Positions 1 to 64,000 of a DNA stretch of 64,000 bases are shown here, in pieces. Each line of letters begins with the position of its first letter. Position 1 is the first letter of the stretch. Source of the stretch: Labrys sp. KNU-23 (GTDB lineage Bacteria; Pseudomonadota; Alphaproteobacteria; Rhizobiales; Labraceae). The notes under the pieces were generated by a model that saw only the letters and a program-made list of their open reading frames with translations, did not search any database and had not been told where the DNA came from. Position numbers and translations under genes: made by a program. Location: positions 2,553,501 to 2,617,500 of the forward strand of contig NZ_CP043489.1 in the NCBI RefSeq assembly GCF_008330945.1, given 5' to 3'.

Positions 1-591
1 CTTGATGGTGTCGAGCTGTTGTTTGGCCAGATCAAGCCGGCCCTTGATCACATAGGCCTCGCCCAGATATTCGCGGACCTGTGCATATTTGGGATCCGCC
101 GCCACCGATTTCAGATAGTAGCCGATGCCCTCATCAGTGCGGCCGAGCTTGCGCGTGGCATAGCCTCTGAAATTGAGGGCCTTGGCGGTGTTGGGATCAG
201 CAAGCTGATCCAGCACTTGCAGCGATTCGTCGTATCGGTCGGCCTTGGCCAGCACCCAGGCATAATTGGCCAGATCATCATCCGGCAACACCTCGGATTT
301 CAGCTTGAGGCAGGCTTTCTTGCGGATGCTCCATACCTGCCCCCGCGGGCAGGTGGTCATGTCGGTGATCGGCTTGCCCTTGCTGACGCCGCCTGCACCG
401 TTCGACCCAGTACCGCCGCCCGAGCCAGCGCCCCCGCCGCCGGCTCCCCCACCGCTACCGCCACCACCACCGCTGCCGCCGCCGCCCCCTCCCCCGCCAC
501 CGGCGGCGAGGGCCGCACCTGCGGCCAGCAGAAAGACGGTCGAAAGGGCGGTGACGGCCAGGCGACGTGTCGAAGGTCTGATTAAGGACAT
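1..591 (-). CDS. Secreted TPR-repeat protein with polyglycine segment (partial, C-terminus outside window)
   Basis: The reading frame is open from an ATG at 591 to the window edge (197 codons, no stop), with a GGGAGA ribosome binding site just upstream. Residues 1-30 form a Sec-type signal peptide ending in ALAA. About 35 residues of almost pure Gly/Ser follow, then a short segment with two Cys (TTCPRGQVW...KKACLKLK). From about residue 105 there are helical pairs typical of tetratricopeptide repeats (YAWVLAKADRYDESLQVL, REYLGEAYVIKGRLDLAKQQL). A periplasmic scaffold role is inferred from the family; the partner is unknown. The opposite strand encodes a poly-proline frame that is only the shadow of the glycine tract. 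Confidence 0.75.
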   Translation of the reverse strand, partial: MSLIRPSTRRLAVTALSTVFLLAAGAALAAGGGGGGGGGSGGGGGSGGGAGGGGAGSGGGTGSNGAGGVSKGKPITDMTTCPRGQVWSIRKKACLKLKSEVLPDDDLANYAWVLAKADRYDESLQVLDQLADPNTAKALNFRGYATRKLGRTDEGIGYYLKSVAADPKYAQVREYLGEAYVIKGRLDLAKQQLDTIK

Positions 592-854
592 GATGTCTCT
601 CCCTTGCATGGATGCCGGGAAAACACCTGGAATGGGATATTATTCGCTGCCTTGCTGCTTTCGGGAGAGCAGGCCGGCAAGCCTCGCAATCTTCTGCCTT
701 CCGAAGGCCGGCCCGAGAGCGTTTTGCGAGCTGGCGGAATCGCAAAGACGCTCGAGCCGATCCGTAGGACTGGCTTGGAACCAAAGAGGAAGAGCCAGCA
801 AGCGTCTCCGGCTAAACGCGCTTTGTACTAGTGGCGATTTGCTCGCCACTTTCC
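592..854. other. Intergenic stretch between divergent TPR gene and rplU
   Basis: No convincing gene is seen. It should hold the promoter of the minus-strand TPR gene. The segment 815-838 (AAACGCGCTTTGTACTAG) resembles 3685-3702 near another minus-strand gene end, so it may be a piece of a small dispersed intergenic repeat. Confidence 0.4.
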
Positions 855-882
855 TTGACTCTGCGGCTCACCCCTGTATAAG
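855..882 (+). promoter_or_regulatory. Candidate sigma70-type promoter for rplU-rpmA
   Basis: TTGACT (855-860) and TATAAG (877-882) are separated by 16 bp, a good match to the vegetative promoter. It lies about 190 bp before the rplU start codon and implies a long leader. The site is inferred from motif match only. Confidence 0.5.
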
Positions 883-890
883 CCACGCCA

Positions 891-921
891 GCGCGCGGCC
901 TTTGGGCCGCGTGCCTTTTTT
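891..921 (+). terminator. Terminator-like hairpin inside the rplU leader (possible attenuator)
   Basis: A 10-bp stem (891-900 with 905-914, one G-U pair) with a TTTG loop is followed by C and six T residues at 916-921. This is a textbook intrinsic terminator. It sits between the best promoter and rplU, with no plus-strand gene upstream that would need it, so transcription attenuation of the ribosomal operon is a reasonable inference. Confidence 0.65.
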
Positions 922-1074
922 CGTGGCTACCCGTTTCGCAAATTCGGGTGGCAGATATCAACGACTGGAAAAGCCGGCCGCTGCGGGGACTTTGCTCAGG
1001 CAAGGACCCGATCCGTCGAGTTTCCCTAAGCGGAAGTCTGACGGGCGAAAGCCGGGTCCGAACGAGGAAAAAAC

Positions 1075-1734
1075 ATGTTCGCGGTCATCAAGACGGGCGG
1101 TAAGCAATACCGCGTCAATCAGAACGACGTTCTCCGGGTCGAGAAGCTCGACGCCAAGGTTGGAGAAGTCATCGTATTCCCCGAGATCCTGGCCGTTGGC
1201 GGTGACGCCGGCCTGACTTTCGGTACCCCCACGGTTGCCGGTGCTTCGGTTGCCGCCGAGGTTGTCGAGCATGATCGTGATGACAAGGTCATCGCCTTCA
1301 AGAAGCGCCGCCGGCAGAATTCGAAGCGCAAGCGCGGCCATCGCCAGCACCAGACCGTGGTGCGGATCGCCGAGATCCTCACCGGCGGTGCCAAGCCTTC
1401 CAAGGCTGCGGCCAAGCCCGCCAAGGCTGCCAAGGACGAAGCTCCCGTCGCTGCCGCCGCCGTTCCGGCCGGTGGTCTCGATGCCTCCAACCTCTCGCTG
1501 ATCTCGGGCATCGGCCCGACCATCGAGAAGAAGCTGCGTGCCGCCGGCATCAACAGCTGGAACGACATCGCCGCCTGGACCGATGCCGACATCGCCAAGT
1601 GGGATGAAGAGCTCTCGCTGCGCGGCCGCGCCGCCCGCGAAGAGTGGGTCATCCAGGCCAAGGAACTGCTGGACGGCAAGCCGCCCCGCGCCAAGGTCGA
1701 CCAGGCCGAGCAGGCTTCCGGCAAGGACCTCTGA
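1075..1734 (+). CDS. rplU: 50S ribosomal protein L21 with C-terminal helix-hairpin-helix extension
   Basis: Residues 1-103 are a full-length L21 ([14 protein letters not shown] start, basic [16 protein letters not shown] segment that contacts 23S rRNA). An Ala/Lys-rich linker (about 104-135) leads to an extra domain at 136-200. That domain carries a helix-hairpin-helix-like core ([20 protein letters not shown]) and a Trp-rich stretch, as in the small DUF4332-type domain also found in other fusions. Total length is 219 against about 103 for ordinary L21. The start is set by GAGGA six bases upstream. rpmA follows after 120 bp, the usual ribosomal pair. The role of the extension is not known to me. 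Confidence 0.95.
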
Positions 1735-1854
1735 GCCGGTTTCGGAGCGATGGGGTCGACAACCGCCCGGCTTTCGGGCATTGTCGCCCCCAATTGATGG
1801 GTTTCACCGCCGTGTCACAGCACCGGCGTAGATAGAATTCGAGGAGTTATCGCC

Positions 1855-2124
1855 ATGGCTCACAAAAAAGCAGGCGGTTCGTCGCGCAACGGTCGTGATT
1901 CGGCCGGTCGTCGCTTGGGCGTAAAGAAGTTCGGTTCGGAAGCCGTCGTTGCTGGCAACATCATCGTGCGCCAGCGCGGCACGAAATGGCATCCGGGCGT
2001 CAATGTCGGCATGGGCAAGGACCATACGCTTTTTGCTCTTATCGATGGCCGAGTCGACTTCCGCACCCGAGCCAACGGCCGAATTTACGTCAACGTGGCC
2101 ACGACCAAAGTAGCAGCAGAATAA
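1855..2124 (+). CDS. rpmA: 50S ribosomal protein L27
   Basis: At 89 residues this is a typical L27. It starts [16 protein letters not shown], the N-terminal tail that reaches the peptidyl-transferase centre, and contains the conserved [20 protein letters not shown] block. A strong GAGGAG site precedes the ATG. It lies downstream of rplU in the same orientation, so the two are probably cotranscribed, and a terminator hairpin follows at 2206-2236. Confidence 0.97.
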
Positions 2125-2205
2125 TCCCGGCGGGTCTTACGCTCCGCCGGCTCCACTGGACCGGCGGACCTGAAAAGACCCCATTTGGGACTCCAGGTTG
2201 ACGCA

Positions 2206-2239
2206 GGGGCGGTGGAGAAATCCTACCGCCCCTTTTCTT
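2206..2239 (+). terminator. Intrinsic terminator of rplU-rpmA
   Basis: GGGGCGGT (2206-2213) pairs with ACCGCCCC (2225-2232) over an 11-nt loop and is followed by TTTTCTT. It lies 82 bp after rpmA and directly before the ribosome binding site of the next gene. Confidence 0.75.
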
Positions 2240-2253
2240 GCCAGGAGCCCATC

Positions 2254-2889
2254 ATGCCCCCCTTCAAGTCCCTCCCGGCCATTTCCATCGCCTCGATCCA
2301 GATCGAGACCCTGCGTCTCGTGCTGCGCAAGCCGCATCAGGGCGACGTGCCCCGCATGGCGCGTCTTGCCAATGATTCGGCCGTGGCGTTGATGACCGGG
2401 CGCCTGCCCTTCCCCTATGGCGAAAACGACGCCGCCGATTTCGTGCGCTATCAAGACGAGGCCCGCCGGGCGGGCAAGGAACTCGCCTTCGCCATCGAAT
2501 GTCGGGAAACCGGAACCTTCCTGGGCTGCATCGGTCTGCGCTTTCCCAAGCGGGAGATCGCGGAGATCGGCTACTGGCTGGGCCAGCCCCATTGGGGGCA
2601 GGGCCTCGCCACGGAGGCGGCACGGGCGCTGATCGATCACGGTTTTTCGACTCTGCCGATCACCTCGATCACCGGCGAATGCCGGGTGATCAACGAGGCG
2701 TCGCGGCGGGTGATGGAAAAGTGCGGGCTGCGCTATGTCAATTCGGGCCTGCAGCACGCGCCGGCCCGAGGGGGCGCCTTGCCGATCGACCGCTTCAGCC
2801 TGGCCCGCCCCGATTGGGTGAGCTTCAAGGCTTGGGTGCCGGCCGTGGTCCGCGAGGCACCGCCGCCGCTGGCGGAGCTGACTCCATAG
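2254..2889 (+). CDS. GNAT-family N-acetyltransferase (RimJ/RimL type)
   Basis: This 211-residue acetyltransferase has the order seen in RimJ/RimL-like enzymes: an N-terminal ETLRLVLRKP strand, a central EIGYWLGQPHWGQGLATEA motif whose QGLATEA loop binds the pyrophosphate of acetyl-CoA, then the ASRRVMEKCGLRYV block. The substrate, probably a protein N-terminus or a small amine, cannot be told. The ATG at 2254 is chosen because AGGAG lies eight bases upstream; a longer frame from 2185 would run through the terminator hairpin. Its 3' end overlaps the convergent FecR-like gene by 65 bp. Confidence 0.85.
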   Translation: MPPFKSLPAISIASIQIETLRLVLRKPHQGDVPRMARLANDSAVALMTGRLPFPYGENDAADFVRYQDEARRAGKELAFAIECRETGTFLGCIGLRFPKREIAEIGYWLGQPHWGQGLATEAARALIDHGFSTLPITSITGECRVINEASRRVMEKCGLRYVNSGLQHAPARGGALPIDRFSLARPDWVSFKAWVPAVVREAPPPLAELTP

Positions 2890-3502
2890 AGGCTTCGCCG
2901 ATCACGGATGCCTCCGCCTGGGCGATGCGCAGCGTACTCCAGCTGCCCGGCTCGGTCGGGGCTTGCCTTGCATTCACGAGGTTGGTGCCAAGGCCGTTGG
3001 TAAGGGTCACCTGGCCGCCCTTGGTGGCGACGGTGACCACGCCATGCTCGACGAAGACCCCGAAGACGCCATCACTGGGACCGGCAAAAAACTTGGTGCC
3101 GCGGGCGGCGATCAGACCGAACGGCGTGGTGACGTTGAGCGGCCCCGACGGCTGATTGTCGGGCCGGTCGAACAGCATGGCGCCGCGCTCCAGCACGAGT
3201 TCGCCGCCCCGGTCCACCAGGAACTTGTCGATGCGTACCCGCGTGCGCTCTCCCAGGGAAAGGCGCGTGGCATCCCCCAGCCGGGCCGCCAGCCGAGCGC
3301 CCTCCCCGGTTGCCAGCATGTCATCGATGAAGACCGGCTCGCCGACCTGCAAGGCGCGTTTCTCGCCCCGCAACTGCCCTGTGGTCTGTCCCGAGGCCGT
3401 CAGCACGGTGCCGGCCTCGACGATCTGCATCGCCGAGGCAAAATCCGGCCGCAGCCCGGCAAGAGCGAGACCGGCGAGCACGGAACGGCGGTGAATCAGC
3501 AT
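2825..3502 (-). CDS. FecR-domain secreted protein
   Basis: The 225-residue product has an N-terminal export signal with paired arginines (HRRSVLAGLALAG, Tat-like) and a FecR domain with its beta-rich core (GDATRLSLGERTRVRID, GPLNVTTPFGLIAARGTKF). The C-terminus is Pro/Ala-rich. Unlike classical FecR anti-sigma proteins there is no cytoplasmic N-terminal domain and no neighbouring sigma factor or TonB receptor, so it belongs to the stand-alone periplasmic FecR group of unknown role. AAGGA nine bases upstream supports the start. It overlaps the convergent GNAT gene. Confidence 0.8.
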   Translation of the reverse strand: MLIHRRSVLAGLALAGLRPDFASAMQIVEAGTVLTASGQTTGQLRGEKRALQVGEPVFIDDMLATGEGARLAARLGDATRLSLGERTRVRIDKFLVDRGGELVLERGAMLFDRPDNQPSGPLNVTTPFGLIAARGTKFFAGPSDGVFGVFVEHGVVTVATKGGQVTLTNGLGTNLVNARQAPTEPGSWSTLRIAQAEASVIGEASMESAPPAAAVPRGPRPAPKP

Positions 3503-3556
3503 GATGACGCTTCCTTGTCCCTATCCGTCCACCACGGGAGCCGGATCAGCCTCGAA

Positions 3557-3595
3557 ACAGAATCCTTGTCTCATGCCATAAGCCAAGGATTCTGT
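3557..3595. repeat. 12-bp perfect inverted repeat between two minus-strand genes
   Basis: ACAGAATCCTTG (3557-3568) and CAAGGATTCTGT (3584-3595) flank a 15-nt loop. There is no strong T tract on either side, so it may be an operator, a rho-type RNA structure or part of a repeat rather than an intrinsic terminator. Each arm contains a GANTC site. Confidence 0.5.
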
Positions 3596-3698
3596 CTGGG
3601 GCGTGACAAGTAGCACGCGGCGAAAAACAAGCCCATTCTGCGATTTCATGGCTTCGTCAGGAATCGCAAGGGGCACTTTCGCCCGAACGCGCTTTGCT

Positions 3699-3971
3699 CT
3701 AGTAGCCGCTACGCTCGCAAACACGCTGGCGCCGCTTGACATAGCGTCCATAGTAATCGTCGTAGACACGCACGACGCGATAGTAGCAACGCGGACGATA
3801 CTGCCGGCGATAGCCGCCGCCGTAATCGTCCTGATTGTAACCGCCGCCGCCGTTATAGCCCCCGCCATATCCGTCGTCATACTGGGCGGCAGCCGGCAGC
3901 GGCGCCAGAGCGGCGGCGCCCAGCGCGGCACCCAGCAGCAGGTAACGAAGCTTCAGGCCGAAAATCGTCAT
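3699..3971 (-). CDS. Small secreted Gly/Tyr-rich protein
   Basis: A 90-residue product with a clear signal peptide (MTIFGLKLRYLLLGAALGAA...LPAAAQ) and a mature part dominated by Gly, Tyr, Asp and Arg (QYDDGYGGGYNGGGGYNQ, YRPRCYYRVVRVYDDYYG) with two Cys. Similar short glycine/tyrosine-rich exported proteins are common in Rhizobiales without known function. The start is decided by GAGGAG seven bases before this ATG; the frame is open further upstream but without signal-peptide character. Confidence 0.7.
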   Translation of the reverse strand: MTIFGLKLRYLLLGAALGAAALAPLPAAAQYDDGYGGGYNGGGGYNQDDYGGGYRRQYRPRCYYRVVRVYDDYYGRYVKRRQRVCERSGY

Positions 3972-4318
3972 CGCAGTTCTCCTCGCTCGAACACGATTCC
4001 GAAAAGCAGGGCCCGGTAAGCCGTGCGGGCAGGCTTTCGGATGATGATTGCTCAAAAGCGCTGCCTGCCGGGAGGAGAAATCGCACGAAACCATTCCGGC
4101 CATGCCGTTGGGCATGGCCGCTGCCTTCTTCCCCCCGGACGGGAAACGGATCACAGGATCCGCCCCAGCGACGCTGACCGGTCCCCTTGCTCGGTGAAGA
4201 GCAGACGAGCCCGATCAAGCCATCATCACCCGGTCACTCTAACCCGTCTGTTCCCGCTGAAACAGATCAACTTTTGCGGGAGTTGAGCTTTCTTCTCTAC
4301 CGTCACTGGGGGAAATCG
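3972..4318. other. Intergenic region with a 10-bp hairpin
   Basis: No gene is seen. CGGCCATGCC (4097-4106) and GGCATGGCCG (4111-4120) form a 10-bp stem with a GTTG loop, without a T tract. The region should contain the promoter of the Gly/Tyr-rich gene (minus) and the 3' end of the terC transcript. Confidence 0.45.
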
Positions 4319-5320
4319 TCAGGACGATATGCCGGGCCTGTCGGCCTGGTCCCGCGTCTTCCAGAGCGAGAAGACGATACCGCCCGCGATGATCGCAACG
4401 GTCACGATCAGGGCGAGAGCCGGATCGACCTTACCGACAAGATGGCCCCAATAGATCTTGCCGCCGATGAAGACGAGGACGAGGGCAAGCGCATATTTGA
4501 GGTAGTGGAACCGATCGATCATCGCCGCCAGCGCGAAATAGAGCGCCCTCAGGCCGAGAATGGCCATGATGTTGGCGGTGTAGACGATGAAGGTATCGGT
4601 GGTGATGGCCAGGATGGCCGGCACCGAGTCCACGGCGAAGACGATGTCGGCGACGTTGATGACGATCAGGGCCAGCAGCAGGGGCGTGGCATGCAGCAAA
4701 TTCCTGCCCGTGGCACGGTCAGGCTGGCGCACCACGAAGCGATTGCCATGCAGCTCATCGCTGATACGCATATGGCGGCGCAGGAAGCGGACCAGCCAGT
4801 TTTCCTTGAACTCGGCATGATCGTCCGAGGCGACCAGCATGCGCAGGCCCGTCAGGATCAGGAAGGCCGCGAAGATATAGAGCACCCAGCCATAGCTCTG
4901 CACGATGCTGGCGCCGGCCGCGATCATGATGCCGCGCAGCACCACGGCCGCCAGGATACCCCACACCAGGGCGCGGTACTGAAAGGCCGGCGGCACCGCG
5001 AAGTAGCGGAAGATCAGCGCAATGACGAAGACATTGTCGATCGACAGCGATTTCTCGATGAAATAGCCGGTGAAATAGTCGAGCGCCGGGCTGGTGCCGT
5101 CGGGCCGGACATCCATGCCCCACCAGATGGCGCCACCGAAGGCGATTGCGATGGCGATATAGATGGCTGACAGCTTGAAGCTGTCGGCAACGCTCAGCAC
5201 CTTGTCGTCGCGGTTGAGCACGCCGAGGTCGAAGGCGAGCAACAGCGCCACGAAGGCGAGAAAGGCCAGCCACATCCAGACGGGCTGGCCGGCAAAATCG
5301 GAAAACACGAAATCGAGCAT
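4319..5320 (-). CDS. TerC/Alx-family integral membrane protein
   Basis: A 333-residue membrane protein with eight or more hydrophobic helices and TerC signatures: LAFDLGVLNRDDK, the EKSLSIDNVFVIALIF segment with the conserved Asp-Asn pair, and a second copy NVADIVFAVDSVPAI. The duplicated acidic helices fit a role in metal (manganese) efflux as described for Alx/TerC proteins; that is family knowledge. The start MLDFVFSDF is preferred because AAGGG lies just upstream and the longer frame has no binding site. No yybP-ykoY manganese riboswitch was recognised upstream. Confidence 0.85.
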   Translation of the reverse strand: MLDFVFSDFAGQPVWMWLAFLAFVALLLAFDLGVLNRDDKVLSVADSFKLSAIYIAIAIAFGGAIWWGMDVRPDGTSPALDYFTGYFIEKSLSIDNVFVIALIFRYFAVPPAFQYRALVWGILAAVVLRGIMIAAGASIVQSYGWVLYIFAAFLILTGLRMLVASDDHAEFKENWLVRFLRRHMRISDELHGNRFVVRQPDRATGRNLLHATPLLLALIVINVADIVFAVDSVPAILAITTDTFIVYTANIMAILGLRALYFALAAMIDRFHYLKYALALVLVFIGGKIYWGHLVGKVDPALALIVTVAIIAGGIVFSLWKTRDQADRPGISS

Positions 5321-5518
5321 AACGCCGGACCCTTTTGCTTCGAAAACAATCGAAGCCGGCTCCGACATCACGGCATGCTGTGCGCAAACCGTCAGAGGGG
5401 CCCGGTAACCGGCGCCTCTGCATCGCCGAAACGGGTGTCTGCCGTCAAGGGGAGATCACATTAAGCTTTGCTCATTTGGAGCAGAGCGGGCCGTGAGCGC
5501 ACGATGCCCTGGACAATG

Positions 5519-5546
5519 AAAAAGGCCGGAGCGCGAGGCCCCGGCC
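5519..5546 (-). terminator. Intrinsic terminator of rpmB
   Basis: On the minus strand a 9-bp GGCCGGGGC/GCTCCGGCC stem (one G-T pair) with a 5-nt loop runs directly into five T residues. It lies 27 bp after the rpmB stop codon. Confidence 0.8.
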
Positions 5547-5572
5547 CGAAAAGTCAGTCATGCAACCTTGCC

Positions 5573-5863
5573 TTAGTGGGCGGTCGTCATTTTCTTTTCG
5601 ATTTCGCGCTTCAGGCGCAGGGCCGGCGCGGTAAGCTCATTGCTGGAAGCCTTGATCAGCCAGGCATCGAGGCCGCCATTGTGCTCGACGGTGCGCAGGC
5701 CGGCCGCCGAGACGCGCAGGCGCACGGAGCGGCCGAGCACGTCGGAGATCAACGTGACATTGTGCAGGTTCGGCAGGAACTTGCGCTTGGTCTTGACGTT
5801 CGAATGGCTCACCTTGTGGCCAGACTGAACGCCCTTCTCGGTCAACGCGCAACGGCGGGACAT
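5573..5863 (-). CDS. rpmB: 50S ribosomal protein L28
   Basis: A 96-residue L28 beginning [22 protein letters not shown], with the conserved [20 protein letters not shown] and [20 protein letters not shown] blocks. Length and start are typical of alphaproteobacteria; the frame stays open upstream but that part is not L28-like. It is monocistronic here, followed by a terminator at 5519-5546. Confidence 0.96.
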
Positions 5864-6186
5864 GGGTCTATCCTTCTCGATTCGGAACGGCGCCGCTGCA
5901 GCGGGGCCAGGGCAATTTCCGGGGAAACTGCCGGTGTTAAGAGGGTCCGGCAATCCTGCCTTGCTTGCGCGGACAGAATCGCTTGGGCAAAAAGAAAACC
6001 GCCACCCCGGGTTGGGGGCGGAACCTCCCGCCAAAATTTGTGTGGGTTGCTATAGTCGGGAGCTTGTGCCGCGTCAAGAGTTTGACTCTAAACTTGGTCC
6101 GTATGCGTGAGAGGGCTTGCCTTCCGCATTGCTTGCCTGTATCAGGGCGGCGCGTCCGCAAGGATCGCCTTCTGAAAACCGTTGGC

Positions 6187-6262
6187 GCCGCTTTAGCTCA
6201 GCCGGTAGAGCACATCATTCGTAATGATGGGGTCGCGTGTTCGAGTCACGCAAGCGGCACCA
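6187..6262 (+). tRNA. tRNA-Thr (anticodon CGT)
   Basis: The cloverleaf is complete. The acceptor GCCGCTT pairs with AAGCGGC. The D arm is AGCTCAGCCGGTAGAGC, and the anticodon stem CATCA/TGATG encloses CGT at 6220-6222. The T loop is TTCGAGT, and an encoded CCA is at 6260-6262. It reads ACG threonine codons. It stands alone between rpmB and a minus-strand gene with no sign of an integrated element. Confidence 0.96.
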
Positions 6263-6307
6263 GTTTTCCAGCCCCGCATCATTGGTCCGTACCGTCGGGG
6301 CTGAAGC

Positions 6308-6850
6308 TCAATTCCACATGTCGGGATAGTAGGCTGGGCAGACACAATGCCGGCTGGCACGCGGCGGATCGATCAGCCGGCCTGCCAGCGGCGCAAGCAA
6401 GGCTTCCACCCGCTCGGCTGAACGGACGGCTGCTTCGGAGACCTCATAAGGAGAGTCGGTATCACTCAGGCTGATTTCCAGCCGATTCGCCTGCGCGTGG
6501 ACGTAGACGGCTTGCCCAGCCAGTTCGACAAAACCAGGCTGCCGGATGCCAAGGCTGCCGGGCACGAGGGAAGCGAACTTGCCGAATTCCTCGGCCGTAT
6601 AGGCAACGCCCGCTACCGGCTGCGGAGAGCCGGGCGCAACGGCGTCCAGCACAATCCCCAGGGTGGCACAGGCATCCACCAGGCCGGCTTCTGCCTGTAG
6701 CGCGATCGCCACCAGCAGCTCATCCCCATCATTGGCATGGCCGCCGACGGCTCGGCAGAACCGGAAATAACGGAGCCTGCGCGCCCATTGCGCGATCTGC
6801 TGCCGGTCATGGCGCTCGAACAGGTAGAGGTTCCAACGATCATCGCTCAT
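6308..6850 (-). CDS. Conserved-looking hypothetical protein
   Basis: A 180-residue soluble protein I do not recognise. It starts MSDDRWNLYLFERHDRQQIA and carries a SPYEVSEAAVRSAERVEALL helix near the end. The C-terminus has two Cys (HCVCPAYYPDMWN). There is no signal peptide or membrane segment. Codon use is like the neighbours (G/C third positions), supporting a real gene. The start is uncertain: AGAGG lies 12 bases upstream. It lies convergent to tRNA-Thr and divergent from the MHS transporter. Confidence 0.6.
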   Translation of the reverse strand: MSDDRWNLYLFERHDRQQIAQWARRLRYFRFCRAVGGHANDGDELLVAIALQAEAGLVDACATLGIVLDAVAPGSPQPVAGVAYTAEEFGKFASLVPGSLGIRQPGFVELAGQAVYVHAQANRLEISLSDTDSPYEVSEAAVRSAERVEALLAPLAGRLIDPPRASRHCVCPAYYPDMWN

Positions 6851-7243
6851 GCGCGTGCAGGTCCTCTCCCAAAGTCCTCGGCAGAGCCTCTCGATAGTGC
6901 TCCTTCGTGGCCGATATCGAGAAGCTCTGCAAGCATTCAAGATCCTGCAGCTACCCTCCGCCCGTCATGCAGGCCGCCGCCAGCACATTCGCTACGCCCG
7001 ACGAACGGCAGAACGAATGGAGCGCTGTGGCCCGATCGAGCGCGGCCTGGTCTTTGCCATCCAGGAGCTCCAGGGACGAGACCGTGGATCTGGCTGACGG
7101 TTCCGTCGAAGGATCCACGCCCATCCGGCCATCCGGCTCTTGCCCTTCGGGAAAAATGGCTTGCCCGGATCAGCAAAGCCGCAGCATGATCATAATCGCT
7201 CTTAGAGACGTACCTAAAGACAAGGTCAATCAGGGGGAGACAT
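6851..7243. other. Intergenic region upstream of the MHS transporter
   Basis: No supported gene. The last 20 bases hold a strong ribosome binding site (CAGGGGGAGACAT) for the transporter. It presumably carries the divergent promoters of the hypothetical gene and the transporter; I saw no convincing operator. Confidence 0.4.
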
Positions 7244-8563
7244 ATGAGTAACACCGCGGCCATGGCAGCAGCAGATCCACATGATACCCGCCGGCGGGTG
7301 ATGGCGATTGTCGGTTCATCTTCTGGAAATCTTGTCGAGTGGTTTGATTTCTACGCCTATGCGTTTACGGCACTCTACTTTTCGAGTGCCTTCTTCGGCT
7401 TCATCAAGAATGCCGAGCCGACCACGCAGTTGCTCTATTCCTCGGCGGTTTTCGCCATCGGTTTCCTCATGCGGCCGATCGGCGGCTGGCTTTTCGGCTG
7501 GATTGCAGATCGCTATGGCCGCAAGAACTCGATGATGATCTCGGTCCTCATGATGTGTGCCGGATCGCTGGCGATCGCGATACTGCCGACTTACGCCACG
7601 GCGGGCATCCTGGCACCAATCCTTCTCCTCCTCTGCCGCATGGTTCAGGGCCTCTCCGTGGGCGGCGAATACGGGACTTCGGCGACCTATATGAGCGAGG
7701 TTGCGCTTGCGGGGCGGCGCGGCTTCTTCGGCTCTTTCCAGTATGTGACGCTGATCGGCGGCCAGCTCCTCGCCTCGGCCGTCATCGTCATCCTCGAACT
7801 CACATTCAGTGATGAAGAAATGCGGGCCTGGGGCTGGCGGATTCCATTCGTGGTCGGGGCTTGCGCCGCCGTCGTTGCCTTCTACCTGCGGCGTTCCCTG
7901 CACGAGACCTCATCGGCGGAGACACGCGCCCGCAAGGAAGCCGGCTCGCTCGTCGGCCTGATGCGCCGGCATCCGCGGCCCTTCCTGATCGTGATCGGGT
8001 ACACGGCCGGTGGCTCGCTGATCTTCTACACCTTCACCACCTACATGCAGAAATATCTGGTCAACACGGCACACATGGCCAAGGAGACCGCCAACATCAC
8101 CATGACGGCGGTGCTCTTTACCTATATGTGCATGCAGCCGCTCTTCGGCGCGCTTTCCGACAGGATCGGACGGAAATGGTCGATGATGCTGTTCGGCGCG
8201 CTGGCGACGCTCTGCACCGTGCCGCTCCTGACGGCGATCGGCAGCGTTCAGAGTCCCGTCACGGCCTATTTCCTGGTGGTGGCGGCGCTCGCGATCGTGT
8301 CCTTCTACACCTCGATCAGCGGGCTCGTGAAAGCCGAGATGTTTCCGGCCGAGGTCCGGGCGCTTGGGGTCGGCCTCTCCTACGCCATCGCCAATGCCGT
8401 CTTCGGCGGTTCAGCCGAAGCGGTGGCGCTTGCCTTCAAGGATGCCGGCCATGAGACCTGGTTCTTCTGGTACGTCACGGTGATGTGCGCGATTGCTTTC
8501 CTCACCGCCCTCACCATGCTCGCCAACCGGCCGACCTATCTGGCAGGCCACGGCACCGAATAG
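7244..8563 (+). CDS. MHS-family MFS transporter (alpha-ketoglutarate permease-like)
   Basis: A 439-residue twelve-helix major-facilitator protein of the metabolite:H+ symporter group. Signatures are [20 protein letters not shown] in helix 1, [20 protein letters not shown] in the first cytoplasmic loop, and [21 protein letters not shown]. The order and these motifs match KgtP-type dicarboxylate or other organic acid importers; the substrate here is not shown. GGGGGAG upstream fixes the start. It is followed by a hairpin at 8690-8716 and the convergent malic enzyme. Confidence 0.88.
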
Positions 8564-8689
8564 GCCCCCAGAGCCCCATACTGCAAGGCGCGGGCAGGTT
8601 TTCGGCGAAAACGGGGGCAATGGCGCCAACTCCGCTTGGTGGCCCCACGGCATCCGGCCTGGACTTCCCACCCGCTCGCCAGTGCGGCC

Positions 8690-8716
8690 CCAGGAGGCAT
8701 CCTCGATGCCTCCTGG
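8690..8716. terminator. Bidirectional terminator-like hairpin between convergent genes
   Basis: CCAGGAGGCAT and ATGCCTCCTGG form an 11-bp perfect stem with a 5-nt loop in the 198-bp gap between the converging transporter and malic enzyme genes. The T-rich tail is weak (TATTGT on the plus strand). Confidence 0.55.
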
Positions 8717-8761
8717 TATTGTCGATAGCGCCGAACAGACCGAGGATCCGGCGCGCCTCGT

Positions 8762-11074
8762 TCACCCGCCGATATTGGCCGCCGCCAGTACGGCCATGTT
8801 GACGAGATCGGTGTCCTTGGCGGCCAGCGGCACGATCTGCACCGGCTTGTCGAGGCCGACCAGGATCGGGCCGATCACCGTGGCGCCGCCCAGTTCCTGC
8901 AGCATCTTGGTGGAGATCGAGGCCGAGTGGAAAGCCGGCATGATCAGCACGTTGGCCGGCCCCGACAGGCGGCAGAACGGGTAGAGCGCCATGGCGTCGC
9001 GGTTGAGGGCAACATCGGCGCCCATCTCGCCGTCATATTCGAAATCGACGCGCCGGCGATCGAGGATGCGCACGGCCTCGCGCACGCGTTCGGCCCGCTC
9101 GCCTTCGGGATGGCCGAAGGTGGAATAGGCCAGCATGGCCACGCGCGGTTCATAGCCCAGGCGCTTGGCCACCGAGGCCGCCTCGATGGCGATGGCGGCA
9201 AGCTCCTCCGAGGTCGGCATGTCGTGCACCGCAGTATCGGCCACCACGACCGTGCGCCCGCGCGCGATGGCGATCGACAGGCCGAGGACGCAATGGCCGG
9301 GCTTGTCGTTGATGACGCGCCGTACGTCCTCCAGGGCGATCGAATAGTTGCGGGTCAGGCCGGTAACCATGGCGTCGGCGTCGCCCATCGCCACCATGCA
9401 GGCGGCGAAATGGTTGCGGTCGATCGAGGCCAGGCGCACGCAGTCGCGCATCAGGTAGCCCTGGCGCTGCAGCCTGTCATAGAGATATTGCGCATAGGCA
9501 TTGGTGCGCGGCGAGATGCGGGCATTCTGGATCACCATGCCTTCGCGCAGCTCGACGCCGGCAAAGGCCGCGGCGGCCTCGACCCGGTCCTCGCGGCCGA
9601 CCAGGATGGCGGTGCCCAGCCCCTGATTGACGAAGGAGGCGGCGGCGCGGATGACCGCCTCTTCCTCGCCCTCGGCGAAGACGACGCGCTTGGGGGACCG
9701 GCGGACCCGGTCGAAGATGCCGGCCAGCGTGCCGGCAACGGGATCGCGCCGGGCGGAGAGCGCGGCGCGATAGGCGGCAAGGTCGGCGATCGGCTTGCGG
9801 GCGACGCCGGTCTCCATGGCCGCCTTGGCCACGGCGACGGGCACGCGGATCATCAGGCGGGAATCGAAGGGCGCGGGAATGATGTAGTCGCGACCGAAGC
9901 GCGGCCGCGCGCCCTGATAGGCGCTCGCCACCTCGTCCGGCACCTCTTCCTGCGCAAGCTCGGCCAGGGCCTGCGCTGCCGCCACCTTCATCTCCATGTT
10001 GATGGCGGTGGCATGTACGTCGAGCGCCCCGCGGAAGATGTAGGGGAAGCCCAGGACGTTGTTGACCTGGTTGGGATAGTCGGAGCGGCCGGTGGCGATG
10101 ATGACGTCGTCGCGCACGGCATGGGCCTCGTCCGGGGTGATCTCGGGATCGGGGTTGGCCATGGCGAAGACCACCGGGTTGGGCGCCATCGAGCGTAGCA
10201 TCTCGGTGGTGAGGGCGCCCTTGACCGAAAGGCCGAAGAAGACGTCGGCGCCATCGAGCGCTTCGGCCAAAGTGCGCCGGTCCGTCTCGGCGGCATGCGC
10301 CGACTTCCACTGGTTCATGCCGTCGGAGCGGCCCTTGTAGACCACGCCCTTGGTGTCGCAGAGCAGGACGTTGTCGGGCGCAAAACCCATGGCCTTGACC
10401 AGTTCGACGCAGGCGATGCCGGCCGCCCCGGCGCCATTGACCACCAGGCGGGTGGAGGTGATGTCGCGTCCGGTCAGTTTCAGGCAGTTGAACAGGCCGG
10501 CGGCGGCAATGATGGCGGTGCCGTGCTGGTCGTCATGGAAGACCGGAATGTCCATCAATTCCTTGAGGCGCTGCTCGATGATGAAACATTCGGGCGCCTT
10601 GATGTCCTCCAGATTGATGCCCCCGAAGCTGGGCCCGAGATAGCGTACGGCATTGATGAAGGCGTCGGCGTCCTTGGTGTCGACCTCCAGATCGATCGAA
10701 TCCACATCGGCAAAGCGCTTGAACAGCACCGATTTGCCTTCCATCACCGGCTTGGAGGCCAGCGCGCCGAGATCGCCGAGGCCGAGAATGGCAGTGCCGT
10801 TGGAGATCACCGCCACCATGTTGCCCTTGGCAGTGTAGTCATAGGCCAGCGCCGGATTTTCCGCGATCGCCCGCACCGGTACCGCAACACCCGGCGAATA
10901 GGCGAGCGAGAGGTCGCGCTGCGTCGCCATCGGCTTGGTCGGCACCACTTCCAGCTTGCCGGGCTTGCCCTGGGAGTGGAAGGCCAGCGCCTCCTGGTCG
11001 GTGAAGCTGGGGCGGGCTTGATTGGAGCGGACCGGGGTCGAGCCGACTGGGCGCAGCGGTTTCTTATCCGTCAT
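8762..11074 (-). CDS. maeB: NADP-dependent malic enzyme with phosphotransacetylase-like C-terminal domain
   Basis: A 770-residue MaeB-type enzyme that decarboxylates malate to pyruvate with NADP+. The first half has malic-enzyme blocks (LSLAYSPGVAVP, FHDDQHGTAII, the dinucleotide-binding VVNGAGAAGIA, MANPDPEI). The second half, from about residue 450, is the phosphotransacetylase-like domain (KRVVFAEGEEEAVIRAA to VIGPILVGLDKPVQIV), known in MaeB proteins as a regulatory part without transacetylase activity. The ATG at 11074 (MTDKKPLRPVG) is preferred over a GTG at 11116. It is transcribed alone. Confidence 0.93.
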   Translation of the reverse strand: MTDKKPLRPVGSTPVRSNQARPSFTDQEALAFHSQGKPGKLEVVPTKPMATQRDLSLAYSPGVAVPVRAIAENPALAYDYTAKGNMVAVISNGTAILGLGDLGALASKPVMEGKSVLFKRFADVDSIDLEVDTKDADAFINAVRYLGPSFGGINLEDIKAPECFIIEQRLKELMDIPVFHDDQHGTAIIAAAGLFNCLKLTGRDITSTRLVVNGAGAAGIACVELVKAMGFAPDNVLLCDTKGVVYKGRSDGMNQWKSAHAAETDRRTLAEALDGADVFFGLSVKGALTTEMLRSMAPNPVVFAMANPDPEITPDEAHAVRDDVIIATGRSDYPNQVNNVLGFPYIFRGALDVHATAINMEMKVAAAQALAELAQEEVPDEVASAYQGARPRFGRDYIIPAPFDSRLMIRVPVAVAKAAMETGVARKPIADLAAYRAALSARRDPVAGTLAGIFDRVRRSPKRVVFAEGEEEAVIRAAASFVNQGLGTAILVGREDRVEAAAAFAGVELREGMVIQNARISPRTNAYAQYLYDRLQRQGYLMRDCVRLASIDRNHFAACMVAMGDADAMVTGLTRNYSIALEDVRRVINDKPGHCVLGLSIAIARGRTVVVADTAVHDMPTSEELAAIAIEAASVAKRLGYEPRVAMLAYSTFGHPEGERAERVREAVRILDRRRVDFEYDGEMGADVALNRDAMALYPFCRLSGPANVLIMPAFHSASISTKMLQELGGATVIGPILVGLDKPVQIVPLAAKDTDLVNMAVLAAANIGG

Positions 11075-11240
11075 TGCAGGGGCGTTTCCATTATCAGGGG
11101 AACCGACCCTAAGCACAATTACGGGCTTCGTCCACGGACGATCCCGCGAAAGGCTGTTGTTGCTGCTGCTTCCGCACGGGAGGAAAATAGAGCAGAAACC
11201 ACGCTGCCAGCCTATCGCGGTTCGCTGGGATATAAGGGCG

Positions 11241-12104
11241 TCAAGCCGCCCGGCGGCCGTCGCGATAGCCCTCGAGCCGACCTTTCAGCGTGTTGAGGTA
11301 ATAGATCGCACGCCCGCGCTGCCCGCGCGCCCGGCTGAGGACATAGCCCCCGAAGGAGCGCAGCATGTAGTTGAAGGAATAGAGCGTGCCCATGCGATGC
11401 TTGGCCAGGACATAGCCCATGCCGCGGCCATAGCCGCGTGCCTTCTGCTGCATGCGCACATCCATCATGTCGATGCGAATCTCGGGATGATGGCCATAGA
11501 TGGCATCGTCATAATAGGAGCGATAGCCGCGCTCCAGCATGCGCAGCACGATGTCCGGCGCCTCGCAGGCCTGCCAGGGTGAGGTGGCACCGACGCCGAC
11601 ATCCTCGTCATAGCCGCCGACAGCCTCGAAGGCCGCGCGCTTGCAGAAGGACACCCATTCAATCAGCGTGTCGAAGACATCGCGAGCGCCGGTCCAGCGC
11701 GCCCCTTCGGCGAAACGGCCATTGATCGAGCGCCCCGTCTCGTCGGCGGCCCGGCCATTGACGATATCGGCTCCCGTTTCCGCAAAGGTCTCCAGCACCT
11801 TTTCCAGCAGCCAGGACGGATAGGTGCAATCATCGTCCGGAAAGCCGAGAAGCTCGCCATGGGCGACCTTGGCGCCATTGTTGCGCGCCCGGCTCGCACC
11901 CGGCACGCCCGGCGTGCGCAGATGGCGGATCGGGAACGGACGGGTCTTGCGCGCCAGCACTTCGGTGACCCGTTCGTCGCGATTCTGATCGACGACGATC
12001 ACCTCGAAATCCTTGAAGGTCTGGGTTTCCAGGCTGTCGAGCATCAGCGCGATCTCCTCGGTGCGTCCGAGCGTCGCCATTACCAGTGAAAAACGTACGG
12101 CCAT
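11241..12104 (-). CDS. Family 2 glycosyltransferase
   Basis: A 287-residue GT2 enzyme. The N-terminal strand RFSLVMATLGRTEEIALML leads to the nucleotide-sugar fold. FEVIVVDQNRDER and GFPDDDCTYPSWLL carry the acidic DDD motif that binds metal and sugar nucleotide. No transmembrane segment is seen, so it is probably a cytosolic or peripheral enzyme building an oligosaccharide repeat unit. It is the last gene of a minus-strand group with another GT2 and a flippase; the donor sugar cannot be read from sequence. Confidence 0.88.
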   Translation of the reverse strand: MAVRFSLVMATLGRTEEIALMLDSLETQTFKDFEVIVVDQNRDERVTEVLARKTRPFPIRHLRTPGVPGASRARNNGAKVAHGELLGFPDDDCTYPSWLLEKVLETFAETGADIVNGRAADETGRSINGRFAEGARWTGARDVFDTLIEWVSFCKRAAFEAVGGYDEDVGVGATSPWQACEAPDIVLRMLERGYRSYYDDAIYGHHPEIRIDMMDVRMQQKARGYGRGMGYVLAKHRMGTLYSFNYMLRSFGGYVLSRARGQRGRAIYYLNTLKGRLEGYRDGRRAA

Positions 12105-12119
12105 CGTCTGCGCCTTGAC

Positions 12120-12998
12120 CTACAATTTGAGAATCCGCGCAGGATCGAGCCGCCCCCGCACCAGATCCCACAGAGCCAAAAGATTGCCGGCGAGCCGCCC
12201 GCGCCGGTCGGTCCAAGGCTCCGGAAAGGCGCTCTTGACCAGATTGGAGGCCAGATTCTCGATGCTGCCCTCCAGCACGCCGCGCAGGCTCATATTGCCC
12301 TTGCGCATGATATAGATGCGGTTGGCGATCTGCGAATAGCCGAGGCGCCTCCCAGGGCTGCGGCCACCGGATTTGGTGCCCAGATGCACGCCGCGCAGGC
12401 GCCCGCTCTTGACGATTCGGCCGAAGGGCGCGAGCTGCCGGGAGAAATCGACGTCTTCGAGCCAGGCATAGAGCGGCAGCTTCTCGTCGAAGGCGAGGCC
12501 ATGCCGGCGCACCGGCTCAAGCCTCACCGCCATATTGCAGCCATAGCCGTTATAGACCGGCTCCAGCGTATCCGCGCCGCGATTGGGGCCGGCCGCCTCC
12601 AGCCTGGCGAGGCCTTCGCGCATGCCGAGCCCGGCGCCCGGGGCGCCATCGGCCAGCACCGTGCCGGTCACCATCACCATGTCGGGATTTTCCACGAACA
12701 GCCTGACGGTCTCGGCCAGGAAATCGGGCGCGGGCAGGAAGTCGTCGTCGAAGAACATCACGATGTCCGCATCGGAGGCAGCCATCAGGGCATTACGCTG
12801 ATGCGGAAGACCGACCGGACCCGTGATCATCCTGAGGCCTGGCACGATCTGCCGGAGGGCGGCCTCGTCGGCATCGGCGGGCTTGGCAGGGCAGACGAGG
12901 AAATCGTCGGGCTGACGCTCCTGGCCCGTCATCATCCGCACGGTTTCAGTCAGCACGTCGCGCCGGCCTGCCGTGGCGATGGCAACCGCGATCCGCAT
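12120..12998 (-). CDS. Family 2 glycosyltransferase
   Basis: A 292-residue GT2 enzyme starting MRIAVAIATAGRRDVLTETV, with the metal-binding IVMFFDDDFLPAPDF motif and a later YAWLEDVDFSRQL acidic motif typical of an inverting GT-A fold. It lies 15 bp upstream of the next GT2, so the two are surely cotranscribed and act in the same surface-polysaccharide pathway. The start codon chosen removes a 21-residue low-complexity extension. Confidence 0.87.
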   Translation of the reverse strand: MRIAVAIATAGRRDVLTETVRMMTGQERQPDDFLVCPAKPADADEAALRQIVPGLRMITGPVGLPHQRNALMAASDADIVMFFDDDFLPAPDFLAETVRLFVENPDMVMVTGTVLADGAPGAGLGMREGLARLEAAGPNRGADTLEPVYNGYGCNMAVRLEPVRRHGLAFDEKLPLYAWLEDVDFSRQLAPFGRIVKSGRLRGVHLGTKSGGRSPGRRLGYSQIANRIYIMRKGNMSLRGVLEGSIENLASNLVKSAFPEPWTDRRGRLAGNLLALWDLVRGRLDPARILKL

Positions 12999-13065
12999 GC
13001 TTTCATGCGCCTTCACGCCGATCTCTCCATGATGCAGGTCTTCCTTGCCGTCGCCACGCATGTCG

Positions 13066-14556
13066 TCAGGTCCTGAACCGAAGCCGCGCCCGGGACATGA
13101 GCTGGTCGACCAGGCCGGTCAGCCCAAGCGCATCGCCGAACCAGCGCGACATCAGATAGACACTGCCGACATAGGTCACGAGATAGACCGCGCCGGCAGC
13201 GCCAATCCGGACCAGATTCATGACGATGTCCGTACTGTCTTGAAACAGGGTCGAAACATAGACCAGGAAAAGCGCACTGATTACCAGGGCTGCACAAGGC
13301 CCGACAAAGGCGGCGAGCTGGGCACGATAGCTCAACCCGATCATCGATTTCACCGCCATCATGGTCGAGACCAGCACCGCGAGCGTGGCAAGCCCCTTGG
13401 CGGCAATCGCTCCCATAACCCCGAAGCACAGGATACCGGCGATGGTGAGCGGCACGCGAACGGCAAACTCGACCAGGTTCCTGAACGTGATCTGCCGCGA
13501 CTTGTTGAGGCTGACGGCCAGGGGCGCCATCGGCAGCGCCGGAATGGAACCGATGCAGGCCAGGGCGATACCGGTAAGGATGGGGGCGGCCTCGGCCCAT
13601 TGCGGGCCGAGAAAGACATGGATCAGGTGCTCGGCCATGATGGCGCCGAAGCAAAGGATCGGCGCCATCAGCAGGAAGATGCCGACGCTCGCCTTGAGAT
13701 AGCTGTTTCGAAGGCCGCCATTCTGATGCGCATTGACGAAGGCCACGTTCAGCGGCGTTCCGAGCGGGGCGGCCAGGACCTGAAACGGCAGCGAGGAAAG
13801 ATCGTTGGCCATGACATAGCGCCCGAAGGCGGCGGGCGGAATGAAACGGGGCAGAATGAAGCGGTCCGCCTGCCAATTGATGGCCGACAGGATCTGCGAC
13901 ATCAGGTTCCAGGTCAGGATGTCGGCAAAGACCGGCCAGGCCTTCAGCGTCAGGCGCGGGCGCATCGGCGCGAGCCAATAGGAACCGACCAGGGCGACGA
14001 AGGCCACCAGAATTGTTCCGAGCGCAATCGACCAGTAGCTTCGCGTCAGGATCGCCACGATGATCGCGGTGGTCACCGCAATGGTCTTGCTGGTGACGTC
14101 GAGCCCCGCCTGGCGGCGGAAGTCCATGCGCCGGTTGAATTCCACCAGCATGGGGCTGACGCAGCCGCGCATCGCGGGCGCCAGGGCCAGGCTCATCACC
14201 AGCGGCACCAGCCGGGGCTCGCCATAGAAGATCGAGATGGGCCAGGCGCAGAGAATGAAAAAGCCGGCAATGATCAGCCCGCGCAGGGCCCCCAGCGTGA
14301 AGGCCGTGCTGTAGACCTCCTCCGTCGGTTCGGGAACGCGCAGCATGGCAGCGCCGAGCGGCAGTTCCATCACGGCCTCGACGATGAAGATCAACGTCAT
14401 CGCCATGGCGACCAGGCCGAAATCGCTGGGGCCGAGGAAACGAGCCAGCACGATCAGGGCAACGAAATCCACCGACTTGCCGGCAAGCCGCGCTCCGGCC
14501 GTCCAGGCACCGGCTTTGGCCGTCTGTTTCGAAAGTGCGCCGATTTCAGCCTTCAT
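13066..14556 (-). CDS. Polysaccharide flippase (Wzx/oligosaccharide transporter type)
   Basis: A 496-residue, roughly twelve-helix membrane protein of the MOP superfamily. Signatures are the N-terminal GAWTAGARLAGKSVDF and ARFLGPSDFGLVAMA segment and later ADRFILPRFIPPAAFGRYVMA. Such proteins move undecaprenyl-linked oligosaccharides across the inner membrane for Wzy polymerisation. The start MKAEIGALSK is preferred to an upstream frame without membrane character. It heads the minus-strand group with two GT2 genes; a sequence element shared with the polymerase promoter lies about 300 bp upstream. Confidence 0.9.
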   Translation of the reverse strand: MKAEIGALSKQTAKAGAWTAGARLAGKSVDFVALIVLARFLGPSDFGLVAMAMTLIFIVEAVMELPLGAAMLRVPEPTEEVYSTAFTLGALRGLIIAGFFILCAWPISIFYGEPRLVPLVMSLALAPAMRGCVSPMLVEFNRRMDFRRQAGLDVTSKTIAVTTAIIVAILTRSYWSIALGTILVAFVALVGSYWLAPMRPRLTLKAWPVFADILTWNLMSQILSAINWQADRFILPRFIPPAAFGRYVMANDLSSLPFQVLAAPLGTPLNVAFVNAHQNGGLRNSYLKASVGIFLLMAPILCFGAIMAEHLIHVFLGPQWAEAAPILTGIALACIGSIPALPMAPLAVSLNKSRQITFRNLVEFAVRVPLTIAGILCFGVMGAIAAKGLATLAVLVSTMMAVKSMIGLSYRAQLAAFVGPCAALVISALFLVYVSTLFQDSTDIVMNLVRIGAAGAVYLVTYVGSVYLMSRWFGDALGLTGLVDQLMSRARLRFRT

Positions 14557-15056
14557 GGTGGCACGGGCTCCCCTCTGCCCGCCCTCGAATGGCCCAGGCA
14601 GTTTCGAGGCCGGCGCCGGAGGTACCACGCTGCCATTGAGGATGTGCGATCAGGATCATCATGAAGGTTGGATTATATGGAACGTGGATATCACGGCGCG
14701 ACGACCGGAGCCTTATCAGCGAACAAAAAAATCTCGACCTGGATGTGCCATCTCCCAGACCGAGTATCAAAGCAAGGCGCGGCTTGGCTGGTCGCAGATG
14801 ACCGCCGAGAATGATGACGGCTGCTACCAGCGATAGGCATTTTACGCAAAGGCCACGCCGGCTGACAGCTATCCATTCGAGGGATCGCCAAAAGGGAGCG
14901 AGTCCCCCCCTTTTGGGAGGTGGTCCGCGCCACGCCCTCTGGGCTATCCTCAGGCAGCTCGGCAAAGACCCGGCAGCTCCCAGTCATCATGCATCGCCAG
15001 CCCGTTGCGACGTTTCGCCGATGGGGCATCCGTGAGCCTGAAAGGAATTCCTACCC
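14557..15056. promoter_or_regulatory. Divergent regulatory region of the polysaccharide cluster, copy A of a shared element
   Basis: No gene is seen. From about 14854 to 14965 it resembles 17652-17768: both share GACAG-TA-CCATTCG, a GGAG/CCC-CTTT hairpin-like centre, GTGGT-GCGCC-CGC and a final CAGCT-GGC. The centre here can fold (CCAAAAGGG 14888-14896 with CCCTTTTGG 14908-14916). The element begins 307 bp upstream of the flippase start, almost the same distance as copy B from the polymerase gene. Confidence 0.5.
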
Positions 15057-15923
15057 ATGAGTCCCATCACGCGGCGCCTGTTCCTGGCCCTTCCCGCTCT
15101 GGGCTTGTTCAGCGCACCGGCTTGGGGGCAGGCCGTACCGGACCTCAGTGGCTACAAGCTCATCTTCAAGGACGAGTTCGAGGGAACCGAGCTCGACCGC
15201 GACAAATGGCATATCGGCACCAATCCCAAGGGCGAGCAATGGGGCTCGGACAGCTATTTCGTCACGGCCAGCCAGGCGGACGCCGAACTGTTCGGCCAGG
15301 TCTACCAGGTCGCGGACGGCAAGCTGCGGATCCGGGCCAATCACAAGGCCGACTTTGCCGATCCCACCGGCTGGAAGCGCAAATGGTATTCCGGCATGAT
15401 CAGCACGGCTTTTCCCAACGGAAAGCCACCCAGCGCAGCGTTTCGGCGAGGCTATGTCGAGGTCCGTCAGAAATTCCCGGCCGGAAAGGGCGTGTGGCCT
15501 GCCAATTGGGCCCTCAACCTGAAATCGCAGACCCCTGCGGGCGATCCGCTCGGCTCCATCGAGATCGACGGGCTGGAAGCCTATGGCGTCGACATGACCA
15601 TCTTCCACACCATCGTCCACAATTGGGGGAACAAGACCTCCTCCCCCGCCATGTCGCAGAAGCTCCCCGACCTGACCGCCGACTTCCATACCTATGGTTA
15701 TCTGGTGGGCGACAACGAGGTTTCCGCTTTTCTCGACGGCAGGCTCGTCCACACGGTTTCGTTGTTGCGGGCCGACAGCGTCGACCGCTTCTTCTGGATG
15801 TTCAACCTGGCCATGGGCGGCGGCTGGCCGATCACCGTTCCCGAAAGCGGCCATTACGACATGCTGATCGACTATATCCGCATCTATTCCAAGGATCCGG
15901 ACGCGGTCGCCATCAACCCATGA
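15057..15923 (+). CDS. Secreted glycoside hydrolase family 16 enzyme
   Basis: A 288-residue exported protein. Residues 1-25 form a signal with paired arginines (ITRRLFLALPALGLF...GQA). The GH16 beta-sandwich follows, starting at YKLIFKDEFEGTELDRDKW. The catalytic EIDxxE signature is at 169-174 (nucleophile E169, D171, acid/base E174), with WPANWAL just before it and the C-terminal DYIRIYSKD strand. Such enzymes cut beta-linked polysaccharides; in rhizobia, ExoK-type members shorten the exopolysaccharide made by the neighbouring genes, which fits this cluster. It ends 3 bp from the convergent polymerase gene. Confidence 0.9.
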   Translation: MSPITRRLFLALPALGLFSAPAWGQAVPDLSGYKLIFKDEFEGTELDRDKWHIGTNPKGEQWGSDSYFVTASQADAELFGQVYQVADGKLRIRANHKADFADPTGWKRKWYSGMISTAFPNGKPPSAAFRRGYVEVRQKFPAGKGVWPANWALNLKSQTPAGDPLGSIEIDGLEAYGVDMTIFHTIVHNWGNKTSSPAMSQKLPDLTADFHTYGYLVGDNEVSAFLDGRLVHTVSLLRADSVDRFFWMFNLAMGGGWPITVPESGHYDMLIDYIRIYSKDPDAVAINP

Positions 15924-15926
15924 CCT

Positions 15927-17354
15927 CTAACCCATGACCTCGGCTCTGGCCGGCCTGATGGCCTCTGCCATCTGCTTTCTGGGCCCCGATTCGAGATCGC
16001 AGGTGGCGCAGGCTATGCCGGCGAGCATGTAGAAGGGCAGGCCGAGATCGATCAGCGTGCCCGAGATCGTGGCCATGATCAGGCCCACGAGGCAGCCGAC
16101 CCGCACGGCCGCGCGCAGCTGAATCGTGCCCCAGTCGAGGGGGCGTATCGAGGGCTTGAGCAGCACCATCAGGATGAAGATCCCGTAGGTGAACGCACCG
16201 ATGGCACCGAGATTGGCCAGGACCGCCAGCGGGAAGCTCGAGGCGCGCACCGTGCCGATGCCGGCTCCCAGTCCGTAGGTCGCGAAGAATGTTTCGAGCG
16301 CCGTCTGGTTCCACATGCCACGCTCCGCCGCAGACTGGCTCGTTCCCTTGTTGAGCACGAAGTCCTGCATCATGCCGTAGATCGTTTCTGCCAAGGTGGG
16401 GGTGAGCAGTACGGCTGCGACGATCACGGCAAGCAGCAGGGGCGCAAAAGCAAGATAGGCATAGACGCTGCGCGGCAGGGGCCCGCCGCGCACCAGGCGC
16501 AGCAAGGACTCCGCATAGAGGATCGCCAGCACCACCGGCAAGGCGACATAGCCGCTGGTGGAAGTGCAGAAGATCACCAGGAGCAAGTTGATCAGCGCCA
16601 GCCAGAACGTGAGTTGGGGGCGGATATTGCCGAGCCAGAGCCGGAGAGAAAAACTGCCGGCCCACATCGACGACGAGGCGAAGGCTGCGGCCTCGGTGAA
16701 GGAACCGTTGATACGCTTGAGGCCGTTGACCACCGTATCGTCATGCATCGTGTAGGTGGTGTTGCGCATGAAATCGAGCAGGAAGGCGGTTCCCGTCCAG
16801 AAGGTGGCGAGGTCGACGACCGCGAAGAAAATATTGAGGGCGCAATAGGCCACCACGGCGTTGGTGACGGCTTCCAGGCCTTCCCTGGTCCGGGCGACGA
16901 CGTAGCAGATCAGGAAGCAGACGATGTCGCCGATGAAATAGACGCTCTGCGTCAGATTGCCGGTGGTGGGAGAGAGCGGTACCAGAATGGGCGCAGAGCC
17001 GCCGTCAGAGGTGGCACCGATGGCGGCCACATAGGCAGCACCGGCGAAGAAGCGCGGCAGGATGAGGGCACCGACGACGCCAACGGCCGCGGTCGCGACG
17101 AACCAGAATCCCTCACGCGGAAAGGTGAGGCGTGCCGTGACGACCGACCAGGTGCCCGGGCGCGTAAGCACGGACGCCGCCGTGAAACCCAGCAGCAAAT
17201 GGGCCGGTTGGATGGTGGTGCCGGCCAGGATCAGCGCGGCGGACGAGCCGAAGATCATGCACGGGATGAGCATGGAGACGCCGAAAACCGGCCCCCGCCT
17301 CAGGGTCAGGATTCCAAGCAGAATGAAGAAGACGCCAATGGGTTCCAAACTCAC
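15927..17354 (-). CDS. O-antigen ligase/polymerase-like membrane protein (Wzy/WaaL type)
   Basis: A 475-residue polytopic protein with about ten or more hydrophobic helices and a large periplasmic loop in the second half (MMQDFVLNKGTSQSAAERGMWNQ to TYGLGAGIGTVRAS), the layout of Wzy polymerases and O-antigen ligases. Sequence identity in this family is low, so polymerase versus ligase is not decided; its place among GTs, a flippase and a GH16 hydrolase suggests repeat-unit polymerisation. It is convergent with the GH16 gene. Confidence 0.75.
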   Translation of the reverse strand: MSLEPIGVFFILLGILTLRRGPVFGVSMLIPCMIFGSSAALILAGTTIQPAHLLLGFTAASVLTRPGTWSVVTARLTFPREGFWFVATAAVGVVGALILPRFFAGAAYVAAIGATSDGGSAPILVPLSPTTGNLTQSVYFIGDIVCFLICYVVARTREGLEAVTNAVVAYCALNIFFAVVDLATFWTGTAFLLDFMRNTTYTMHDDTVVNGLKRINGSFTEAAAFASSSMWAGSFSLRLWLGNIRPQLTFWLALINLLLVIFCTSTSGYVALPVVLAILYAESLLRLVRGGPLPRSVYAYLAFAPLLLAVIVAAVLLTPTLAETIYGMMQDFVLNKGTSQSAAERGMWNQTALETFFATYGLGAGIGTVRASSFPLAVLANLGAIGAFTYGIFILMVLLKPSIRPLDWGTIQLRAAVRVGCLVGLIMATISGTLIDLGLPFYMLAGIACATCDLESGPRKQMAEAIRPARAEVMG

Positions 17355-18040
17355 GCCAGGCCCTTTCTATCTGCCCATGACAAGGCCCGTTTCAGCGGAA
17401 ACGCGCCCTGCCCTCCGTCCCGGCTGCGACCCGGCCTCGCGGCCTCCGGGATCCCACCGAGCCAAGGGATGCCTGCTTTCCGGCAATGGGAAGCCGTTCC
17501 GGACCGAGCGCGCATCGCACAGGCGATGCGGGGCGGGCTCCCCTGGACGGACAGTACCACATCATGGCGCACGATGATTCGGGTTCGAGCGCCTCGCCAA
17601 AGCGCGTCAACCGCCCCGGCAATACCGCTCCGGCGGGCTTTTCTAGACAATGCCGCCGGCAGCCGACAGATACCCATTCGGCGGATATCAAACGGATGGA
17701 GCCCCATCCCTTTAGACAAGTGGTTTGCGCCGCGCTTTTGTGGATTATTCCCGAGCCAGCTTGGCCATGATGCCGCCGGTTTCGCGTGTTGAAACATGGT
17801 GGAGGCTCCTTGCAGCGCCGGCCAGCCCGGCGAAGAACCGCTTGGTCGGGAGCAAGGTGCGTTCAAATGCGAATGCTTGTTTGCTCTCGCTCCTTGTTTC
17901 AACCGCGTCTTGCGATCCTCGCCGATTCCGACGAACCGCGAAACGCTCCGGCCTGCCGCGATCACTCATGACGACGAGCCTTTCGCAAGCGGCATCGACA
18001 AAGAATGGTTTGGCGTTTTCCCTTCCAACGAGAGCTGGCC
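17355..18040. promoter_or_regulatory. Divergent regulatory region of the polysaccharide cluster, copy B of a shared element
   Basis: A 686-bp gap without a convincing gene. The segment 17652-17768 matches the element at 14854-14965 and begins 311 bp from the polymerase start. The rest (17770-18000) shows no clear coding potential or repeat that I can recognise. Confidence 0.45.
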
Positions 18041-19123
18041 TTGCGCATCCTGCATGTCTTGAATCATACACGCCGTCTCAACGGGCACGTGCACCTCACC
18101 ATCGATCTCGCCTGCATGCAGGCTCGGCTCGGCCATGAGGTCGCCATTGCCAGTGGCGATGGCGACTTCGATACCTTGCTGGCGGCCTATGGCGTGGAAA
18201 TGATCCGGATCGACCAGCGCCAGAAGCCTTTGGTGGCGCTGCGTGCGGTCGCCGCGCTCACCCGGCTGCTGCGTTCCCGCCGCTTCGACATCGTGCACGC
18301 CCATATGATGACGAGTGCGGTTCTGTGCTGGCCGGCCTGCAAGGCAGCAGGCGTGCCGCTGATCACCACGGTTCACAATGAGTTTGCGCGCAGCTCGGTG
18401 GCGATGGGTGTCGGCCGGCGGGTGATTGCCGTAAGCGACGCCGTCGCCCGTTCGATGGCCAAGCGCGGTATCCCGGCTTCCCGTATCCGCACCGTGCTGA
18501 ACGGGAATATCGGCTCGCCGCGCCTCTCGGCGCCGGCCGGCCCGCCTGCAGCGCTGGGCACGCCCTCGATTCTCTATGTCGGCGGCCTGCACCCGCGCAA
18601 GGGCGCGCCCGTCCTGCTGCGAGCCTTCGAGCGGGTGGCCAAGGAAGTTTCCGGAGCCTCGCTCCATTTCGTCGGCGACGGACCGCACCGCGCCGAATAC
18701 GAGGCCATGGCCGCGGCCATGCCATGTGCGGCAGCAATCACCTTTCACGGTGGCTGGGACGACCCCCGGCCATTCTTCAGGGGGGCGGACATCTTCGTAC
18801 TGCCGTCCCTGGCCGAGCCGGCCGGGCTGGTGCTGTCCGAAGCCAGCGAAGCGGGCTGCGCCATCGTCGCCTCCGATGTCGGCGGCGTGCCGGAAATGCT
18901 GGATGGCGGCAAGGCTGGCCTGCTGGTGCCGCCCGATGATCCCGCCCGCCTGGCCGAGGCCTTGATTTCCCTGCTCACCACGCCCGGCGCCTTGGCGGAG
19001 GGCAAGAGCCGTGCAGGCATGAATGCCGCGCGCATGACCCTGGACCGCGTGGTGGAGGAGACTTTTGCGGTCTATCGCGAATGCCTGCCGGCATCAGCCC
19101 CAGGTCAGAGGGTCGAGGCCTAG
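18041..19123 (+). CDS. Family 4 glycosyltransferase
   Basis: A GT-B fold enzyme of 360 residues. The N-terminal half has RILHVLNHTRRLNGHVH and an HAHMMTSAVLC motif. The C-terminal half has ILYVGGLHPRKGAPVLLRAF, LHFVGDGPHRAEYE and the catalytic E-x7-E (EPAGLVLSE), as in retaining GT4 enzymes. I favour the TTG at 18041 because it begins exactly with the usual RILHVLNH strand and has GAGAG seven bases upstream; an ATG at 18005 would add 12 residues. The last 30 bp overlap the convergent phosphotransferase gene. Confidence 0.87.
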   Translation: MRILHVLNHTRRLNGHVHLTIDLACMQARLGHEVAIASGDGDFDTLLAAYGVEMIRIDQRQKPLVALRAVAALTRLLRSRRFDIVHAHMMTSAVLCWPACKAAGVPLITTVHNEFARSSVAMGVGRRVIAVSDAVARSMAKRGIPASRIRTVLNGNIGSPRLSAPAGPPAALGTPSILYVGGLHPRKGAPVLLRAFERVAKEVSGASLHFVGDGPHRAEYEAMAAAMPCAAAITFHGGWDDPRPFFRGADIFVLPSLAEPAGLVLSEASEAGCAIVASDVGGVPEMLDGGKAGLLVPPDDPARLAEALISLLTTPGALAEGKSRAGMNAARMTLDRVVEETFAVYRECLPASAPGQRVEA

Positions 19124-19912
19124 ATAGAAGTCGAGCCTCTCCCGGTCGGGCCATTCCAGCCCGAGCACTTCGAACAGGCTGGCGAAAGCCGCCTGGGCCT
19201 GCTCCGGGCCGGACCAGCTCTCGCCGGCATTGGCCACCATCAGCGCAAGATCGGCATAGCGGTCCGCCGTGCCGAGGCGGCCAAGATCGATCATGCCGGT
19301 GCACCGCAGCGTGATGGGATCGACCATGAAATTGGGCATGCAGGCATCGCCATGGCAGACGACGCGATCGCCAGCCTCTTCCGCCAGGCGTTTTTCGCGC
19401 TGTGCCTCCAACGCTGCGAGGAGATCGGCCGGATCAGCCTCCTGCCGGTCCGGCGGCAGGAAGTCGGGATTGAGGGCGCTACGGGATACCACGTCGGCCG
19501 CGCGTGAGAGCATGGCCGACAGACCGCGTTCGAACGGGCAGTCCTCGGCCGCGAGCATATGCAGCGCGCCGATCCGGGCCGCGATCGACGGCCAGGCCTG
19601 CAGCAATTGACGCCCCTCGAGGTCACTCGCCGGCACGCCGGGTACTGCGCTGCTCACCAGGTAGGAGCCCTCCTCCCCTTCGTGCCAGTCGAGCACCTCG
19701 GGAGAGCCGAGATCGAAGCGGCTCAGCCATTCGACCCGCTGGCGTTCCCCCCTCAGGGCGGTGGCCCCCCGTCCCTTGGACAGTTTGGCAAAGGCCGCGC
19801 CATCGCTGCGGCGATAGACGCTGTCACCCGATTCGCCATGGCTGACCGGCAGCCATTCTCTTCCGGATGGCAAGGCTGGCAGCAGGCTGCGGGCATTGAA
19901 GGCCGAAGGCAT
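19094..19912 (-). CDS. Aminoglycoside O-phosphotransferase, APH(3'')/StrA-like
   Basis: A 272-residue kinase that, over most of its length, reads like APH(3'')-Ib (StrA), which phosphorylates streptomycin at 3''. Shared segments from memory are [83 protein letters not shown] and the exact DPLTWG end. Catalytic residues are H187-D189-N194 and D209. GGAG nine bases before this ATG decides the start and gives a length near StrA (267). There is no transposon, strB or integron around it, so it appears to be a resident chromosomal homologue. Confidence 0.88.
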
Positions 19913-20168
19913 GGCGAATCGCTCCGAAGCGGGAGCGGTGACCATAATGCAGAATAAGGCGACGACTGGACCGGGCACGCCGCGCAGCCCGTGCGGCCTG
20001 AGGCGCCGTGCGATGAGGCGAGATCACCGAGAATCGCAAGGACGCCTCCTCCGACACCGGAGCGGCCGACCATGCGCCTCGGGGTCGAGCGTGCCCCAGG
20101 CTGAAGGGAACCCATTGGTTCGCGGCGGTTTTTGCCCTATATCGAGGTCTCAATCACTCGGAAGCATC

Positions 20169-21047
20169 ATGTCTGGCCTCGCCAACCGCCCCTATCTGAA
20201 GATGAACGGCATCGGCAACGAGATCGTCGTGCTCGATCTCACCGACGGATCGCATGCCGTCACGCCGGCGGAAGCCCGCGCCATCGCGGCGCATGAGCCA
20301 TTCGACCAGTTGATGGTGCTCTATCCGCCGCAGCAGACGGGAACCGATGCCTTCATGCGCATCTTCAACGCCGACGGCTCCCAGTCGGGAGCCTGCGGCA
20401 ACGGTACGCGCTGCGTGTCCTGGTATCTGATGCCGGTGCTCGGCAAGGATCGCCTCGTGCTGCAGACCCCGACCAGCCTGGTCGACGCCCGGCGGGCGGG
20501 TGCCGATTTCACCGTCGATGATTTCACCGTCGACATGGGCCCGCCGGCCCTGGACTGGCAGGCGATCCCCCTTGCCCGGGATGCCGGTGACACCAAGGCC
20601 ATCGACTATGCCTATGGCCCGGCCGAGGCTCCCCTGCTGCGCGCACCAAGCGTGGTGAGCATGGGCAATCCCCATGCCGTGTTCTGGATCGACCGGGACC
20701 CGGCCGAGATCGACCTCGCTACCATCGGCCCGGCCATCGAGCACGATCCCCTGTTTCCCGAGCGGGTGAACGTCTCGATCGCGCAGGTCCGGAATGCCGG
20801 CCATATCGTGCTGCGCGTGTGGGAGCGCGGCGCCGGGCTCACCCGCGCCTGCGGCTCGGCCGCCTGCGCCACCGGCGTGGCGGCGGCGCGGCTTGGCCTT
20901 ACCGGGCGCAAGACCCGCATCAGCCTGCCGGGCGGCGATCTTCAGATCGAATGGCGCGAGGCCGATGGTCACGTGCTGATGACCGGCGCCGCCGAACTCG
21001 AACATGAGGGGCGCTTCGCGGCCTCCTGGTTCGCCGACGCGGCCTAG
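20169..21047 (+). CDS. dapF: Diaminopimelate epimerase
   Basis: A 292-residue DapF, converting LL- to meso-diaminopimelate for lysine and peptidoglycan. The two catalytic cysteines are visible in their motifs: C76 in GACGNGTRC and the second in [16 protein letters not shown]. The N-terminal [14 protein letters not shown] and the [10 protein letters not shown] block are typical. Length is slightly above E. coli DapF (274). The next gene, mtaB, follows in the same direction after 86 bp, an arrangement common in alphaproteobacteria. Confidence 0.95.
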
Positions 21048-21133
21048 AGGTCGTATTTGCCAAGGCACCGGTCGTGGGATCGGCGCGAACACAAGAAGGA
21101 CAGCGCCGGCCACGCCGGCATGCCAGAGCGCCC

Positions 21134-22372
21134 ATGACCGAGATCGTCACCTTCGGCTGCCGCCTCAACATCCACGAATCCGAGGCGATGAAGTCGGCTA
21201 TCGGCGCGCGTGATGACCTGACCGTGATCAATTCCTGCGCGGTGACGGCCGAGGCAGCGCGTCAGGCCAGGCAGGCGATCCGCCGCCTCAAGCGCGAGAA
21301 TCCCGAGCGGCGGATCGCCGTCACCGGTTGCGCCGCGCAGACGGATGCAGCCAGCTTCACCGCCATGCCGGAAGTCGATTTCGTGATCGGCAATGCCGAA
21401 AAGCTGAAAGCCCAGACCTGGGCCTCCCTCGCGGGGGCGCCGGGCAAGCTCGTGACCTCCGACATCATGACGGCGCGCGACATTGCCTTGCCGCAGGTCG
21501 AGCGTTTCGAAGGCCGGGCACGTGGCTTCGTGCAAGTCCAGAATGGCTGCGATCATCGCTGCACCTTCTGCATCATTCCCTTCGGCCGCGGCAATTCGCG
21601 TTCCCTGCCCCCGGAGACGGTGATCGCGCAGATCCGCCGCCTGGTCGAGGCGGGCTATAAGGAGATCGTGCTGACCGGCGTCGATCTCACCAGCTATGGA
21701 CCGGACCTGGCCGATCCCCTGCCCCTTGGCACGCTGGTGCGCCGCATTCTGCGCGAAATACCGGAACTGGCGCGCCTGCGCCTTTCCTCCATCGATTCGG
21801 TCGAGGCCGATACCGATCTGATGCGGGCTCTGGCGGAGGAGGAGCGGCTGATGCCGCATCTGCATCTGTCCCTGCAGGCCGGCGACGATCTCATTCTCAA
21901 GCGCATGAAGCGTCGGCATCTGCGCCAGGATGCGATCGGTTTCTGTGCCGAGGCTCGAAGCCTGCGGCCCGACATGGTGTTCGGGGCCGACCTGATCGCC
22001 GGCTTTCCCACCGAGGACGAGGCGATGTTCACCCGTTCGCTCGATCTCATCGAGGAATGCGGCATCACCTACCTGCACGCCTTCCCCTTCTCGCCGCGGC
22101 CCGGCACACCGGCGGCCCGAATGCCACCCGTCGACAAGGCTGAGGTAAAGCAGCGGGCCGCCCGTTTGCGGGATGCCGGCGACCGCGCAATGGCGCGTTT
22201 TTTTGCCAGCGAGGCCGGTGGGACCCGCGAGATCCTGATGGAGCGGGGCGGCATCGGCCGCACTGCGCAATTCGCGGCGGTACGGCCCGACAGGCCGATC
22301 GACGCCGGCAGTTTCATGCGGGTGCGGATCGAGGGACAGCAGGGCCGGGAACTGACAGCGACGGCGTTGTAG
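21134..22372 (+). CDS. mtaB: tRNA t6A37 methylthiotransferase MtaB
   Basis: A 412-residue radical-SAM methylthiotransferase that makes ms2t6A37 in tRNAs. The N-terminal UPF0004 domain has its three cluster cysteines (TFGCRLN, NSCAVT, VTGCAAQ). The radical-SAM CxxxCxxC is in NGCDHRCTFCIIPFGRGNSRS. DLIAGFPTEDEAMF and HAFPFSPRPGTPAARM are also MtaB-like. The C-terminal TRAM region is short. Start MTEIVTFGC follows dapF closely, suggesting a joint transcript. Confidence 0.93.
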   Translation: MTEIVTFGCRLNIHESEAMKSAIGARDDLTVINSCAVTAEAARQARQAIRRLKRENPERRIAVTGCAAQTDAASFTAMPEVDFVIGNAEKLKAQTWASLAGAPGKLVTSDIMTARDIALPQVERFEGRARGFVQVQNGCDHRCTFCIIPFGRGNSRSLPPETVIAQIRRLVEAGYKEIVLTGVDLTSYGPDLADPLPLGTLVRRILREIPELARLRLSSIDSVEADTDLMRALAEEERLMPHLHLSLQAGDDLILKRMKRRHLRQDAIGFCAEARSLRPDMVFGADLIAGFPTEDEAMFTRSLDLIEECGITYLHAFPFSPRPGTPAARMPPVDKAEVKQRAARLRDAGDRAMARFFASEAGGTREILMERGGIGRTAQFAAVRPDRPIDAGSFMRVRIEGQQGRELTATAL

Positions 22373-22572
22373 GGAACAGACCCGGCCGCGATCCCCTTGC
22401 CTGACACAATTGCGCCATGTCTGATTCATCGGCCATTCAGCCTGGGAACGCCAAGATGGCTCCGACAGCAATTGCATCGGCAAGATTTACGTAACGTTTA
22501 CCTTGTTGGAATGCGCTTGAGAGATTCCATGCGCATGATGGACCCGCTGACTGAGCGGCCTCGGAGACCGGC

Positions 22573-23388
22573 GTGACGATTCCGCATTTCTTTCGATCGG
22601 CGCTCGGCGCCGGCCTTTTCATCACCGCAGGCCTGGCGCCTTCCCTGGCCGCGGCTGCCAGCGCCAGGACGGCGATAGATTATGGTGTCACCCTTGCCGG
22701 CTTTCCCATCGGCACAGCCAATCTCGCCATCAATCTGAGCGAGGGCGGCCCCTACAAGATCGACGCCGCCGCCAAGGTCGGCGGATTGATCAGGCTGATC
22801 AGTGATGGCCGGGGCTCGGCCTCCTCGTCGGGAAAGCTCGGCCCCAGCCAGGTCCGCCCGTCGGCCTATACGCTCACCTCGGTAGCGGGCAAGAAGCCGC
22901 AATCAGTGCAGATGGCGCTTGCGGGCGGCAATGTCACCGCCCTGCAATTGCAGCCCGACCTACCGCCTCGCAAGGACAGGGTGCCGCTCACGGACGCCAA
23001 CAAACACGGCGTGATCGATCCTCTTTCAGCCATCCTGGTACCGGTTTCCGGCGGCGCGAGTCTCGACGCCTCGGCATGCCGGCGCTCCCTTCCGGTGTTC
23101 GACGGAGCCCAGCGCTTCGACATCAAGCTGTCCTATGCCCGAACCGAGCAGGTCAGCGGCAAGGGCTACGCCGGCCCCGCCATCGTCTGCTCGGCGCGCT
23201 ATGTGCCTATTGCCGGGCACCGGCCTTCGCGTTCCCAGACCAAGTTCATGGTCGATAATCGCGACATCGAGCTCTGGCTTGCGCCGATCGCCGAGACCCA
23301 TGTGCTCGCTCCCTTCAAGATCGTCATAGGCACGCAGATCGGTCGCCTGACCCTCACCGCATCCCGCTTTGGTGGCGACGGGAACTGA
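22573..23388 (+). CDS. DUF3108-type secreted protein
   Basis: A 271-residue exported protein: signal peptide to about residue 32, then a beta-rich domain opening IDYGVTLAGFPIGTANLAIN, as in DUF3108 proteins of alphaproteobacteria. Two Cys (about 167 and 209) may form a disulphide. The function is unknown; DUF3108 proteins are periplasmic or outer-membrane associated. The GTG start has GGAG eight bases upstream. A 10-bp hairpin without T tract follows at 23397-23421. Confidence 0.8.
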   Translation: MTIPHFFRSALGAGLFITAGLAPSLAAAASARTAIDYGVTLAGFPIGTANLAINLSEGGPYKIDAAAKVGGLIRLISDGRGSASSSGKLGPSQVRPSAYTLTSVAGKKPQSVQMALAGGNVTALQLQPDLPPRKDRVPLTDANKHGVIDPLSAILVPVSGGASLDASACRRSLPVFDGAQRFDIKLSYARTEQVSGKGYAGPAIVCSARYVPIAGHRPSRSQTKFMVDNRDIELWLAPIAETHVLAPFKIVIGTQIGRLTLTASRFGGDGN

Positions 23389-23396
23389 ACCGGATG

Positions 23397-23421
23397 CTGC
23401 CGTCCCGGAATGGGACGGCAG
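23397..23421 (+). terminator. Terminator-like hairpin after the DUF3108 gene
   Basis: CTGCCGTCCC and GGGACGGCAG form a perfect 10-bp stem with a GGAAT loop nine bases after the stop codon. No T tract follows, so termination may need Rho or the structure may protect the 3' end. Confidence 0.5.
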
Positions 23422-23706
23422 GGTTAAACTCGACATCGGCCGAGTTCGGCTGAGTTCGATCCCAGCTCCTGCGACAATCTGGATCGGGTTGTTTTTAGCC
23501 GACTATCGATTGCCTGGCTTTGGTTTATCCAAGTAGGGATGGACCGCTGTCGGGCTGCGCTTTTCCGTGCATCTGGAACCAGGGGGGCGAATTTCGTGGC
23601 CATCCATCGATGTCGAGCTCAATTTCCCTGCTCTGTTTGGCCAGTGCCGCTCGCCCCGCGAATTGCCGAGGCAAGCCCGGCTTCTTCCGATTCGTCGGTG
23701 ATTCGT
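23422..23706. other. Intergenic stretch without recognisable content
   Basis: No gene, clear repeat or RNA structure is seen. Base composition is less GC-rich than the surroundings (for example TTTTTAGCCGACTATCGATT around 23491), which fits non-coding DNA. Confidence 0.35.
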
Positions 23707-24030
23707 TCAGGGTATGGTTGCATTCTCCGCCGAAGTTAATCGAGGCAGGCCGGCGATAAATTGCCGACTTAATTCCTTGTCAACCATGATCTGGAGCAAA
23801 GGATGCGGGTAGAGGATGCCAAGCCTGCCATCCGGCGCAAAGGCAAAGCCCACTCCCATTTTGCCGCCCTCGAAGCCGGCGTCGTGAACCTCCAATCCCG
23901 CCGGGGAAACGCCCGTGAACGCCAGGGTTTGCAGGGCGCCGAACTTGACGAGGCCGGCTTGAACCGAAGCGGCAGGCGCATACGGCGGCGGTCGCGTGAC
24001 GATCGTCGAGGGATACGGATCGCATCGGAA
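23707..24030 (-). pseudogene. Coding-like 3' fragment of an unrecognised gene (possible pseudogene)
   Basis: About 107 codons in one frame look coding: G/C-rich third positions and a sensible sequence (DPYPSTIVTRPPPYAPAASV, LQTLAFTGVSPAGLEVHDAG, FAFAPDGRLGILYPHP). No start codon with a ribosome binding site is found: upstream the frame turns into Arg/Gln-rich, non-coding-like sequence. The GVSPAG...PDGRLG ending is reminiscent of short C-terminal domains in some serine-hydrolase families, but I cannot name it. A truncated remnant is the simplest reading; a short gene with an unusual start is possible. Confidence 0.35.
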
Positions 24031-24143
24031 CCTCCGGTGGTCGTGGTCCTCCCTCGGCTGTGATCCAAGATCCGATGCAAGCGGCCTCCATTGAGCCGGC
24101 GCAAATCGCCTACGCCTTTCGGGGCCTGCCTGTCTACGCGCCT

Positions 24144-24965
24144 TCAATCGATCTCGAAGACGCCGGTGACCGGCACGTGATCGGAAGGCCGTTCCCAGCC
24201 GCGGGCTTCGCTGAGAATCTCGATCGATCGAGCCGTGCCGGTCAGGCTCGGGCTCGCCCAGATATGATCCAGCCGCCGGCCTCGATTGGAGGCGAGCCAG
24301 TCAGCCGCGCGGTAACTCCACCAGGTGTAAAGCTTGGCCGGTTCGGGCGTGAATTCACGCATCAGGTCGATCCAGCCACCCACGGCGATCATCGCTTTCA
24401 TCGCCTCGGTTTCAACCGGCGTATGCGAGACGACGTCCAGCAATTGCTTGTGGCTCCAGACATCATGCTCGAAAGGCGCAATGTTGAGATCCCCCACCAG
24501 CAAGGCACGCTCATTGGCTTGCGGGAAATCTCCGGCAAACCAGGCGTGCATCTCCGCCAGAAAGTCCAGCTTGTGCCCGAACTTCGGATTGAGCTCGCGG
24601 TTGGGAATGTCCCCGCCTGCCGGTACGTAGAAATTATGAAGGGTGAGGGGCTGTTTCAGGCCGGCGCCGGCCCCGAGGCGTATGGAGATATGCCGGGCAT
24701 CCCCCTTCTGGCAGAATTCTCGCTTGTCGACCGTCTCGAAGGGCAAGCGCGAGAAGATCGCCACGCCATGATAGCCCTTCTGCCCATTGAAGGCGATATG
24801 CTCGAAACCGAGCTTGCGCACATCGTTGAGGGGGAATTTGCCATCCTCGACCTTGGTTTCCTGCAGGCAGAGGATGTCCGGGTTCCTCTCCCTTACAAGA
24901 CGCTCTACCAGTCCCATGCGCAGACGGACCGAATTGATATTCCAGGTGGTGAGGGAGATCTGCAT
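24144..24965 (-). CDS. xthA: Exodeoxyribonuclease III
   Basis: A 273-residue AP endonuclease/3'-5' exonuclease of base-excision repair. Family motifs are present: ISLTTWNINSVRLR, ILCLQETKVEDGKFP (metal-binding Glu), GYHGVAIFSR, LLVGDLNIAPFEHDVW, SNRGRRLDHIWAS and the final SDHVPVTGVFEID (catalytic Asp-His). Length is typical. The ATG at 24965 is chosen because it begins directly with the first beta-strand. Confidence 0.95.
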   Translation of the reverse strand: MQISLTTWNINSVRLRMGLVERLVRERNPDILCLQETKVEDGKFPLNDVRKLGFEHIAFNGQKGYHGVAIFSRLPFETVDKREFCQKGDARHISIRLGAGAGLKQPLTLHNFYVPAGGDIPNRELNPKFGHKLDFLAEMHAWFAGDFPQANERALLVGDLNIAPFEHDVWSHKQLLDVVSHTPVETEAMKAMIAVGGWIDLMREFTPEPAKLYTWWSYRAADWLASNRGRRLDHIWASPSLTGTARSIEILSEARGWERPSDHVPVTGVFEID

Positions 24966-25353
24966 GAAAAAGGCACTCGGGTGAAGGTGTCGGCCACGCC
25001 TGACGTGGCGCATCTGTGCGGCATCCTGGTTGGCTGGGCGGCGCTTCCTGTGGGAACCGAAGTCGATCTTGTCCGCCACCTCGCCCCGTCACGTCCCGAC
25101 ATCGGTCTGATCGCGATCAAGGGAGGATCAAAGGACATTCGGCCCTCGATCCGATTCCGCCATCGGACCGGTGTCGTATGTCCTTGTTATTGCTCCATTT
25201 TCAGAAAACCGAGCCTATTTTTGAGCGCGATGCTCAGCAAGAACGCTCTTGGCTGAACGCTCGTCTGCTCCAACGCCCTGCTTCCGGCCAATCCGACGGA
25301 CTGGCTATAGCATCGCTGCGATTGAAGATACCGCCGTCCAACCGCGAAACGCT
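24966..25353. other. Intergenic region between xthA and parB
   Basis: No supported gene. The part next to parB (25240-25353) contains GGACTGGCT and GAAACGCTCTAG segments that resemble 755-838, again pointing to a small dispersed intergenic repeat. It should hold the xthA promoter and the parB transcript end. Confidence 0.35.
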
Positions 25354-26232
25354 CTAGCCACGCAGCCGGCGGCAGATGTCGTCGAGCTGCTCGAGCGATT
25401 TGTAGCGAATCTTCAGCTCGCCGCCGTCGCCGCGATGATCGAGTACGACCTTGAGGCCAAGCACGTCCGAGATGGTTCGCTCCAGCGCAATCGTATCGGG
25501 ATCTTTCTCGATACGGCTGCGCGCCCTCAACGTCTTGCCGGCACTTTGCGACTGATCCTGCACGATGCTTTCGGCGTCGCGCACCGACATGTTCTCGTCG
25601 ATGATCAGTCGGGCCACGCTTTCAGGATCGGAGACCGAGAGGAGCGCGCGGGCATGCCCGGCGGTCAACTTGCCGTTCACCACATTGGTCTTGATCGCGT
25701 CCGGAAGCTTGAGCAGCCGCAGCGTGTTCGCCACATGGCTACGGCTCTTGCCGATCACCTTGGCAAGGTCGTTCTGAGAATAGGAAAATTCCTCGATCAG
25801 ACGATCATAGCCAACCGCTTCTTCGATGGCGTTGAGGTCAGCGCGCTGAACGTTTTCGATGATTGCGAGTTCGAGCGCTTCCTTATCCGAAGCCTCGACG
25901 ATCGTTACGGGTACATCATGAAGCCCGGCTCGTTGCGCAGCGCGCCAGCGGCGCTCACCCGCGATGATTTCATAGGCATCCATACTGCCGGCGACGGCGC
26001 GAACCAGGATTGGCTGAATGATGCCCTTCTCGCGAACGGAATTTGCGAGATCCTCCAGTTCATCCTCGCTGAAATTCTGGCGCGGATTCTTCGGATTCGG
26101 CCGCAGAAACCCGGTCGGCACCCGGCGTTGACCACGAGCCCGTTCGATTGCCGATCCTTCCTCGCCGGCATCACCAATCAGGGCAGCCAGGCCGCGACCC
26201 AGGCGCGGTCGCATTTTGTCGTCAGAAGTCAT
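25354..26232 (-). CDS. parB: Chromosome-partitioning protein ParB
   Basis: A 292-residue ParB, the CTP-dependent DNA clamp that loads at parS. The CTP-binding N-terminal domain carries GERRWRAAQ (92-100) and ENVQRADLNAIEEA (126-139). The helix-turn-helix is SQNDLAKVIGKSRSHVANTLRLLKL, and a C-terminal dimerisation domain ends YKSLEQLDDICRRLRG. Its parS targets are in this window: one perfect site inside rsmG and three variant sites at 33565-33632. It lies nine bp after parA and is cotranscribed with it. Confidence 0.97.
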   Translation of the reverse strand: MTSDDKMRPRLGRGLAALIGDAGEEGSAIERARGQRRVPTGFLRPNPKNPRQNFSEDELEDLANSVREKGIIQPILVRAVAGSMDAYEIIAGERRWRAAQRAGLHDVPVTIVEASDKEALELAIIENVQRADLNAIEEAVGYDRLIEEFSYSQNDLAKVIGKSRSHVANTLRLLKLPDAIKTNVVNGKLTAGHARALLSVSDPESVARLIIDENMSVRDAESIVQDQSQSAGKTLRARSRIEKDPDTIALERTISDVLGLKVVLDHRGDGGELKIRYKSLEQLDDICRRLRG

Positions 26233-26241
26233 GGTCGATCC

Positions 26242-27039
26242 TTACGCAGCACGCAGCATTTTCTCGCGCTGAATCACTTCGGAGGCGAGACGAACATAGG
26301 CCTGGCTACCCGGGCATTTGAGGTCATAAAGCAGAGAGGGCTTGCCATATGAAGGCGCTTCGGACACGCGTACATTACGCGGTATCACCGTCTGATAGAC
26401 CTTCTCACCGAGAAATTCACGGACGTCGGCCACGACCTGCCCGGAAAGATTGTTGCGCGCATCATACATGGTCAGCACCACGCCATGAATGCTGAGATGC
26501 GGATTGAGTGAATTGCGAACCTGTTCAACCGTGCGCAGGAGCTGCGACAACCCCTCCAGCGCGAAGAACTCACATTGCAGAGGCACCAGCACCGCATCCG
26601 CCGCCGCCATGGAGTTTACCGTCAGGAGATTGAGCGAAGGTGGGCAATCCACCAGCACATAGGAACAGGGGAAATCGCTCGACGCCGCCAGGGCATGAAT
26701 CGCCTTGCGCAAACGAAAGGCCCGATCACGCTCCCCGGCGATTTCAAGCTCGACACCGAGTAGATCCATATTGGACGGCGCAATATGCAACCGCGGCACC
26801 ACGGTCTCGACGATCGCCGAGCGCAGATCGCAATCGCCCACCATCACATCATAGGTGGTCCGCACACGTTGTTTCATGCCGATGCCAAGGCCGGTCGAAG
26901 CATTACCCTGCGGATCGAGATCAATGATCAGCACATCCTCACCGATTGCGGCGAGCGCAGTGCCAAGATTGATGGCTGTCGTGGTTTTGCCGACCCCACC
27001 CTTTTGATTGGCAATAGCGAGAATACGCGGCAACGTCAT
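26242..27039 (-). CDS. parA: Chromosome-partitioning ATPase ParA
   Basis: A 265-residue deviant-Walker ATPase: KGGVGKTTTAINLG (13-26) with the signature lysine, VLIIDLDPQGNAS (Walker A' side), YVLVDCPPSLN (Walker B) and the C-terminal VRVSEAPSYGKP block. It drives segregation of ParB-parS complexes. The start MTLPRILAIANQ is preferred over one nine bases upstream, whose ribosome binding site would be too close. Order rsmG-parA-parB is the usual origin-proximal operon. Confidence 0.96.
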   Translation of the reverse strand: MTLPRILAIANQKGGVGKTTTAINLGTALAAIGEDVLIIDLDPQGNASTGLGIGMKQRVRTTYDVMVGDCDLRSAIVETVVPRLHIAPSNMDLLGVELEIAGERDRAFRLRKAIHALAASSDFPCSYVLVDCPPSLNLLTVNSMAAADAVLVPLQCEFFALEGLSQLLRTVEQVRNSLNPHLSIHGVVLTMYDARNNLSGQVVADVREFLGEKVYQTVIPRNVRVSEAPSYGKPSLLYDLKCPGSQAYVRLASEVIQREKMLRAA

Positions 27040-27087
27040 GGCACCCATCTTTCCTGCAGCCTGAAGCGTGGAAATGGCATCTAAATA

Positions 27088-27732
27088 TCACCCGTCCAGG
27101 CGCCTTGTCGCGGCTTCAATCGAAACAATCTGCCCGGTCGAGTCAGTAAGGCTCGGTATCAATTCGGCCTGGATATTCCAATATTTAGTTGCTTGGGTCA
27201 ATTCCTGCTCTACATCTTGACCCTTGAGAAACAGGGCCCGGGCGCCGGTTTTCAACAACTCCGCACTGTAATCCAGCAATTCGGGCAGGGATGCCAGGGC
27301 ACGCGCCGTGATCAGATCCGCCCGATCCGGCCAGTTGGAGACGAAATCCTCAATCCGGACCGCATGCACTGTTGCCGGTGCGCCAGTTGCGCGGGCCACT
27401 TCGCGCAGGAAGGATGCCTTGCGACCATTCGACTCGACCAGATGTACGCGAAATCCTGAAACGGACTTGTTGGCGATGGCCAAGACCATGCCAGGGAAGC
27501 CCGCACCGCTGCCAAGATCCACAATCGTCCTGGCCTTGCCGAGAAGGGGAAGCAATTGAGCACTGTCTGCGACGTGTCGCGTCCAGACCTGCGAAAGGGT
27601 CGACGGTGCCACCAGATTCTTGATCTTCTGCCAGCGCTGCAGCAGCTCGACATAGAGGTCAAAGTCTCCAACTGTTTCACGTGAAACAGGGAGGGATTGA
27701 AGGGCTTCGCGGCGATCGCTCTCAAGAGTCAT
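27088..27732 (-). CDS. rsmG: 16S rRNA (guanine527-N7) methyltransferase RsmG
   Basis: A 214-residue class I SAM methyltransferase with the glycine motif TIVDLGSGAGFPGMVLAI and the flanking VAPSTLSQVWTRHVADSAQLLP block typical of GidB/RsmG. It methylates G527 of 16S rRNA; loss causes low-level streptomycin resistance in other bacteria. The coding sequence contains a perfect parS (27673-27688), which is read as PVSRETV near the N-terminus, so the centromere site is embedded in an essential reading frame position. Confidence 0.95.
   Translation of the reverse strand: MTLESDRREALQSLPVSRETVGDFDLYVELLQRWQKIKNLVAPSTLSQVWTRHVADSAQLLPLLGKARTIVDLGSGAGFPGMVLAIANKSVSGFRVHLVESNGRKASFLREVARATGAPATVHAVRIEDFVSNWPDRADLITARALASLPELLDYSAELLKTGARALFLKGQDVEQELTQATKYWNIQAELIPSLTDSTGQIVSIEAATRRLDG
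27673..27688. promoter_or_regulatory. parS: Perfect parS centromere site
   Basis: TGTTTCACGTGAAACA, a 16-bp perfect palindrome identical to the ParB binding consensus. It lies within rsmG, about 9.7 kb from the candidate oriC, and contains no GANTC site. Confidence 0.93.
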
Positions 27733-27815
27733 GGCTGGACCATGGCCGATCCGGCCTAGAGAGGCAAGTGAGACCTGCAACAATCCAAGGTTTCGACTGT
27801 CTGGCGAGGATTGGT

Positions 27816-27933
27816 GAATCGGGAAAGCGACGCTTCCATCGATCGTTCAACCCGAGGCGCTGCCGCGTCCAAGTCTTCCCTCGGACACGTCGCTTTCATT
27901 CCGAAAAGATTCGATACGAGTCCGAATCGATTC
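27816..27933. promoter_or_regulatory. GANTC cluster between mnmG and rsmG
   Basis: Four GANTC motifs fall within 26 bp (27908-27912, 27918-27922, 27924-27928, 27929-27933) with a fifth at 27816-27820. GANTC is the target of the cell-cycle methylase CcrM in alphaproteobacteria. The cluster lies in the gap upstream of rsmG-parA-parB and reaches the mnmG stop codon, so methylation-dependent control of that operon is possible. Confidence 0.5.
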
Positions 27934-29800
27934 AGCAAGTCGCCCGCACCTGCTTACGCTTACGCAGAGCCGCCAGCAGAAGGGTGGTCGCGGCCGGCGT
28001 GATGCCGTCGATCCGGCTCGCCTGGCCAATGGTCCTCGGCTGCACGCTGGCAAATTTCTGCCGCGTCTCGTTGGAAAAGCCCACCACGGCACTGAAGTCA
28101 AAATCGTTAGGAATTTCAATATTTTCGTCACGACGGAACGCCGCCACATCCGCCTTCTGGCGCTCCAGATAAACCGCGTATTTGGCCTCGATCTCGACCT
28201 GCTCCAGTACCGTGCCCTCGAACCCGCCCGCTTCCGGCCAGAGACGGGTGAGATCGGAGAAGCCGACATTGGGATAGGCGAGCAGATCGAAGGCAGAGCG
28301 TCTTACGCCATCACGATTGATGTGAATGCCAGCTACCTCGGCCTGATTGGGCGTCACCGAAACGGATCGGCTCCAAGCCAGGGCCGCTTCATAGGCCGCC
28401 TGCTTGGCTTTCCAGGCCTGCTCACGCTGCGCGCCGACCAGGCCGAGCACCAAGCCGCGATCCGTCAGGCGACGATCGGCATTGTCGGCGCGCAGCGTCA
28501 GGCGATATTCGGCCCGCGAGGTGAACATGCGATAGGGCTCGCTGACACCGCGGGTGACGAGATCGTCGATCATCACGCCGATATAGGATTCATCGCGGCG
28601 GAAGACTATGCCCTCGCCGCCACCTGCGCGCCGCGCCGCATTGAGCCCGGCGACGAGACCTTGGGCGCCCGCCTCCTCATAACCCGTGGTGCCATTGATC
28701 TGCCCGGCCAGGAACAGCCCACGCACCCGCCGCGCCTCCAGGGTCGCATCGAGTTCGCGCGGGTCGATATGGTCATACTCGATGGCATAGCCGGGACGGA
28801 TCATCCGCACCTTCTCGAGACCGGGTATCGTCGCGAGCATGGCCTGCTGCACATCCTCGGGCAGGGAGGTCGAGATGCCATTGGGATAGACGGTATGGTC
28901 GTTCAAACCCTCCGGCTCCAGGAAGATCTGATGACCGTCCCGTTCGCCAAAGCGCACCACCTTGTCCTCGATCGACGGGCAATAGCGCGGCCCTCGGCTT
29001 TCGATCTGGCCCGAATAGATCGGAGCGCGGTGGATATTGTCCTGGATGACCTTATGGGTCTGAGGCGTGGTGCGGGTGATGCCACAGGAAACCTGCGGAT
29101 TGGGCAGGCGCGTGGTCAGTGTCGAGAACGGCTCTGGTGGCTCGTCACCAGGCTGCATCTCCAGCGAGGCCCAGTCGATGGTCAGACCATCGAGACGGGC
29201 TGGCGTACCGGTCTTCAGGCGCCCCAGTTCGAAACCAATGCGGGCGAGCGTCCGGGAAAGGCCGAGCGCCGGCGCTTCGCCGACACGGCCGGCGGCCATC
29301 CTGGTATCGCCGATATGGATGACGCCGCTGAGAAAAGTTCCGGTGGTCAAGACAACCGATCCGCATCCGAATCGATCGCCCTTCGTGGTCAGTACGGCCT
29401 GGACCCGACCGTCCATGATCTCGATATCGTCGACTTCAGCTTCGACAACGACCAGATTGGCCTGCTCCGCGATAGCCGCCTGCATGGCAGCGGCATAAAG
29501 GGCACGATCGGCCTGCGCCCGTGGGCCGCGCACGGCCGGCCCCTTGCGGCGATTGAGCACGCGAAACTGGATGCCGCCCTGGTCGGCAACGCGTCCCATC
29601 AAACCATCGAGCGCGTCTATCTCGCGCACGAGATGTCCCTTGCCGAGCCCGCCGATCGCCGGGTTGCAGGACATGGTGCCGATCGTATCGGCCCGATGGG
29701 TGACGAGGGCCGTACGGGCGCCAAGTCGCGCGGCGGCGGCCGCCGCCTCGCAGCCGGCATGGCCCCCGCCCACCACGATCACATCGAATTGCCGGTCCAT
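27932..29800 (-). CDS. mnmG: tRNA uridine-5-carboxymethylaminomethyl modification enzyme MnmG
   Basis: A 622-residue FAD enzyme acting with MnmE to make cmnm5U34 in tRNAs. It shows the N-terminal FAD motif [15 protein letters not shown], the GidA signatures [23 protein letters not shown] and [16 protein letters not shown], and [18 protein letters not shown] near residue 370. The start MDRQFDV is the standard one; the frame is open for 57 more codons upstream that include a long hairpin. It follows mnmE on the same strand. Confidence 0.96.
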
Positions 29801-29854
29801 CGTCGAATTCCATCCGTCCGCCATCGCGGCATCGAACTCCATTCCGCCCTTGCG

Positions 29855-29904
29855 AACGCAGCCAAACACTCCAGGGGCCAGGGCCCGGAGTGCTTGGCTG
29901 CGTT
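29855..29904. repeat. Long hairpin (18-bp stem) between mnmE and mnmG
   Basis: Arms 29855-29872 and 29887-29904 are complementary at 17 of 18 positions (AACGCAGCCAA...) around a 14-nt GC-rich loop. There is no T tract on either side, so it is not an ordinary intrinsic terminator; it could be an mRNA-processing or stability element in the mnmE-mnmG transcript. Confidence 0.6.
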
Positions 29905-30064
29905 GGTAGGGACGGCGCGAAATATCAGTGTTTCGGCTGCAGCTATTACGCTGAAGCGGCTTCCGCGTCAAAGCCGGCAGCGAGGCCCAAGAACGAGGGA
30001 ACCCGGGATCGGCCAGGTTCAGCCCGATTTCCCGGCGCGGCTCCGGACAGCAAGCCCCGGGCTC

Positions 30065-31390
30065 TCACTTGCCAATGCAGAATTCGCGGAAGATCACGTC
30101 ATAAATCTCATCGATATCGACCCTGCCGGTCAGCCGGCCGATGGCGCGCACCGCAAGGCGCAGATCCTCGGCGACGAACTCCACCGGCGTCGCCTCATCC
30201 GCAGCCTGCACCGTGGCCAGATGTACCACCACCGTCTCGAGTTCCCGGCGGTGGCGCTCCCGCGTCACCAGAGCGGTCTCGCCGCCCTCCAGGGCCTCTC
30301 TGGCTGCCTGTTCGAGCCGCTCGAGCAAGACCGGCATGCCAGCACCGCTACGGGCTGAAAGACCGAGCTCGAAGCCTGTGGGAAAAGGACCTTGGAGCGA
30401 GGGGCTTTGGCTGTCGTCCTGCTTGGTGAGGACGCGCAGGAATGGGGCGGACAGGGCCGGTGGGTCTGCCCGGGCGTCGTCCGCCTCGAGCCAGATCACC
30501 AGATCAGCACGTTCGAGGCTCACCCGCGCCCGCTCCACACCGATCGACTCGATCGCATCCGCCGTCTCGCGCAGGCCGGCGGTATCGATCAGGGTCACCG
30601 GATAGCCACCAAGATCGAGATGCACCTCCAGCGTATCACGGGTGGTGCCGGCGATGGGCGAAACGATGGCGACATCGCGCCGAGCCAACGTATTGAGCAG
30701 CGTGGACTTGCCGGCGTTGGGCGGGCCCGCGATCACCATCACCGCACCTTCACGCAGGCGCTCGCCGCTGCGCGCACCACGCAGAGCCGCCTCGATCTCC
30801 GTCCGCAAGGCCTCGGCGCCTGACCGGACCGACTGAAAGAGGGCAGGGACATCCTCCTCGTCCGGGAAATCGATCTCGGCCTCCATCAGGGCCAGCAACG
30901 CGGCAAGACGTTGCCGCCAGCGCGCTGCTTCCCGTTCCAGCGCACCGCCGGCCTGCCGCAGCGCCTGCCGCCTCTGGCTTGATGTCTCCGCCTCGACCAG
31001 GCTGGCAATGCCCTCCGCCGAGGTGAGGTCCATGCGGCCATTGGCGACGGCCCGCCGGGTGAATTCGCCACGTTCGGCCAGGCGAAAGCCCGGCAAGGCG
31101 GTGAGCGCGGCGATCACGCCCGAAACAATGGCTCGGCCGCCATGCACCTGCAGCTCGGCGACGTCCTCGCCCGTGAAGCTGGCCGGGCCCGGAAAGAACA
31201 GTACGAGGGCCTCGTCGAGCACTTCCCTGCTTTCAGGGTCTCTCAGCCGTCGCAACACGGCGCGGCGCGGCTGTGGCACATCGCCGGCAATCGTTTCCAA
31301 CCCGAATCGAACCGAGGAGCCCGACAGTCGGATCACCGCGATGCCGGCGCGGCCAACACCCGAGGCCAGTGCGACAATCGTCTCAGCCAT
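30065..31390 (-). CDS. mnmE: tRNA modification GTPase MnmE
   Basis: A 441-residue GTPase partner of MnmG. The tetrahydrofolate-binding N-domain ([19 protein letters not shown]) is followed by helical parts and the inserted G domain: G1 GPPNAGKST (222-230), IAGTTRD switch region and DTAGLRET (269-276). The protein ends with the invariant FCIGK, whose Cys is needed for the modification. The start at 31390 drops five residues before MAETIVAL. Confidence 0.96.
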
Positions 31391-31471
31391 GCACGAAAAC
31401 TCCACCGGATCCGACAGCTTCGGGCTTCCGCGAGGCCGTCGCGCTTTTACTTCCCCGCCGGCGACCCCATA

Positions 31472-31490
31472 CTCTCTTCATGAAAGAGAG
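31472..31490 (+). promoter_or_regulatory. Palindrome overlapping the ribosome binding site of the thioredoxin-domain gene
   Basis: CTCTCTT (31472-31478) and AAGAGAG (31484-31490) form a 7-bp stem around CATGA. The 3' arm is part of the GAGAGG ribosome binding site for the ATG at 31500, so folding would hide it. Confidence 0.4.
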
Positions 31491-31499
31491 GCTGCCATC

Positions 31500-33545
31500 A
31501 TGTCCACTGCGCTGCAAAACAACCTCGCCCATGAAACCAGCCCCTATCTGATCCAGCACGCCGGCAATCCCGTGCATTGGCAGCCCTGGGGCGAAGGGGC
31601 CCTGGCACTGGCCCGGGCCCGAAACAAACCGATCCTGCTCTCCGTCGGCTATGCCGCCTGCCACTGGTGCCACGTCATGGCGCATGAGAGCTTCGAGAAT
31701 CCCGATATCGCCGCCGTCATGAACGAGCTTTTCATCAACATCAAGGTAGATCGCGAGGAGAGGCCCGATATCGACCAGATCTATATGACCGCCCTCCACG
31801 CCCTCGGGGAGCAGGGTGGCTGGCCTCTCACCATGTTCCTGACCCCCGGCGGCGAACCCTTCTGGGGCGGCACCTACTATCCGCCTGAATCACGCTATGG
31901 CCGTCCCGGTTTCGTCGACGTGCTGCGAGCCATCGCCAAGGCCTACCACACCGATTTCGAACGGGTCGGCCGCAACCGCCAGGCGCTGCTCGACGTGCTC
32001 TCCCGCATTCCCCAGCGCGGCGACCGTGCTTTCGGCGCCGACGGCCTTGCCCAGGCGATCACAGCATTGGCCGGCATCACCGATCCCGTCAATGGCGGCA
32101 CCAAGGGCGCGCCGAAATTCCCGAATGCCTCCTATCTCGAACTGCTATGGCGTGGCGGGCCGAACAGCGAGGCTCGCAAGCTGATGCTGCTGACGCTGGA
32201 ACGCATCTGCCAGGGCGGCATCCGCGATCATATCGGCGGCGGCTTTGCCCGCTACAGCGTCGATGAAGTTTGGCTGGTGCCCCATTTCGAGAAGATGCTC
32301 TACGACAATGCCCAGCTGCTCGAACTGCTGGCGCTGGCCTGGCAGGAGACCAGACGCGATCTCTTCCGCCAGGCGGCCACCGAAATGGTCGAATGGCTGC
32401 AGCGCGAGATGATGGCGGGAGAAGGCCGGACTCTGGACGGCCAGACCCTGAACGGCTCGGCCTTCGCCGCGTCCCTCGATGCCGATTCCGAGGGGCATGA
32501 GGGCCGCTTCTATGTGTGGAAGCCCCATGAACTCGCCGAGATCCTTGGCGTGGACGATGCCGAATTCGTCGCCCATACGTTCGACATTGCCGACGGGGGC
32601 AATTGGGAGGGCCAATCCATTCCCAATCGCCTCGGCAAGCCGGACCTCGAACCGGCCCTCGAAATTGGCTGGCAGGATCTCAGGCCAAGGCTGATCAGCG
32701 AGCGGGCTAAACGCATCGCGCCGGCTCGCGACGACAAGGTCCTGGCCGACTGGAACGGCCTCGCCATCGCCGCACTCGCACGCGCCTCCCTTGTGTTCGA
32801 CAAGCCGGAATGGCTCGACCTTGCCCGTGCGGCTTTCCGTTTCGTAGCCGAATCCATGGCGGACGGACCACGGCTCGGCCATTCCTGGCGCGATGGCCGG
32901 CTGTTGAGGCCGGGTCTCGCCACCGATCTTGCCGCCATGATCCGCGCTGCTCTCGCCCTGCATGAAGCCGGAGTTGGGCAAAGCTATCTCGACCGGGCCC
33001 TGGGCTGGGCGGAGGCAATCGAACGCGATTACCTGGATGTCGAAGGTGGTGGCTATTTCCTCACCGCAAAGGACGCCGCCGCCCTGATCACCCGGCCACG
33101 CTCCACGCTCGATGACGCCGTTCCCAATGCCAATGGCATCATGGCGGACAATCTCGTCCGCCTCGCTGCCGTGACCGGCGAGGAGCGCTGGCTGCGCCGC
33201 GGAGACGAACTGCTGACCGCTTTGTCACCAGCGATGGCGGGCAATGTCTTCGGGCACGCCTCCCTGCTCAACGCTCTCGATCTCAGGCTCCATGGCCTGG
33301 AGATCGTCGTGATCGGCAGCGGGGAGGAGGCCGATCGTCTCACCCGCGCTGCCCTCGATCAGCCCTACCCGAACCGGACCATCCTGCGAGCGGCGGTGCC
33401 TGGAGAGCTGCCGGCCGGACACGCCGTCCATCAGGCCAATGCCGGTGATGAGCCTGCCGTTTTCGTCTGCTCGGGGCAACGCTGCTCGCTGCCTGTCAGG
33501 GACGAGAAAGCCCTGATCGTGACGATGGCCTCCATGCGCGGATAG
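31500..33545 (+). CDS. Thioredoxin-domain (DUF255, YyaL/SPATA20-like) protein
   Basis: A 681-residue protein of the widespread YyaL/SPATA20 family. It has an N-terminal thioredoxin-like domain with [20 protein letters not shown] and a C54-H-W-C57 active-site motif ([13 protein letters not shown]), then [14 protein letters not shown]. An alpha/alpha toroid resembling N-acylglucosamine epimerases follows ([12 protein letters not shown]-free body, [30 protein letters not shown]). Its biochemical role is not established. It is the only plus-strand gene between 23.7 kb and the origin and is followed by the parS cluster. Confidence 0.9.
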
Positions 33546-33564
33546 GGAAGGGTGCTCCCAACCC

Positions 33565-33632
33565 TGTTTCACGTGAATCACCGGCCTGCCTGTTTCACGT
33601 GAATCAGGGTCGAGGGTGATTCACGTGAAACA
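33565..33632. promoter_or_regulatory. parS: Cluster of three variant parS sites each containing a GANTC site
   Basis: TGTTTCACGTGAATCA at 33565-33580 and 33591-33606, and its reverse complement TGATTCACGTGAAACA at 33617-33632. Each differs from the perfect parS by the same A-to-T change, which creates GAATC/GATTC. Sites two and three with two flanking bases make 18-bp perfect inverted arms (33589-33606, 33617-33634) around a 10-bp spacer. The cluster is about 3.6 kb from the candidate oriC. Confidence 0.85.
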
Positions 33633-33967
33633 GGGTTAACATAGCAAGTACGGGCGGTCCCACAGTCATTGAGCGCAGCGACGCGATCCAACCTGCTTCA
33701 ACCCTCGTACTTGCCGGCCCCTGAATTGCGTCTCTGTGTCTGCAATGACGGCACGTGAGCCGACCTGGGAGGGAGGCCCAGTAGGCGATTTCGAACATGC
33801 TTTGACGGCTCGATCCCTCGGCCATCTCCTAAGCAAAGCGCGATCATGCCGATCGTTTGTCTGCCAGTTCCAGAACGCTTTGGCGATGTTCCGCTCCCGA
33901 ATCGATGCGTAAAGCAAAACGGCCCGGCATTGCTGCCGGGCCGTTCGGGATAATCGTGATGGATATC
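33633..33967. other. Intergenic region between the parS cluster and the rho terminator
   Basis: No gene is supported. It includes the start of a possible dispersed repeat (AAGCAAAGCGCGATC around 33832) and ends in the rho terminator hairpin at 33911-33944. Confidence 0.4.
33911..33944 (-). terminator. Intrinsic terminator of rho
   Basis: On the minus strand an 11-bp stem (ACGGCCCGGCA with TGCCGGGCCGT, 4-nt loop) is followed by TTTGCTTT. It lies 24 bp downstream of the rho stop codon. Confidence 0.85.
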
Positions 33968-35233
33968 TCAGGTATTCATCGAATCGAAGAAGTCCGCATT
34001 GAGCTTGGTCTGGCGCAGCTTGTCGAGCAGGAACTCGATAGCATCGACCGTACCCATTGGGTTGAGGATGCGGCGCAGCACATACATCTTCTTCAAGATA
34101 TCGCTGGGAACCAGCAGCTCTTCCTTGCGGGTACCCGAGCGGGTGATGTCGATCGCCGGGAAGACACGCTTGTCGGAAACCTTGCGGTCCATGATGATTT
34201 CCGAGTTGCCGGTGCCCTTGAACTCTTCGAAGATCACCTCGTCCATGCGCGAACCGGTTTCGATCAGCGCGGTGGCGATGATGGTCAGCGAGCCGCCCTC
34301 TTCGATGTTACGGGCGGCACCGAAGAAGCGCTTCGGCCGCTGCAGGGCGTTGGCGTCGACACCGCCGGTCAGCACCTTGCCGGAGGACGGCACCACGGTG
34401 TTGTAGGCGCGGCCCAGACGGGTGATCGAATCAAGCAGGATGACCACGTCGCGGCCGTGCTCGACCAGGCGCTTGGCCTTTTCGATCACCATTTCGGAGA
34501 CCTGCACGTGACGGGCCGCCGGCTCGTCGAAGGTGGAGGACACCACTTCGCCCTTCACCGAACGCTGCATGTCGGTGACTTCTTCCGGACGCTCGTCGAT
34601 CAGCAGCACGATCAGATAGCATTCGGGATGGTTGGCGGTGATCGATTGGGCGATGTTCTGCAAGAGCACGGTCTTGCCGGTACGCGGCGGAGCAACCACC
34701 AGAGCGCGCTGGCCCTTGCCGATCGGCGCCACGATATCGATGACGCGCGAGGAATAGTCCTTCTTGGTGGCGTCGCCGATCTCGAGCTTCAGCCGCTGGT
34801 TGGGATAGAGCGGCGTGAGGTTGTCGAAATTGATCTTGTGCTTGGTCTTGTCCGGATCTTCGAAATTGATCGTGTTGACCTTGAGCAGGGCGAAATAGCG
34901 TTCGCCGTCCTTGGGAGAGCGGATAATGCCCTCGACCGTGTCGCCAGTGCGCAGGCCGAACTTGCGGATCTGCGAAGGCGACACATAGATGTCATCGGGG
35001 CCGGGCAGATAATTGGCCTCCGGCGAGCGCAGGAAGGCGAAGCCGTCCTGCAACACCTCGACGACACCCTCGCCGACGATCTCGACCTCGCGACTGGCGA
35101 GCTGCTTGAGCACGGCGAACATGAGTTCCTGCTTGCGCATCGAGGAGGCGTTCTCGACCTCGAGTTCCTCGGCGAAGGCAAGCATTTCGATGGGGGTTTT
35201 GGATTTAAGATCCTGAAGTTTGATTTCCCGCAT
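33968..35233 (-). CDS. rho: Transcription termination factor Rho
   Basis: A 421-residue hexameric RNA-dependent ATPase of standard length. The N-terminal helical and OB-fold RNA-binding parts include [23 protein letters not shown]. The ATPase core has [15 protein letters not shown] (Walker A), [14 protein letters not shown] (Walker B), and the Q-loop/R-loop region [20 protein letters not shown]. The start [11 protein letters not shown] has AAGGA upstream. The rho-hemJ-hemE neighbourhood next to the origin is characteristic of Rhizobiales. Confidence 0.97.
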
Positions 35234-35488
35234 GGGGGTCCTTGTAGGGGGGGATCGATTCGTTTCATGACGCGCATTGAAAAGCGCGGATAGAAGGATT
35301 CTCGGGGGGAACAGGTCTTGTTATCGCCAGACTTAGTCTTGCGTCAGCGTCGTGGCCGGGTTCGACACCCATACCCTCAAGACGCCAGCCTGCAATGGGA
35401 GGAGATGCGCTTTATACAGCCGGCTCGTGACCTCGGCAAGCGATCGACCGAGGCAATTCTCAAAAAAACGGACGATTCCTAAAAAACG

Positions 35489-35929
35489 TCAGAAGGGCTT
35501 CACCACCACCAGGATGACGATCAGGATCATCAGCACGGTGGGAATTTCGTTGATCATCCGGAAGAACTTCGCCGGGCGGACGTTGCGGTCCTGGGCAAAT
35601 TCCCTCGTTAGCTTGCTGAACCAGCCATGCACGCCCGAAAGCAGCAGCACGAACAGGAACTTCGCGTGAAACCAGGGCTGGCTGTAAAAGCCTGACGACC
35701 ACACGAGCAGAAGGCCGAAAATCCAGGTCGCGCCCATCGCCGGATTGATGATGGCCTTCAAGAGACGACGTTCCATCACCTTGAAGGTCTCGCTCTGGAT
35801 CGAACCCTTGGCAGCCTCGGCATGATAGACGAACAGGCGCGGCAGATAGAGCATACCCGCCATCCAGGCGATCACGGCGATGATGTGCCCCGCCTTTACG
35901 AGATCATAGGCCGTACCGCCATATTCCAT
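35489..35929 (-). CDS. hemJ: Protoporphyrinogen IX oxidase HemJ
   Basis: A 146-residue four-helix membrane protein matching the HemJ family: KAGHIIAVIAWMAGMLYLPRLFVYH (conserved His), RLLKAIINPAMGATWIFG, WFHAKFLFVLLLSGVHGW and RMINEIPTVLMILIVILVVVKPF. HemJ oxidises protoporphyrinogen IX in heme synthesis, in line with hemE next to it. The ATG at 35929 is preferred; a GTG directly before it would add one residue. Confidence 0.92.
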   Translation of the reverse strand: MEYGGTAYDLVKAGHIIAVIAWMAGMLYLPRLFVYHAEAAKGSIQSETFKVMERRLLKAIINPAMGATWIFGLLLVWSSGFYSQPWFHAKFLFVLLLSGVHGWFSKLTREFAQDRNVRPAKFFRMINEIPTVLMILIVILVVVKPF

Positions 35930-35959
35930 CACGTCGTTCCTGCCATCATTGCAATTCTG

Positions 35960-35981
35960 CCTTCTCCAGCAAGGGAGAAGG
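35960..35981. repeat. Short RIME-like palindrome between hemJ and hemE
   Basis: CCTTCTCC and GGAGAAGG flank AGCAAG. The motif matches the arm ends of the larger RIME-like element at 49484-49609 and may serve as a hairpin at the hemE 3' end. Confidence 0.5.
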
Positions 35982-36019
35982 TCGCTTGTCCAGCACGGGA
36001 CTTTGCCAGTCTAGCAACC

Positions 36020-37042
36020 CTAGCCCCTGATTCGCTTCAGCATCTGTTCGACATGGGCGATCGGCGTCTGCGGCACGATGCCGTGCCCCAGGTTAAAGAT
36101 GAAAGGCTTGCCTGCGAGGGTTTCGAGGATGCGGTCGAGTGCCTTGGCGAGCGGGTCGCCGCCTGCCACGAGCGCAAGCGGATCGAGATTGCCCTGCACC
36201 GGTTTCAAGGGCTGCACCTCACGCGCGGCCCAGGCCGGATCAATAGCCCAGTCAAGTCCGACGGCATCGACCGCCACAGCTTGCGCATAGTCACGATAGA
36301 AGGATCCGGCGCCGCGCGGAAAACCGATGATACGGGCTCCCGGACGACGGGTTCTGACACCGTCGACGATGCGCTGGGCTGGTTCGATCGCCCAGCGCTC
36401 GAACTCGTTCGGCGGAAGAATGCCGGCCCAACTGTCGAATATCTGGACAGCGTCGACGCCATTTTCAAGCTGGGCGACGAGATAATCGATCGAAGCCGAT
36501 ACCAGCCGGTCGATCAGCGCCGCGAAGAAGGCTGGATCCTGATAGGCCGCCAGGCGTGCCGGCACCTGGTCCTTCACCCCGCGGCCGGCAATCATGTAGG
36601 TCGCCACCGTCCAGGGCGCCCCGCAAAAGCCGAGGAACGTCACCTCTGCTGGCAACGCCGCCTTGACCTGGCGGATGGTCTCGAACACCGGTGCCAGATG
36701 ATCGAGATCGACCCGGGCCTTGAGCTTGGCCAGTTCGGCGAGATTCGTGACCGGCTCCAATCGCGGGCCTTCTCCCTCCTCGAACCAGACTTTCTGTCCC
36801 AGGGCATCGGGCACCACCAGAATGTCCGAGAACAGGATGGCGGCATCGAAACCGAAACGCCTGATCGGCTGCAAGGTTGCCTCGACGGCGAGATCGGGTG
36901 TGTAGCAAAAGTTCAGGAAGCCTGAAGCCTTGGTCCTGATAGCTCGATATTCCGGCAGATAACGTCCGGCCTGGCGCATCAGCCAGATTGGCGGCACCGG
37001 CTGGGCCTTGCCGGCAAGAACGTCGAGGAGAGGTTTGGTCAT
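36020..37042 (-). CDS. hemE: Uroporphyrinogen decarboxylase
   Basis: A 340-residue enzyme converting uroporphyrinogen III to coproporphyrinogen III. Hallmarks are PPIWLMRQAGRYLPEYR near the N-terminus, FGFDAAILFSDILVVPDALG, GFCGAPWTVATYMI and VDAVQIFDSWAGIL. The start MTKPLLDVLAG is standard. It flanks the putative replication origin, as hemE does in Caulobacter and many relatives. Confidence 0.97.
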   Translation of the reverse strand: MTKPLLDVLAGKAQPVPPIWLMRQAGRYLPEYRAIRTKASGFLNFCYTPDLAVEATLQPIRRFGFDAAILFSDILVVPDALGQKVWFEEGEGPRLEPVTNLAELAKLKARVDLDHLAPVFETIRQVKAALPAEVTFLGFCGAPWTVATYMIAGRGVKDQVPARLAAYQDPAFFAALIDRLVSASIDYLVAQLENGVDAVQIFDSWAGILPPNEFERWAIEPAQRIVDGVRTRRPGARIIGFPRGAGSFYRDYAQAVAVDAVGLDWAIDPAWAAREVQPLKPVQGNLDPLALVAGGDPLAKALDRILETLAGKPFIFNLGHGIVPQTPIAHVEQMLKRIRG

Positions 37043-37598
37043 ATCGGTCAGGCTTTCTCGGCAACACCAGGCAGGCACTGGATCGGACCGACGCTTCGGC
37101 CGGTCAGCCCTGCTGAAAGATTGAAACGTCGCTGGGGCGCTTGCTCCAGAGTATCGGATCCACTCGTAAGAGGCGTTCAGAAATCCAGCCCGGCGAAAGG
37201 GTTCGCTCGATCCGACCTACCGCCAAAGAAATAAAAAAGAGAGATATGAATCTTCATTCTCTTTCTTCTTAACGCCTCGTTTACCGTGCTTCCTCGCCGT
37301 CCACAATCTATTCACAGGCGACACCAAAGGGCCGCCGAAAATTCAGTACGAAAAATCCGGAGAAAACGGTGAGGATTCCTGCCGTTGAATCAAGGCGGTG
37401 GCGGCGGGGCGAGGGGGAGGGCGGAGAACCCCACTTAGCGCCTTATGAGTCTTTTGCAGCCGAGCGTACGGAATCCCATCCCAAGCGATCAGCCTGTTGA
37501 TGAAAGTCAGACTTCTTCCACAGCCCTTCTTAAGATCGGGTTAAGGCCCTTCATCTGTCCCCACTTGTCCACAAGGCCGTCCCGCGCTACGTCCTGTC
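37043..37598. other. oriC: Candidate chromosomal replication origin (oriC)
   Basis: This 556-bp gap between hemE and the dikinase regulator contains an AT-rich tract (37225-37272). DnaA-box-like 9-mers are at 37297-37305 (CCGTCCACA), 37308-37316 (CTATTCACA), 37514-37522 (TCTTCCACA) and 37565-37573 (TTGTCCACA). There is a full CtrA box TTAA-N7-TTAA at 37530-37544 and a near match at 37269-37283 (TTAA-N7-TTTA). Five GANTC sites lie between 37248 and 37475. Genes point away on both sides. The hemE-side position equals that of the Caulobacter origin. Confidence 0.75.
37530..37544. promoter_or_regulatory. Consensus CtrA binding site
   Basis: TTAAGATCGGGTTAA fits the CtrA consensus TTAA-N7-TTAA exactly. 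It lies between two DnaA-box-like sequences in the candidate oriC, as CtrA sites do in the Caulobacter origin where CtrA blocks initiation. Confidence 0.65.
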
Positions 37599-38438
37599 AT
37601 GGCCACAAGAAGCTTCTTCCATCTTCACCTGGTTTCGGACTCCACTGGCGAGACTTTGATCATGGCCGGGCGAGCTGTTGCCGCCCAGTATCCGGCCGTC
37701 TCGGCGCTCGAGCACATCTACCCGCTGGTGCGCAGCGAACGGGATCTCGACCGCACCATCGCCGAGATCGAAGCCAACCCGGGCGTGGTGCTCTACACCC
37801 TGGTCGAGCCCGAGCTGGCCGAGAGGCTGGAGCGCAGCTGCCGCGAAATGGGTGCTCCCGTGCTGTCGGTGCTGCAGCCGATCTTCGACCTGTTCAAATC
37901 CTATCTCGGCACCGAAGTGATGGTGAAGCCGGGCGCCCAGCATGTGCTGAATGCCGATTATTTCCGCCGCATCGACGCCCTCAACTACACGATGATGCAT
38001 GATGACGGGCTGATGCCGACCGACTACGACGAAGCCGACGTGCTGCTGCTCGGCGTCAGCCGGACCTCCAAGACGCCGACCTCGATCTATCTGGCTCATC
38101 GCGGGGTCAAGACCGCCAATATTCCCCTGGTGCCGGGCGTGCCCCTGCCACCTGAGGTCGAGCATCTGAAAAACCCGCTGATTGTCGGCCTGTTCGCCTC
38201 GCCCGAACGTATCGTGCAGATCCGCGAGAACCGCGTGCTGACGCTCAGCCCCCACCACGAAGTCGATACCTATACCGATCGGATGTCGGTGGCCGAGGAA
38301 ATCGCGCAGTCCAGGCGCCTGTTCTCCCAGCGTGGCTGGCCGATGATCGACGTTACCCGCCGTTCGATCGAGGAAACAGCCGCAGCCATTCAAGGCCTGC
38401 TGCGCGCCCATCGCCGCGCCCGCATCGTGGAGACGTGA
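37599..38438 (+). CDS. Pyruvate phosphate/water dikinase regulatory protein (DUF299)
   Basis: A 279-residue bifunctional kinase/phosphorylase of the PPSR/PDRP family, which switches PEP synthase or pyruvate phosphate dikinase by ADP-dependent phosphorylation. Family features are the N-terminal FHLHLVSDSTGETLIMAGRAV, the P-loop GVSRTSKTP (152-160), VKTANIPLVPGVPLP and the final DVTRRSIEETAAAI helix. Its target enzyme is not in the window. It is the first plus-strand gene right of the candidate origin. Confidence 0.94.
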   Translation: MATRSFFHLHLVSDSTGETLIMAGRAVAAQYPAVSALEHIYPLVRSERDLDRTIAEIEANPGVVLYTLVEPELAERLERSCREMGAPVLSVLQPIFDLFKSYLGTEVMVKPGAQHVLNADYFRRIDALNYTMMHDDGLMPTDYDEADVLLLGVSRTSKTPTSIYLAHRGVKTANIPLVPGVPLPPEVEHLKNPLIVGLFASPERIVQIRENRVLTLSPHHEVDTYTDRMSVAEEIAQSRRLFSQRGWPMIDVTRRSIEETAAAIQGLLRAHRRARIVET

Positions 38439-38448
38439 GGAAGAATGC

Positions 38449-39069
38449 ATGCGGGTTCTGGCGTGGTTGGTGGGAATCCTGGGATGCATCCTCCTGGTCT
38501 ATTATGGCGGGGGCTCTCTTCTTCCCGACCATGCCAGCATCTATCGCAAGATGGAGATCGGCCGGCCGCCTTCCGCCGTGTTCGCCCTGATCAACGACCT
38601 CAAAGCCTTCGACCAGTGGTGGTTGTTCACCAGTACGAATCCGGCGCAAAGACCCGATCAGGCTGGCCCGGCAACGATCAGCGGGCCTCCATCCGGCGTC
38701 GGCCAGAAACAGATCTGGTTGGTTCGCAACGCATCCGATCGGCAGCTGGAGATCCTCGGCCAGATCGAAATCGTCGAGAGCGAGGCGGATCGGCATGTTG
38801 CCATTGCGGTCGATGTTCCCGACTGGCTGTCGGGGCGCTTTCGTTTCGATCTCGGTGGCAGCGGCAATACCCAGCTCGAATGGGCAACCGATGTTGCGCT
38901 GGATACAACCTTTAAGCGTTGGGCCGGCTATCTCTTGGCCGACAAGGCCATAGGTGGGCTCGAGGAGATCTCTCTGGTGCAGCTCAGGGAGCTGGCGGAA
39001 ACCGGCACGATCCGCCGACTCGATCCGGTCAAGCCGGCGAAAACGGTCTCTCCACCTACGGCAAGCTGA
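38449..39069 (+). CDS. SRPBCC-family protein with N-terminal membrane anchor
   Basis: A 206-residue protein with one hydrophobic helix at residues 4-22 (LAWLVGILGCILLVYYGGG) and a START-like SRPBCC domain opening RKMEIGRPPSAVFALINDLKAFDQWW. This fold binds hydrophobic ligands; no substrate is suggested by the context. AGGAAG eight bases upstream fixes the start, ten bp after the previous gene. It is the first gene of the 15-kb stretch that separates the dikinase regulator from maf. Confidence 0.75.
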   Translation: MRVLAWLVGILGCILLVYYGGGSLLPDHASIYRKMEIGRPPSAVFALINDLKAFDQWWLFTSTNPAQRPDQAGPATISGPPSGVGQKQIWLVRNASDRQLEILGQIEIVESEADRHVAIAVDVPDWLSGRFRFDLGGSGNTQLEWATDVALDTTFKRWAGYLLADKAIGGLEEISLVQLRELAETGTIRRLDPVKPAKTVSPPTAS

Positions 39070-39091
39070 ACAGGTTTGGGAACGATTGACG

Positions 39092-39562
39092 ATGATCGCC
39101 GATGCAACGCCTGTGGCGCCCAAGCTCCACCCGGTTCTGGGCTTCCTCGTCCAGTTCGCCTTCAGCCTCATCGGCATTGGCCTAGCGTCGCTCACCGCGG
39201 CCCTGACCTATATCGGCGCGATGATGGTCCGGTCCGATACCGGTCTCAGCGACGCCGGTGATGTCCCGACCCTGATCGGTACCCTGGCCTATATGACCGT
39301 GCTGCTCGCCGGCCTGCCGGCGCTCCTGACCCGCGCCCTCATGTATCTGCTCGGCTGGCAGGCGCCCTGGCCCTATATGGCTGCGGCCGCGATCGTCACG
39401 GCCGTCGGCTCGGTCTATCTGATGTTCGGTACCGAGTGGATTTCCAACGGGAACGCCGAGCTCGCCGGCGTGGCCCTTGGGTTCGGTCTGATGGGCGCTC
39501 TCTGCGGCCTGGTGTTCTGGCTGGTGGCGGTGTGGCTGCCCGACCGCCTTTTGAGCCGGTAA
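39092..39562 (+). CDS. Small four-helix membrane protein, paralogue 1
   Basis: A 156-residue protein with four hydrophobic helices that I cannot assign to a named family. It closely parallels the protein at 47738-48217: both share FAFSLIGIGLASL-AALTYIGA, a PALLT-A---LGW--PWPYMAAAAI centre and the C-terminal CGLVFWLVAVWLPDRL. The shared conserved Trp/Pro-rich loop (WQAPWPYMAAAA) probably matters for function. It lies 22 bp after the SRPBCC gene and converges on the autotransporter gene. Confidence 0.75.
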   Translation: MIADATPVAPKLHPVLGFLVQFAFSLIGIGLASLTAALTYIGAMMVRSDTGLSDAGDVPTLIGTLAYMTVLLAGLPALLTRALMYLLGWQAPWPYMAAAAIVTAVGSVYLMFGTEWISNGNAELAGVALGFGLMGALCGLVFWLVAVWLPDRLLSR

Positions 39563-39593
39563 CGGTGCTTTTGCCCACCGTACCGGGGCAGGC

Positions 39594-42500
39594 CTACCAC
39601 CTGTAGCGCACGCCGGCGGTACCCTTGAGGGTGTAATTGTCGCCGCCCTTGCCGGAAAGAGCCATGGCATAGCTGGCCTCGCCATAGGCGCTCCAGTTCT
39701 TGTTCCAGCTATAGGTGGCGCCGGCGCCGACCTCGCCCCACAGGCGACGGTTGCCCTGTACCAGCGAGGCGCCGGACACCTTCACGCTCCTGCCTTTCAG
39801 GAACTCATAGGTCAGGTTGGCGATACCGTAGAACTGCAGGCGCGCCGTCTGGCCAGTGGCATCTTGCCAGCTCGACAGATGCTCGAGCCGAAGACCAGCG
39901 CGACCCTGCAGGCTGTCGCCCTGGCCGAGGGCGATGCGGTTGCCCAGATTGTCGGTGAAGCTGGAGAAGTCGACATGGGTCCAGGCGAGCTGGGCCTGCG
40001 GCACCACCGCCCAGCCCGAGCCGAGCTCATAGCGCTTGCCGACCTCCAGGCTCAGCGCGCTCGACCAGCCCTGGTTGTGGCCGGTCTTGTTCGACAGGCT
40101 CGAATCATACCAGGTGAACTGGCCGATGGCGTCGGCATAGAGGCCGTCATGGCCGAGCCAGGTCAGGTTGGCGCCGATGCCATAACCGCGCGTGGTGATC
40201 CGGCCCTTGGCCCGGGCCGCACCGGTGACCGGGTCGTTGCTGACATCGATGCGGGCCGTGGAGGTGCCGATGATCGCATAGGCGCCGATGGTGAGATCGC
40301 CCGCCGCGGTTTCCCTGGCCACGCCTTCATAGCCGGCCTGCAGGAAGCCGATGCTCTGGTTGTAGGCCGAACCTGTCCGCGGACTGAAGGAGGAATACTG
40401 CCCTCCCATCCGCCCCCAGGCGCCCTGGCCGATCAGCGCTGGCCCGCCTTTGGCATAGGCCATCGCCCCGGCAGGCGGCAGGTTGGCCGCGACCGCGGCG
40501 GTGCCGTCGGGCCAGATGCGGTTGCCGGTGCGCTGCTGCAGGGTGCCTAGTGTCGCCTGCGCGAAGTTCGAGAGCACGTCCGCATAGGGCAAGGCCGTCT
40601 GGCTGGTGGGAGCCAGCTTGCCCGTCGAACGCAGATACCAGTTCTGGCTGCCGGCATTGTTCCCCACGCCGCCGAGATAGAGGTTGTAGTCATAGGCACC
40701 GGCCGAGACGGCCGCGCCGAGACTGAAGGCGCCGGCCTGCGAGGTGCCGCCGACCTGGATGACCTCGATGCCGTCGGCGGTGGTCGCCGCGCCGGCGCCG
40801 CCGCTGTTGTGGATGTTGAGGGTTGTCGTCCCCGAGACATCGCCTTTGACGATCAGCTTGTCGGTCGGCGAACCATCCGAGGCCAGATGGGTGTCGAGCT
40901 CCAGCGTGCCACCATGGCCGATATAGCTCCCCGCCACCGTGAGGGTGTTCGTGGGATTGGGATTGTTGGCATGGAGGTCGATCGTTCCGGCATTGGCGAC
41001 ATTGCCGGAGATCGTGACGGCCTGGATGGCCGGTGCCAGTGTCACCTTGCCACCGCCCTTGATGTCGAGCTGCTCGGTGGCAAGGTCGCCGGTGAGATTG
41101 AGCGCACCACCGGAGCGCACATTGACCGTCTCCCAATTGGCGATCTGAATATTGCCGGGCGCCCCGGCGGAGGCCGAAGACCCCGTGATGGCGCGGTCGA
41201 GGTTCAGCGTGTCGATCATGCCGTCGCCACTCGACACATCGTCGCCACCGTCGAGGGCGGTCAAGGCGGAAATATCCGCACCGCCGGCGATGTTGACGGT
41301 ATCGCTGCCATTGCCGAGCCTGATCGCTCCCGAGACCTTCGAGCCGCCCTGCAAGGTGGTGGTGGCATTGCCGTCGGTATCCCGGATGCCAAGCCCGGAA
41401 GAAGCCGATACGTCCGAGCCGGCCTGAAGGTTGATCGCAACGGCGGAGCCGGCCGTGGTAGTCGTCAGCACGCCCGCACCCGAACCGCCGGCAACAAGGG
41501 CCGCCACATTCACAGTCGTGGCACCGGCACCATAGTTGGTGGCGCTGATACCGTCAGTGGCGCCCTTGATCTCGCCCGCCGTCTGCTCGACCTTCAAATC
41601 CGTGCCGTAATTGGTCGCAGAGACACCGGCGCCGGCAGATCCCGTCACCTTGCCCGATGTCGTGATGACCGCCGTACCCGTACCGTAATTGTTGGCGCTG
41701 ATGCCGTCGGTACCGCCCGAGATTTCGCCGGCTGTCTGCGTCACGGTCAACTCGGTGCCGGAATTCTGGGCATAGATGCCGTTGCCGGAGGAGCCCGTTA
41801 CGGTGCCGGCCGTCCTGACCGCTGTCGAGCCCTTGCCGGTGTTGGTGGCCCAGATGCCGCTGCTGCCGCCCGTGACCGAGCCCGCCGTCTGTTCCACCGT
41901 AAGATTCTGGCCATTATTGGTTGCAAGGATACCAATGCCGCTGGCGGCGGAAGCGCTGACAGCGCCGGCTGTCGTGATTGTGGTCGAGCCCGTGCCGTTA
42001 TTGGTTGCGCTGATGCCGCTGGTAATCCCTGATATCTTACCGGCCGTCTGTTCGACCTTCAGATCCTTGCCGTTGTTGACGGCATAGACACCGATGCCCG
42101 CAGAGCCGGTCACCGTGCCGGCCGTCGTGACGGAGGTCGACCCCTTGCCACTGTTGGTCGCACGTATGCCGTAGGTCGATCCTGTGATCGACCCAGCTGT
42201 CTGAGTTACCGATATATTGCCGGTGGAGGCGTTGTTGGCGATCGAGGCTACCACGCCCGCGCTCAAGGGCGCGTAGGTCGCGGTTACCGTCCCGGCCGTC
42301 GTCACATCGACCGAGCCCAGGCCGTAGTGCTGGGCAAGAATGCCGGCATCGCCGCCGCTGATGCTGCCGGCCGTCTGGTTCACGGTGACGGTGCTGGTGG
42401 ACTGGGCATTCCATCCGGTGGCATAGACGGCTGCATACCCAAAGCTGCCATTACCGCTTGCCGCCGTGGAGGTGATCGTTCCGGCCGTGGTGACTTCTGT

Positions 42501-43232
42501 CGAACCCAAGCCGTAATTCTCGATCCGTATGCCGCTCATCATCGCGGAAATGGTCCCGCCCGTCTGGTTGACGGTGGCATTGCCGGTTCCGGCGGAATTG
42601 CCATAAACGCCATAGATCCCGAAGGACTGGAAATTGTCCATCGAGCCGTTCACGGTTCCGGCCGTGGTAATGGTCATCGCGCCCGTGCCGTTCTGGGTGG
42701 CATAGACGCCGAACATGAGGCCTGCGATCGTGCCTCCGGTCTGATCGATCGTCAGATCCGTGCCGGAGGCGTTGTTCGTCGCCTTCAGGCCCGATGTATA
42801 GGGGTTGGAATTGTAGATCAGGCTCGTGGCGGATCCGGCCGACGTGATGGTCATGGCTCCGGGGCCGTTATTTGTCGCGGTGACGGCATCTGCGCCCGAT
42901 GCGGAGACAACGGCCGTCGAGTCCAGCGACAGGGATGTCAGGGGCGAACCCGTAACATTGATGGGGCTCGTATTGCCCGAGCAGGCATAGGCATTGGGGC
43001 CGCCGGTGCAGGCTGCCCATGCTCGGTCGGCATTTTTGACAAGGGCGCCGGGCAGCATCACCGGCGTTGCGATGAGGCCGGCCGCCAGTGCCGATGTCGA
43101 AATGGAAGAAAGCGAGGTGCGGAACACGAACGGCGCAAGCAGCCGGCTTGCGGCGGTCTTGATCGGCTGGCGCTTTTGGGCAGCACGAGATCTGTTCGGA
43201 GAGCCGGAGGGCTTCTTGCTTTGCGTTGTCAT
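39594..43232 (-). CDS. Autotransporter (type Va) with tandem-repeat passenger
   Basis: A 1212-residue surface protein. An extended N-terminus with a basic stretch (residues 1-40) precedes a hydrophobic signal segment ending near AWAA. The passenger (about 75-900) consists of beta-helix-forming repeats; seven to eight units of about 51 residues with the pattern TAGTVTGS-G-GVYA-NNG-DLKVEQTAG-ISG-T-GI-ATN-G-GST. The last 270 or so residues are an autotransporter beta-barrel (AMAYAKGGPALIGQGAWGRMGGQ to LKGTAGVRYRW) ending in the terminal aromatic Trp. An adhesin role is inferred. A palindrome is found 63 bp upstream. Confidence 0.9.
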   Translation of the reverse strand: MTTQSKKPSGSPNRSRAAQKRQPIKTAASRLLAPFVFRTSLSSISTSALAAGLIATPVMLPGALVKNADRAWAACTGGPNAYACSGNTSPINVTGSPLTSLSLDSTAVVSASGADAVTATNNGPGAMTITSAGSATSLIYNSNPYTSGLKATNNASGTDLTIDQTGGTIAGLMFGVYATQNGTGAMTITTAGTVNGSMDNFQSFGIYGVYGNSAGTGNATVNQTGGTISAMMSGIRIENYGLGSTEVTTAGTITSTAASGNGSFGYAAVYATGWNAQSTSTVTVNQTAGSISGGDAGILAQHYGLGSVDVTTAGTVTATYAPLSAGVVASIANNASTGNISVTQTAGSITGSTYGIRATNSGKGSTSVTTAGTVTGSAGIGVYAVNNGKDLKVEQTAGKISGITSGISATNNGTGSTTITTAGAVSASAASGIGILATNNGQNLTVEQTAGSVTGGSSGIWATNTGKGSTAVRTAGTVTGSSGNGIYAQNSGTELTVTQTAGEISGGTDGISANNYGTGTAVITTSGKVTGSAGAGVSATNYGTDLKVEQTAGEIKGATDGISATNYGAGATTVNVAALVAGGSGAGVLTTTTAGSAVAINLQAGSDVSASSGLGIRDTDGNATTTLQGGSKVSGAIRLGNGSDTVNIAGGADISALTALDGGDDVSSGDGMIDTLNLDRAITGSSASAGAPGNIQIANWETVNVRSGGALNLTGDLATEQLDIKGGGKVTLAPAIQAVTISGNVANAGTIDLHANNPNPTNTLTVAGSYIGHGGTLELDTHLASDGSPTDKLIVKGDVSGTTTLNIHNSGGAGAATTADGIEVIQVGGTSQAGAFSLGAAVSAGAYDYNLYLGGVGNNAGSQNWYLRSTGKLAPTSQTALPYADVLSNFAQATLGTLQQRTGNRIWPDGTAAVAANLPPAGAMAYAKGGPALIGQGAWGRMGGQYSSFSPRTGSAYNQSIGFLQAGYEGVARETAAGDLTIGAYAIIGTSTARIDVSNDPVTGAARAKGRITTRGYGIGANLTWLGHDGLYADAIGQFTWYDSSLSNKTGHNQGWSSALSLEVGKRYELGSGWAVVPQAQLAWTHVDFSSFTDNLGNRIALGQGDSLQGRAGLRLEHLSSWQDATGQTARLQFYGIANLTYEFLKGRSVKVSGASLVQGNRRLWGEVGAGATYSWNKNWSAYGEASYAMALSGKGGDNYTLKGTAGVRYRW
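41500..42850 (-). repeat. Tandem repeats of about 153 bp in the autotransporter gene
   Basis: At protein level about eight units recur, the four C-terminal-most ones 51-53 residues long with high similarity (EQTAG-I-G-T-GISATN), the N-terminal ones longer and more diverged (58-63 residues). Such arrays can change copy number by recombination. Confidence 0.75.
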
Positions 43233-43850
43233 GTTGTCTTGATTTGACCGATTGGTGCGATGGCGCACATATCGAGGCTGGCGATAGAGGACGATGTGCG
43301 ATTTCGCACACTCAAAAGTTGTATGTCGTTGATCTCAGGGAGTATTTTGCTGGAGTTCGCCCAGGTGCCGCCGGCGACGGTCAAGGATTGCGAACGGCAT
43401 TCCCGCTGATTGGGTAGAGGCGCAGAGCAATGATTTCTTCGGCAAAATCAGAAGGTTAAGCTTTCGATCGCCGCTGAAGCCGAGTTGCCTGATCTGCCTA
43501 ACTGCGGAAATCCCATCCGACGTTCGACGTTTACTGCGCGTCGGAAGGCTCAATCAAAATCAGTATAGCCGACAACCGGAGGTAGCCGCCCGCTTCTCAC
43601 CGTTCATGCACGGAACGATCCTCGCTTCCGGGCTATCGACGTTTCGCGCTGCGGGTCCGCATCACAGCATGTCTCAAAGCCTGAAACGACACCTTCGATA
43701 CCTCGTCTCGTGCCAGCAGAATAACGAAGCCGGCTCCTACCGAACGGTGCCATGTCCCTCCGGTATCGCAACAGGGGCTGTGGCAGCTTGCGTTCTATCG
43801 TAAAAAGTCTATTCTTGTTGTACAATCGTTCAATAAGAAATTGATCCGAG
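43233..43850. promoter_or_regulatory. Divergent promoter region between autotransporter and TMADH-like gene
   Basis: No gene is seen in 618 bp. Near the autotransporter end, TGTGCGA-TT-TCGCACA (43295-43310) is a 7-bp-arm palindrome likely to be an operator or hairpin. Near the other end a 28-bp operator (43812-43839) lies just before the TMADH-like start codon. The middle (43330-43800) shows nothing I can name. Confidence 0.5.
43812..43839. promoter_or_regulatory. Palindromic operator, copy 1 (probable TetR target)
   Basis: Half-sites TTCTTGTTGTAC and GTTCAATAAGAA around AATC fit TTCTT-r-TTG-w-AC-N4-GT-w-CAA-y-AAGAA. It ends 11 bp before the start codon of the TMADH-like gene. A nearly identical palindrome lies at 47516-47543 upstream of the binding-protein/tetR pair. 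Confidence 0.75.
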
Positions 43851-45908
43851 ATGCCCCGCAATCCGCGATACGATATCCTGTTCGAACCGGTTCGGATCGG
43901 CCCGGTCACCGCACCCAACCGTTTCTACCAGACACCCCACGCCACCGGCATGGGCTATCTCAAGCCTGAAAGCGGCGCCAAGCTGCGCGGCATCAAGGCC
44001 GAGGGCGGCTGGGGCGTGGTCTGCACGGAATATTGCTCGATCCATCCCAGTTCGGATGATTCCCCGTTCGGCTTCCTGACATTGTGGGACGAGGATGATG
44101 TCCGGGCGCTCATGCCCACTGTCGAGGCCATCCATGCCCATGGCAGCCTGGCCGGCGTGGAGCTGTGGCATGGCGGTTCCCACGCCAACAACCGCCTCAC
44201 GCGGGAGCCGATCCTGGCACCGTCGGCCCGCCCGGCCTTGATTCCGCAGCCGGGCAGCGCGCGCGCCATGGACAAGGCCGATATCAAAGCCTTCCGGACC
44301 TGGCACCGCAGCGCGGCCCTACGGGCTAAACGGGCCGGCTTCGACATCGTCTATTGCTATGCCGGCCACGATTATCTGCCGTTCCAATTTCTGTCGCCCC
44401 GTCTCAATCTGCGCGGGGACGAATATGGCGGCAGCCTCGCCAATCGTGTCAGGCTATTGCGGGAGCTGATCGAGGATACGCGCGAGGCCGTCGGCGATCG
44501 CTGCGCGATCGCCGTCCGCCTGTCGGTCGACGAATTGCACGGGTCCCGCGGCATCACCTCGCAAGGGGAGGGACAGGAAATCCTGGCGATGCTGGCGGAG
44601 CTGCCGGATCTGTGGGACGTCAACGTCTCCGGCTCGCTCGGCAACGATTCCCGGTCGTCCCGCTTCAGCGACGAGGGCTTCCAGGAAGCGCATGTCGCCT
44701 TCGTCAAGGCTCTCACCAGCAAGCCGGTGGTGAGCGTCGGGCGGTTCACCTCACCCGACAGCATGGTGAGCCAGGTCCGGCGCGGCATCCAGGATTTCAT
44801 CGGCGCCGCCCGCCCCTCCATCGCCGATCCCTTCCTGCCGAAGAAGATTGACGAGGGCCGCGAGGACGAGATCCGCGAATGCATCGGCTGCAACATCTGC
44901 CGCTCGGCCAACAACGAGGCCGTGCCGCTGCGCTGCAGCCAAAATCCCACCATTGGCGAGGAATGGCGCCGGGGCTGGCATCCCGAACATGTCGAAGCTG
45001 CCGACACGTCCTTGCACGTCCTGGTGGTCGGAAGCGGGCCGGCCGGCCTGGAATGTGCGCTCACCCTCGGGCGGCGCGGCCATCGCGTGATGCTGGCCGA
45101 AGCCGGGCGCAAGCTTGGCGGGCGCATCAACCAGGAAGCTGGCCTGCCCGGGCTCGGCTATTGGGCGCGCATCCGCGACCATCGCCTGCACATGATGGCG
45201 AAGCTATCCTCCATCGAGATCTTTCCCGAAAGCCGGTTGAGCGCCGAAGACGCGCTGGCACTCGAGGCCGACCATGTCGTGCTGGCTACCGGCAGCCGCT
45301 GGCGGCGCGATGGCATCGGCAGCCTTGGCGAGGAGGCGGCAGATCTCGGCGCTGGCGGCTCGATCCTCACCCCTGACGACGTGTTTGCCGGCGCGGCGAT
45401 TGCCGGACCGGTACTGATCTATGACGACGAGCATTACGCCGTCGGTGGTGCGCTGGCCGAAAAGTTCAGCAAGGAAGGCCACCAGGTGCATCTGGCAACC
45501 CCGGCGGCCATGCTGTCGAGCTGGACTGTGATGACCGACGAACAGTTCTTCATCCAGAGGCGCCTGATGGAACTGGGTGTACGGCCGCTGCTCAGCCAGC
45601 ATCTCGCCAGTGCTGGCAATGGCGTGGCGGAACTGGCCTGTGTCTATACGGGGCGGATCCGCAGGCACGAATTCGGCACGCTGATCCTTGTCACCGGGCG
45701 TATGGCCGAGGATAGCCTCTATCGTGGCCTCCTCGCCATGACGGGGCAATGGCAAGCGGCCGGCATCCGGTCCGTCACCCGCATCGGCGATTGTCTGGCA
45801 CCCTCGTCGATCGCCGATGCGGTGCATGCCGGCCATCGCTGGGCTCGCGAGTTCGACAGGCCGCCAGCGGAGATCGTGCCGCGCCGGGAACGGCCGATAC
45901 CAGCCTGA
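43851..45908 (+). CDS. Trimethylamine/dimethylamine dehydrogenase-family flavoprotein
   Basis: A 685-residue oxidoreductase with the three TMADH modules. An N-terminal Old-Yellow-Enzyme-type TIM barrel binds FMN (ILFEPVRIGPVTAPNRFYQTPH). A 4Fe-4S motif CIGCNIC...C (C344, C347, C350, C362) is followed by an ADP/FAD-like domain with VVGSGPAGLECALTLG. Blocks such as EGGWGVVCTEYCSI, GVELWHGGSHANN, IGAARPSIADPFLP and EEWRRGWHPEH match TMADH and relatives. The Cys that covalently holds FMN in TMADH (Cys30) is Ala31 here, while the substrate-site Tyr (Y61) is kept. N-demethylation of a tertiary or quaternary amine is likely; the exact amine is not known. Confidence 0.88.
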   Translation: MPRNPRYDILFEPVRIGPVTAPNRFYQTPHATGMGYLKPESGAKLRGIKAEGGWGVVCTEYCSIHPSSDDSPFGFLTLWDEDDVRALMPTVEAIHAHGSLAGVELWHGGSHANNRLTREPILAPSARPALIPQPGSARAMDKADIKAFRTWHRSAALRAKRAGFDIVYCYAGHDYLPFQFLSPRLNLRGDEYGGSLANRVRLLRELIEDTREAVGDRCAIAVRLSVDELHGSRGITSQGEGQEILAMLAELPDLWDVNVSGSLGNDSRSSRFSDEGFQEAHVAFVKALTSKPVVSVGRFTSPDSMVSQVRRGIQDFIGAARPSIADPFLPKKIDEGREDEIRECIGCNICRSANNEAVPLRCSQNPTIGEEWRRGWHPEHVEAADTSLHVLVVGSGPAGLECALTLGRRGHRVMLAEAGRKLGGRINQEAGLPGLGYWARIRDHRLHMMAKLSSIEIFPESRLSAEDALALEADHVVLATGSRWRRDGIGSLGEEAADLGAGGSILTPDDVFAGAAIAGPVLIYDDEHYAVGGALAEKFSKEGHQVHLATPAAMLSSWTVMTDEQFFIQRRLMELGVRPLLSQHLASAGNGVAELACVYTGRIRRHEFGTLILVTGRMAEDSLYRGLLAMTGQWQAAGIRSVTRIGDCLAPSSIADAVHAGHRWAREFDRPPAEIVPRRERPIPA

Positions 45909-45920
45909 TCTGTCTTGTAC

Positions 45921-46583
45921 CTATCGCAGGGGGCCGAGCGCGCTTTCAAGCAGGCCGAGGCTGGCCTCTTCGGCCTCGGCTGGGGTCACCGCCTTGTCGT
46001 CGAGGCACCATTCCAGCCAGAGGCCGTCGACCAAAGCGATGAAATTGCGGGCGAGTCCGGCGGCATCGACTTGCCGGCTGCGATGGGCTGCGATGGCAGC
46101 GATTTCGACGGCCAGTTCGCCGCGATAGGCCTCGTAGAGGCGGCGATGGGCCTGGCGCAGCTTGTCATTGACGGCGATCTCGCCCCAGAGCGCCAGCCAG
46201 ACCAGGAGATTGTCGCGGGTGAAGGAACTAGGCTGGAAGTTGGAGCGCACCAGCGCGAGCAGGACGGCCTCGGGTGGATGCTGCGTCCGGTCTTGCCGCT
46301 GCCGGCGGGCCTGCTCGATATGCTCGCTGACGCTTTCATAGAGCGAGGACTGGTAGACCTCGACCAGGAGATCGTCGAGACTGCCGAAGTGATGGTTGAT
46401 CAGGCCGCGCGAGACCTGGGCTTCCTTGCAGATGCTGTCGATGGTGAAGGCGGCGATACCGCCCTTGGCCAAAGCGCGTATGGCCGCCTCGATCAGCTGG
46501 CGCCGGCGGACTTCCGCGGTTTCGCGGTTGAACCGGGGCGCGCGCTTGGCGGGGCGGGGCGGTGCAGGCGAGGCTGAGGTCAA
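45921..46583 (-). CDS. TetR-family transcriptional regulator (BetI-like)
   Basis: A 220-residue repressor-type protein. The N-terminal DNA-binding domain is RRRQLIEAAIRALAKGGIAAFTIDSICKEAQVSRGLINHHFGSLDDLL, with the recognition helix at SRGLINHHF as in BetI-type TetR proteins. The C-terminal ligand domain is all-helical (SFTRDNLLVWLALWGEIAVN, BetI_C-like). The start is TTG and not strongly supported. It lies 36 bp after the binding-protein gene on the same strand, downstream of the operator at 47516-47543, which suggests self-control together with the TMADH-like gene. Confidence 0.85.
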   Translation of the reverse strand: MTSASPAPPRPAKRAPRFNRETAEVRRRQLIEAAIRALAKGGIAAFTIDSICKEAQVSRGLINHHFGSLDDLLVEVYQSSLYESVSEHIEQARRQRQDRTQHPPEAVLLALVRSNFQPSSFTRDNLLVWLALWGEIAVNDKLRQAHRRLYEAYRGELAVEIAAIAAHRSRQVDAAGLARNFIALVDGLWLEWCLDDKAVTPAEAEEASLGLLESALGPLR

Positions 46584-46619
46584 ACCGGATCGCTTTCTCC
46601 CGGCACCGGCCGGGCACCC

Positions 46620-47399
46620 TCAATCCTTGGGTGGCGTACCGATATCGAAGCTGAAATATGTCTTGGCGAGTTTGTCGAACTCACCGCTCTTGTAGACGGC
46701 AGTGATGCCTGCATCGAGCTTGGCCTTCAAGTCGATATCGCTTTTGCGCAGGCCGCCGGCGATGCCCGCCTCGAAAATCGGATCCCTGGGCACGTTCTTG
46801 ACCTCGCAGCATTCGCCGTCCCTGCCCTTGAGAAAGTCGGCCAGCGCGATGCTGTCCGCCAGGCCCAGATCGAGCCGCCCGGCGACGAGATCGGCATTGG
46901 CGGCATCCTGGGTCGAGTAGGTCTTCACACTGGCTTCGGGATAGGCGCGAGCGATATAATCGGCATAGACCGTGCTCGTCTGCACGCCGACGGTCTTACC
47001 CTTCAGCCCGCCGGGCGAGAAGTCGAAGCTGTCGCCCTTGGCGCCGACAAAATGGGCCGGCGTGGTGTAATAGGGAATGGTGAAGGCGATCTGCTGGGAG
47101 CGTTCCGGTGTGATGCCCATCGAGGCCCAGATCACGTCGATCTTGTTTGAATTGAGCGCCGGGATGATGCCGTCCCAGGCGGTCTGCACGATCTCGCAAT
47201 CGAGCTTGGCGGCCTTGCACACGGCCTTGGCGAGATCGACTTCGAAGCCGACCCATCGCCCTTCGGCATCCTTGGCCGCGAAAGGCGGATAGGGTTCGGC
47301 GGCAAGGCTGACACGGATGGATGCCGCCTCGGCCCCGGTCATGGCGATGTAGAACAGGGTGGCGGCGGCGATACAACGCGTCCCGATGTGAAGAGGCAT
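46620..47399 (-). CDS. Amino-acid-type ABC transporter substrate-binding protein
   Basis: A 259-residue periplasmic protein: signal peptide to about residue 25, then a family-3 solute-binding fold (ASIRVSLAAEPYPPFAAKDAEGRWVGFEVDLAKAVC, DVIWASMGITPERSQQIAFTIPYY, the hinge GLKGKTVGVQTSTVYADY). Such proteins bind polar amino acids or opines. No matching permease or ATPase of the polar amino acid type is nearby, so it is an orphan here or works as a sensor. It forms an operon with the tetR gene. A signal-bearing start (MPLHIGTRC) was chosen over a longer frame. Confidence 0.87.
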   Translation of the reverse strand: MPLHIGTRCIAAATLFYIAMTGAEAASIRVSLAAEPYPPFAAKDAEGRWVGFEVDLAKAVCKAAKLDCEIVQTAWDGIIPALNSNKIDVIWASMGITPERSQQIAFTIPYYTTPAHFVGAKGDSFDFSPGGLKGKTVGVQTSTVYADYIARAYPEASVKTYSTQDAANADLVAGRLDLGLADSIALADFLKGRDGECCEVKNVPRDPIFEAGIAGGLRKSDIDLKAKLDAGITAVYKSGEFDKLAKTYFSFDIGTPPKD

Positions 47400-47737
47400 G
47401 GTGTCTTTCCGTTCTCTCTGGCTGCACAGGCATGGCCGCGAAAGATCGGATGATCGGCAGGGACAGGTATGAACGTTTCCCGATGCCGAGCATCCTCCGC
47501 CACGGCTGCTGTTCTTTCTTATTGAACAAACGTACAACAAGAAAAATGAGGATGCAATGGCCGTGGCGGCTGGTCGCAACGCGACAGGTCAACGGTATCG
47601 CGCGTCAGCAACGGCGAGATGCCGGCAGGCGGTGATTTTGCTGTGAATTTGCAGGATTCCGTAGGCGAGCGCGCTCTTTCATTTGCGGCTTGGCATAGAA
47701 TGGGGAGGCTTGATCGGCCACTGCGAGCGGGGTGTGA
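47400..47737. promoter_or_regulatory. Divergent promoter region of the binding-protein/tetR operon and paralogue 2
   Basis: A 338-bp gap with no gene. It contains the operator at 47516-47543. The remainder shows no other feature I can support. Confidence 0.5.
47516..47543. promoter_or_regulatory. Palindromic operator, copy 2 (probable TetR target)
   Basis: Half-sites TTCTTATTGAAC and GTACAACAAGAA around AAAC, the mirror image of copy 1 at 43812-43839. It lies 117 bp upstream of the binding-protein start and about 195 bp upstream of the plus-strand membrane protein gene. Confidence 0.75.
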
Positions 47738-48217
47738 ATGAGCGAGGATCGGGCCCTACAGCCGCCAGGCGATCGTCCGGCGATCGTTTTGCTTTTTCAT
47801 TTGGCTTTCAGCCTGCTGGGCATTGCCCTGGCCTCGCTGATGGCGGCGCTGGTCTATGTCGGCGCGACGGCGCTTCAAGGCGGAAAGTTCTTCCCTTTGG
47901 AACTGCAAGAGTCCTTTCCGGCCGCGACCCCGGTCACGAGCCTGGCTGCGTTGACGGCGATGTTTGCCGTCATTCCGGCCTTGTTGACGCAAGGAGCTGC
48001 GCAGTTGATCGGGTGGAGATCGCCCTGGCCCTACATGGCCGCGGCCGCGGTTTTTGCCGTCGCCGCCTATTTCGAGATGGCCCGCACTGCGGAGTTGTTA
48101 GCAGAGGATCCCCGTCTTGCCATGGATGCCACGGCTTTCGCCGCGCTGGGCGCAACGTGCGGCCTGGTGTTCTGGCTGGTGGCGGTGCGGCTGCCGGCCG
48201 GTCTTGCGAGGCGATGA
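47738..48217 (+). CDS. Small four-helix membrane protein, paralogue 2
   Basis: A 159-residue membrane protein paralogous to the one at 39092-39562 (LAFSLLGIALASLMAALVYVGA, PALLTQGAAQLIGWRSPWPYMAAAA, CGLVFWLVAVRLPAGL). The family is unknown to me. The conserved W-x-PWPYMAAAA loop and identical C-terminal signature argue for a common function. It lies divergent from the binding-protein/tetR operon and could be under the same operator; it is convergent with the serine hydrolase gene. Confidence 0.72.
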   Translation: MSEDRALQPPGDRPAIVLLFHLAFSLLGIALASLMAALVYVGATALQGGKFFPLELQESFPAATPVTSLAALTAMFAVIPALLTQGAAQLIGWRSPWPYMAAAAVFAVAAYFEMARTAELLAEDPRLAMDATAFAALGATCGLVFWLVAVRLPAGLARR

Positions 48218-48244
48218 GCCCATCCAGACCGGCAGGCTCTGCCC

Positions 48245-49429
48245 TCAAACCCTGGCGGCCAGGGCCTCGAACAGCTGGAGATTCAGCCTGTCGGTGGGAT
48301 CGTCCACCGGCTCGGGCTGGGACGACATCTTGACGATCACCACTTCGGCGGCCGGGTTCACGTAAAGCCACTGGCCGTGTATGCCGATGGCCAGGAAAGC
48401 GCCATTGGCATAGCCGGTCTGGTACCATTTGTTGCGGTAGCGGCCCTGGCCGAGCAGATGCACGAAATCGCCCTGCTGCCAGGCCTCGCTGCTGCCACCC
48501 CGGCAAGTGTCCTCGACCCAACCCTGCGAGACGATGCGGGTGCCCTCCAGGCTGCCGCCCTGGCGCATCATTTCACCGACCCGGGCGAGATCCCGCGCGC
48601 TCATGCTGATGCCGCCCGCGGCGCGCGCCGTGCCCGCGGCATCGACCGTGACGATGCCATCCTGGCGGGCGCCCAGCTTTCGCCACAGGCGCGAAGAAGC
48701 ATAATCGGCATAGCGTTCGCCGCTGGCCCGTTCGACCACGATGCCAAGCAGATCGGAATTGGGCGAGCGGTAGCAGAAGGGGCCACCATGCTCGCCGGCT
48801 CCCTTGGGCATCGAGGCGATGAAGCCGAGCAGCGTGCCGGGGTCCTGGCCCGGCGCCGAGGGATTCCACAGGGTGGCGCGCCGATAGCGGGCGAATTCGC
48901 CGGTGGGATCGAGATAGGCTTCCTCGAAAGATAGGCTGACGCGCATGTCGAGCAAATGGCGCACGCTGGCATCGGCATAGGCCGAGCCGGCGACTTCGGG
49001 CACATAGTCGACGATGGGTGCCTCGGGATCGAGCCGGCCTTCGTCCTCGGCGACACCCGCCAGGATCGCGGTCAGCGATTTGGAGATCGAGAAGACGATA
49101 TGGCGGCTGGCGCTGGTGAAATGCGGGGCATGGTAGTCGGCAATGAAGCGGCCCGCCTTCATCACCACCAGAGCGTCGGTAGACGTCTGAGCGAGGATGG
49201 CGGCAACCGAATGGTCGTCGCCGCCGATCGCCAGATTTTCGCGCAGCAGTCCGGAAGGATCGGCATCCGGGGGTTCGGGCAGGGCGGCGTTGGCGGCGAT
49301 CCGGGCCGTCGGCACCAGTTCGGAGACGTTGCGGAACGCCCAGACATTCCAGGGCGACTGGCGCCAATTGCTGAGCTGCACGGCATCACGGCGAAAGCCG
49401 TAGGCGGTTTCGAAGGCTGAAAGAGACAT
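48245..49429 (-). CDS. Serine hydrolase of the class C beta-lactamase family
   Basis: A 394-residue hydrolase with the family triad: SISKS (nucleophile Ser and Lys of SxxK, in HIVFSISKSLTAILAG), YRSPNSD (Tyr motif, YxN-like) and HGQWLYVNP replacing the KTG box with HG-type. It belongs to the esterase/beta-lactamase group rather than being a proven beta-lactamase; there is no signal peptide, so it is probably cytosolic. The ATG at 49429 is used; an ATG at 49480 has a better ribosome binding site but that site is the edge of a RIME-like repeat. Confidence 0.83.
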   Translation of the reverse strand: MSLSAFETAYGFRRDAVQLSNWRQSPWNVWAFRNVSELVPTARIAANAALPEPPDADPSGLLRENLAIGGDDHSVAAILAQTSTDALVVMKAGRFIADYHAPHFTSASRHIVFSISKSLTAILAGVAEDEGRLDPEAPIVDYVPEVAGSAYADASVRHLLDMRVSLSFEEAYLDPTGEFARYRRATLWNPSAPGQDPGTLLGFIASMPKGAGEHGGPFCYRSPNSDLLGIVVERASGERYADYASSRLWRKLGARQDGIVTVDAAGTARAAGGISMSARDLARVGEMMRQGGSLEGTRIVSQGWVEDTCRGGSSEAWQQGDFVHLLGQGRYRNKWYQTGYANGAFLAIGIHGQWLYVNPAAEVVIVKMSSQPEPVDDPTDRLNLQLFEALAARV

Positions 49430-49483
49430 GGGTGATGGATATACGTGAGCAATTGATGGGAGATCAGGATGTGACGTCATCAG

Positions 49484-49609
49484 CCTTCTCCCCTTGCGGG
49501 AGAAGGTGGCGCGAAGCGCCGGATGAGGGGTCTTGTGCGACCGTATCAGAAGGGTGGTGCGACCCCTCATCCGCCCCTTCAGGGCACCTTCTCCCGCAAG
49601 GGGAGAAGG
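49484..49609. repeat. RIME-like palindromic intergenic element
   Basis: A 126-bp inverted repeat. Arms 49484-49532 and 49561-49609 both carry CCTTCTCCC-GGGAGAAGG subpalindromes and GGATGAGGGGTC / GACCCCTCATCC. This matches the rhizobial RIME type of mosaic element (family knowledge). It lies between potD-like and serine hydrolase genes. Confidence 0.8.
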
Positions 49610-49647
49610 AAATCGCGCTTCATTCTTCTTGGTCGAGATGGACGACC

Positions 49648-50682
49648 CTATTTCTGCAGCTCGGTCCAGATCTTGCTGTAGAGCTCGGTCACTTCGGGCG
49701 GGCAGGCATGCGAGAACTCGGCGGTCTTCATGACCTCCTCCGGCACGTTGACCTCCGGCGCGTCCTTCATGTCGGCCGGCATGAACTTCTCCGAACCGGC
49801 GATGCCGTTGGCATAGCGATGGAAGGCCGAGTTCAACGCCGCGTTTTCCGGATCCATCATGAAGTTCATGAACAGCTTGGCGTTCTCGACGTTCTTGGCT
49901 TCCTTCAGCACGACGATGTTGTCGCTCCAGAGCTGCACGCCCTCCTTGGGATAGCCGTAATGGATCTGCGGGTGGCCCAGGCGCTGGCGCAGGGCCGAGC
50001 CGTTCCAGTCGCTGGAAGCCTTGAAGTCGCCAGCACCCATCTTCTCGATGGTATTGTATTCCATGGCGATCCAGTTCGGCTTGGCCTTGACCAGGGTATC
50101 GCGCACCTTCTTGAGCAGCGTCTTGTCGCCGTCGCACATCTTGCCGCCATTGTAGCGGATGGCGGCGTGGATGACGTCATTCATCTCGGGCACGACATTG
50201 GTCTTGCCCTTCAGCTCGGCCGGCGTGTCGAAGATGATGCCCCAGGTGTTGATGTCACCCTTGTAGACGTCGGTATTGACCACGACGCCGACCGTGCCCC
50301 AGGCCCACGGCACGGAATATTTGCGGCCGGGATCGAAGGGCGGATCGGCCCATTCCTTGGCGACGTTCTTGAAGTTCTCCATCTTGGAGGGATCGACCTC
50401 CTGCACGAGGCCTTCGGAGATCCAGATCGGGATGAAGTTCTGCGAGGGCATGGCGATGTCGTAGCCCGTGCCGCCCTGGCGCACCTTGGCGAGCGCCGTG
50501 TCGTTGGAGTCGTAGTCGGTGATGGTGACCTTGACGTTGTATTTCTGCTCGAACTTCTTGATCATCTCGGGGCTGGTGTAATTGCCCCAGTTGAAGATGT
50601 TGAGCGCGCCTTCCGCGCTGGCCAGGCTCGTGGATGCGAGCAATGCCAGGGCGGCCGCTGTGGCCGTCGATTTCCAGTTCAT
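49648..50682 (-). CDS. Polyamine-type ABC transporter substrate-binding protein (PotD/PotF family)
   Basis: A 344-residue periplasmic protein: signal peptide of 23 residues (MNWKSTATAAALALLASTSLASA), then the PotD fold starting GALNIFNWGNYTSPEMIKKFEQKYN, with DYDSNDTALAKVRQGGTGYDIAMPS and IPWAWGT-like VPWAWGTVGVVVNTD. The family binds spermidine, putrescine or related amines. It is the last gene of the operon ATPase-permease-permease-binding protein. The ligand may be the substrate of the TMADH-like enzyme nearby, which is an inference from context. Confidence 0.92.
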   Translation of the reverse strand: MNWKSTATAAALALLASTSLASAEGALNIFNWGNYTSPEMIKKFEQKYNVKVTITDYDSNDTALAKVRQGGTGYDIAMPSQNFIPIWISEGLVQEVDPSKMENFKNVAKEWADPPFDPGRKYSVPWAWGTVGVVVNTDVYKGDINTWGIIFDTPAELKGKTNVVPEMNDVIHAAIRYNGGKMCDGDKTLLKKVRDTLVKAKPNWIAMEYNTIEKMGAGDFKASSDWNGSALRQRLGHPQIHYGYPKEGVQLWSDNIVVLKEAKNVENAKLFMNFMMDPENAALNSAFHRYANGIAGSEKFMPADMKDAPEVNVPEEVMKTAEFSHACPPEVTELYSKIWTELQK

Positions 50683-50791
50683 CTCTGTCTCCCGTTACAA
50701 AGCCGGGGCACCGGCTTGAGCTCTATTGCCCCCAACCTGAGTGGCGATGCGGCGGTCGGACGAAGATGCGAGCTTCGCTCCGCACGGCGCA

Positions 50792-51592
50792 TCAGTCTTT
50801 CTTCCTGCTGATGAAGAAGAAAATCGTGACGATGACGACGGACAGCAGCAGGAAGACCGTCGACAGCGCATTGACTTCGGGTGTGACGCCGCGGCGCAGC
50901 TGGCCGAGCATGTAGGTCGGCAGCGTGTCCTGGCCGCCGGACTTGACGAATTCGGTGATCACCACGTCATCGAGCGAGGTGACGAAGGCCAGCATCAGGC
51001 CGGCGAGGATGCCGGGCCAGAGCAGCGGCAGCGTCACCCGCCGGAAGGCTCGCCAGGGCGTGGCATAGAGATCGGCGGCCGCGCGCTCCAAGGTGAGGTC
51101 CATGCCTTCCAGGCGCGCGCGGATCGGCAGATAGGCGAAGGGCACGCAGAAGGCGGTGTGCGCGGCGATCAGATAGGCCAGGCCGTCATAGCCGGTGACG
51201 ATCTTGATGCGGGAAAAGAAGATCAGCAGCGCCACGCCGGTGACGATCTCGGGCACCATCAGTGGCTGGTTGATGGCCGAATAGGTGAAGGTGAGGCCCG
51301 GATAGGCTTCGGTGCGCGTGGTCGCCAGGGCCGCCATGGTGGCGCAGATGGTGGAGAGCACCGCGGCGATGGTGGCGATCTGAAAGGAGCGCAGGGTGGC
51401 GTCGACCACCTGGTCGTTGTTCCAGGCCGCCGTGAACCATTTCAGCGAGAAGCCACCCCAGGTGGAAACCGATGTCGCTTCGTTGAAGGCATAAACAACC
51501 ATCACCACGATCGGCAGATAGAGCAGCACGAAGCAGACGAGCGCGATGGTGGTGAAGCCGGGCTGGCGGCGGATCGAGAAGGGCTCAGCCAT
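50792..51592 (-). CDS. Polyamine-type ABC transporter permease (PotC-like)
   Basis: A 266-residue six-helix permease with the EAA loop region (LEGMDLTLERAAADLYATPWRAFRRVTLPLLWPGILAG) that docks onto the ATPase. N-terminal FTTIALVCFVLLYLPIVVMVVYAFN is typical of PotC/PotI. It starts 8 bp inside the end of the preceding permease gene, indicating translational coupling. Confidence 0.93.
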   Translation of the reverse strand: MAEPFSIRRQPGFTTIALVCFVLLYLPIVVMVVYAFNEATSVSTWGGFSLKWFTAAWNNDQVVDATLRSFQIATIAAVLSTICATMAALATTRTEAYPGLTFTYSAINQPLMVPEIVTGVALLIFFSRIKIVTGYDGLAYLIAAHTAFCVPFAYLPIRARLEGMDLTLERAAADLYATPWRAFRRVTLPLLWPGILAGLMLAFVTSLDDVVITEFVKSGGQDTLPTYMLGQLRRGVTPEVNALSTVFLLLSVVIVTIFFFISRKKD

Positions 51593-52505
51593 GTTTCACT
51601 CCAGAACCGCCGGTGTTGCGCACATAGACCAGCAGCGCCACCATCACGATCGCCATCACCGTGATGGAGAGCGAGGCGCCCAGCGGCCAATTGCGGCCCT
51701 GGCCGAATTGCAGCTCGATCAGGTTGGACAGCATCATGTTCTTGCCGCCGCCGAGCAGGTTCGGCGTGACATAGGCGCCGAGCGCCGGAATGAACACCAG
51801 GATGGAGCCGGCGACGATGCCGGGCTTGGTCAGCGGCACGATGATGCGGCGGAGCACCTGGAAGCGGCTGGCATAGAGGTCATAGCCCGCCTCGACCAAG
51901 CGGAAGTCGAACTTTTCCATGCTGGCATAGATCGGCAGCACCATCAGCGGCAGGTAGACATAGGCCATGCCGGCCAGGATGGCGGTATCGGTATAGAGGA
52001 TCTGCAGCGGTGCCGAGATCACGCCGAGCTTGATCAGCATCGCGTTGAGCAGGCCTTCGTTCCGGATGATCTGCAAGACGGCGAAGGTGCGGATCAGAAG
52101 ATTGGTCCAGAACGGAATGGTGATCAGGAACAGCCAGAGGTCGCGCCGGTTGGCTGGTCGCGTCGAGATGAAATAGGCGGTGGGAAAGCCGAACGCCAGG
52201 GTGACCACCGTGGTCATCAGCGCCAGTTTCACCGAGCGCCAGAAGATGGTGAGATGGGCGCTGGCCAGCGACAGCGTGTCGTCGAACATGTCGCGTTCGA
52301 AGAACACCGAGGTCCAGGCCTCGGTGGAGAAATTCCATTTCACGTCGCCATAGGGGCCGGGCTCCAGGAAGGAATAGACCAGCACGATCAGGAGCGGGCC
52401 GGTGGCCGCGAGCAGGATCACCAGCAAGGCGGGGGTGGAAAGCAGCCAGCGATTGCGGATTTCGCTCCGCCGGGCCTTGGATGCGATTTCGGCGGCCTCT
52501 GCCAT
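51585..52505 (-). CDS. Polyamine-type ABC transporter permease (PotB-like)
   Basis: A 306-residue permease. The N-terminal helix is WLLSTPALLVILLAATGPLLIVLVYSFL, and the EAA loop is FDFRLVEAGYDLYASRFQVLRRIIVPLTKPGIVAG with EAGYDLYA as usual in PotB/PotH. Its ATG shares one base with the stop codon of the ATPase gene (TGATG). It forms the channel with the PotC-like partner. Confidence 0.93.
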   Translation of the reverse strand: MAEAAEIASKARRSEIRNRWLLSTPALLVILLAATGPLLIVLVYSFLEPGPYGDVKWNFSTEAWTSVFFERDMFDDTLSLASAHLTIFWRSVKLALMTTVVTLAFGFPTAYFISTRPANRRDLWLFLITIPFWTNLLIRTFAVLQIIRNEGLLNAMLIKLGVISAPLQILYTDTAILAGMAYVYLPLMVLPIYASMEKFDFRLVEAGYDLYASRFQVLRRIIVPLTKPGIVAGSILVFIPALGAYVTPNLLGGGKNMMLSNLIELQFGQGRNWPLGASLSITVMAIVMVALLVYVRNTGGSGVKHG

Positions 52506-53632
52506 CAGTCCCTCAACACCCGGGCTGTGCCTTCGGCGAAGGTGACGCCGGCGCGCTGGCCCGGCTGGAAGCTCTCGCCGGAGCCGGTGAAAGCGCTACC
52601 GGCCGTGGCCTGGGCGCCTGTATTCTGCCGGCGCACGGTGAAGCGGGGCCCGTGATCGAGGCGCAGGTGAAAATGCGTATCGGTGCCGAGATAGACGACA
52701 TTCTCCACCGTGCCGGCCAGGAGAGCGTCTTCGGCTGCGGCGAGCTGCGCGTGTTCGGGACGCACCACCAGCCAGGTCTTGTCGGCGGGCTGATGCCCGT
52801 CGCTTAGGCCGGCCTTGATCTCGCGCCCCGAGGGCAGCTTGACGCGGGCCTGGGCGCCATCGCGGCCCAGGAAATCGGTCTCGATGAAATTGGTCTCGCC
52901 GATGAACTCGGCGACGAAGCGCTCGGCCGGCGTATCGTAGATGTCGCGCGGGGCGCCCACCTGCAGGATCCGCCCGGCGGACATCACCGCGATACGGTCC
53001 GACATGGCCAGGGCTTCCTCCTGGTCATGGGTGACGAAGATGAAGGTGATGCCGGTCTCGTGCTGCAGGCGCTTCAATTCGAGCTGCATCTCCTTGCGGA
53101 GCTTGTAGTCGAGGGCCGACAAGGGCTCGTCGAGCAGCAGCACCTTGGGCTGGGGCGCCAGGGCGCGGGCGAGGGCGACGCGCTGCTGCTGGCCACCGGA
53201 GATCTGGCTGGTCTTGCGATCGGCCAGGTGTTCCATGCGCACCAGGCGCAGCATCTCGGCGACCCGCGCGCCGATTTCGGCCTTGGGCTTGCCCAGCATC
53301 TCCAGGCCGAAGCCGATATTCTCGGCCACCGACATGTGCGGGAACAGGGCATAGCTCTGGAACACCGTGTTGACCGGCCGCTTGAAGGGCGGCAGGCCGG
53401 CTATATCCTCGCCATAGAGCAGGATCTGCCCGGAAGTGGGGAAATCGAACCCTGCGATCAGCCGCAGCAGCGTGGTCTTGCCGCAACCCGACGGCCCGAG
53501 CAGGGTGAAGAACTCATTCTGGCGAATGGATACGCTTACCGTATCCAGAGCGACGAAGGCATGGTCGCCAGCGCCGAAAACCTTCCGCACATCGCGAACT
53601 TCGATTGAATTGACAACCGTTCCGTCCGGCAC
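52505..53632 (-). CDS. Polyamine-type ABC transporter ATP-binding protein (PotA-like)
   Basis: A 375-residue ATPase: Walker [11 protein letters not shown]-loop [20 protein letters not shown], signature [14 protein letters not shown], Walker [13 protein letters not shown] and H-loop [14 protein letters not shown]-terminal TOBE domain follows from about residue 270, as in PotA. The GTG at 53632 is chosen because GAGGGG lies six bases upstream; a TTG two codons earlier is possible. It is the first gene of the operon, with a palindromic operator 66-83 bp upstream. Confidence 0.94.
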
Positions 53633-53697
53633 GCACAACCCCTCATCTGCCTTGACTCACGGCCAGGCTCGTCTCGGTTCATTTTTCTTGGCTTTCG

Positions 53698-53715
53698 ATA
53701 ATGTGATCACAATAT
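53698..53715. promoter_or_regulatory. Palindromic operator upstream of the ABC transporter operon
   Basis: ATAATGTGATCACAATAT: a perfect 10-bp core TGTGATCACA with ATA/TAT flanks, broken only at one base pair. The shape suits a GntR-family regulator, but no such gene is in the window. It lies between the divergent transporter operon and maf. Confidence 0.5.
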
Positions 53716-53862
53716 CCGACGGTTTGCAACGGGCCGGTGTGCAGGATTTTCAGGCAACCCCTGCGGCTGAAGGCAGCGATCATGCGGCATTTTTGACCGC
53801 TCCCCTACGCAAAAGCCGGATGGGCTGCTAAGGCAGGGCAGAAAAACGGGATTTTCAGGCGC

Positions 53863-54504
53863 ATGAAAAAAGTTGACGGTCGGGCTCAGGATCAGGCTGC
53901 CGGAGCATCTGCGCGCTTCGTGCTGGCCTCCAAATCCGCCATTCGCGGCGAGATGTTGAGGGCGGCCGGGCTTGCAATCGAGACGATCCCGGCGGCGATC
54001 GACGAGCGCGGCTTCGAACGCCGATGGCAGGCGGACAACCTGGCTCCTGGCCGGGTTGCCGAAGCACTCGCCCGCGAAAAGGCCCTGGCTGTTTCCCGGG
54101 CCGAGCCGGGTGCCGTGGTGATTGGCGCCGATCAGACCATGGCTTTGGGCGCGCAGCGCTTTTCCAAGGTGGCCACGCTGGCGGAGGCCCGCGACAAGCT
54201 CCTCGTCTTGCGTGGGCGGCGCCACGAACTCCATTCCGCCTATGCCCTGGCCAGGGACGGCGAGGTTCTGGCGAGCGGCGTTGCCAGCGCCCGCCTCACC
54301 ATGCGCAATTTTTCGGATGCCTTCCTCGACGATTATCTTGCCCATGCGGGCGAGGCGATCCTGGGCAGCGTCGGCTGCTATCAGCTCGAAGGGCTCGGTG
54401 TGACCCTGTTCGAGGCGATCGAGGGTGATTATTTCACCATTCTCGGCCTCCCCCTGCTGCCCCTGCTCGCCGCGTTGCGCGAGCATGATCTTGCGACTGC
54501 CTGA
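53863..54504 (+). CDS. Maf-family nucleotide pyrophosphatase
   Basis: A 213-residue Maf protein, hydrolysing non-canonical or modified nucleoside triphosphates to monophosphates. It has [18 protein letters not shown] in place of the usual SxSPRR loop, the metal-binding GADQTM, and the [30 protein letters not shown]-terminal block. The altered first loop places it in an alphaproteobacterial subgroup; its substrate is not known. It is the first of maf-aroE-coaE-dnaQ. Confidence 0.88.
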
Positions 54505-54523
54505 GCCCCTTACAGGACATGCC

Positions 54524-55357
54524 ATGAAACGCGCCTTCGTCGTCGGCTATCCCATTTCCCATTCGCGTTCGCCGCTGATTCACGGCTTCTGGCTGAAGGA
54601 ACTGGGCATTCAGGGCAGCTATGAACGCATCGCGGTCGAGCCGGTTGCCTTCGAGACTTTTGCCACCACGCTGGCCGATCAGGGCTTTGCCGGCGGAAAC
54701 GTCACCGTACCGCACAAGGAAGCGGCCTTCCGTCTTGCCAGCGTGGACGATCCTGTCGCGCGCGACCTCGAGGCCGTCAACACGCTCTGGCTTGAAGCTG
54801 GCGTACTCAAGGGCATGAATACCGATGTAGCCGGCTTCCTTGCCAATCTCGACCAGGAGGCCCCAGGCTGGAGCGACAGCCTCGGGAGGGTAGTCGTGCT
54901 CGGGGCCGGCGGTGCGTCCCGTGCCATTCTCTATGGCCTCATCCAGCGCGGTGTCGGTGAGATCCTGCTGATCAATCGCACGCTGGAACGCGCCGAAGCT
55001 CTCGCCCGCCATTTCGGCTCGAAGGTGAAGGCGCTGCCCTGGGACCAGGCCGAGGTTGCTCTGGAAGGAGCCGATCTCCTGGTCAATACCACCTCGCTCG
55101 GCATGAAAGGCCAGCAGCCGCTCGATCTCGACCTCTCTCGCCTGCCGAAATCGGCGCTGGTGACCGACATCGTCTATGTGCCGCTGGAGACGCCGCTGCT
55201 CGCCGCAGCCCGGCAGCTCGGCCTTGCCAGGGTCGACGGGCTCGGCATGCTCCTGCACCAGGCTGTTCCCGGCTTCGAGCGCTGGTTCGGCGCCCGGCCC
55301 GAGGTGACGCCGCAATTGCGGGCGCTGGTGCTGGCGGACATCGAGGCGAAAGGATAG
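54524..55357 (+). CDS. aroE: Shikimate dehydrogenase (NADP+)
   Basis: A 277-residue enzyme of the shikimate pathway. Shikimate site: [18 protein letters not shown] and [11 protein letters not shown] with the catalytic Lys, then [12 protein letters not shown] site: [17 protein letters not shown] and [31 protein letters not shown] closes the protein. It lies 19 bp after maf and is probably cotranscribed. Confidence 0.96.
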
Positions 55358-55543
55358 GATTTTCTGGTGATCCTGGCCTGACGACCGGCCTGAGTGTGAT
55401 CACGATGTCGGCGGACATTCGTGTCCGTGTCCGAAGCGTCTTACGATGAGAACGACTATTCCTGATCGCAAAAACGCGTCGAACAAAAGAGTCGGAGCAA
55501 ACAGGCGTTCAGCCATGAACACGTTTTGCTCTTGGAGGCAATG

Positions 55544-56134
55544 ATGACCTTCGTTCTTGGCCTGACCGGCTCGATCGGCATGGGCAAGTCGGCGACGGCG
55601 GCGATGTTCCGGGCGCGCGGCATTCCCGTGCATGATGCCGATGCCACCGTCCATCGTCTCTATGCCGGACCGGCGGTGGCCGCCGTGGAGGCCGCCTTTC
55701 CCGGCGTGACCGTGAAGGGGGTGATCGATCGTGCCAGGCTCGGCCGGCAGGTATTCGGCAATGCCGAGGCGATGCGGACCCTCGAGGCGATCGTGCACCC
55801 GCTCGTGCATGCCGCCGAACAGGATTTCCTGGCGGCGGCCCGCGCCAAGGGAGCGAACCTTGCCGTGCTCGACATCCCCCTGCTCTATGAGACCGGCGGC
55901 GAGCGGCGCTGCCGGGCTGTGGCGGTGGTCTCCGCTCCCGCCCGCATCCAGCGTGAACGCGTGATGGCTCGTCCCGGCATGGACGAGGAACGCTTCGCCG
56001 TCATCCTGGCCCGGCAGGTGCCGGATGTGGAAAAGCGCCGCCGTGCCCATTTCATCATCGATTCAAGCAGGGGTCTCGACTTTGCCCAGAGTCAGGTGGA
56101 TGCCATAATCACAGCCTTGTCCTCCACCGCTTGA
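55544..56134 (+). CDS. coaE: Dephospho-CoA kinase
   Basis: A 196-residue P-loop kinase for the last step of CoA synthesis: [20 protein letters not shown] (P-loop), the substrate motif [28 protein letters not shown] and the lid region [28 protein letters not shown]. The second of two adjacent ATGs is chosen for the better spacing from GGAGG. It is followed by a MITE-like element that fills the gap to dnaQ. Confidence 0.95.
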
Positions 56135-56143
56135 GTCGGAAGC

Positions 56144-56414
56144 TTAGGGTCCGTCGTCAGCTATGGTTTGGATTTGACGGGAGCGATTTTGGCCGAGTGG
56201 AAGAAGCGTGAGGACGCAAGCCTTTCGGCTTGCTACGATACGCGACGCGCCAATCGGCCAAAAGCGCCCCGCCGCCGGAGGCGGTGAGGTGAAAAATGGT
56301 CATCTGCAGCGTCGCTTCGCTTGCCAAGACGAAAGTCTTGGCTACGCTCTCTCCTCCCATTTGACTATTTTTGACCTCATCAAATTCCAAACCATAGCTG
56401 ACGACGGACCCTAA
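56144..56414. mobile_element. MITE-like element with about 34-bp terminal inverted repeats, abutting dnaQ
   Basis: Left end 56144-56177 begins TTAGGGTCCGTCGTCAGC; the right end 56380-56414 is its reverse complement with one extra base (34 of 35). Outermost bases allow a TA target duplication (TA-GGGTCC...GGACCC-TA), as in Tc1/IS630-type elements. Inside are further inverted segments (GATTTTGGCCGA/TCGGCCAAAA). It encodes no protein. The right end stops one base before the dnaQ ATG. Confidence 0.75.
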
Positions 56415-57104
56415 ATGCGTGAAATCATTCTCGATACCGAAACCACCGGCCTCGATCCCAATGAAGGACATCGGCTGGTCGAGATCGGTTGCGTAGAGAT
56501 GGTCGATCGCAACCCTACCGGCATCACCTGGCACAAATATTTCAATCCCGAGCGCGACATGCCGGTGGAAGCCTTCAACGTGCACGGGCTTTCCGCCGAG
56601 TTCCTGTCCGACAAGCCGCTCTTCGCCGAGCTCGCCCAGGAATTCGTGGATTTCATCGGTGACGCCCATCTTGTCATCCACAATGCCGGCTTCGACATGC
56701 GATTCCTGAATGCGGAGTTGAAGCGCGTCAACAAGACCGTCCTGGCGATGGACCGGGTGGTCGACACCCTGGCCATGGCGCGGCGCAAGCATCCGGGTGC
56801 GCGTGCTTCGCTCGATGAACTCTGCCAGCGCTACGGCATCGACAATTCCAAGCGCGTCAAGCATGGCGCCTTGCTCGACGCCGAGATCCTGGCCGAGGTC
56901 TATATCGAGCTGACCGGCGGACGCCAGACGGCGCTCAGCCTTGCTTCGGCCTCCGCCGCCATCGTCGCCCGCGCCGGCGGCGGCGCGGTCAGGCCCCGCC
57001 CCAAAGCGTTGCCCTCGCGCATCCGGCCGGAGGAACTGGCCGCCCACGAAGCCTTCATTGCCGGCCTGGGCGAGAATGCCTTGTGGAAGAAATATGCACC
57101 GTGA
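56415..57104 (+). CDS. dnaQ: DNA polymerase III epsilon subunit (proofreading exonuclease)
   Basis: A 229-residue DnaQ: ExoI motif IILDTETTGLDP (catalytic Asp-Glu), ExoII HNAGFDMRFLN, ExoIII epsilon VKHGALLDAEILAEVY, and a C-terminal tail (LGENALWKKYAP) for the polymerase contact. It provides 3'-5' proofreading in the replicative polymerase. The ATG is immediately preceded by the end of the MITE-like element, so its ribosome binding region (GACGGACC) is supplied by that element. Confidence 0.95.
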   Translation: MREIILDTETTGLDPNEGHRLVEIGCVEMVDRNPTGITWHKYFNPERDMPVEAFNVHGLSAEFLSDKPLFAELAQEFVDFIGDAHLVIHNAGFDMRFLNAELKRVNKTVLAMDRVVDTLAMARRKHPGARASLDELCQRYGIDNSKRVKHGALLDAEILAEVYIELTGGRQTALSLASASAAIVARAGGGAVRPRPKALPSRIRPEELAAHEAFIAGLGENALWKKYAP

Positions 57105-57149
57105 CGGGGCCGTTGGAATAACGGTCTGAAACCCGGCCCCCTTCCCGCC

Positions 57150-58076
57150 TCATGCTGTGCGCAGGCGCCTGAAAAGCCGCCCGTCGATCGCTACCAGAGC
57201 CAGGCCGATCAAGGCCATCCCGGCAAAATGCTTCAGTTCGAGCCTTTCTCCAAGGACGAGCGCGCCGAGCAGGATAGCGCTGATCGGGATGAGGAAGGTC
57301 ACCAGTGCCAGATTGGTGGCACCTGCCGTGGTCAGGATGCGGAAATAGAGGACATAGGCGAGCGCCGTCGACAAGCCGGCCAGGCCGAGGATTGCCGCCC
57401 AGACCGTCAGATCCGGCATGGCCAGCGTCCAGGGCTGGTCGACCAGGATCGCAACCGGCGCCAGCATTAGGGCAGAAGCCGTGACCTGCCCGGTGGCGGT
57501 AACCATTGGCGGTACGCCGAGGGTCCTGAAGCGGCGGCCGAAAATAGCGGCGAGCGCGTAGGAGATAGCGGCGCCGAGTATGGCAAATTGGGCGGCAAGC
57601 TGCGCCCCCAGGCCGGCGAGGGCCTGGGGGCCGACCATCAGGGCCACGCCCGACAGCCCGATCAGCACGCCGGCGAGGCGATTGCCGGTCATGGGCTCTT
57701 CCGCCGTCAGGAAATGGGCGGCGATCACCGTCCATAGCGGAGTCGTGGCATTGAGGATGGCGGCAAGGCCCGAGGCGATTTCGGTCTGGCCCCAGACGAT
57801 CAGGCAGAAGGGCGTGACGTTGTTGAGCAGCCCCATACCCAAGAAGGCGGCCCAAAGTCGAGATTCACGCGGCAGGGATTGGCCGTGGAACGACAGGACC
57901 GTCAGCAGGATGAGCGCAGCGAGGCCGACACGCAGCAAGACGATGGTGAAGGGTGGCAGGGCCTTGATCGCGATGCCGGTGAAGAAGAAGGACCCACCCC
58001 ATAGCAGCGAGAGGGTGAGCAACAGGCCCCATTCGACGGGGCCCATCGGGCGATTGGAAATAACCGGCATCGTCAT
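57150..58076 (-). CDS. EamA-family (DMT) transporter
   Basis: A 308-residue ten-helix protein with two EamA repeats: LLTLSLLWGGSFFFTGIAIKALPPFTIVLLRVGLAAL and GAAISYALAAIFGRRFRTLG...STALAYVLYFRILTTAGATNLALVTFLIPISAILLGALVLGE. The family exports or imports diverse metabolites; no substrate is suggested here. The start MTMPVISNRP is preferred, with GGAT upstream; up to 20 more residues are possible from a GTG at 58136. Confidence 0.85.
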   Translation of the reverse strand: MTMPVISNRPMGPVEWGLLLTLSLLWGGSFFFTGIAIKALPPFTIVLLRVGLAALILLTVLSFHGQSLPRESRLWAAFLGMGLLNNVTPFCLIVWGQTEIASGLAAILNATTPLWTVIAAHFLTAEEPMTGNRLAGVLIGLSGVALMVGPQALAGLGAQLAAQFAILGAAISYALAAIFGRRFRTLGVPPMVTATGQVTASALMLAPVAILVDQPWTLAMPDLTVWAAILGLAGLSTALAYVLYFRILTTAGATNLALVTFLIPISAILLGALVLGERLELKHFAGMALIGLALVAIDGRLFRRLRTA

Positions 58077-58151
58077 GGCAGGGATCCGCGAAGCGAGTTT
58101 TTTCAGGATCTGCGGCATCGGCTGCCCCAGTGCCACCCGCTTCCTGCGGTC

Positions 58152-59159
58152 TCAGTCGCCTATGGCGAACACGGCGTAGCCCGAACCCTCGCGACCATCG
58201 CGGCGGACGGCAAGGCGGCGACCATCGGCGGACCAGGCCGCTTCCGTGGCCAGCCCCGGGACTGTTGCATCGATGAGGCGCTGGCCGGTCCTGATGTCCC
58301 AGACCTGCAGAATGCCGTCTGCTTCGACGGGACGTAGGATCAGGGACAATCTGTGTCCATCCGGCGACAGCAGCAGCCAATTGGTCGAAATCTGTTGTTT
58401 GTCGATGCCGAGCTCATGGCTCGATCTGCGGCCATCGGCCTGCACGATCTCGATCACGCCCTGGTTGGTGCGGACCACCGCCGTGGTGCCATCGGGCATA
58501 TTCACCGGCATGTCGCTGGAGCCGAGGGCCTTGTTCCAGTTGACCTGGCCCCGATCGATCTGTTCTCCCGCGATCGTCCAGGCTTTGGTGAAAAGCCGAA
58601 ATCGCTGATTGTCCGGGTCGAACTGGCCGAAACCGGAACGGCTCGTTGGGATATCGTCCATCGGCTTCTCCCAGCCGGGATCGCTGCCGATCAGGGGCAT
58701 GAGCCTGAGAGTCGCCGCAACCTGATCTTTGGCGGCGACCTTGCCTGGCTGCGGTACGGCCATCACGGCATGGCGACCGTTCCAGGAGAGCAGGATCGCA
58801 CCGTTGAGGCGGCCTTCCTCGAAGCCGCCGAGCGGGGTACGGCGCCGAACCATGCCTGATTCGGCCGATACTTCCAGCAATGTATAGCGTTGGGGGATGA
58901 CGCCGGCGGCGGTAGCGGGCTGGGTTTCGGTCATCGCCAAGGCCAGGCGATCGCTATCGCCTTCGAACGCCATGGCCGGATTGTTGAGGCTTTTGCCGTC
59001 GAACAGATTCGAAAATTCATGGGCGGCGATGCAGCCGCTGCGGCGGAGCCAGACATCGAGGAGGCTGCAGGCGCGCAATTGCTCATTGATGACATAAGCG
59101 CCGCCGCCAATGAGCACGGCCACGGCAAGGCACCAAACGATCAGTCGCCGCTTTCTCAA
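58152..59159 (-). CDS. Membrane-anchored beta-propeller-like protein of unknown function
   Basis: A 335-residue protein with an N-terminal membrane helix (RKRRLIVWCLAVAVLIGGGAYVI) followed by a large extracytoplasmic domain rich in beta-strands and WD40-like segments near the end (NWLLLSPDGHRLSLILRP, LQVWDIRTGQRLIDATV, AAWSADGRRLAVRRDGRE). I do not recognise a specific family. The start is TTG at 59159, chosen because GGGGAGG lies eight bases upstream and the helix begins directly after it; longer frames run into secB. It lies downstream of secB. Confidence 0.65.
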   Translation of the reverse strand: MRKRRLIVWCLAVAVLIGGGAYVINEQLRACSLLDVWLRRSGCIAAHEFSNLFDGKSLNNPAMAFEGDSDRLALAMTETQPATAAGVIPQRYTLLEVSAESGMVRRRTPLGGFEEGRLNGAILLSWNGRHAVMAVPQPGKVAAKDQVAATLRLMPLIGSDPGWEKPMDDIPTSRSGFGQFDPDNQRFRLFTKAWTIAGEQIDRGQVNWNKALGSSDMPVNMPDGTTAVVRTNQGVIEIVQADGRRSSHELGIDKQQISTNWLLLSPDGHRLSLILRPVEADGILQVWDIRTGQRLIDATVPGLATEAAWSADGRRLAVRRDGREGSGYAVFAIGD

Positions 59160-59267
59160 GCCGATTGCCTCCCCGAGTCCAACCGTGATTCGTCTGGAAC
59201 GGGCGGCTGGACGAGCGAGGTCCGATATAGCGCCAAAACTGAAACGGCGCTTGTTTCGTAAGACACC

Positions 59268-59294
59268 GCCTTGCCCGGATCGATCGGGCAAGGC
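59268..59294 (-). terminator. Terminator-like hairpin downstream of secB
   Basis: GCCTTGCCCG and CGGGCAAGGC form a perfect 10-bp stem with a 7-nt loop, 17 bp after the secB stop. No T tract follows on the minus strand, so it may be Rho-assisted or a 3'-end stabiliser. Confidence 0.45.
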
Positions 59295-59310
59295 TTGTGC
59301 AGCGTGGTGA

Positions 59311-59793
59311 TCAGGCTTGGCCGACCGTCGGCTGGCTCTGGGCAAGGCGGTTGCGGTAGAGCGCCACGAAATCGATCGGGTCGATCATCAAGGGCGGGAA
59401 GCCGCCATTGCGCGTGCAATCGGCGATGATCTGGCGCGCGAAGGGGAAGAGCAGGCGCGGGCCTTCGATCATCACCATGGCGTGGACATTGTCTTCGGGA
59501 ATGCCGGCGAGACGGATTACCGCGCCATAGAGCAGCTCGAACTTGAACAAGGTGTTGGCGCCTTCGCCGGCGCCGCCCTCGATCGAAAGCTCGACTTCAT
59601 AGTCGGGGCCGCCGAGCGGCTTGCCGTTGACGTTGACGGTAAGCTGGATCTGCGGCGAGTTCTGCAAATTGCCGAGCGAACGCGGTGCGTTGGGGTTCTC
59701 GAAGGAGAGATCCTTGATGTATTGCGCCAGCACGTTGAGGGAGGGCTGGACTTCCTGCGCCTCTTCGGGGCCGTTCTGCTGTTCGTTTGCCAT
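59311..59793 (-). CDS. secB: Protein-export chaperone SecB
   Basis: A 160-residue SecB tetramer subunit that keeps preproteins unfolded and hands them to SecA. Typical blocks are VLAQYIKDLSFENPNAPRSL, VELSIEG, FKFELLYGAVIRLAGI and LLFPFARQIIADCTRNGGFPPLMIDPIDFVALY. The start MANEQQNGPEE with an acidic tail is the usual one. secB follows dnaQ in many Rhizobiales; here two extra minus-strand genes lie between. Confidence 0.96.
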   Translation of the reverse strand: MANEQQNGPEEAQEVQPSLNVLAQYIKDLSFENPNAPRSLGNLQNSPQIQLTVNVNGKPLGGPDYEVELSIEGGAGEGANTLFKFELLYGAVIRLAGIPEDNVHAMVMIEGPRLLFPFARQIIADCTRNGGFPPLMIDPIDFVALYRNRLAQSQPTVGQA

Positions 59794-60081
59794 TTCGAGT
59801 TCCTTGTGGGTGTGCAGCCCTTGGGCCGAAGAAAAAACCGCTCCAGAGCGTCTCATGGTTCGGCAAGGCCGCCCAACCTGGCAGTGACGCATCAGAACAA
59901 AGGGCTAAAGCAAGGCTCGCTCCGGCTTGGACGCGCCATACTCTAGGAAAGGTAAACCAGCGACCGGCCGATCATGGCAGGCCACCGAGCCAGCGCGCGG
60001 GTACCACGCCGGGGCCGTGGCGACAAGGGGAGGTTGAACTTCCGTTCCGGCAGGATCCCGCTGCCCCACCCCCGTTTCAGG

Positions 60082-60984
60082 CTAGGAAGCGCGCATGGCG
60101 TCGTCGATCTCGGCCTTGGTCGGGATGCTGGACTGGGCACCGGGCCGCGTGCAGGCCAGTGACCCGCTGGCGGCACCGCGAGCCAGGGCAACCTCCAGAC
60201 CCAGCCCCTGGTCGAGGGCGGCGGCATAGGCGCCGGTGAAGCTGTCTCCGGCGGCGGTGGTGTCGACCGGCGTCACCTTGAGGGCCGGCGCCGCGTAGCG
60301 GGTGCCATTGCTCCAGCCGACCACGCCTTCGGCGCCCAGCGTGACGATGCCGGCGCAGCCGAAACGCTCGTTGATCAACCGGGCGGCTTCGATCGGGTCG
60401 GCGGTTTCGATGCCGGCAGCCCGGGCGACCACCAGGGCCTCATGCTCGTTGACGACGAGATCGTCGACCAGTCGCAGGATTTCTTCGGGGAGCGGGCCGG
60501 CCGGTGCCACGTTGAAGACGATACGGGCGCCGCGCGATTTGGCGTGCTTGATCGCGGCGAAATTCTCGCTGTCGCGGATCTCGCGCTGCAGCAGCACGAT
60601 GTCACCCTTTGCAAGATCGAAGGTCTCGAGCTGCTGGGCGCGCGTGGCCTGGTTGGCGCCGGAGGCGACGACGATGGCGTTCTCGGCCTTCTCGTCCACC
60701 GTGATCAGGGCGACGCAGGTCGGCTTGTCGACCGGCAGCACCGGCGCGACATCGACGCCCGCTTCCCGCATCACCGAAAGGGCGAGATCGGCAAAGCCGT
60801 CATTGCCACGCGAACCGATGATGGCGGTCTTCGAGCCGGCCCGCGCCGCCGACACTGCCTGATTGGCGCCCTTGCCGCCAGGCACCATGAAATAGCCTTC
60901 GCACAGCACGGTTTCGCCGGGGTGGGGGATATGGCTGACATTGGTGACCAGGTCCACGCCAAGCGAACCGAACACGACGATCAT
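60082..60984 (-). CDS. PfkB-family sugar kinase (ribokinase-like)
   Basis: A 300-residue kinase with PfkB signatures: VFGSLGVDLVTNVSHIPHPGETV, MVPGGKGANQAVSAARAGSKTAIIGSRGNDGF (ribokinase GGKGANQA) and the catalytic DTTAAGDSFTGAYAAAL. It closes a four-gene minus-strand group with an SDR dehydrogenase, dgoK and dgoA, so its natural substrate may be a sugar other than ribose. GAGGAAA eight bases upstream fixes the start. Confidence 0.88.
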   Translation of the reverse strand: MIVVFGSLGVDLVTNVSHIPHPGETVLCEGYFMVPGGKGANQAVSAARAGSKTAIIGSRGNDGFADLALSVMREAGVDVAPVLPVDKPTCVALITVDEKAENAIVVASGANQATRAQQLETFDLAKGDIVLLQREIRDSENFAAIKHAKSRGARIVFNVAPAGPLPEEILRLVDDLVVNEHEALVVARAAGIETADPIEAARLINERFGCAGIVTLGAEGVVGWSNGTRYAAPALKVTPVDTTAAGDSFTGAYAAALDQGLGLEVALARGAASGSLACTRPGAQSSIPTKAEIDDAMRAS

Positions 60985-61060
60985 AGGGCGGTTTCCTCGA
61001 TTGTTTTGGAAAGCATAGCCGGAAAGGCGAGGCGTGCAACTCGGCCTCTCCAGGGTCGTT

Positions 61061-61705
61061 TCAGGCCGTGCGCTCGCCGTGCAAGGCCCGGATGGCGGCG
61101 GTGAGAGCGGCCGCACGCTCGCCGACCTCGGTGGCACTGCGCCCGACCGCATAAAGGTCGGAACCCACGCCGAAGCCATCGACGCCGACGGCGAGATAGG
61201 GCGGAATGGTCTGCGGCGAGACGCCGCCGACCACCAGGAGCTTGGTGCTGCGTGGCAGCACGGCGCGCATGGCCTTGACGGCGGCGGGCGAGGCCATCTC
61301 GGCCGGGAACAGCTTCAGCGCGTCGGCCCCTGCATCGAGCGCGGCGAAAGCCTCGCTGGGCGTGAAGAAACCCGGCAGGGACAGAAGGCCGCGCGCCTTG
61401 CTGGCCCGGATCACCTCGACATTGGTGTTGGGCGAGACGATCACCGTGCCGCCCGCCCCGGCGACGCCGGCGACATCCTCGACGGTGAGCACGGTGCCGG
61501 CGCCCACCAAGGCGCGTCCGGCCAGGCTGCGGGCGAGAAGGCCGATGGAGGTGAGGGGATCGGGCGAGTTGAGCGGCACTTCCAGGATGCGGATGCCGGC
61601 TGCGACGATCGCCTCGGCGATAGCCTCCACCTCATCCGGCTTGACCCCACGCAGGATGGCGACCAGCGGCATCTCGGCCAGGGCGGAGGCGAGGGTGAGG
61701 CTCAT
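61061..61705 (-). CDS. dgoA: 2-dehydro-3-deoxy-6-phosphogalactonate aldolase
   Basis: A 214-residue class I aldolase of the KDPG/KDPGal type, splitting KDPGal to pyruvate and glyceraldehyde 3-phosphate. Motifs are PLVAILRGVKPDE, IRILEVPLNSPDPL (catalytic Glu), GAGTVLT and ADALKLFPAEM with the Schiff-base Lys. The adjacent dgoK assigns it to the galactonate branch rather than KDPG. Confidence 0.92.
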   Translation of the reverse strand: MSLTLASALAEMPLVAILRGVKPDEVEAIAEAIVAAGIRILEVPLNSPDPLTSIGLLARSLAGRALVGAGTVLTVEDVAGVAGAGGTVIVSPNTNVEVIRASKARGLLSLPGFFTPSEAFAALDAGADALKLFPAEMASPAAVKAMRAVLPRSTKLLVVGGVSPQTIPPYLAVGVDGFGVGSDLYAVGRSATEVGERAAALTAAIRALHGERTA

Positions 61706-61739
61706 GGTTTTGTCCTTGTTGCTGATTCGGGGCCTGACG

Positions 61740-62612
61740 TCACCGGGCCGCGGCGAGGGCGGAAAGACCGTCGAGGAAGGCCCGCTCGGGCGCGATGATC
61801 TCGATGGCGTTGCCGCGAGCCCTCAGTGCCGAAACATAGCGCTTGGCCAGCACGCCGTCGGCGACCAGCGTGACGAGGTGCTCCGCGCCATAGCGCTTGA
61901 AGGCACCTTCGATCTCGGCATTGATCAGCAGGCCGGAGAGATAGGGGCCGACCTTCTCGCCGCTCATCTCCCCGGCGAGCACGCGGGTGCGGGCCTGGAA
62001 CAGGCGGTTCAGCAGGCCGCGTTCGTCGGTGGCTGCCTCCAGGCCGTCGTCGAAACCGGTGAGATCCTCGGGTTCCGCAGCGAGGCGGGCGAGCAGGCTA
62101 TGCTGGCGATAAAGGGCGTAGGTCTCGCCGGTCATGAAGCTGGCAAAGCCGGTGATGATGCCATCCTCCACCCGGGCCCATTTGGAATGGGTGCCCGGCA
62201 GGCAGACCAGGCCGTCGCGGACATCGGTGCCGAAGATCAGGGTTTCTTCGCCGCGCATCACGTCGGGGCCCGTTTCGTCGTGTGCGATGACACCGGGAAC
62301 GATCGAAATCCGCTCGTCGATCCGCAGCATGGCCTCAGCCAGGCTCTTGGGTGAGGCCGGGCAGGGCGCATAGGCGGCCTCGGCCCAGCCATTGCGGGCG
62401 CCGACCATGCCGGCCATCAGCACCGGGGCGTCGGGGTTCGCCTTCATCCAGGCGCCGCAATGGCGCTCCAGCACGGCGGCGAAACCGCCTGCCGGAACCG
62501 TCGACATGCCATCCTCGGCCGAGACGCGGTCGAGCACCTTGCCGGCGCCATCGAGCCGATAGGCGCGAAAACGGCTGGTGCCCCAATCCACGGCAATGAG
62601 TTCGGAAGTCAT
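61740..62612 (-). CDS. dgoK: 2-dehydro-3-deoxygalactonokinase
   Basis: A 290-residue kinase phosphorylating 2-keto-3-deoxy-galactonate. Family motifs are IAVDWGTSRFRAYRLDG, MAGMVGARNGWAEAAYAPCPA, MRGEETLIFG and VCLPGTHSKWARVEDGIITGFASFMTGE. It is directly upstream of dgoA (34 bp), making the kinase-aldolase pair of the De Ley-Doudoroff pathway. Confidence 0.94.
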   Translation of the reverse strand: MTSELIAVDWGTSRFRAYRLDGAGKVLDRVSAEDGMSTVPAGGFAAVLERHCGAWMKANPDAPVLMAGMVGARNGWAEAAYAPCPASPKSLAEAMLRIDERISIVPGVIAHDETGPDVMRGEETLIFGTDVRDGLVCLPGTHSKWARVEDGIITGFASFMTGETYALYRQHSLLARLAAEPEDLTGFDDGLEAATDERGLLNRLFQARTRVLAGEMSGEKVGPYLSGLLINAEIEGAFKRYGAEHLVTLVADGVLAKRYVSALRARGNAIEIIAPERAFLDGLSALAAAR

Positions 62613-62766
62613 GCTGGTCCAATCTGGTTGGTGTTGGGATCGACGCGTTTACATGCCCGCGCGCTTGCCGCCGCGCAAGCGCCATGGCACGCGCCAATCC
62701 TTCATCTGCCAATCCTTCGTCGATGTCGAAGATCGAGACACCCGATCCTCGACGATCCTCGATGGC

Positions 62767-63528
62767 TCAATACCAGCCACCATCCACGATGATCTGCTGG
62801 TTGGTCATGCCCGAGGACTGCTCGGAGGCGAGGAAGAGCACCGCCTTGGCGATATCGTCGGGTACCAGCTTGCGCTTGAGCACCTGGTTGCGCGCGATCG
62901 CTTCCTCGCCCGCCTTGTCGACCCAGAGCGCCAACTGGCGTTCCGTCATGATCCAGCCGGGAATGACGCAGTTGACGCGGACATTGTCCTTGCCGAATTC
63001 ACGGGCCAGCACGCGGGTCAGTCCATAGGCAGCCGATTTGGCGGTGGCATAGGCGCTCAGATCCTCCGAGCCCATCAGCCAGGAGCCGGAACCAAGATTG
63101 ACGATGGTGCCGCCGCCGGCGGCGATCATGTCGGGGATGGCAGCCTGGGCGGCGAAGAAGGCATGCTTGAGGTTGACGGCGATCCGATCGTCGAAATAGT
63201 CGGGCGTCACCTCGAAGAATTTGTGGCGCTGGTCATGGGCGGCATTGTTGACCAGCACGGTGACCGGGCCGAGCGTGGCGCTGATATCGGCGATCGCGTC
63301 CTTCAGGGCCTCGATGTCGGTGATATCGGCCTTCTTGAACAGGACGGTGGCGCCGCCCTGGTTGAGTTCGTCCGCCAGGGCCTGGGATGGTTTTTCCGCA
63401 ACGTCGATGAAGCCCACCTTGGCCCCTTGCTCGGCAAACAGCCTGACGGTGGCGGCGCCGATGCCCTGCCCGCCGCCGGTGATGACGACGGTGCGGCCTT
63501 TCAGATCTGGATAAATGGCGTTCGCCAT
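62767..63528 (-). CDS. Short-chain dehydrogenase, probable sugar 1-dehydrogenase
   Basis: A 253-residue SDR enzyme. Cofactor motif TGGGQGIG (residues 18-25), the NNAA segment in LVNNAAHDQRH, Ser and Tyr-x-x-x-Lys catalytic residues in LGSGSWLMGSEDLSAYATAKSA, and the C-terminal SGMTNQQIIVDGGWY. At the head of a dgoK-dgoA group the likely reaction is oxidation of galactose, fucose or arabinose at C1, the entry step of the pathway; this is inferred from context. Confidence 0.85.
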   Translation of the reverse strand: MANAIYPDLKGRTVVITGGGQGIGAATVRLFAEQGAKVGFIDVAEKPSQALADELNQGGATVLFKKADITDIEALKDAIADISATLGPVTVLVNNAAHDQRHKFFEVTPDYFDDRIAVNLKHAFFAAQAAIPDMIAAGGGTIVNLGSGSWLMGSEDLSAYATAKSAAYGLTRVLAREFGKDNVRVNCVIPGWIMTERQLALWVDKAGEEAIARNQVLKRKLVPDDIAKAVLFLASEQSSGMTNQQIIVDGGWY

Positions 63529-63774
63529 CCCTGGGACTCCCTGATGCTTCTCGGTCTGAACGTGGATTCGTCCTACATATTGCGCGGTTCGTGCGCGCCG
63601 TCCAGCGTGTGTCGAGAGGGAGGGCTCGACTCATCACCGGAAACCAGCAAGGCGGATGGCGGCCATGCGCCTGGGGCGCTGACAAAGGCGTTAGGAACGG
63701 CTAAGTAGATCAAAATTGATTGACCTGCAGCCTCGGCCCGCCTTGGGCGGGCGCCCGTGCTTTAAAGGTATCCC
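63529..63774. promoter_or_regulatory. Divergent region between the sugar cluster and accD
   Basis: It contains a GCCCGCC-TTG-GGCGGGC hairpin at 63736-63752 about 20 bp before the accD ATG. No gene is seen. Confidence 0.4.
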
Positions 63775-64000
63775 ATGAACTGGATCGCCAACGTCGTTCC
63801 GCCGCGCATCAAGGATTTCTTCTCGCGCCGCGACACGCCTGAGAATCTCTGGATCAAGGATCCCGAGACCGGGCAGATGGTCTTTCACAAGGACCTGGAA
63901 CAGAACAACTACGTCATTCCAGCCTCGAACTATCACATGCGCATGACGGCGACACAGCGCCTCAAGCTGATGTTCGATGATGGCAAGTGGGAAGACATCA
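63775..64000 (+). CDS. accD: Acetyl-CoA carboxylase carboxyltransferase beta subunit (partial, 5' end)
   Basis: The first 75 codons are present: [63 protein letters not shown] is recognisable in short blocks ([22 protein letters not shown]) as AccD of alphaproteobacteria. The zinc-ribbon cysteines of the E. coli protein are all replaced in this part. With AccA it transfers the carboxyl group to acetyl-CoA. The gene runs out of the window. Confidence 0.92.

Follow-up and report, generated by a model that had tools for sequence, protein, structure and literature searches.

An asymmetric form of parS with a CcrM target in one arm recurs at the chromosomal parAB loci of Hyphomicrobiales

The window, that is, the whole stretch of 64,000 nucleotides that was analysed, carries the gene order parB-parA-rsmG-mnmG-mnmE that is typical of the origin-side cluster in alphaproteobacteria; a DUF255 gene and rho, which face each other, come next, followed by hemE. 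Four parS sites lie among these genes, one canonical and three variant:

25354-26232, minus strand: parB, 292 amino acids, with R/T/K/G at the residues matching Caulobacter 173/179/184/201
26242-27048, minus strand: parA (Pfam AAA_31/CbiA)
27088-27783, minus strand: rsmG/gidB (Pfam GidB); longest frame, true start probably further in
27673-27688, palindromic: canonical parS within the rsmG (gidB) reading frame, without GANTC
27932-29971, minus strand: mnmG/gidA (Pfam GIDA); longest frame
30065-31405, minus strand: mnmE/trmE (Pfam MnmE_helical and TrmE_N)
31008-33545, plus strand: DUF255/YyaL-like (thioredoxin-like) gene (Pfam Thioredox_DsbH); longest frame
33565-33580, plus strand: variant parS 1, TGTTTCACGTGAATCA, with the CcrM site GAATC at 33575-33579
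33591-33606, plus strand: variant parS 2, TGTTTCACGTGAATCA, with GAATC at 33601-33605
33617-33632, minus strand: variant parS 3, reading TGATTCACGTGAAACA on the plus strand, with GATTC at 33618-33622
33968-35233, minus strand: rho (Pfam Rho domains), with the variant sites past its 3' end

The 5' end of the longest DUF255 frame overlaps mnmE, so that its true start is probably later. The variant sites occupy the gap between the convergent 3' ends of the DUF255 gene and rho, 7.3 kb from parB, and a scan of the window for promoter-like sequences found none between 33400 and 34000. Cumulative GC skew along the window reaches its minimum at about 32-40 kb, and DnaA boxes in the window are not above chance. 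A large autotransporter gene is found at 39594-43268, a few kb past rho and hemE.

The site in rsmG matches TGTTTCACGTGAAACA with 0 mismatches, and each of the three variant sites differs from it by 1. Each variant has one canonical arm and one arm altered at position 3/14 and is hence not a full palindrome; the GANTC starts at 33575, 33601 and 33618 place one such motif inside each. The mismatch scan thus bears out what the first-pass annotation had read from the letters, namely three sites with an identical one-arm change that creates GAATC/GATTC. The perfect 18-bp inverted arms that it described with a neighbouring site are those of sites 2 and 3; the inverted arms shared by sites 1 and 3 are longer, at 23 bp (AACCCTGTTTCACGTGAATCACC). 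The spacing between variant sites is 26 bp in both intervals. Chance as the origin of these sites was excluded by their number in the window (4 matches with up to 3 mismatches against 0.04 expected, with 0 of 100 shuffles reaching 4) together with a scan of the whole 7.5-Mb genome, where only these four parS were found at up to 2 mismatches and the reversed-pattern control gave 1. Three species share a GGGTTAA after the third site (33617-33640 in the window; also L072 and L073), despite divergence over most of the gap, and this may be an additional element.

Within the genus of the window, all five genomes carry the variant arm in at least one site. In the three closest species the sites persist while most of the gap aligns poorly, and in one congeneric species two sites stand 195 bp apart, versus 26 bp in the window. 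Alignment of the locus in relatives had been proposed as a check from the outset, and it shows the GANTC-bearing form persisting beyond a single strain; an oddity of one strain is ruled out by the presence of the variant arm in the genus and across the order. In a fourth species of the genus (G001, locus L074) all three parS, including two with the variant arm, carry the core CATGTG instead of CACGTG. Such a joint change of the core suggests one and the same ParB for variant and canonical sites alike.

The same form is widespread in the order Hyphomicrobiales. A parS changed at position 14 was found in 119 of 297 genomes of the order, the changed letter being, among the matches listed, G in 13, C in 1 and T in the rest. 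In a phylum sample of 398 genomes the change occurred in 21 of the 46 from this order (19 T, 2 G). Among 89 genomes from the remaining orders of the class a single one had it (G), as did 3 of 263 from other classes (1 T, 2 G). Among the matches listed, 58 of the 62 variant rows with a known parB position lie on the parB contig, all 58 within 17.4 kb of the gene; the remaining 4 are on another contig of one genome.

For a closer count, we examined stretches of at most 20 kb around parB from 79 Hyphomicrobiales (78 further genomes and the window, G000) and from 42 other Alphaproteobacteria. The Hyphomicrobiales sample consists of 80 of the 120 first-listed genomes, of which G050 gave no ParB; locus L134 is a 3.8-kb fragment and several other loci are shorter than 20 kb. 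Of 45 other Alphaproteobacteria with ParB, G406, G480 and G577 were left out. Counted on 14-base cores, the 79 loci hold 107 one-arm variants and 122 canonical sites, so that one-arm variants make up 107 of the 229 sites counted. The 42 loci from other orders hold 77 canonical sites and neither one-arm nor double variants. Double variants are also absent from the 79 loci, where independent arms would give an expected 12.5. Under a slightly wider definition, the variant is present in 49 of the 79 loci and absent from 30. On trees built with FastTree from ParA, MnmG and MnmE (118 of 121 loci used; L186 from another order falls within Hyphomicrobiales, and L138 from Hyphomicrobiales falls among the others), this definition requires 18 state changes, of which 10 are forced by supported branches. 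Variant sites also differ in placement. Outside the matched parts of seven marker genes lie 88 of 101 variant sites (8 of them beyond the outermost marker) versus 56 of 122 canonical sites, and 57 of the 122 canonical sites are inside rsmG. Variant sites occur at several gene boundaries across the order. Taken together, the three sites of the window are very likely members of a conserved subclass of chromosomal parS in Hyphomicrobiales.

T14 occurs in 47 of 78 loci, in multiple copies in 29 of them, with 20 state changes on the FastTree tree; in the same 78 loci, G14 is found in 7, each time as a single copy and with 7 state changes, and C14 in none. These sporadic GAAGC arms (L101, L106, L121, L129, L130, L139 and L145) are a natural control without GANTC. 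A scan of named-species genomes, from a set of 84,980, gave at least 118 stretches; in the 80 loci used, the counts by locus among the matches listed were T42:G2:C0 in Hyphomicrobiales and T15:G16:C5 in others (p=1e-7), with loci sorted to orders by record title and genus and the unclear L205, L227, L256 and L258 counted as others.

Across 397 genomes of the order, 29 sites combine an intact left arm with a change at position 13. GAGTC accounts for 23 of them, and the remaining 6 fall below the 8 matches of the reversed-pattern control. The 23 GAGTC sites come from 6 families and are far from independent, as a single genus supplies 11 and one further family 6, and their distance to parB was checked for part of them. 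In sites with an intact left arm, the N of GANTC is A or G, with no C or T. In the genus that supplies the 11 (L327-L333 and L055; 8 genomes), a canonical parS is followed by 1-3 variant sites that share its direction at spacings of mostly 32-48 bp, with GAATC and GAGTC exchanging between species. The variant arms of these arrays read GAGTC in 12 of 19 cases, a share inflated by the choice of 7 of the 8 loci for holding GAGTC, and GAATC in 7 of 19, while G13 is found in 0 of 16 canonical arms. On these GAGTC counts, position 13, otherwise nearly fixed, varies where a GANTC is present, and in a way that preserves the GANTC. In the 79-locus set alone the contrast at position 13 is 3 of 111 versus 1 of 133 (p=0.33), with one mirror-image site counted as GAGTC on the other strand. 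Position 12, where a change breaks GANTC, gave 1 T in 57 and 15 in the reversed control, with most rows coming from clades without variants; it was rejected as a test of broken GANTC on account of this confounding by clade, the contrast being gone in variant-bearing loci (1 of 111 versus 2 of 133). The retention of T far above G or C at position 14 and the GANTC-preserving change at position 13 suggest that the motif itself matters, and GANTC is, by a modest balance of this evidence, probably what selection keeps.

GANTC is also dense beside the sites. Within 60 bp of parS, outside marker genes and with parS-like sites masked, its density exceeds that in other such DNA 2.1- to 2.3-fold: 59 sites in variant loci (7.95/kb versus 3.52/kb, ratio 2.26), 24 in the non-variant loci of the order (7.26/kb versus 3.42/kb) and 9 in other orders (3.00/kb versus 1.42/kb, ratio 2.12). 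Two of seven control motifs are likewise raised in variant loci (TCNGA 1.84 and AGNCT 1.74, versus 2.26 for GANTC), and near parS in other orders CTNAG exceeds GANTC (2.78 versus 2.12), at small n. This masked count replaced a density over whole loci, in which coding DNA was unseparated and weaker sites were unmasked.

The first-pass annotation had named absence of CcrM from the genome as evidence against its idea, and CcrM is present, as a methylase with a RAMA domain (3.5e-18, G000:C1:1051988-1053055). It is encoded in 80 of 80 genomes of the order, in 40 of 45 other Alphaproteobacteria and in 0 of 15 genomes of other classes. With 80 of 80 positive, its presence cannot account for which members of the order have the variant, and as a correlate within the order it was set aside as uninformative. 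Of the 42 loci read among the 45 genomes of other orders, 37 are from genomes with CcrM, and none has the variant. CcrM is therefore available but not sufficient for variant sites.

Published binding data bear on how a one-arm change is received by ParB. In the available text of a study on Burkholderia cenocepacia (PMC5450999), the one-arm change T3A in parSc1 is bound by ParB c1 with a score close to wild type by SPR imaging, and one-arm T3C also scores similarly to wild type; all double changes at 3-14 abolish binding. In the competition test in vivo described there, one-arm T3A and T3C had no effect; T3A gave no incompatibility phenotype, a result that weighs against the explanation proposed below. 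The failure of double changes, by analogy, would explain the absence of double variants in Hyphomicrobiales. As far as that account goes, the equal treatment of T3C and T3A means that tolerance by ParB, at least by ParB c1, gives T no advantage over G on its own, and the bias toward T then needs another cause, of which GANTC would be the simplest.

The overall best explanation, which we put forward tentatively, is a conserved asymmetric parS subclass with a CcrM arm at which ParB loading depends on methylation. One arm is canonical and the other is altered at position 3/14 to hold the CcrM site GA[A/G]TC. ParB would still load, using the intact arm and a second arm that it tolerates; the Lys/Arg that ParB of this order mostly has at Caulobacter position 184 would help. 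The adenines targeted by CcrM would fall inside the ParB contact region, and affinity or clamp loading may then differ between fully methylated DNA ahead of replication and the extended hemimethylated phase that follows, by which origin capture would be timed to the cell cycle.

The strongest rival to this explanation is a reading in which ParB alone accounts for the sites: a relaxed or shifted specificity accepts or prefers T14 in one arm, the sites are weaker auxiliary parS, and GANTC is a by-product. We regard it as a serious possibility, albeit one that falls short of probable. The variant tracks the order and not CcrM. Although the DNA-contact residues 162, 171, 172, 173, 178 and 201 (Caulobacter numbering) are identical or nearly so in all groups, K or R stands at position 184 in 67 of 79 Hyphomicrobiales ParB versus 1 of 42 others. 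Either K/R184 or a non-acidic residue 163 is found in every variant-bearing ParB (49 of 49), in 25 of 30 without variants and in 6 of 42 others (49 of 49, 24 of 29 and 6 of 40 in the tree set), and an acidic residue 163 is seen in 8 of the 49 variant-bearing ParB and in 18 of the 30 other ParB of the order (raw p=1.4e-4). The set R/T/K/G, which the ParB of the window shows, makes Caulobacter ParB promiscuous, and in Noc the lysine matching 184 makes contact with the thymine 2 phosphate (both from the accessible part of PMC7383237); in the numbering of this report, thymine 2 corresponds to position 3 of the 16-mer. With K/R184, most ParB of the order naturally carry a kind of residue that has been called permissive in ParB-to-Noc variants made in the laboratory. 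On the other side, independent tree pairs give no support for residue 163 or 184, and neither was retained as a cause. Specificity of ParB also leaves unexplained that G14 is sporadic and C14 absent, given that T3C is bound like T3A in vitro, for another ParB, in the portion of PMC5450999 at hand; nor does it explain G13, which is above chance only beside T14, or the density of GANTC beside parS.

A different reader of methylation (e.g., GcrA), or competition between ParB and CcrM, would make the methylation state report or regulate local transcription or origin sequestration and not ParB loading. In its favour, GANTC is enriched not only within parS but also next to it; occlusion of GANTC by bound MucR is established in Caulobacter and Sinorhizobium, and the GANTCs of the Caulobacter parS locus show no response to extra methylase, as far as the available text of PMC5172544 goes. 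This reading is nevertheless unlikely, as the sites of the window lie between convergent 3' ends in an interval free of promoter-like matches. The same change in three sites had originally been ascribed to selection or duplication. Local duplication fits the 23-bp arms of sites 1 and 3 and the tandem arrays in another genus, but inheritance and copying of one ancestral, functionless variant as the sole cause is very improbable: it sits poorly with 18 to 20 state changes, depending on which of two definitions is used and with supported branches forcing at least 10, with variants at several gene boundaries, with sites that persist while their flanks align poorly and with 0 double variants. Recurrence across the order, at these boundaries and with these forced changes, strengthens the case for selection.

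Returning to methylation-dependent loading, the step in which methylation tunes ParB loading is itself doubtful, though a realistic prospect. Against it stand the other orders, which have CcrM without such sites, and Agrobacterium tumefaciens, where ori1 segregation is unchanged on CcrM depletion in the part of PMC11514494 available. That source describes altered ori2 on CcrM depletion or overexpression with ori1 partitioning not noticeably affected, the form of the ori1 parS being outside the comparison, and ori1 duplication without obvious effect on depletion. It also states that GANTCs near ori1 appear less methylated than those near the terminus, which fits hemimethylation through S phase. 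A pure GANTC reading, in turn, is opposed by the lack of C and T at N in sites with an intact left arm, which GANTC alone does not require, and by the non-significant position-13 contrast of the 79-locus set. In the accessible portion of the open-licence PMC literature, we found no report of a GANTC inside a chromosomal parS; a search there for the variant arm as text returned papers on canonical sites and two others, unrelated by title.

Control of origins of the Dam/SeqA type uses the hemimethylated state after replication as a timer. The idea of a timer would be shared here, with a centromere and not an initiator site as the target. Chromosomal parS of the ParABS system are alike in sequence, in the CACGTG core, in their place by parAB-rsmG-mnmG-mnmE and in the adjoining ParB gene; they are canonical in both arms, whereas the window variants have T14 (or A3) in one arm and are asymmetric, with a CcrM target. 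The one-arm parSc1 T3A of B. cenocepacia has the same base change and is bound by ParB c1 in vitro while the double is unbound, but it is a designed probe, whereas the form in the window is a natural site kept across a CcrM-bearing order (PMC5450999, available part). The repABC promoters and the 3parS locus of alphaproteobacterial plasmids and chromids are GANTC-rich, with CcrM sites, for which a role has been suggested, close to a centromere or partition locus; there, as far as the available excerpts of PMC9040568 and PMC11514494 describe, GANTC lies beside parS or in promoters and the parS belongs to the RepB family, whereas here it lies inside an arm of a chromosomal parS.

These findings matter for the question of how origin segregation in alphaproteobacteria is tied to replication and to the CcrM cycle. 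The parS sites with and without a CcrM target found throughout the order, with GAATC, GAGTC, GAAGC and GAAAC arms, are near-ideal natural controls with which this question can be tested directly. Even with a mistaken methylation reading, a widespread asymmetric parS would still stand, together with a ParB bearing natural permissive residues. If that reading is right, which we consider possible without expecting it, part of the origin region in Hyphomicrobiales would be a methylation-switched centromere, and segregation would be timed by the passage of the replication fork.
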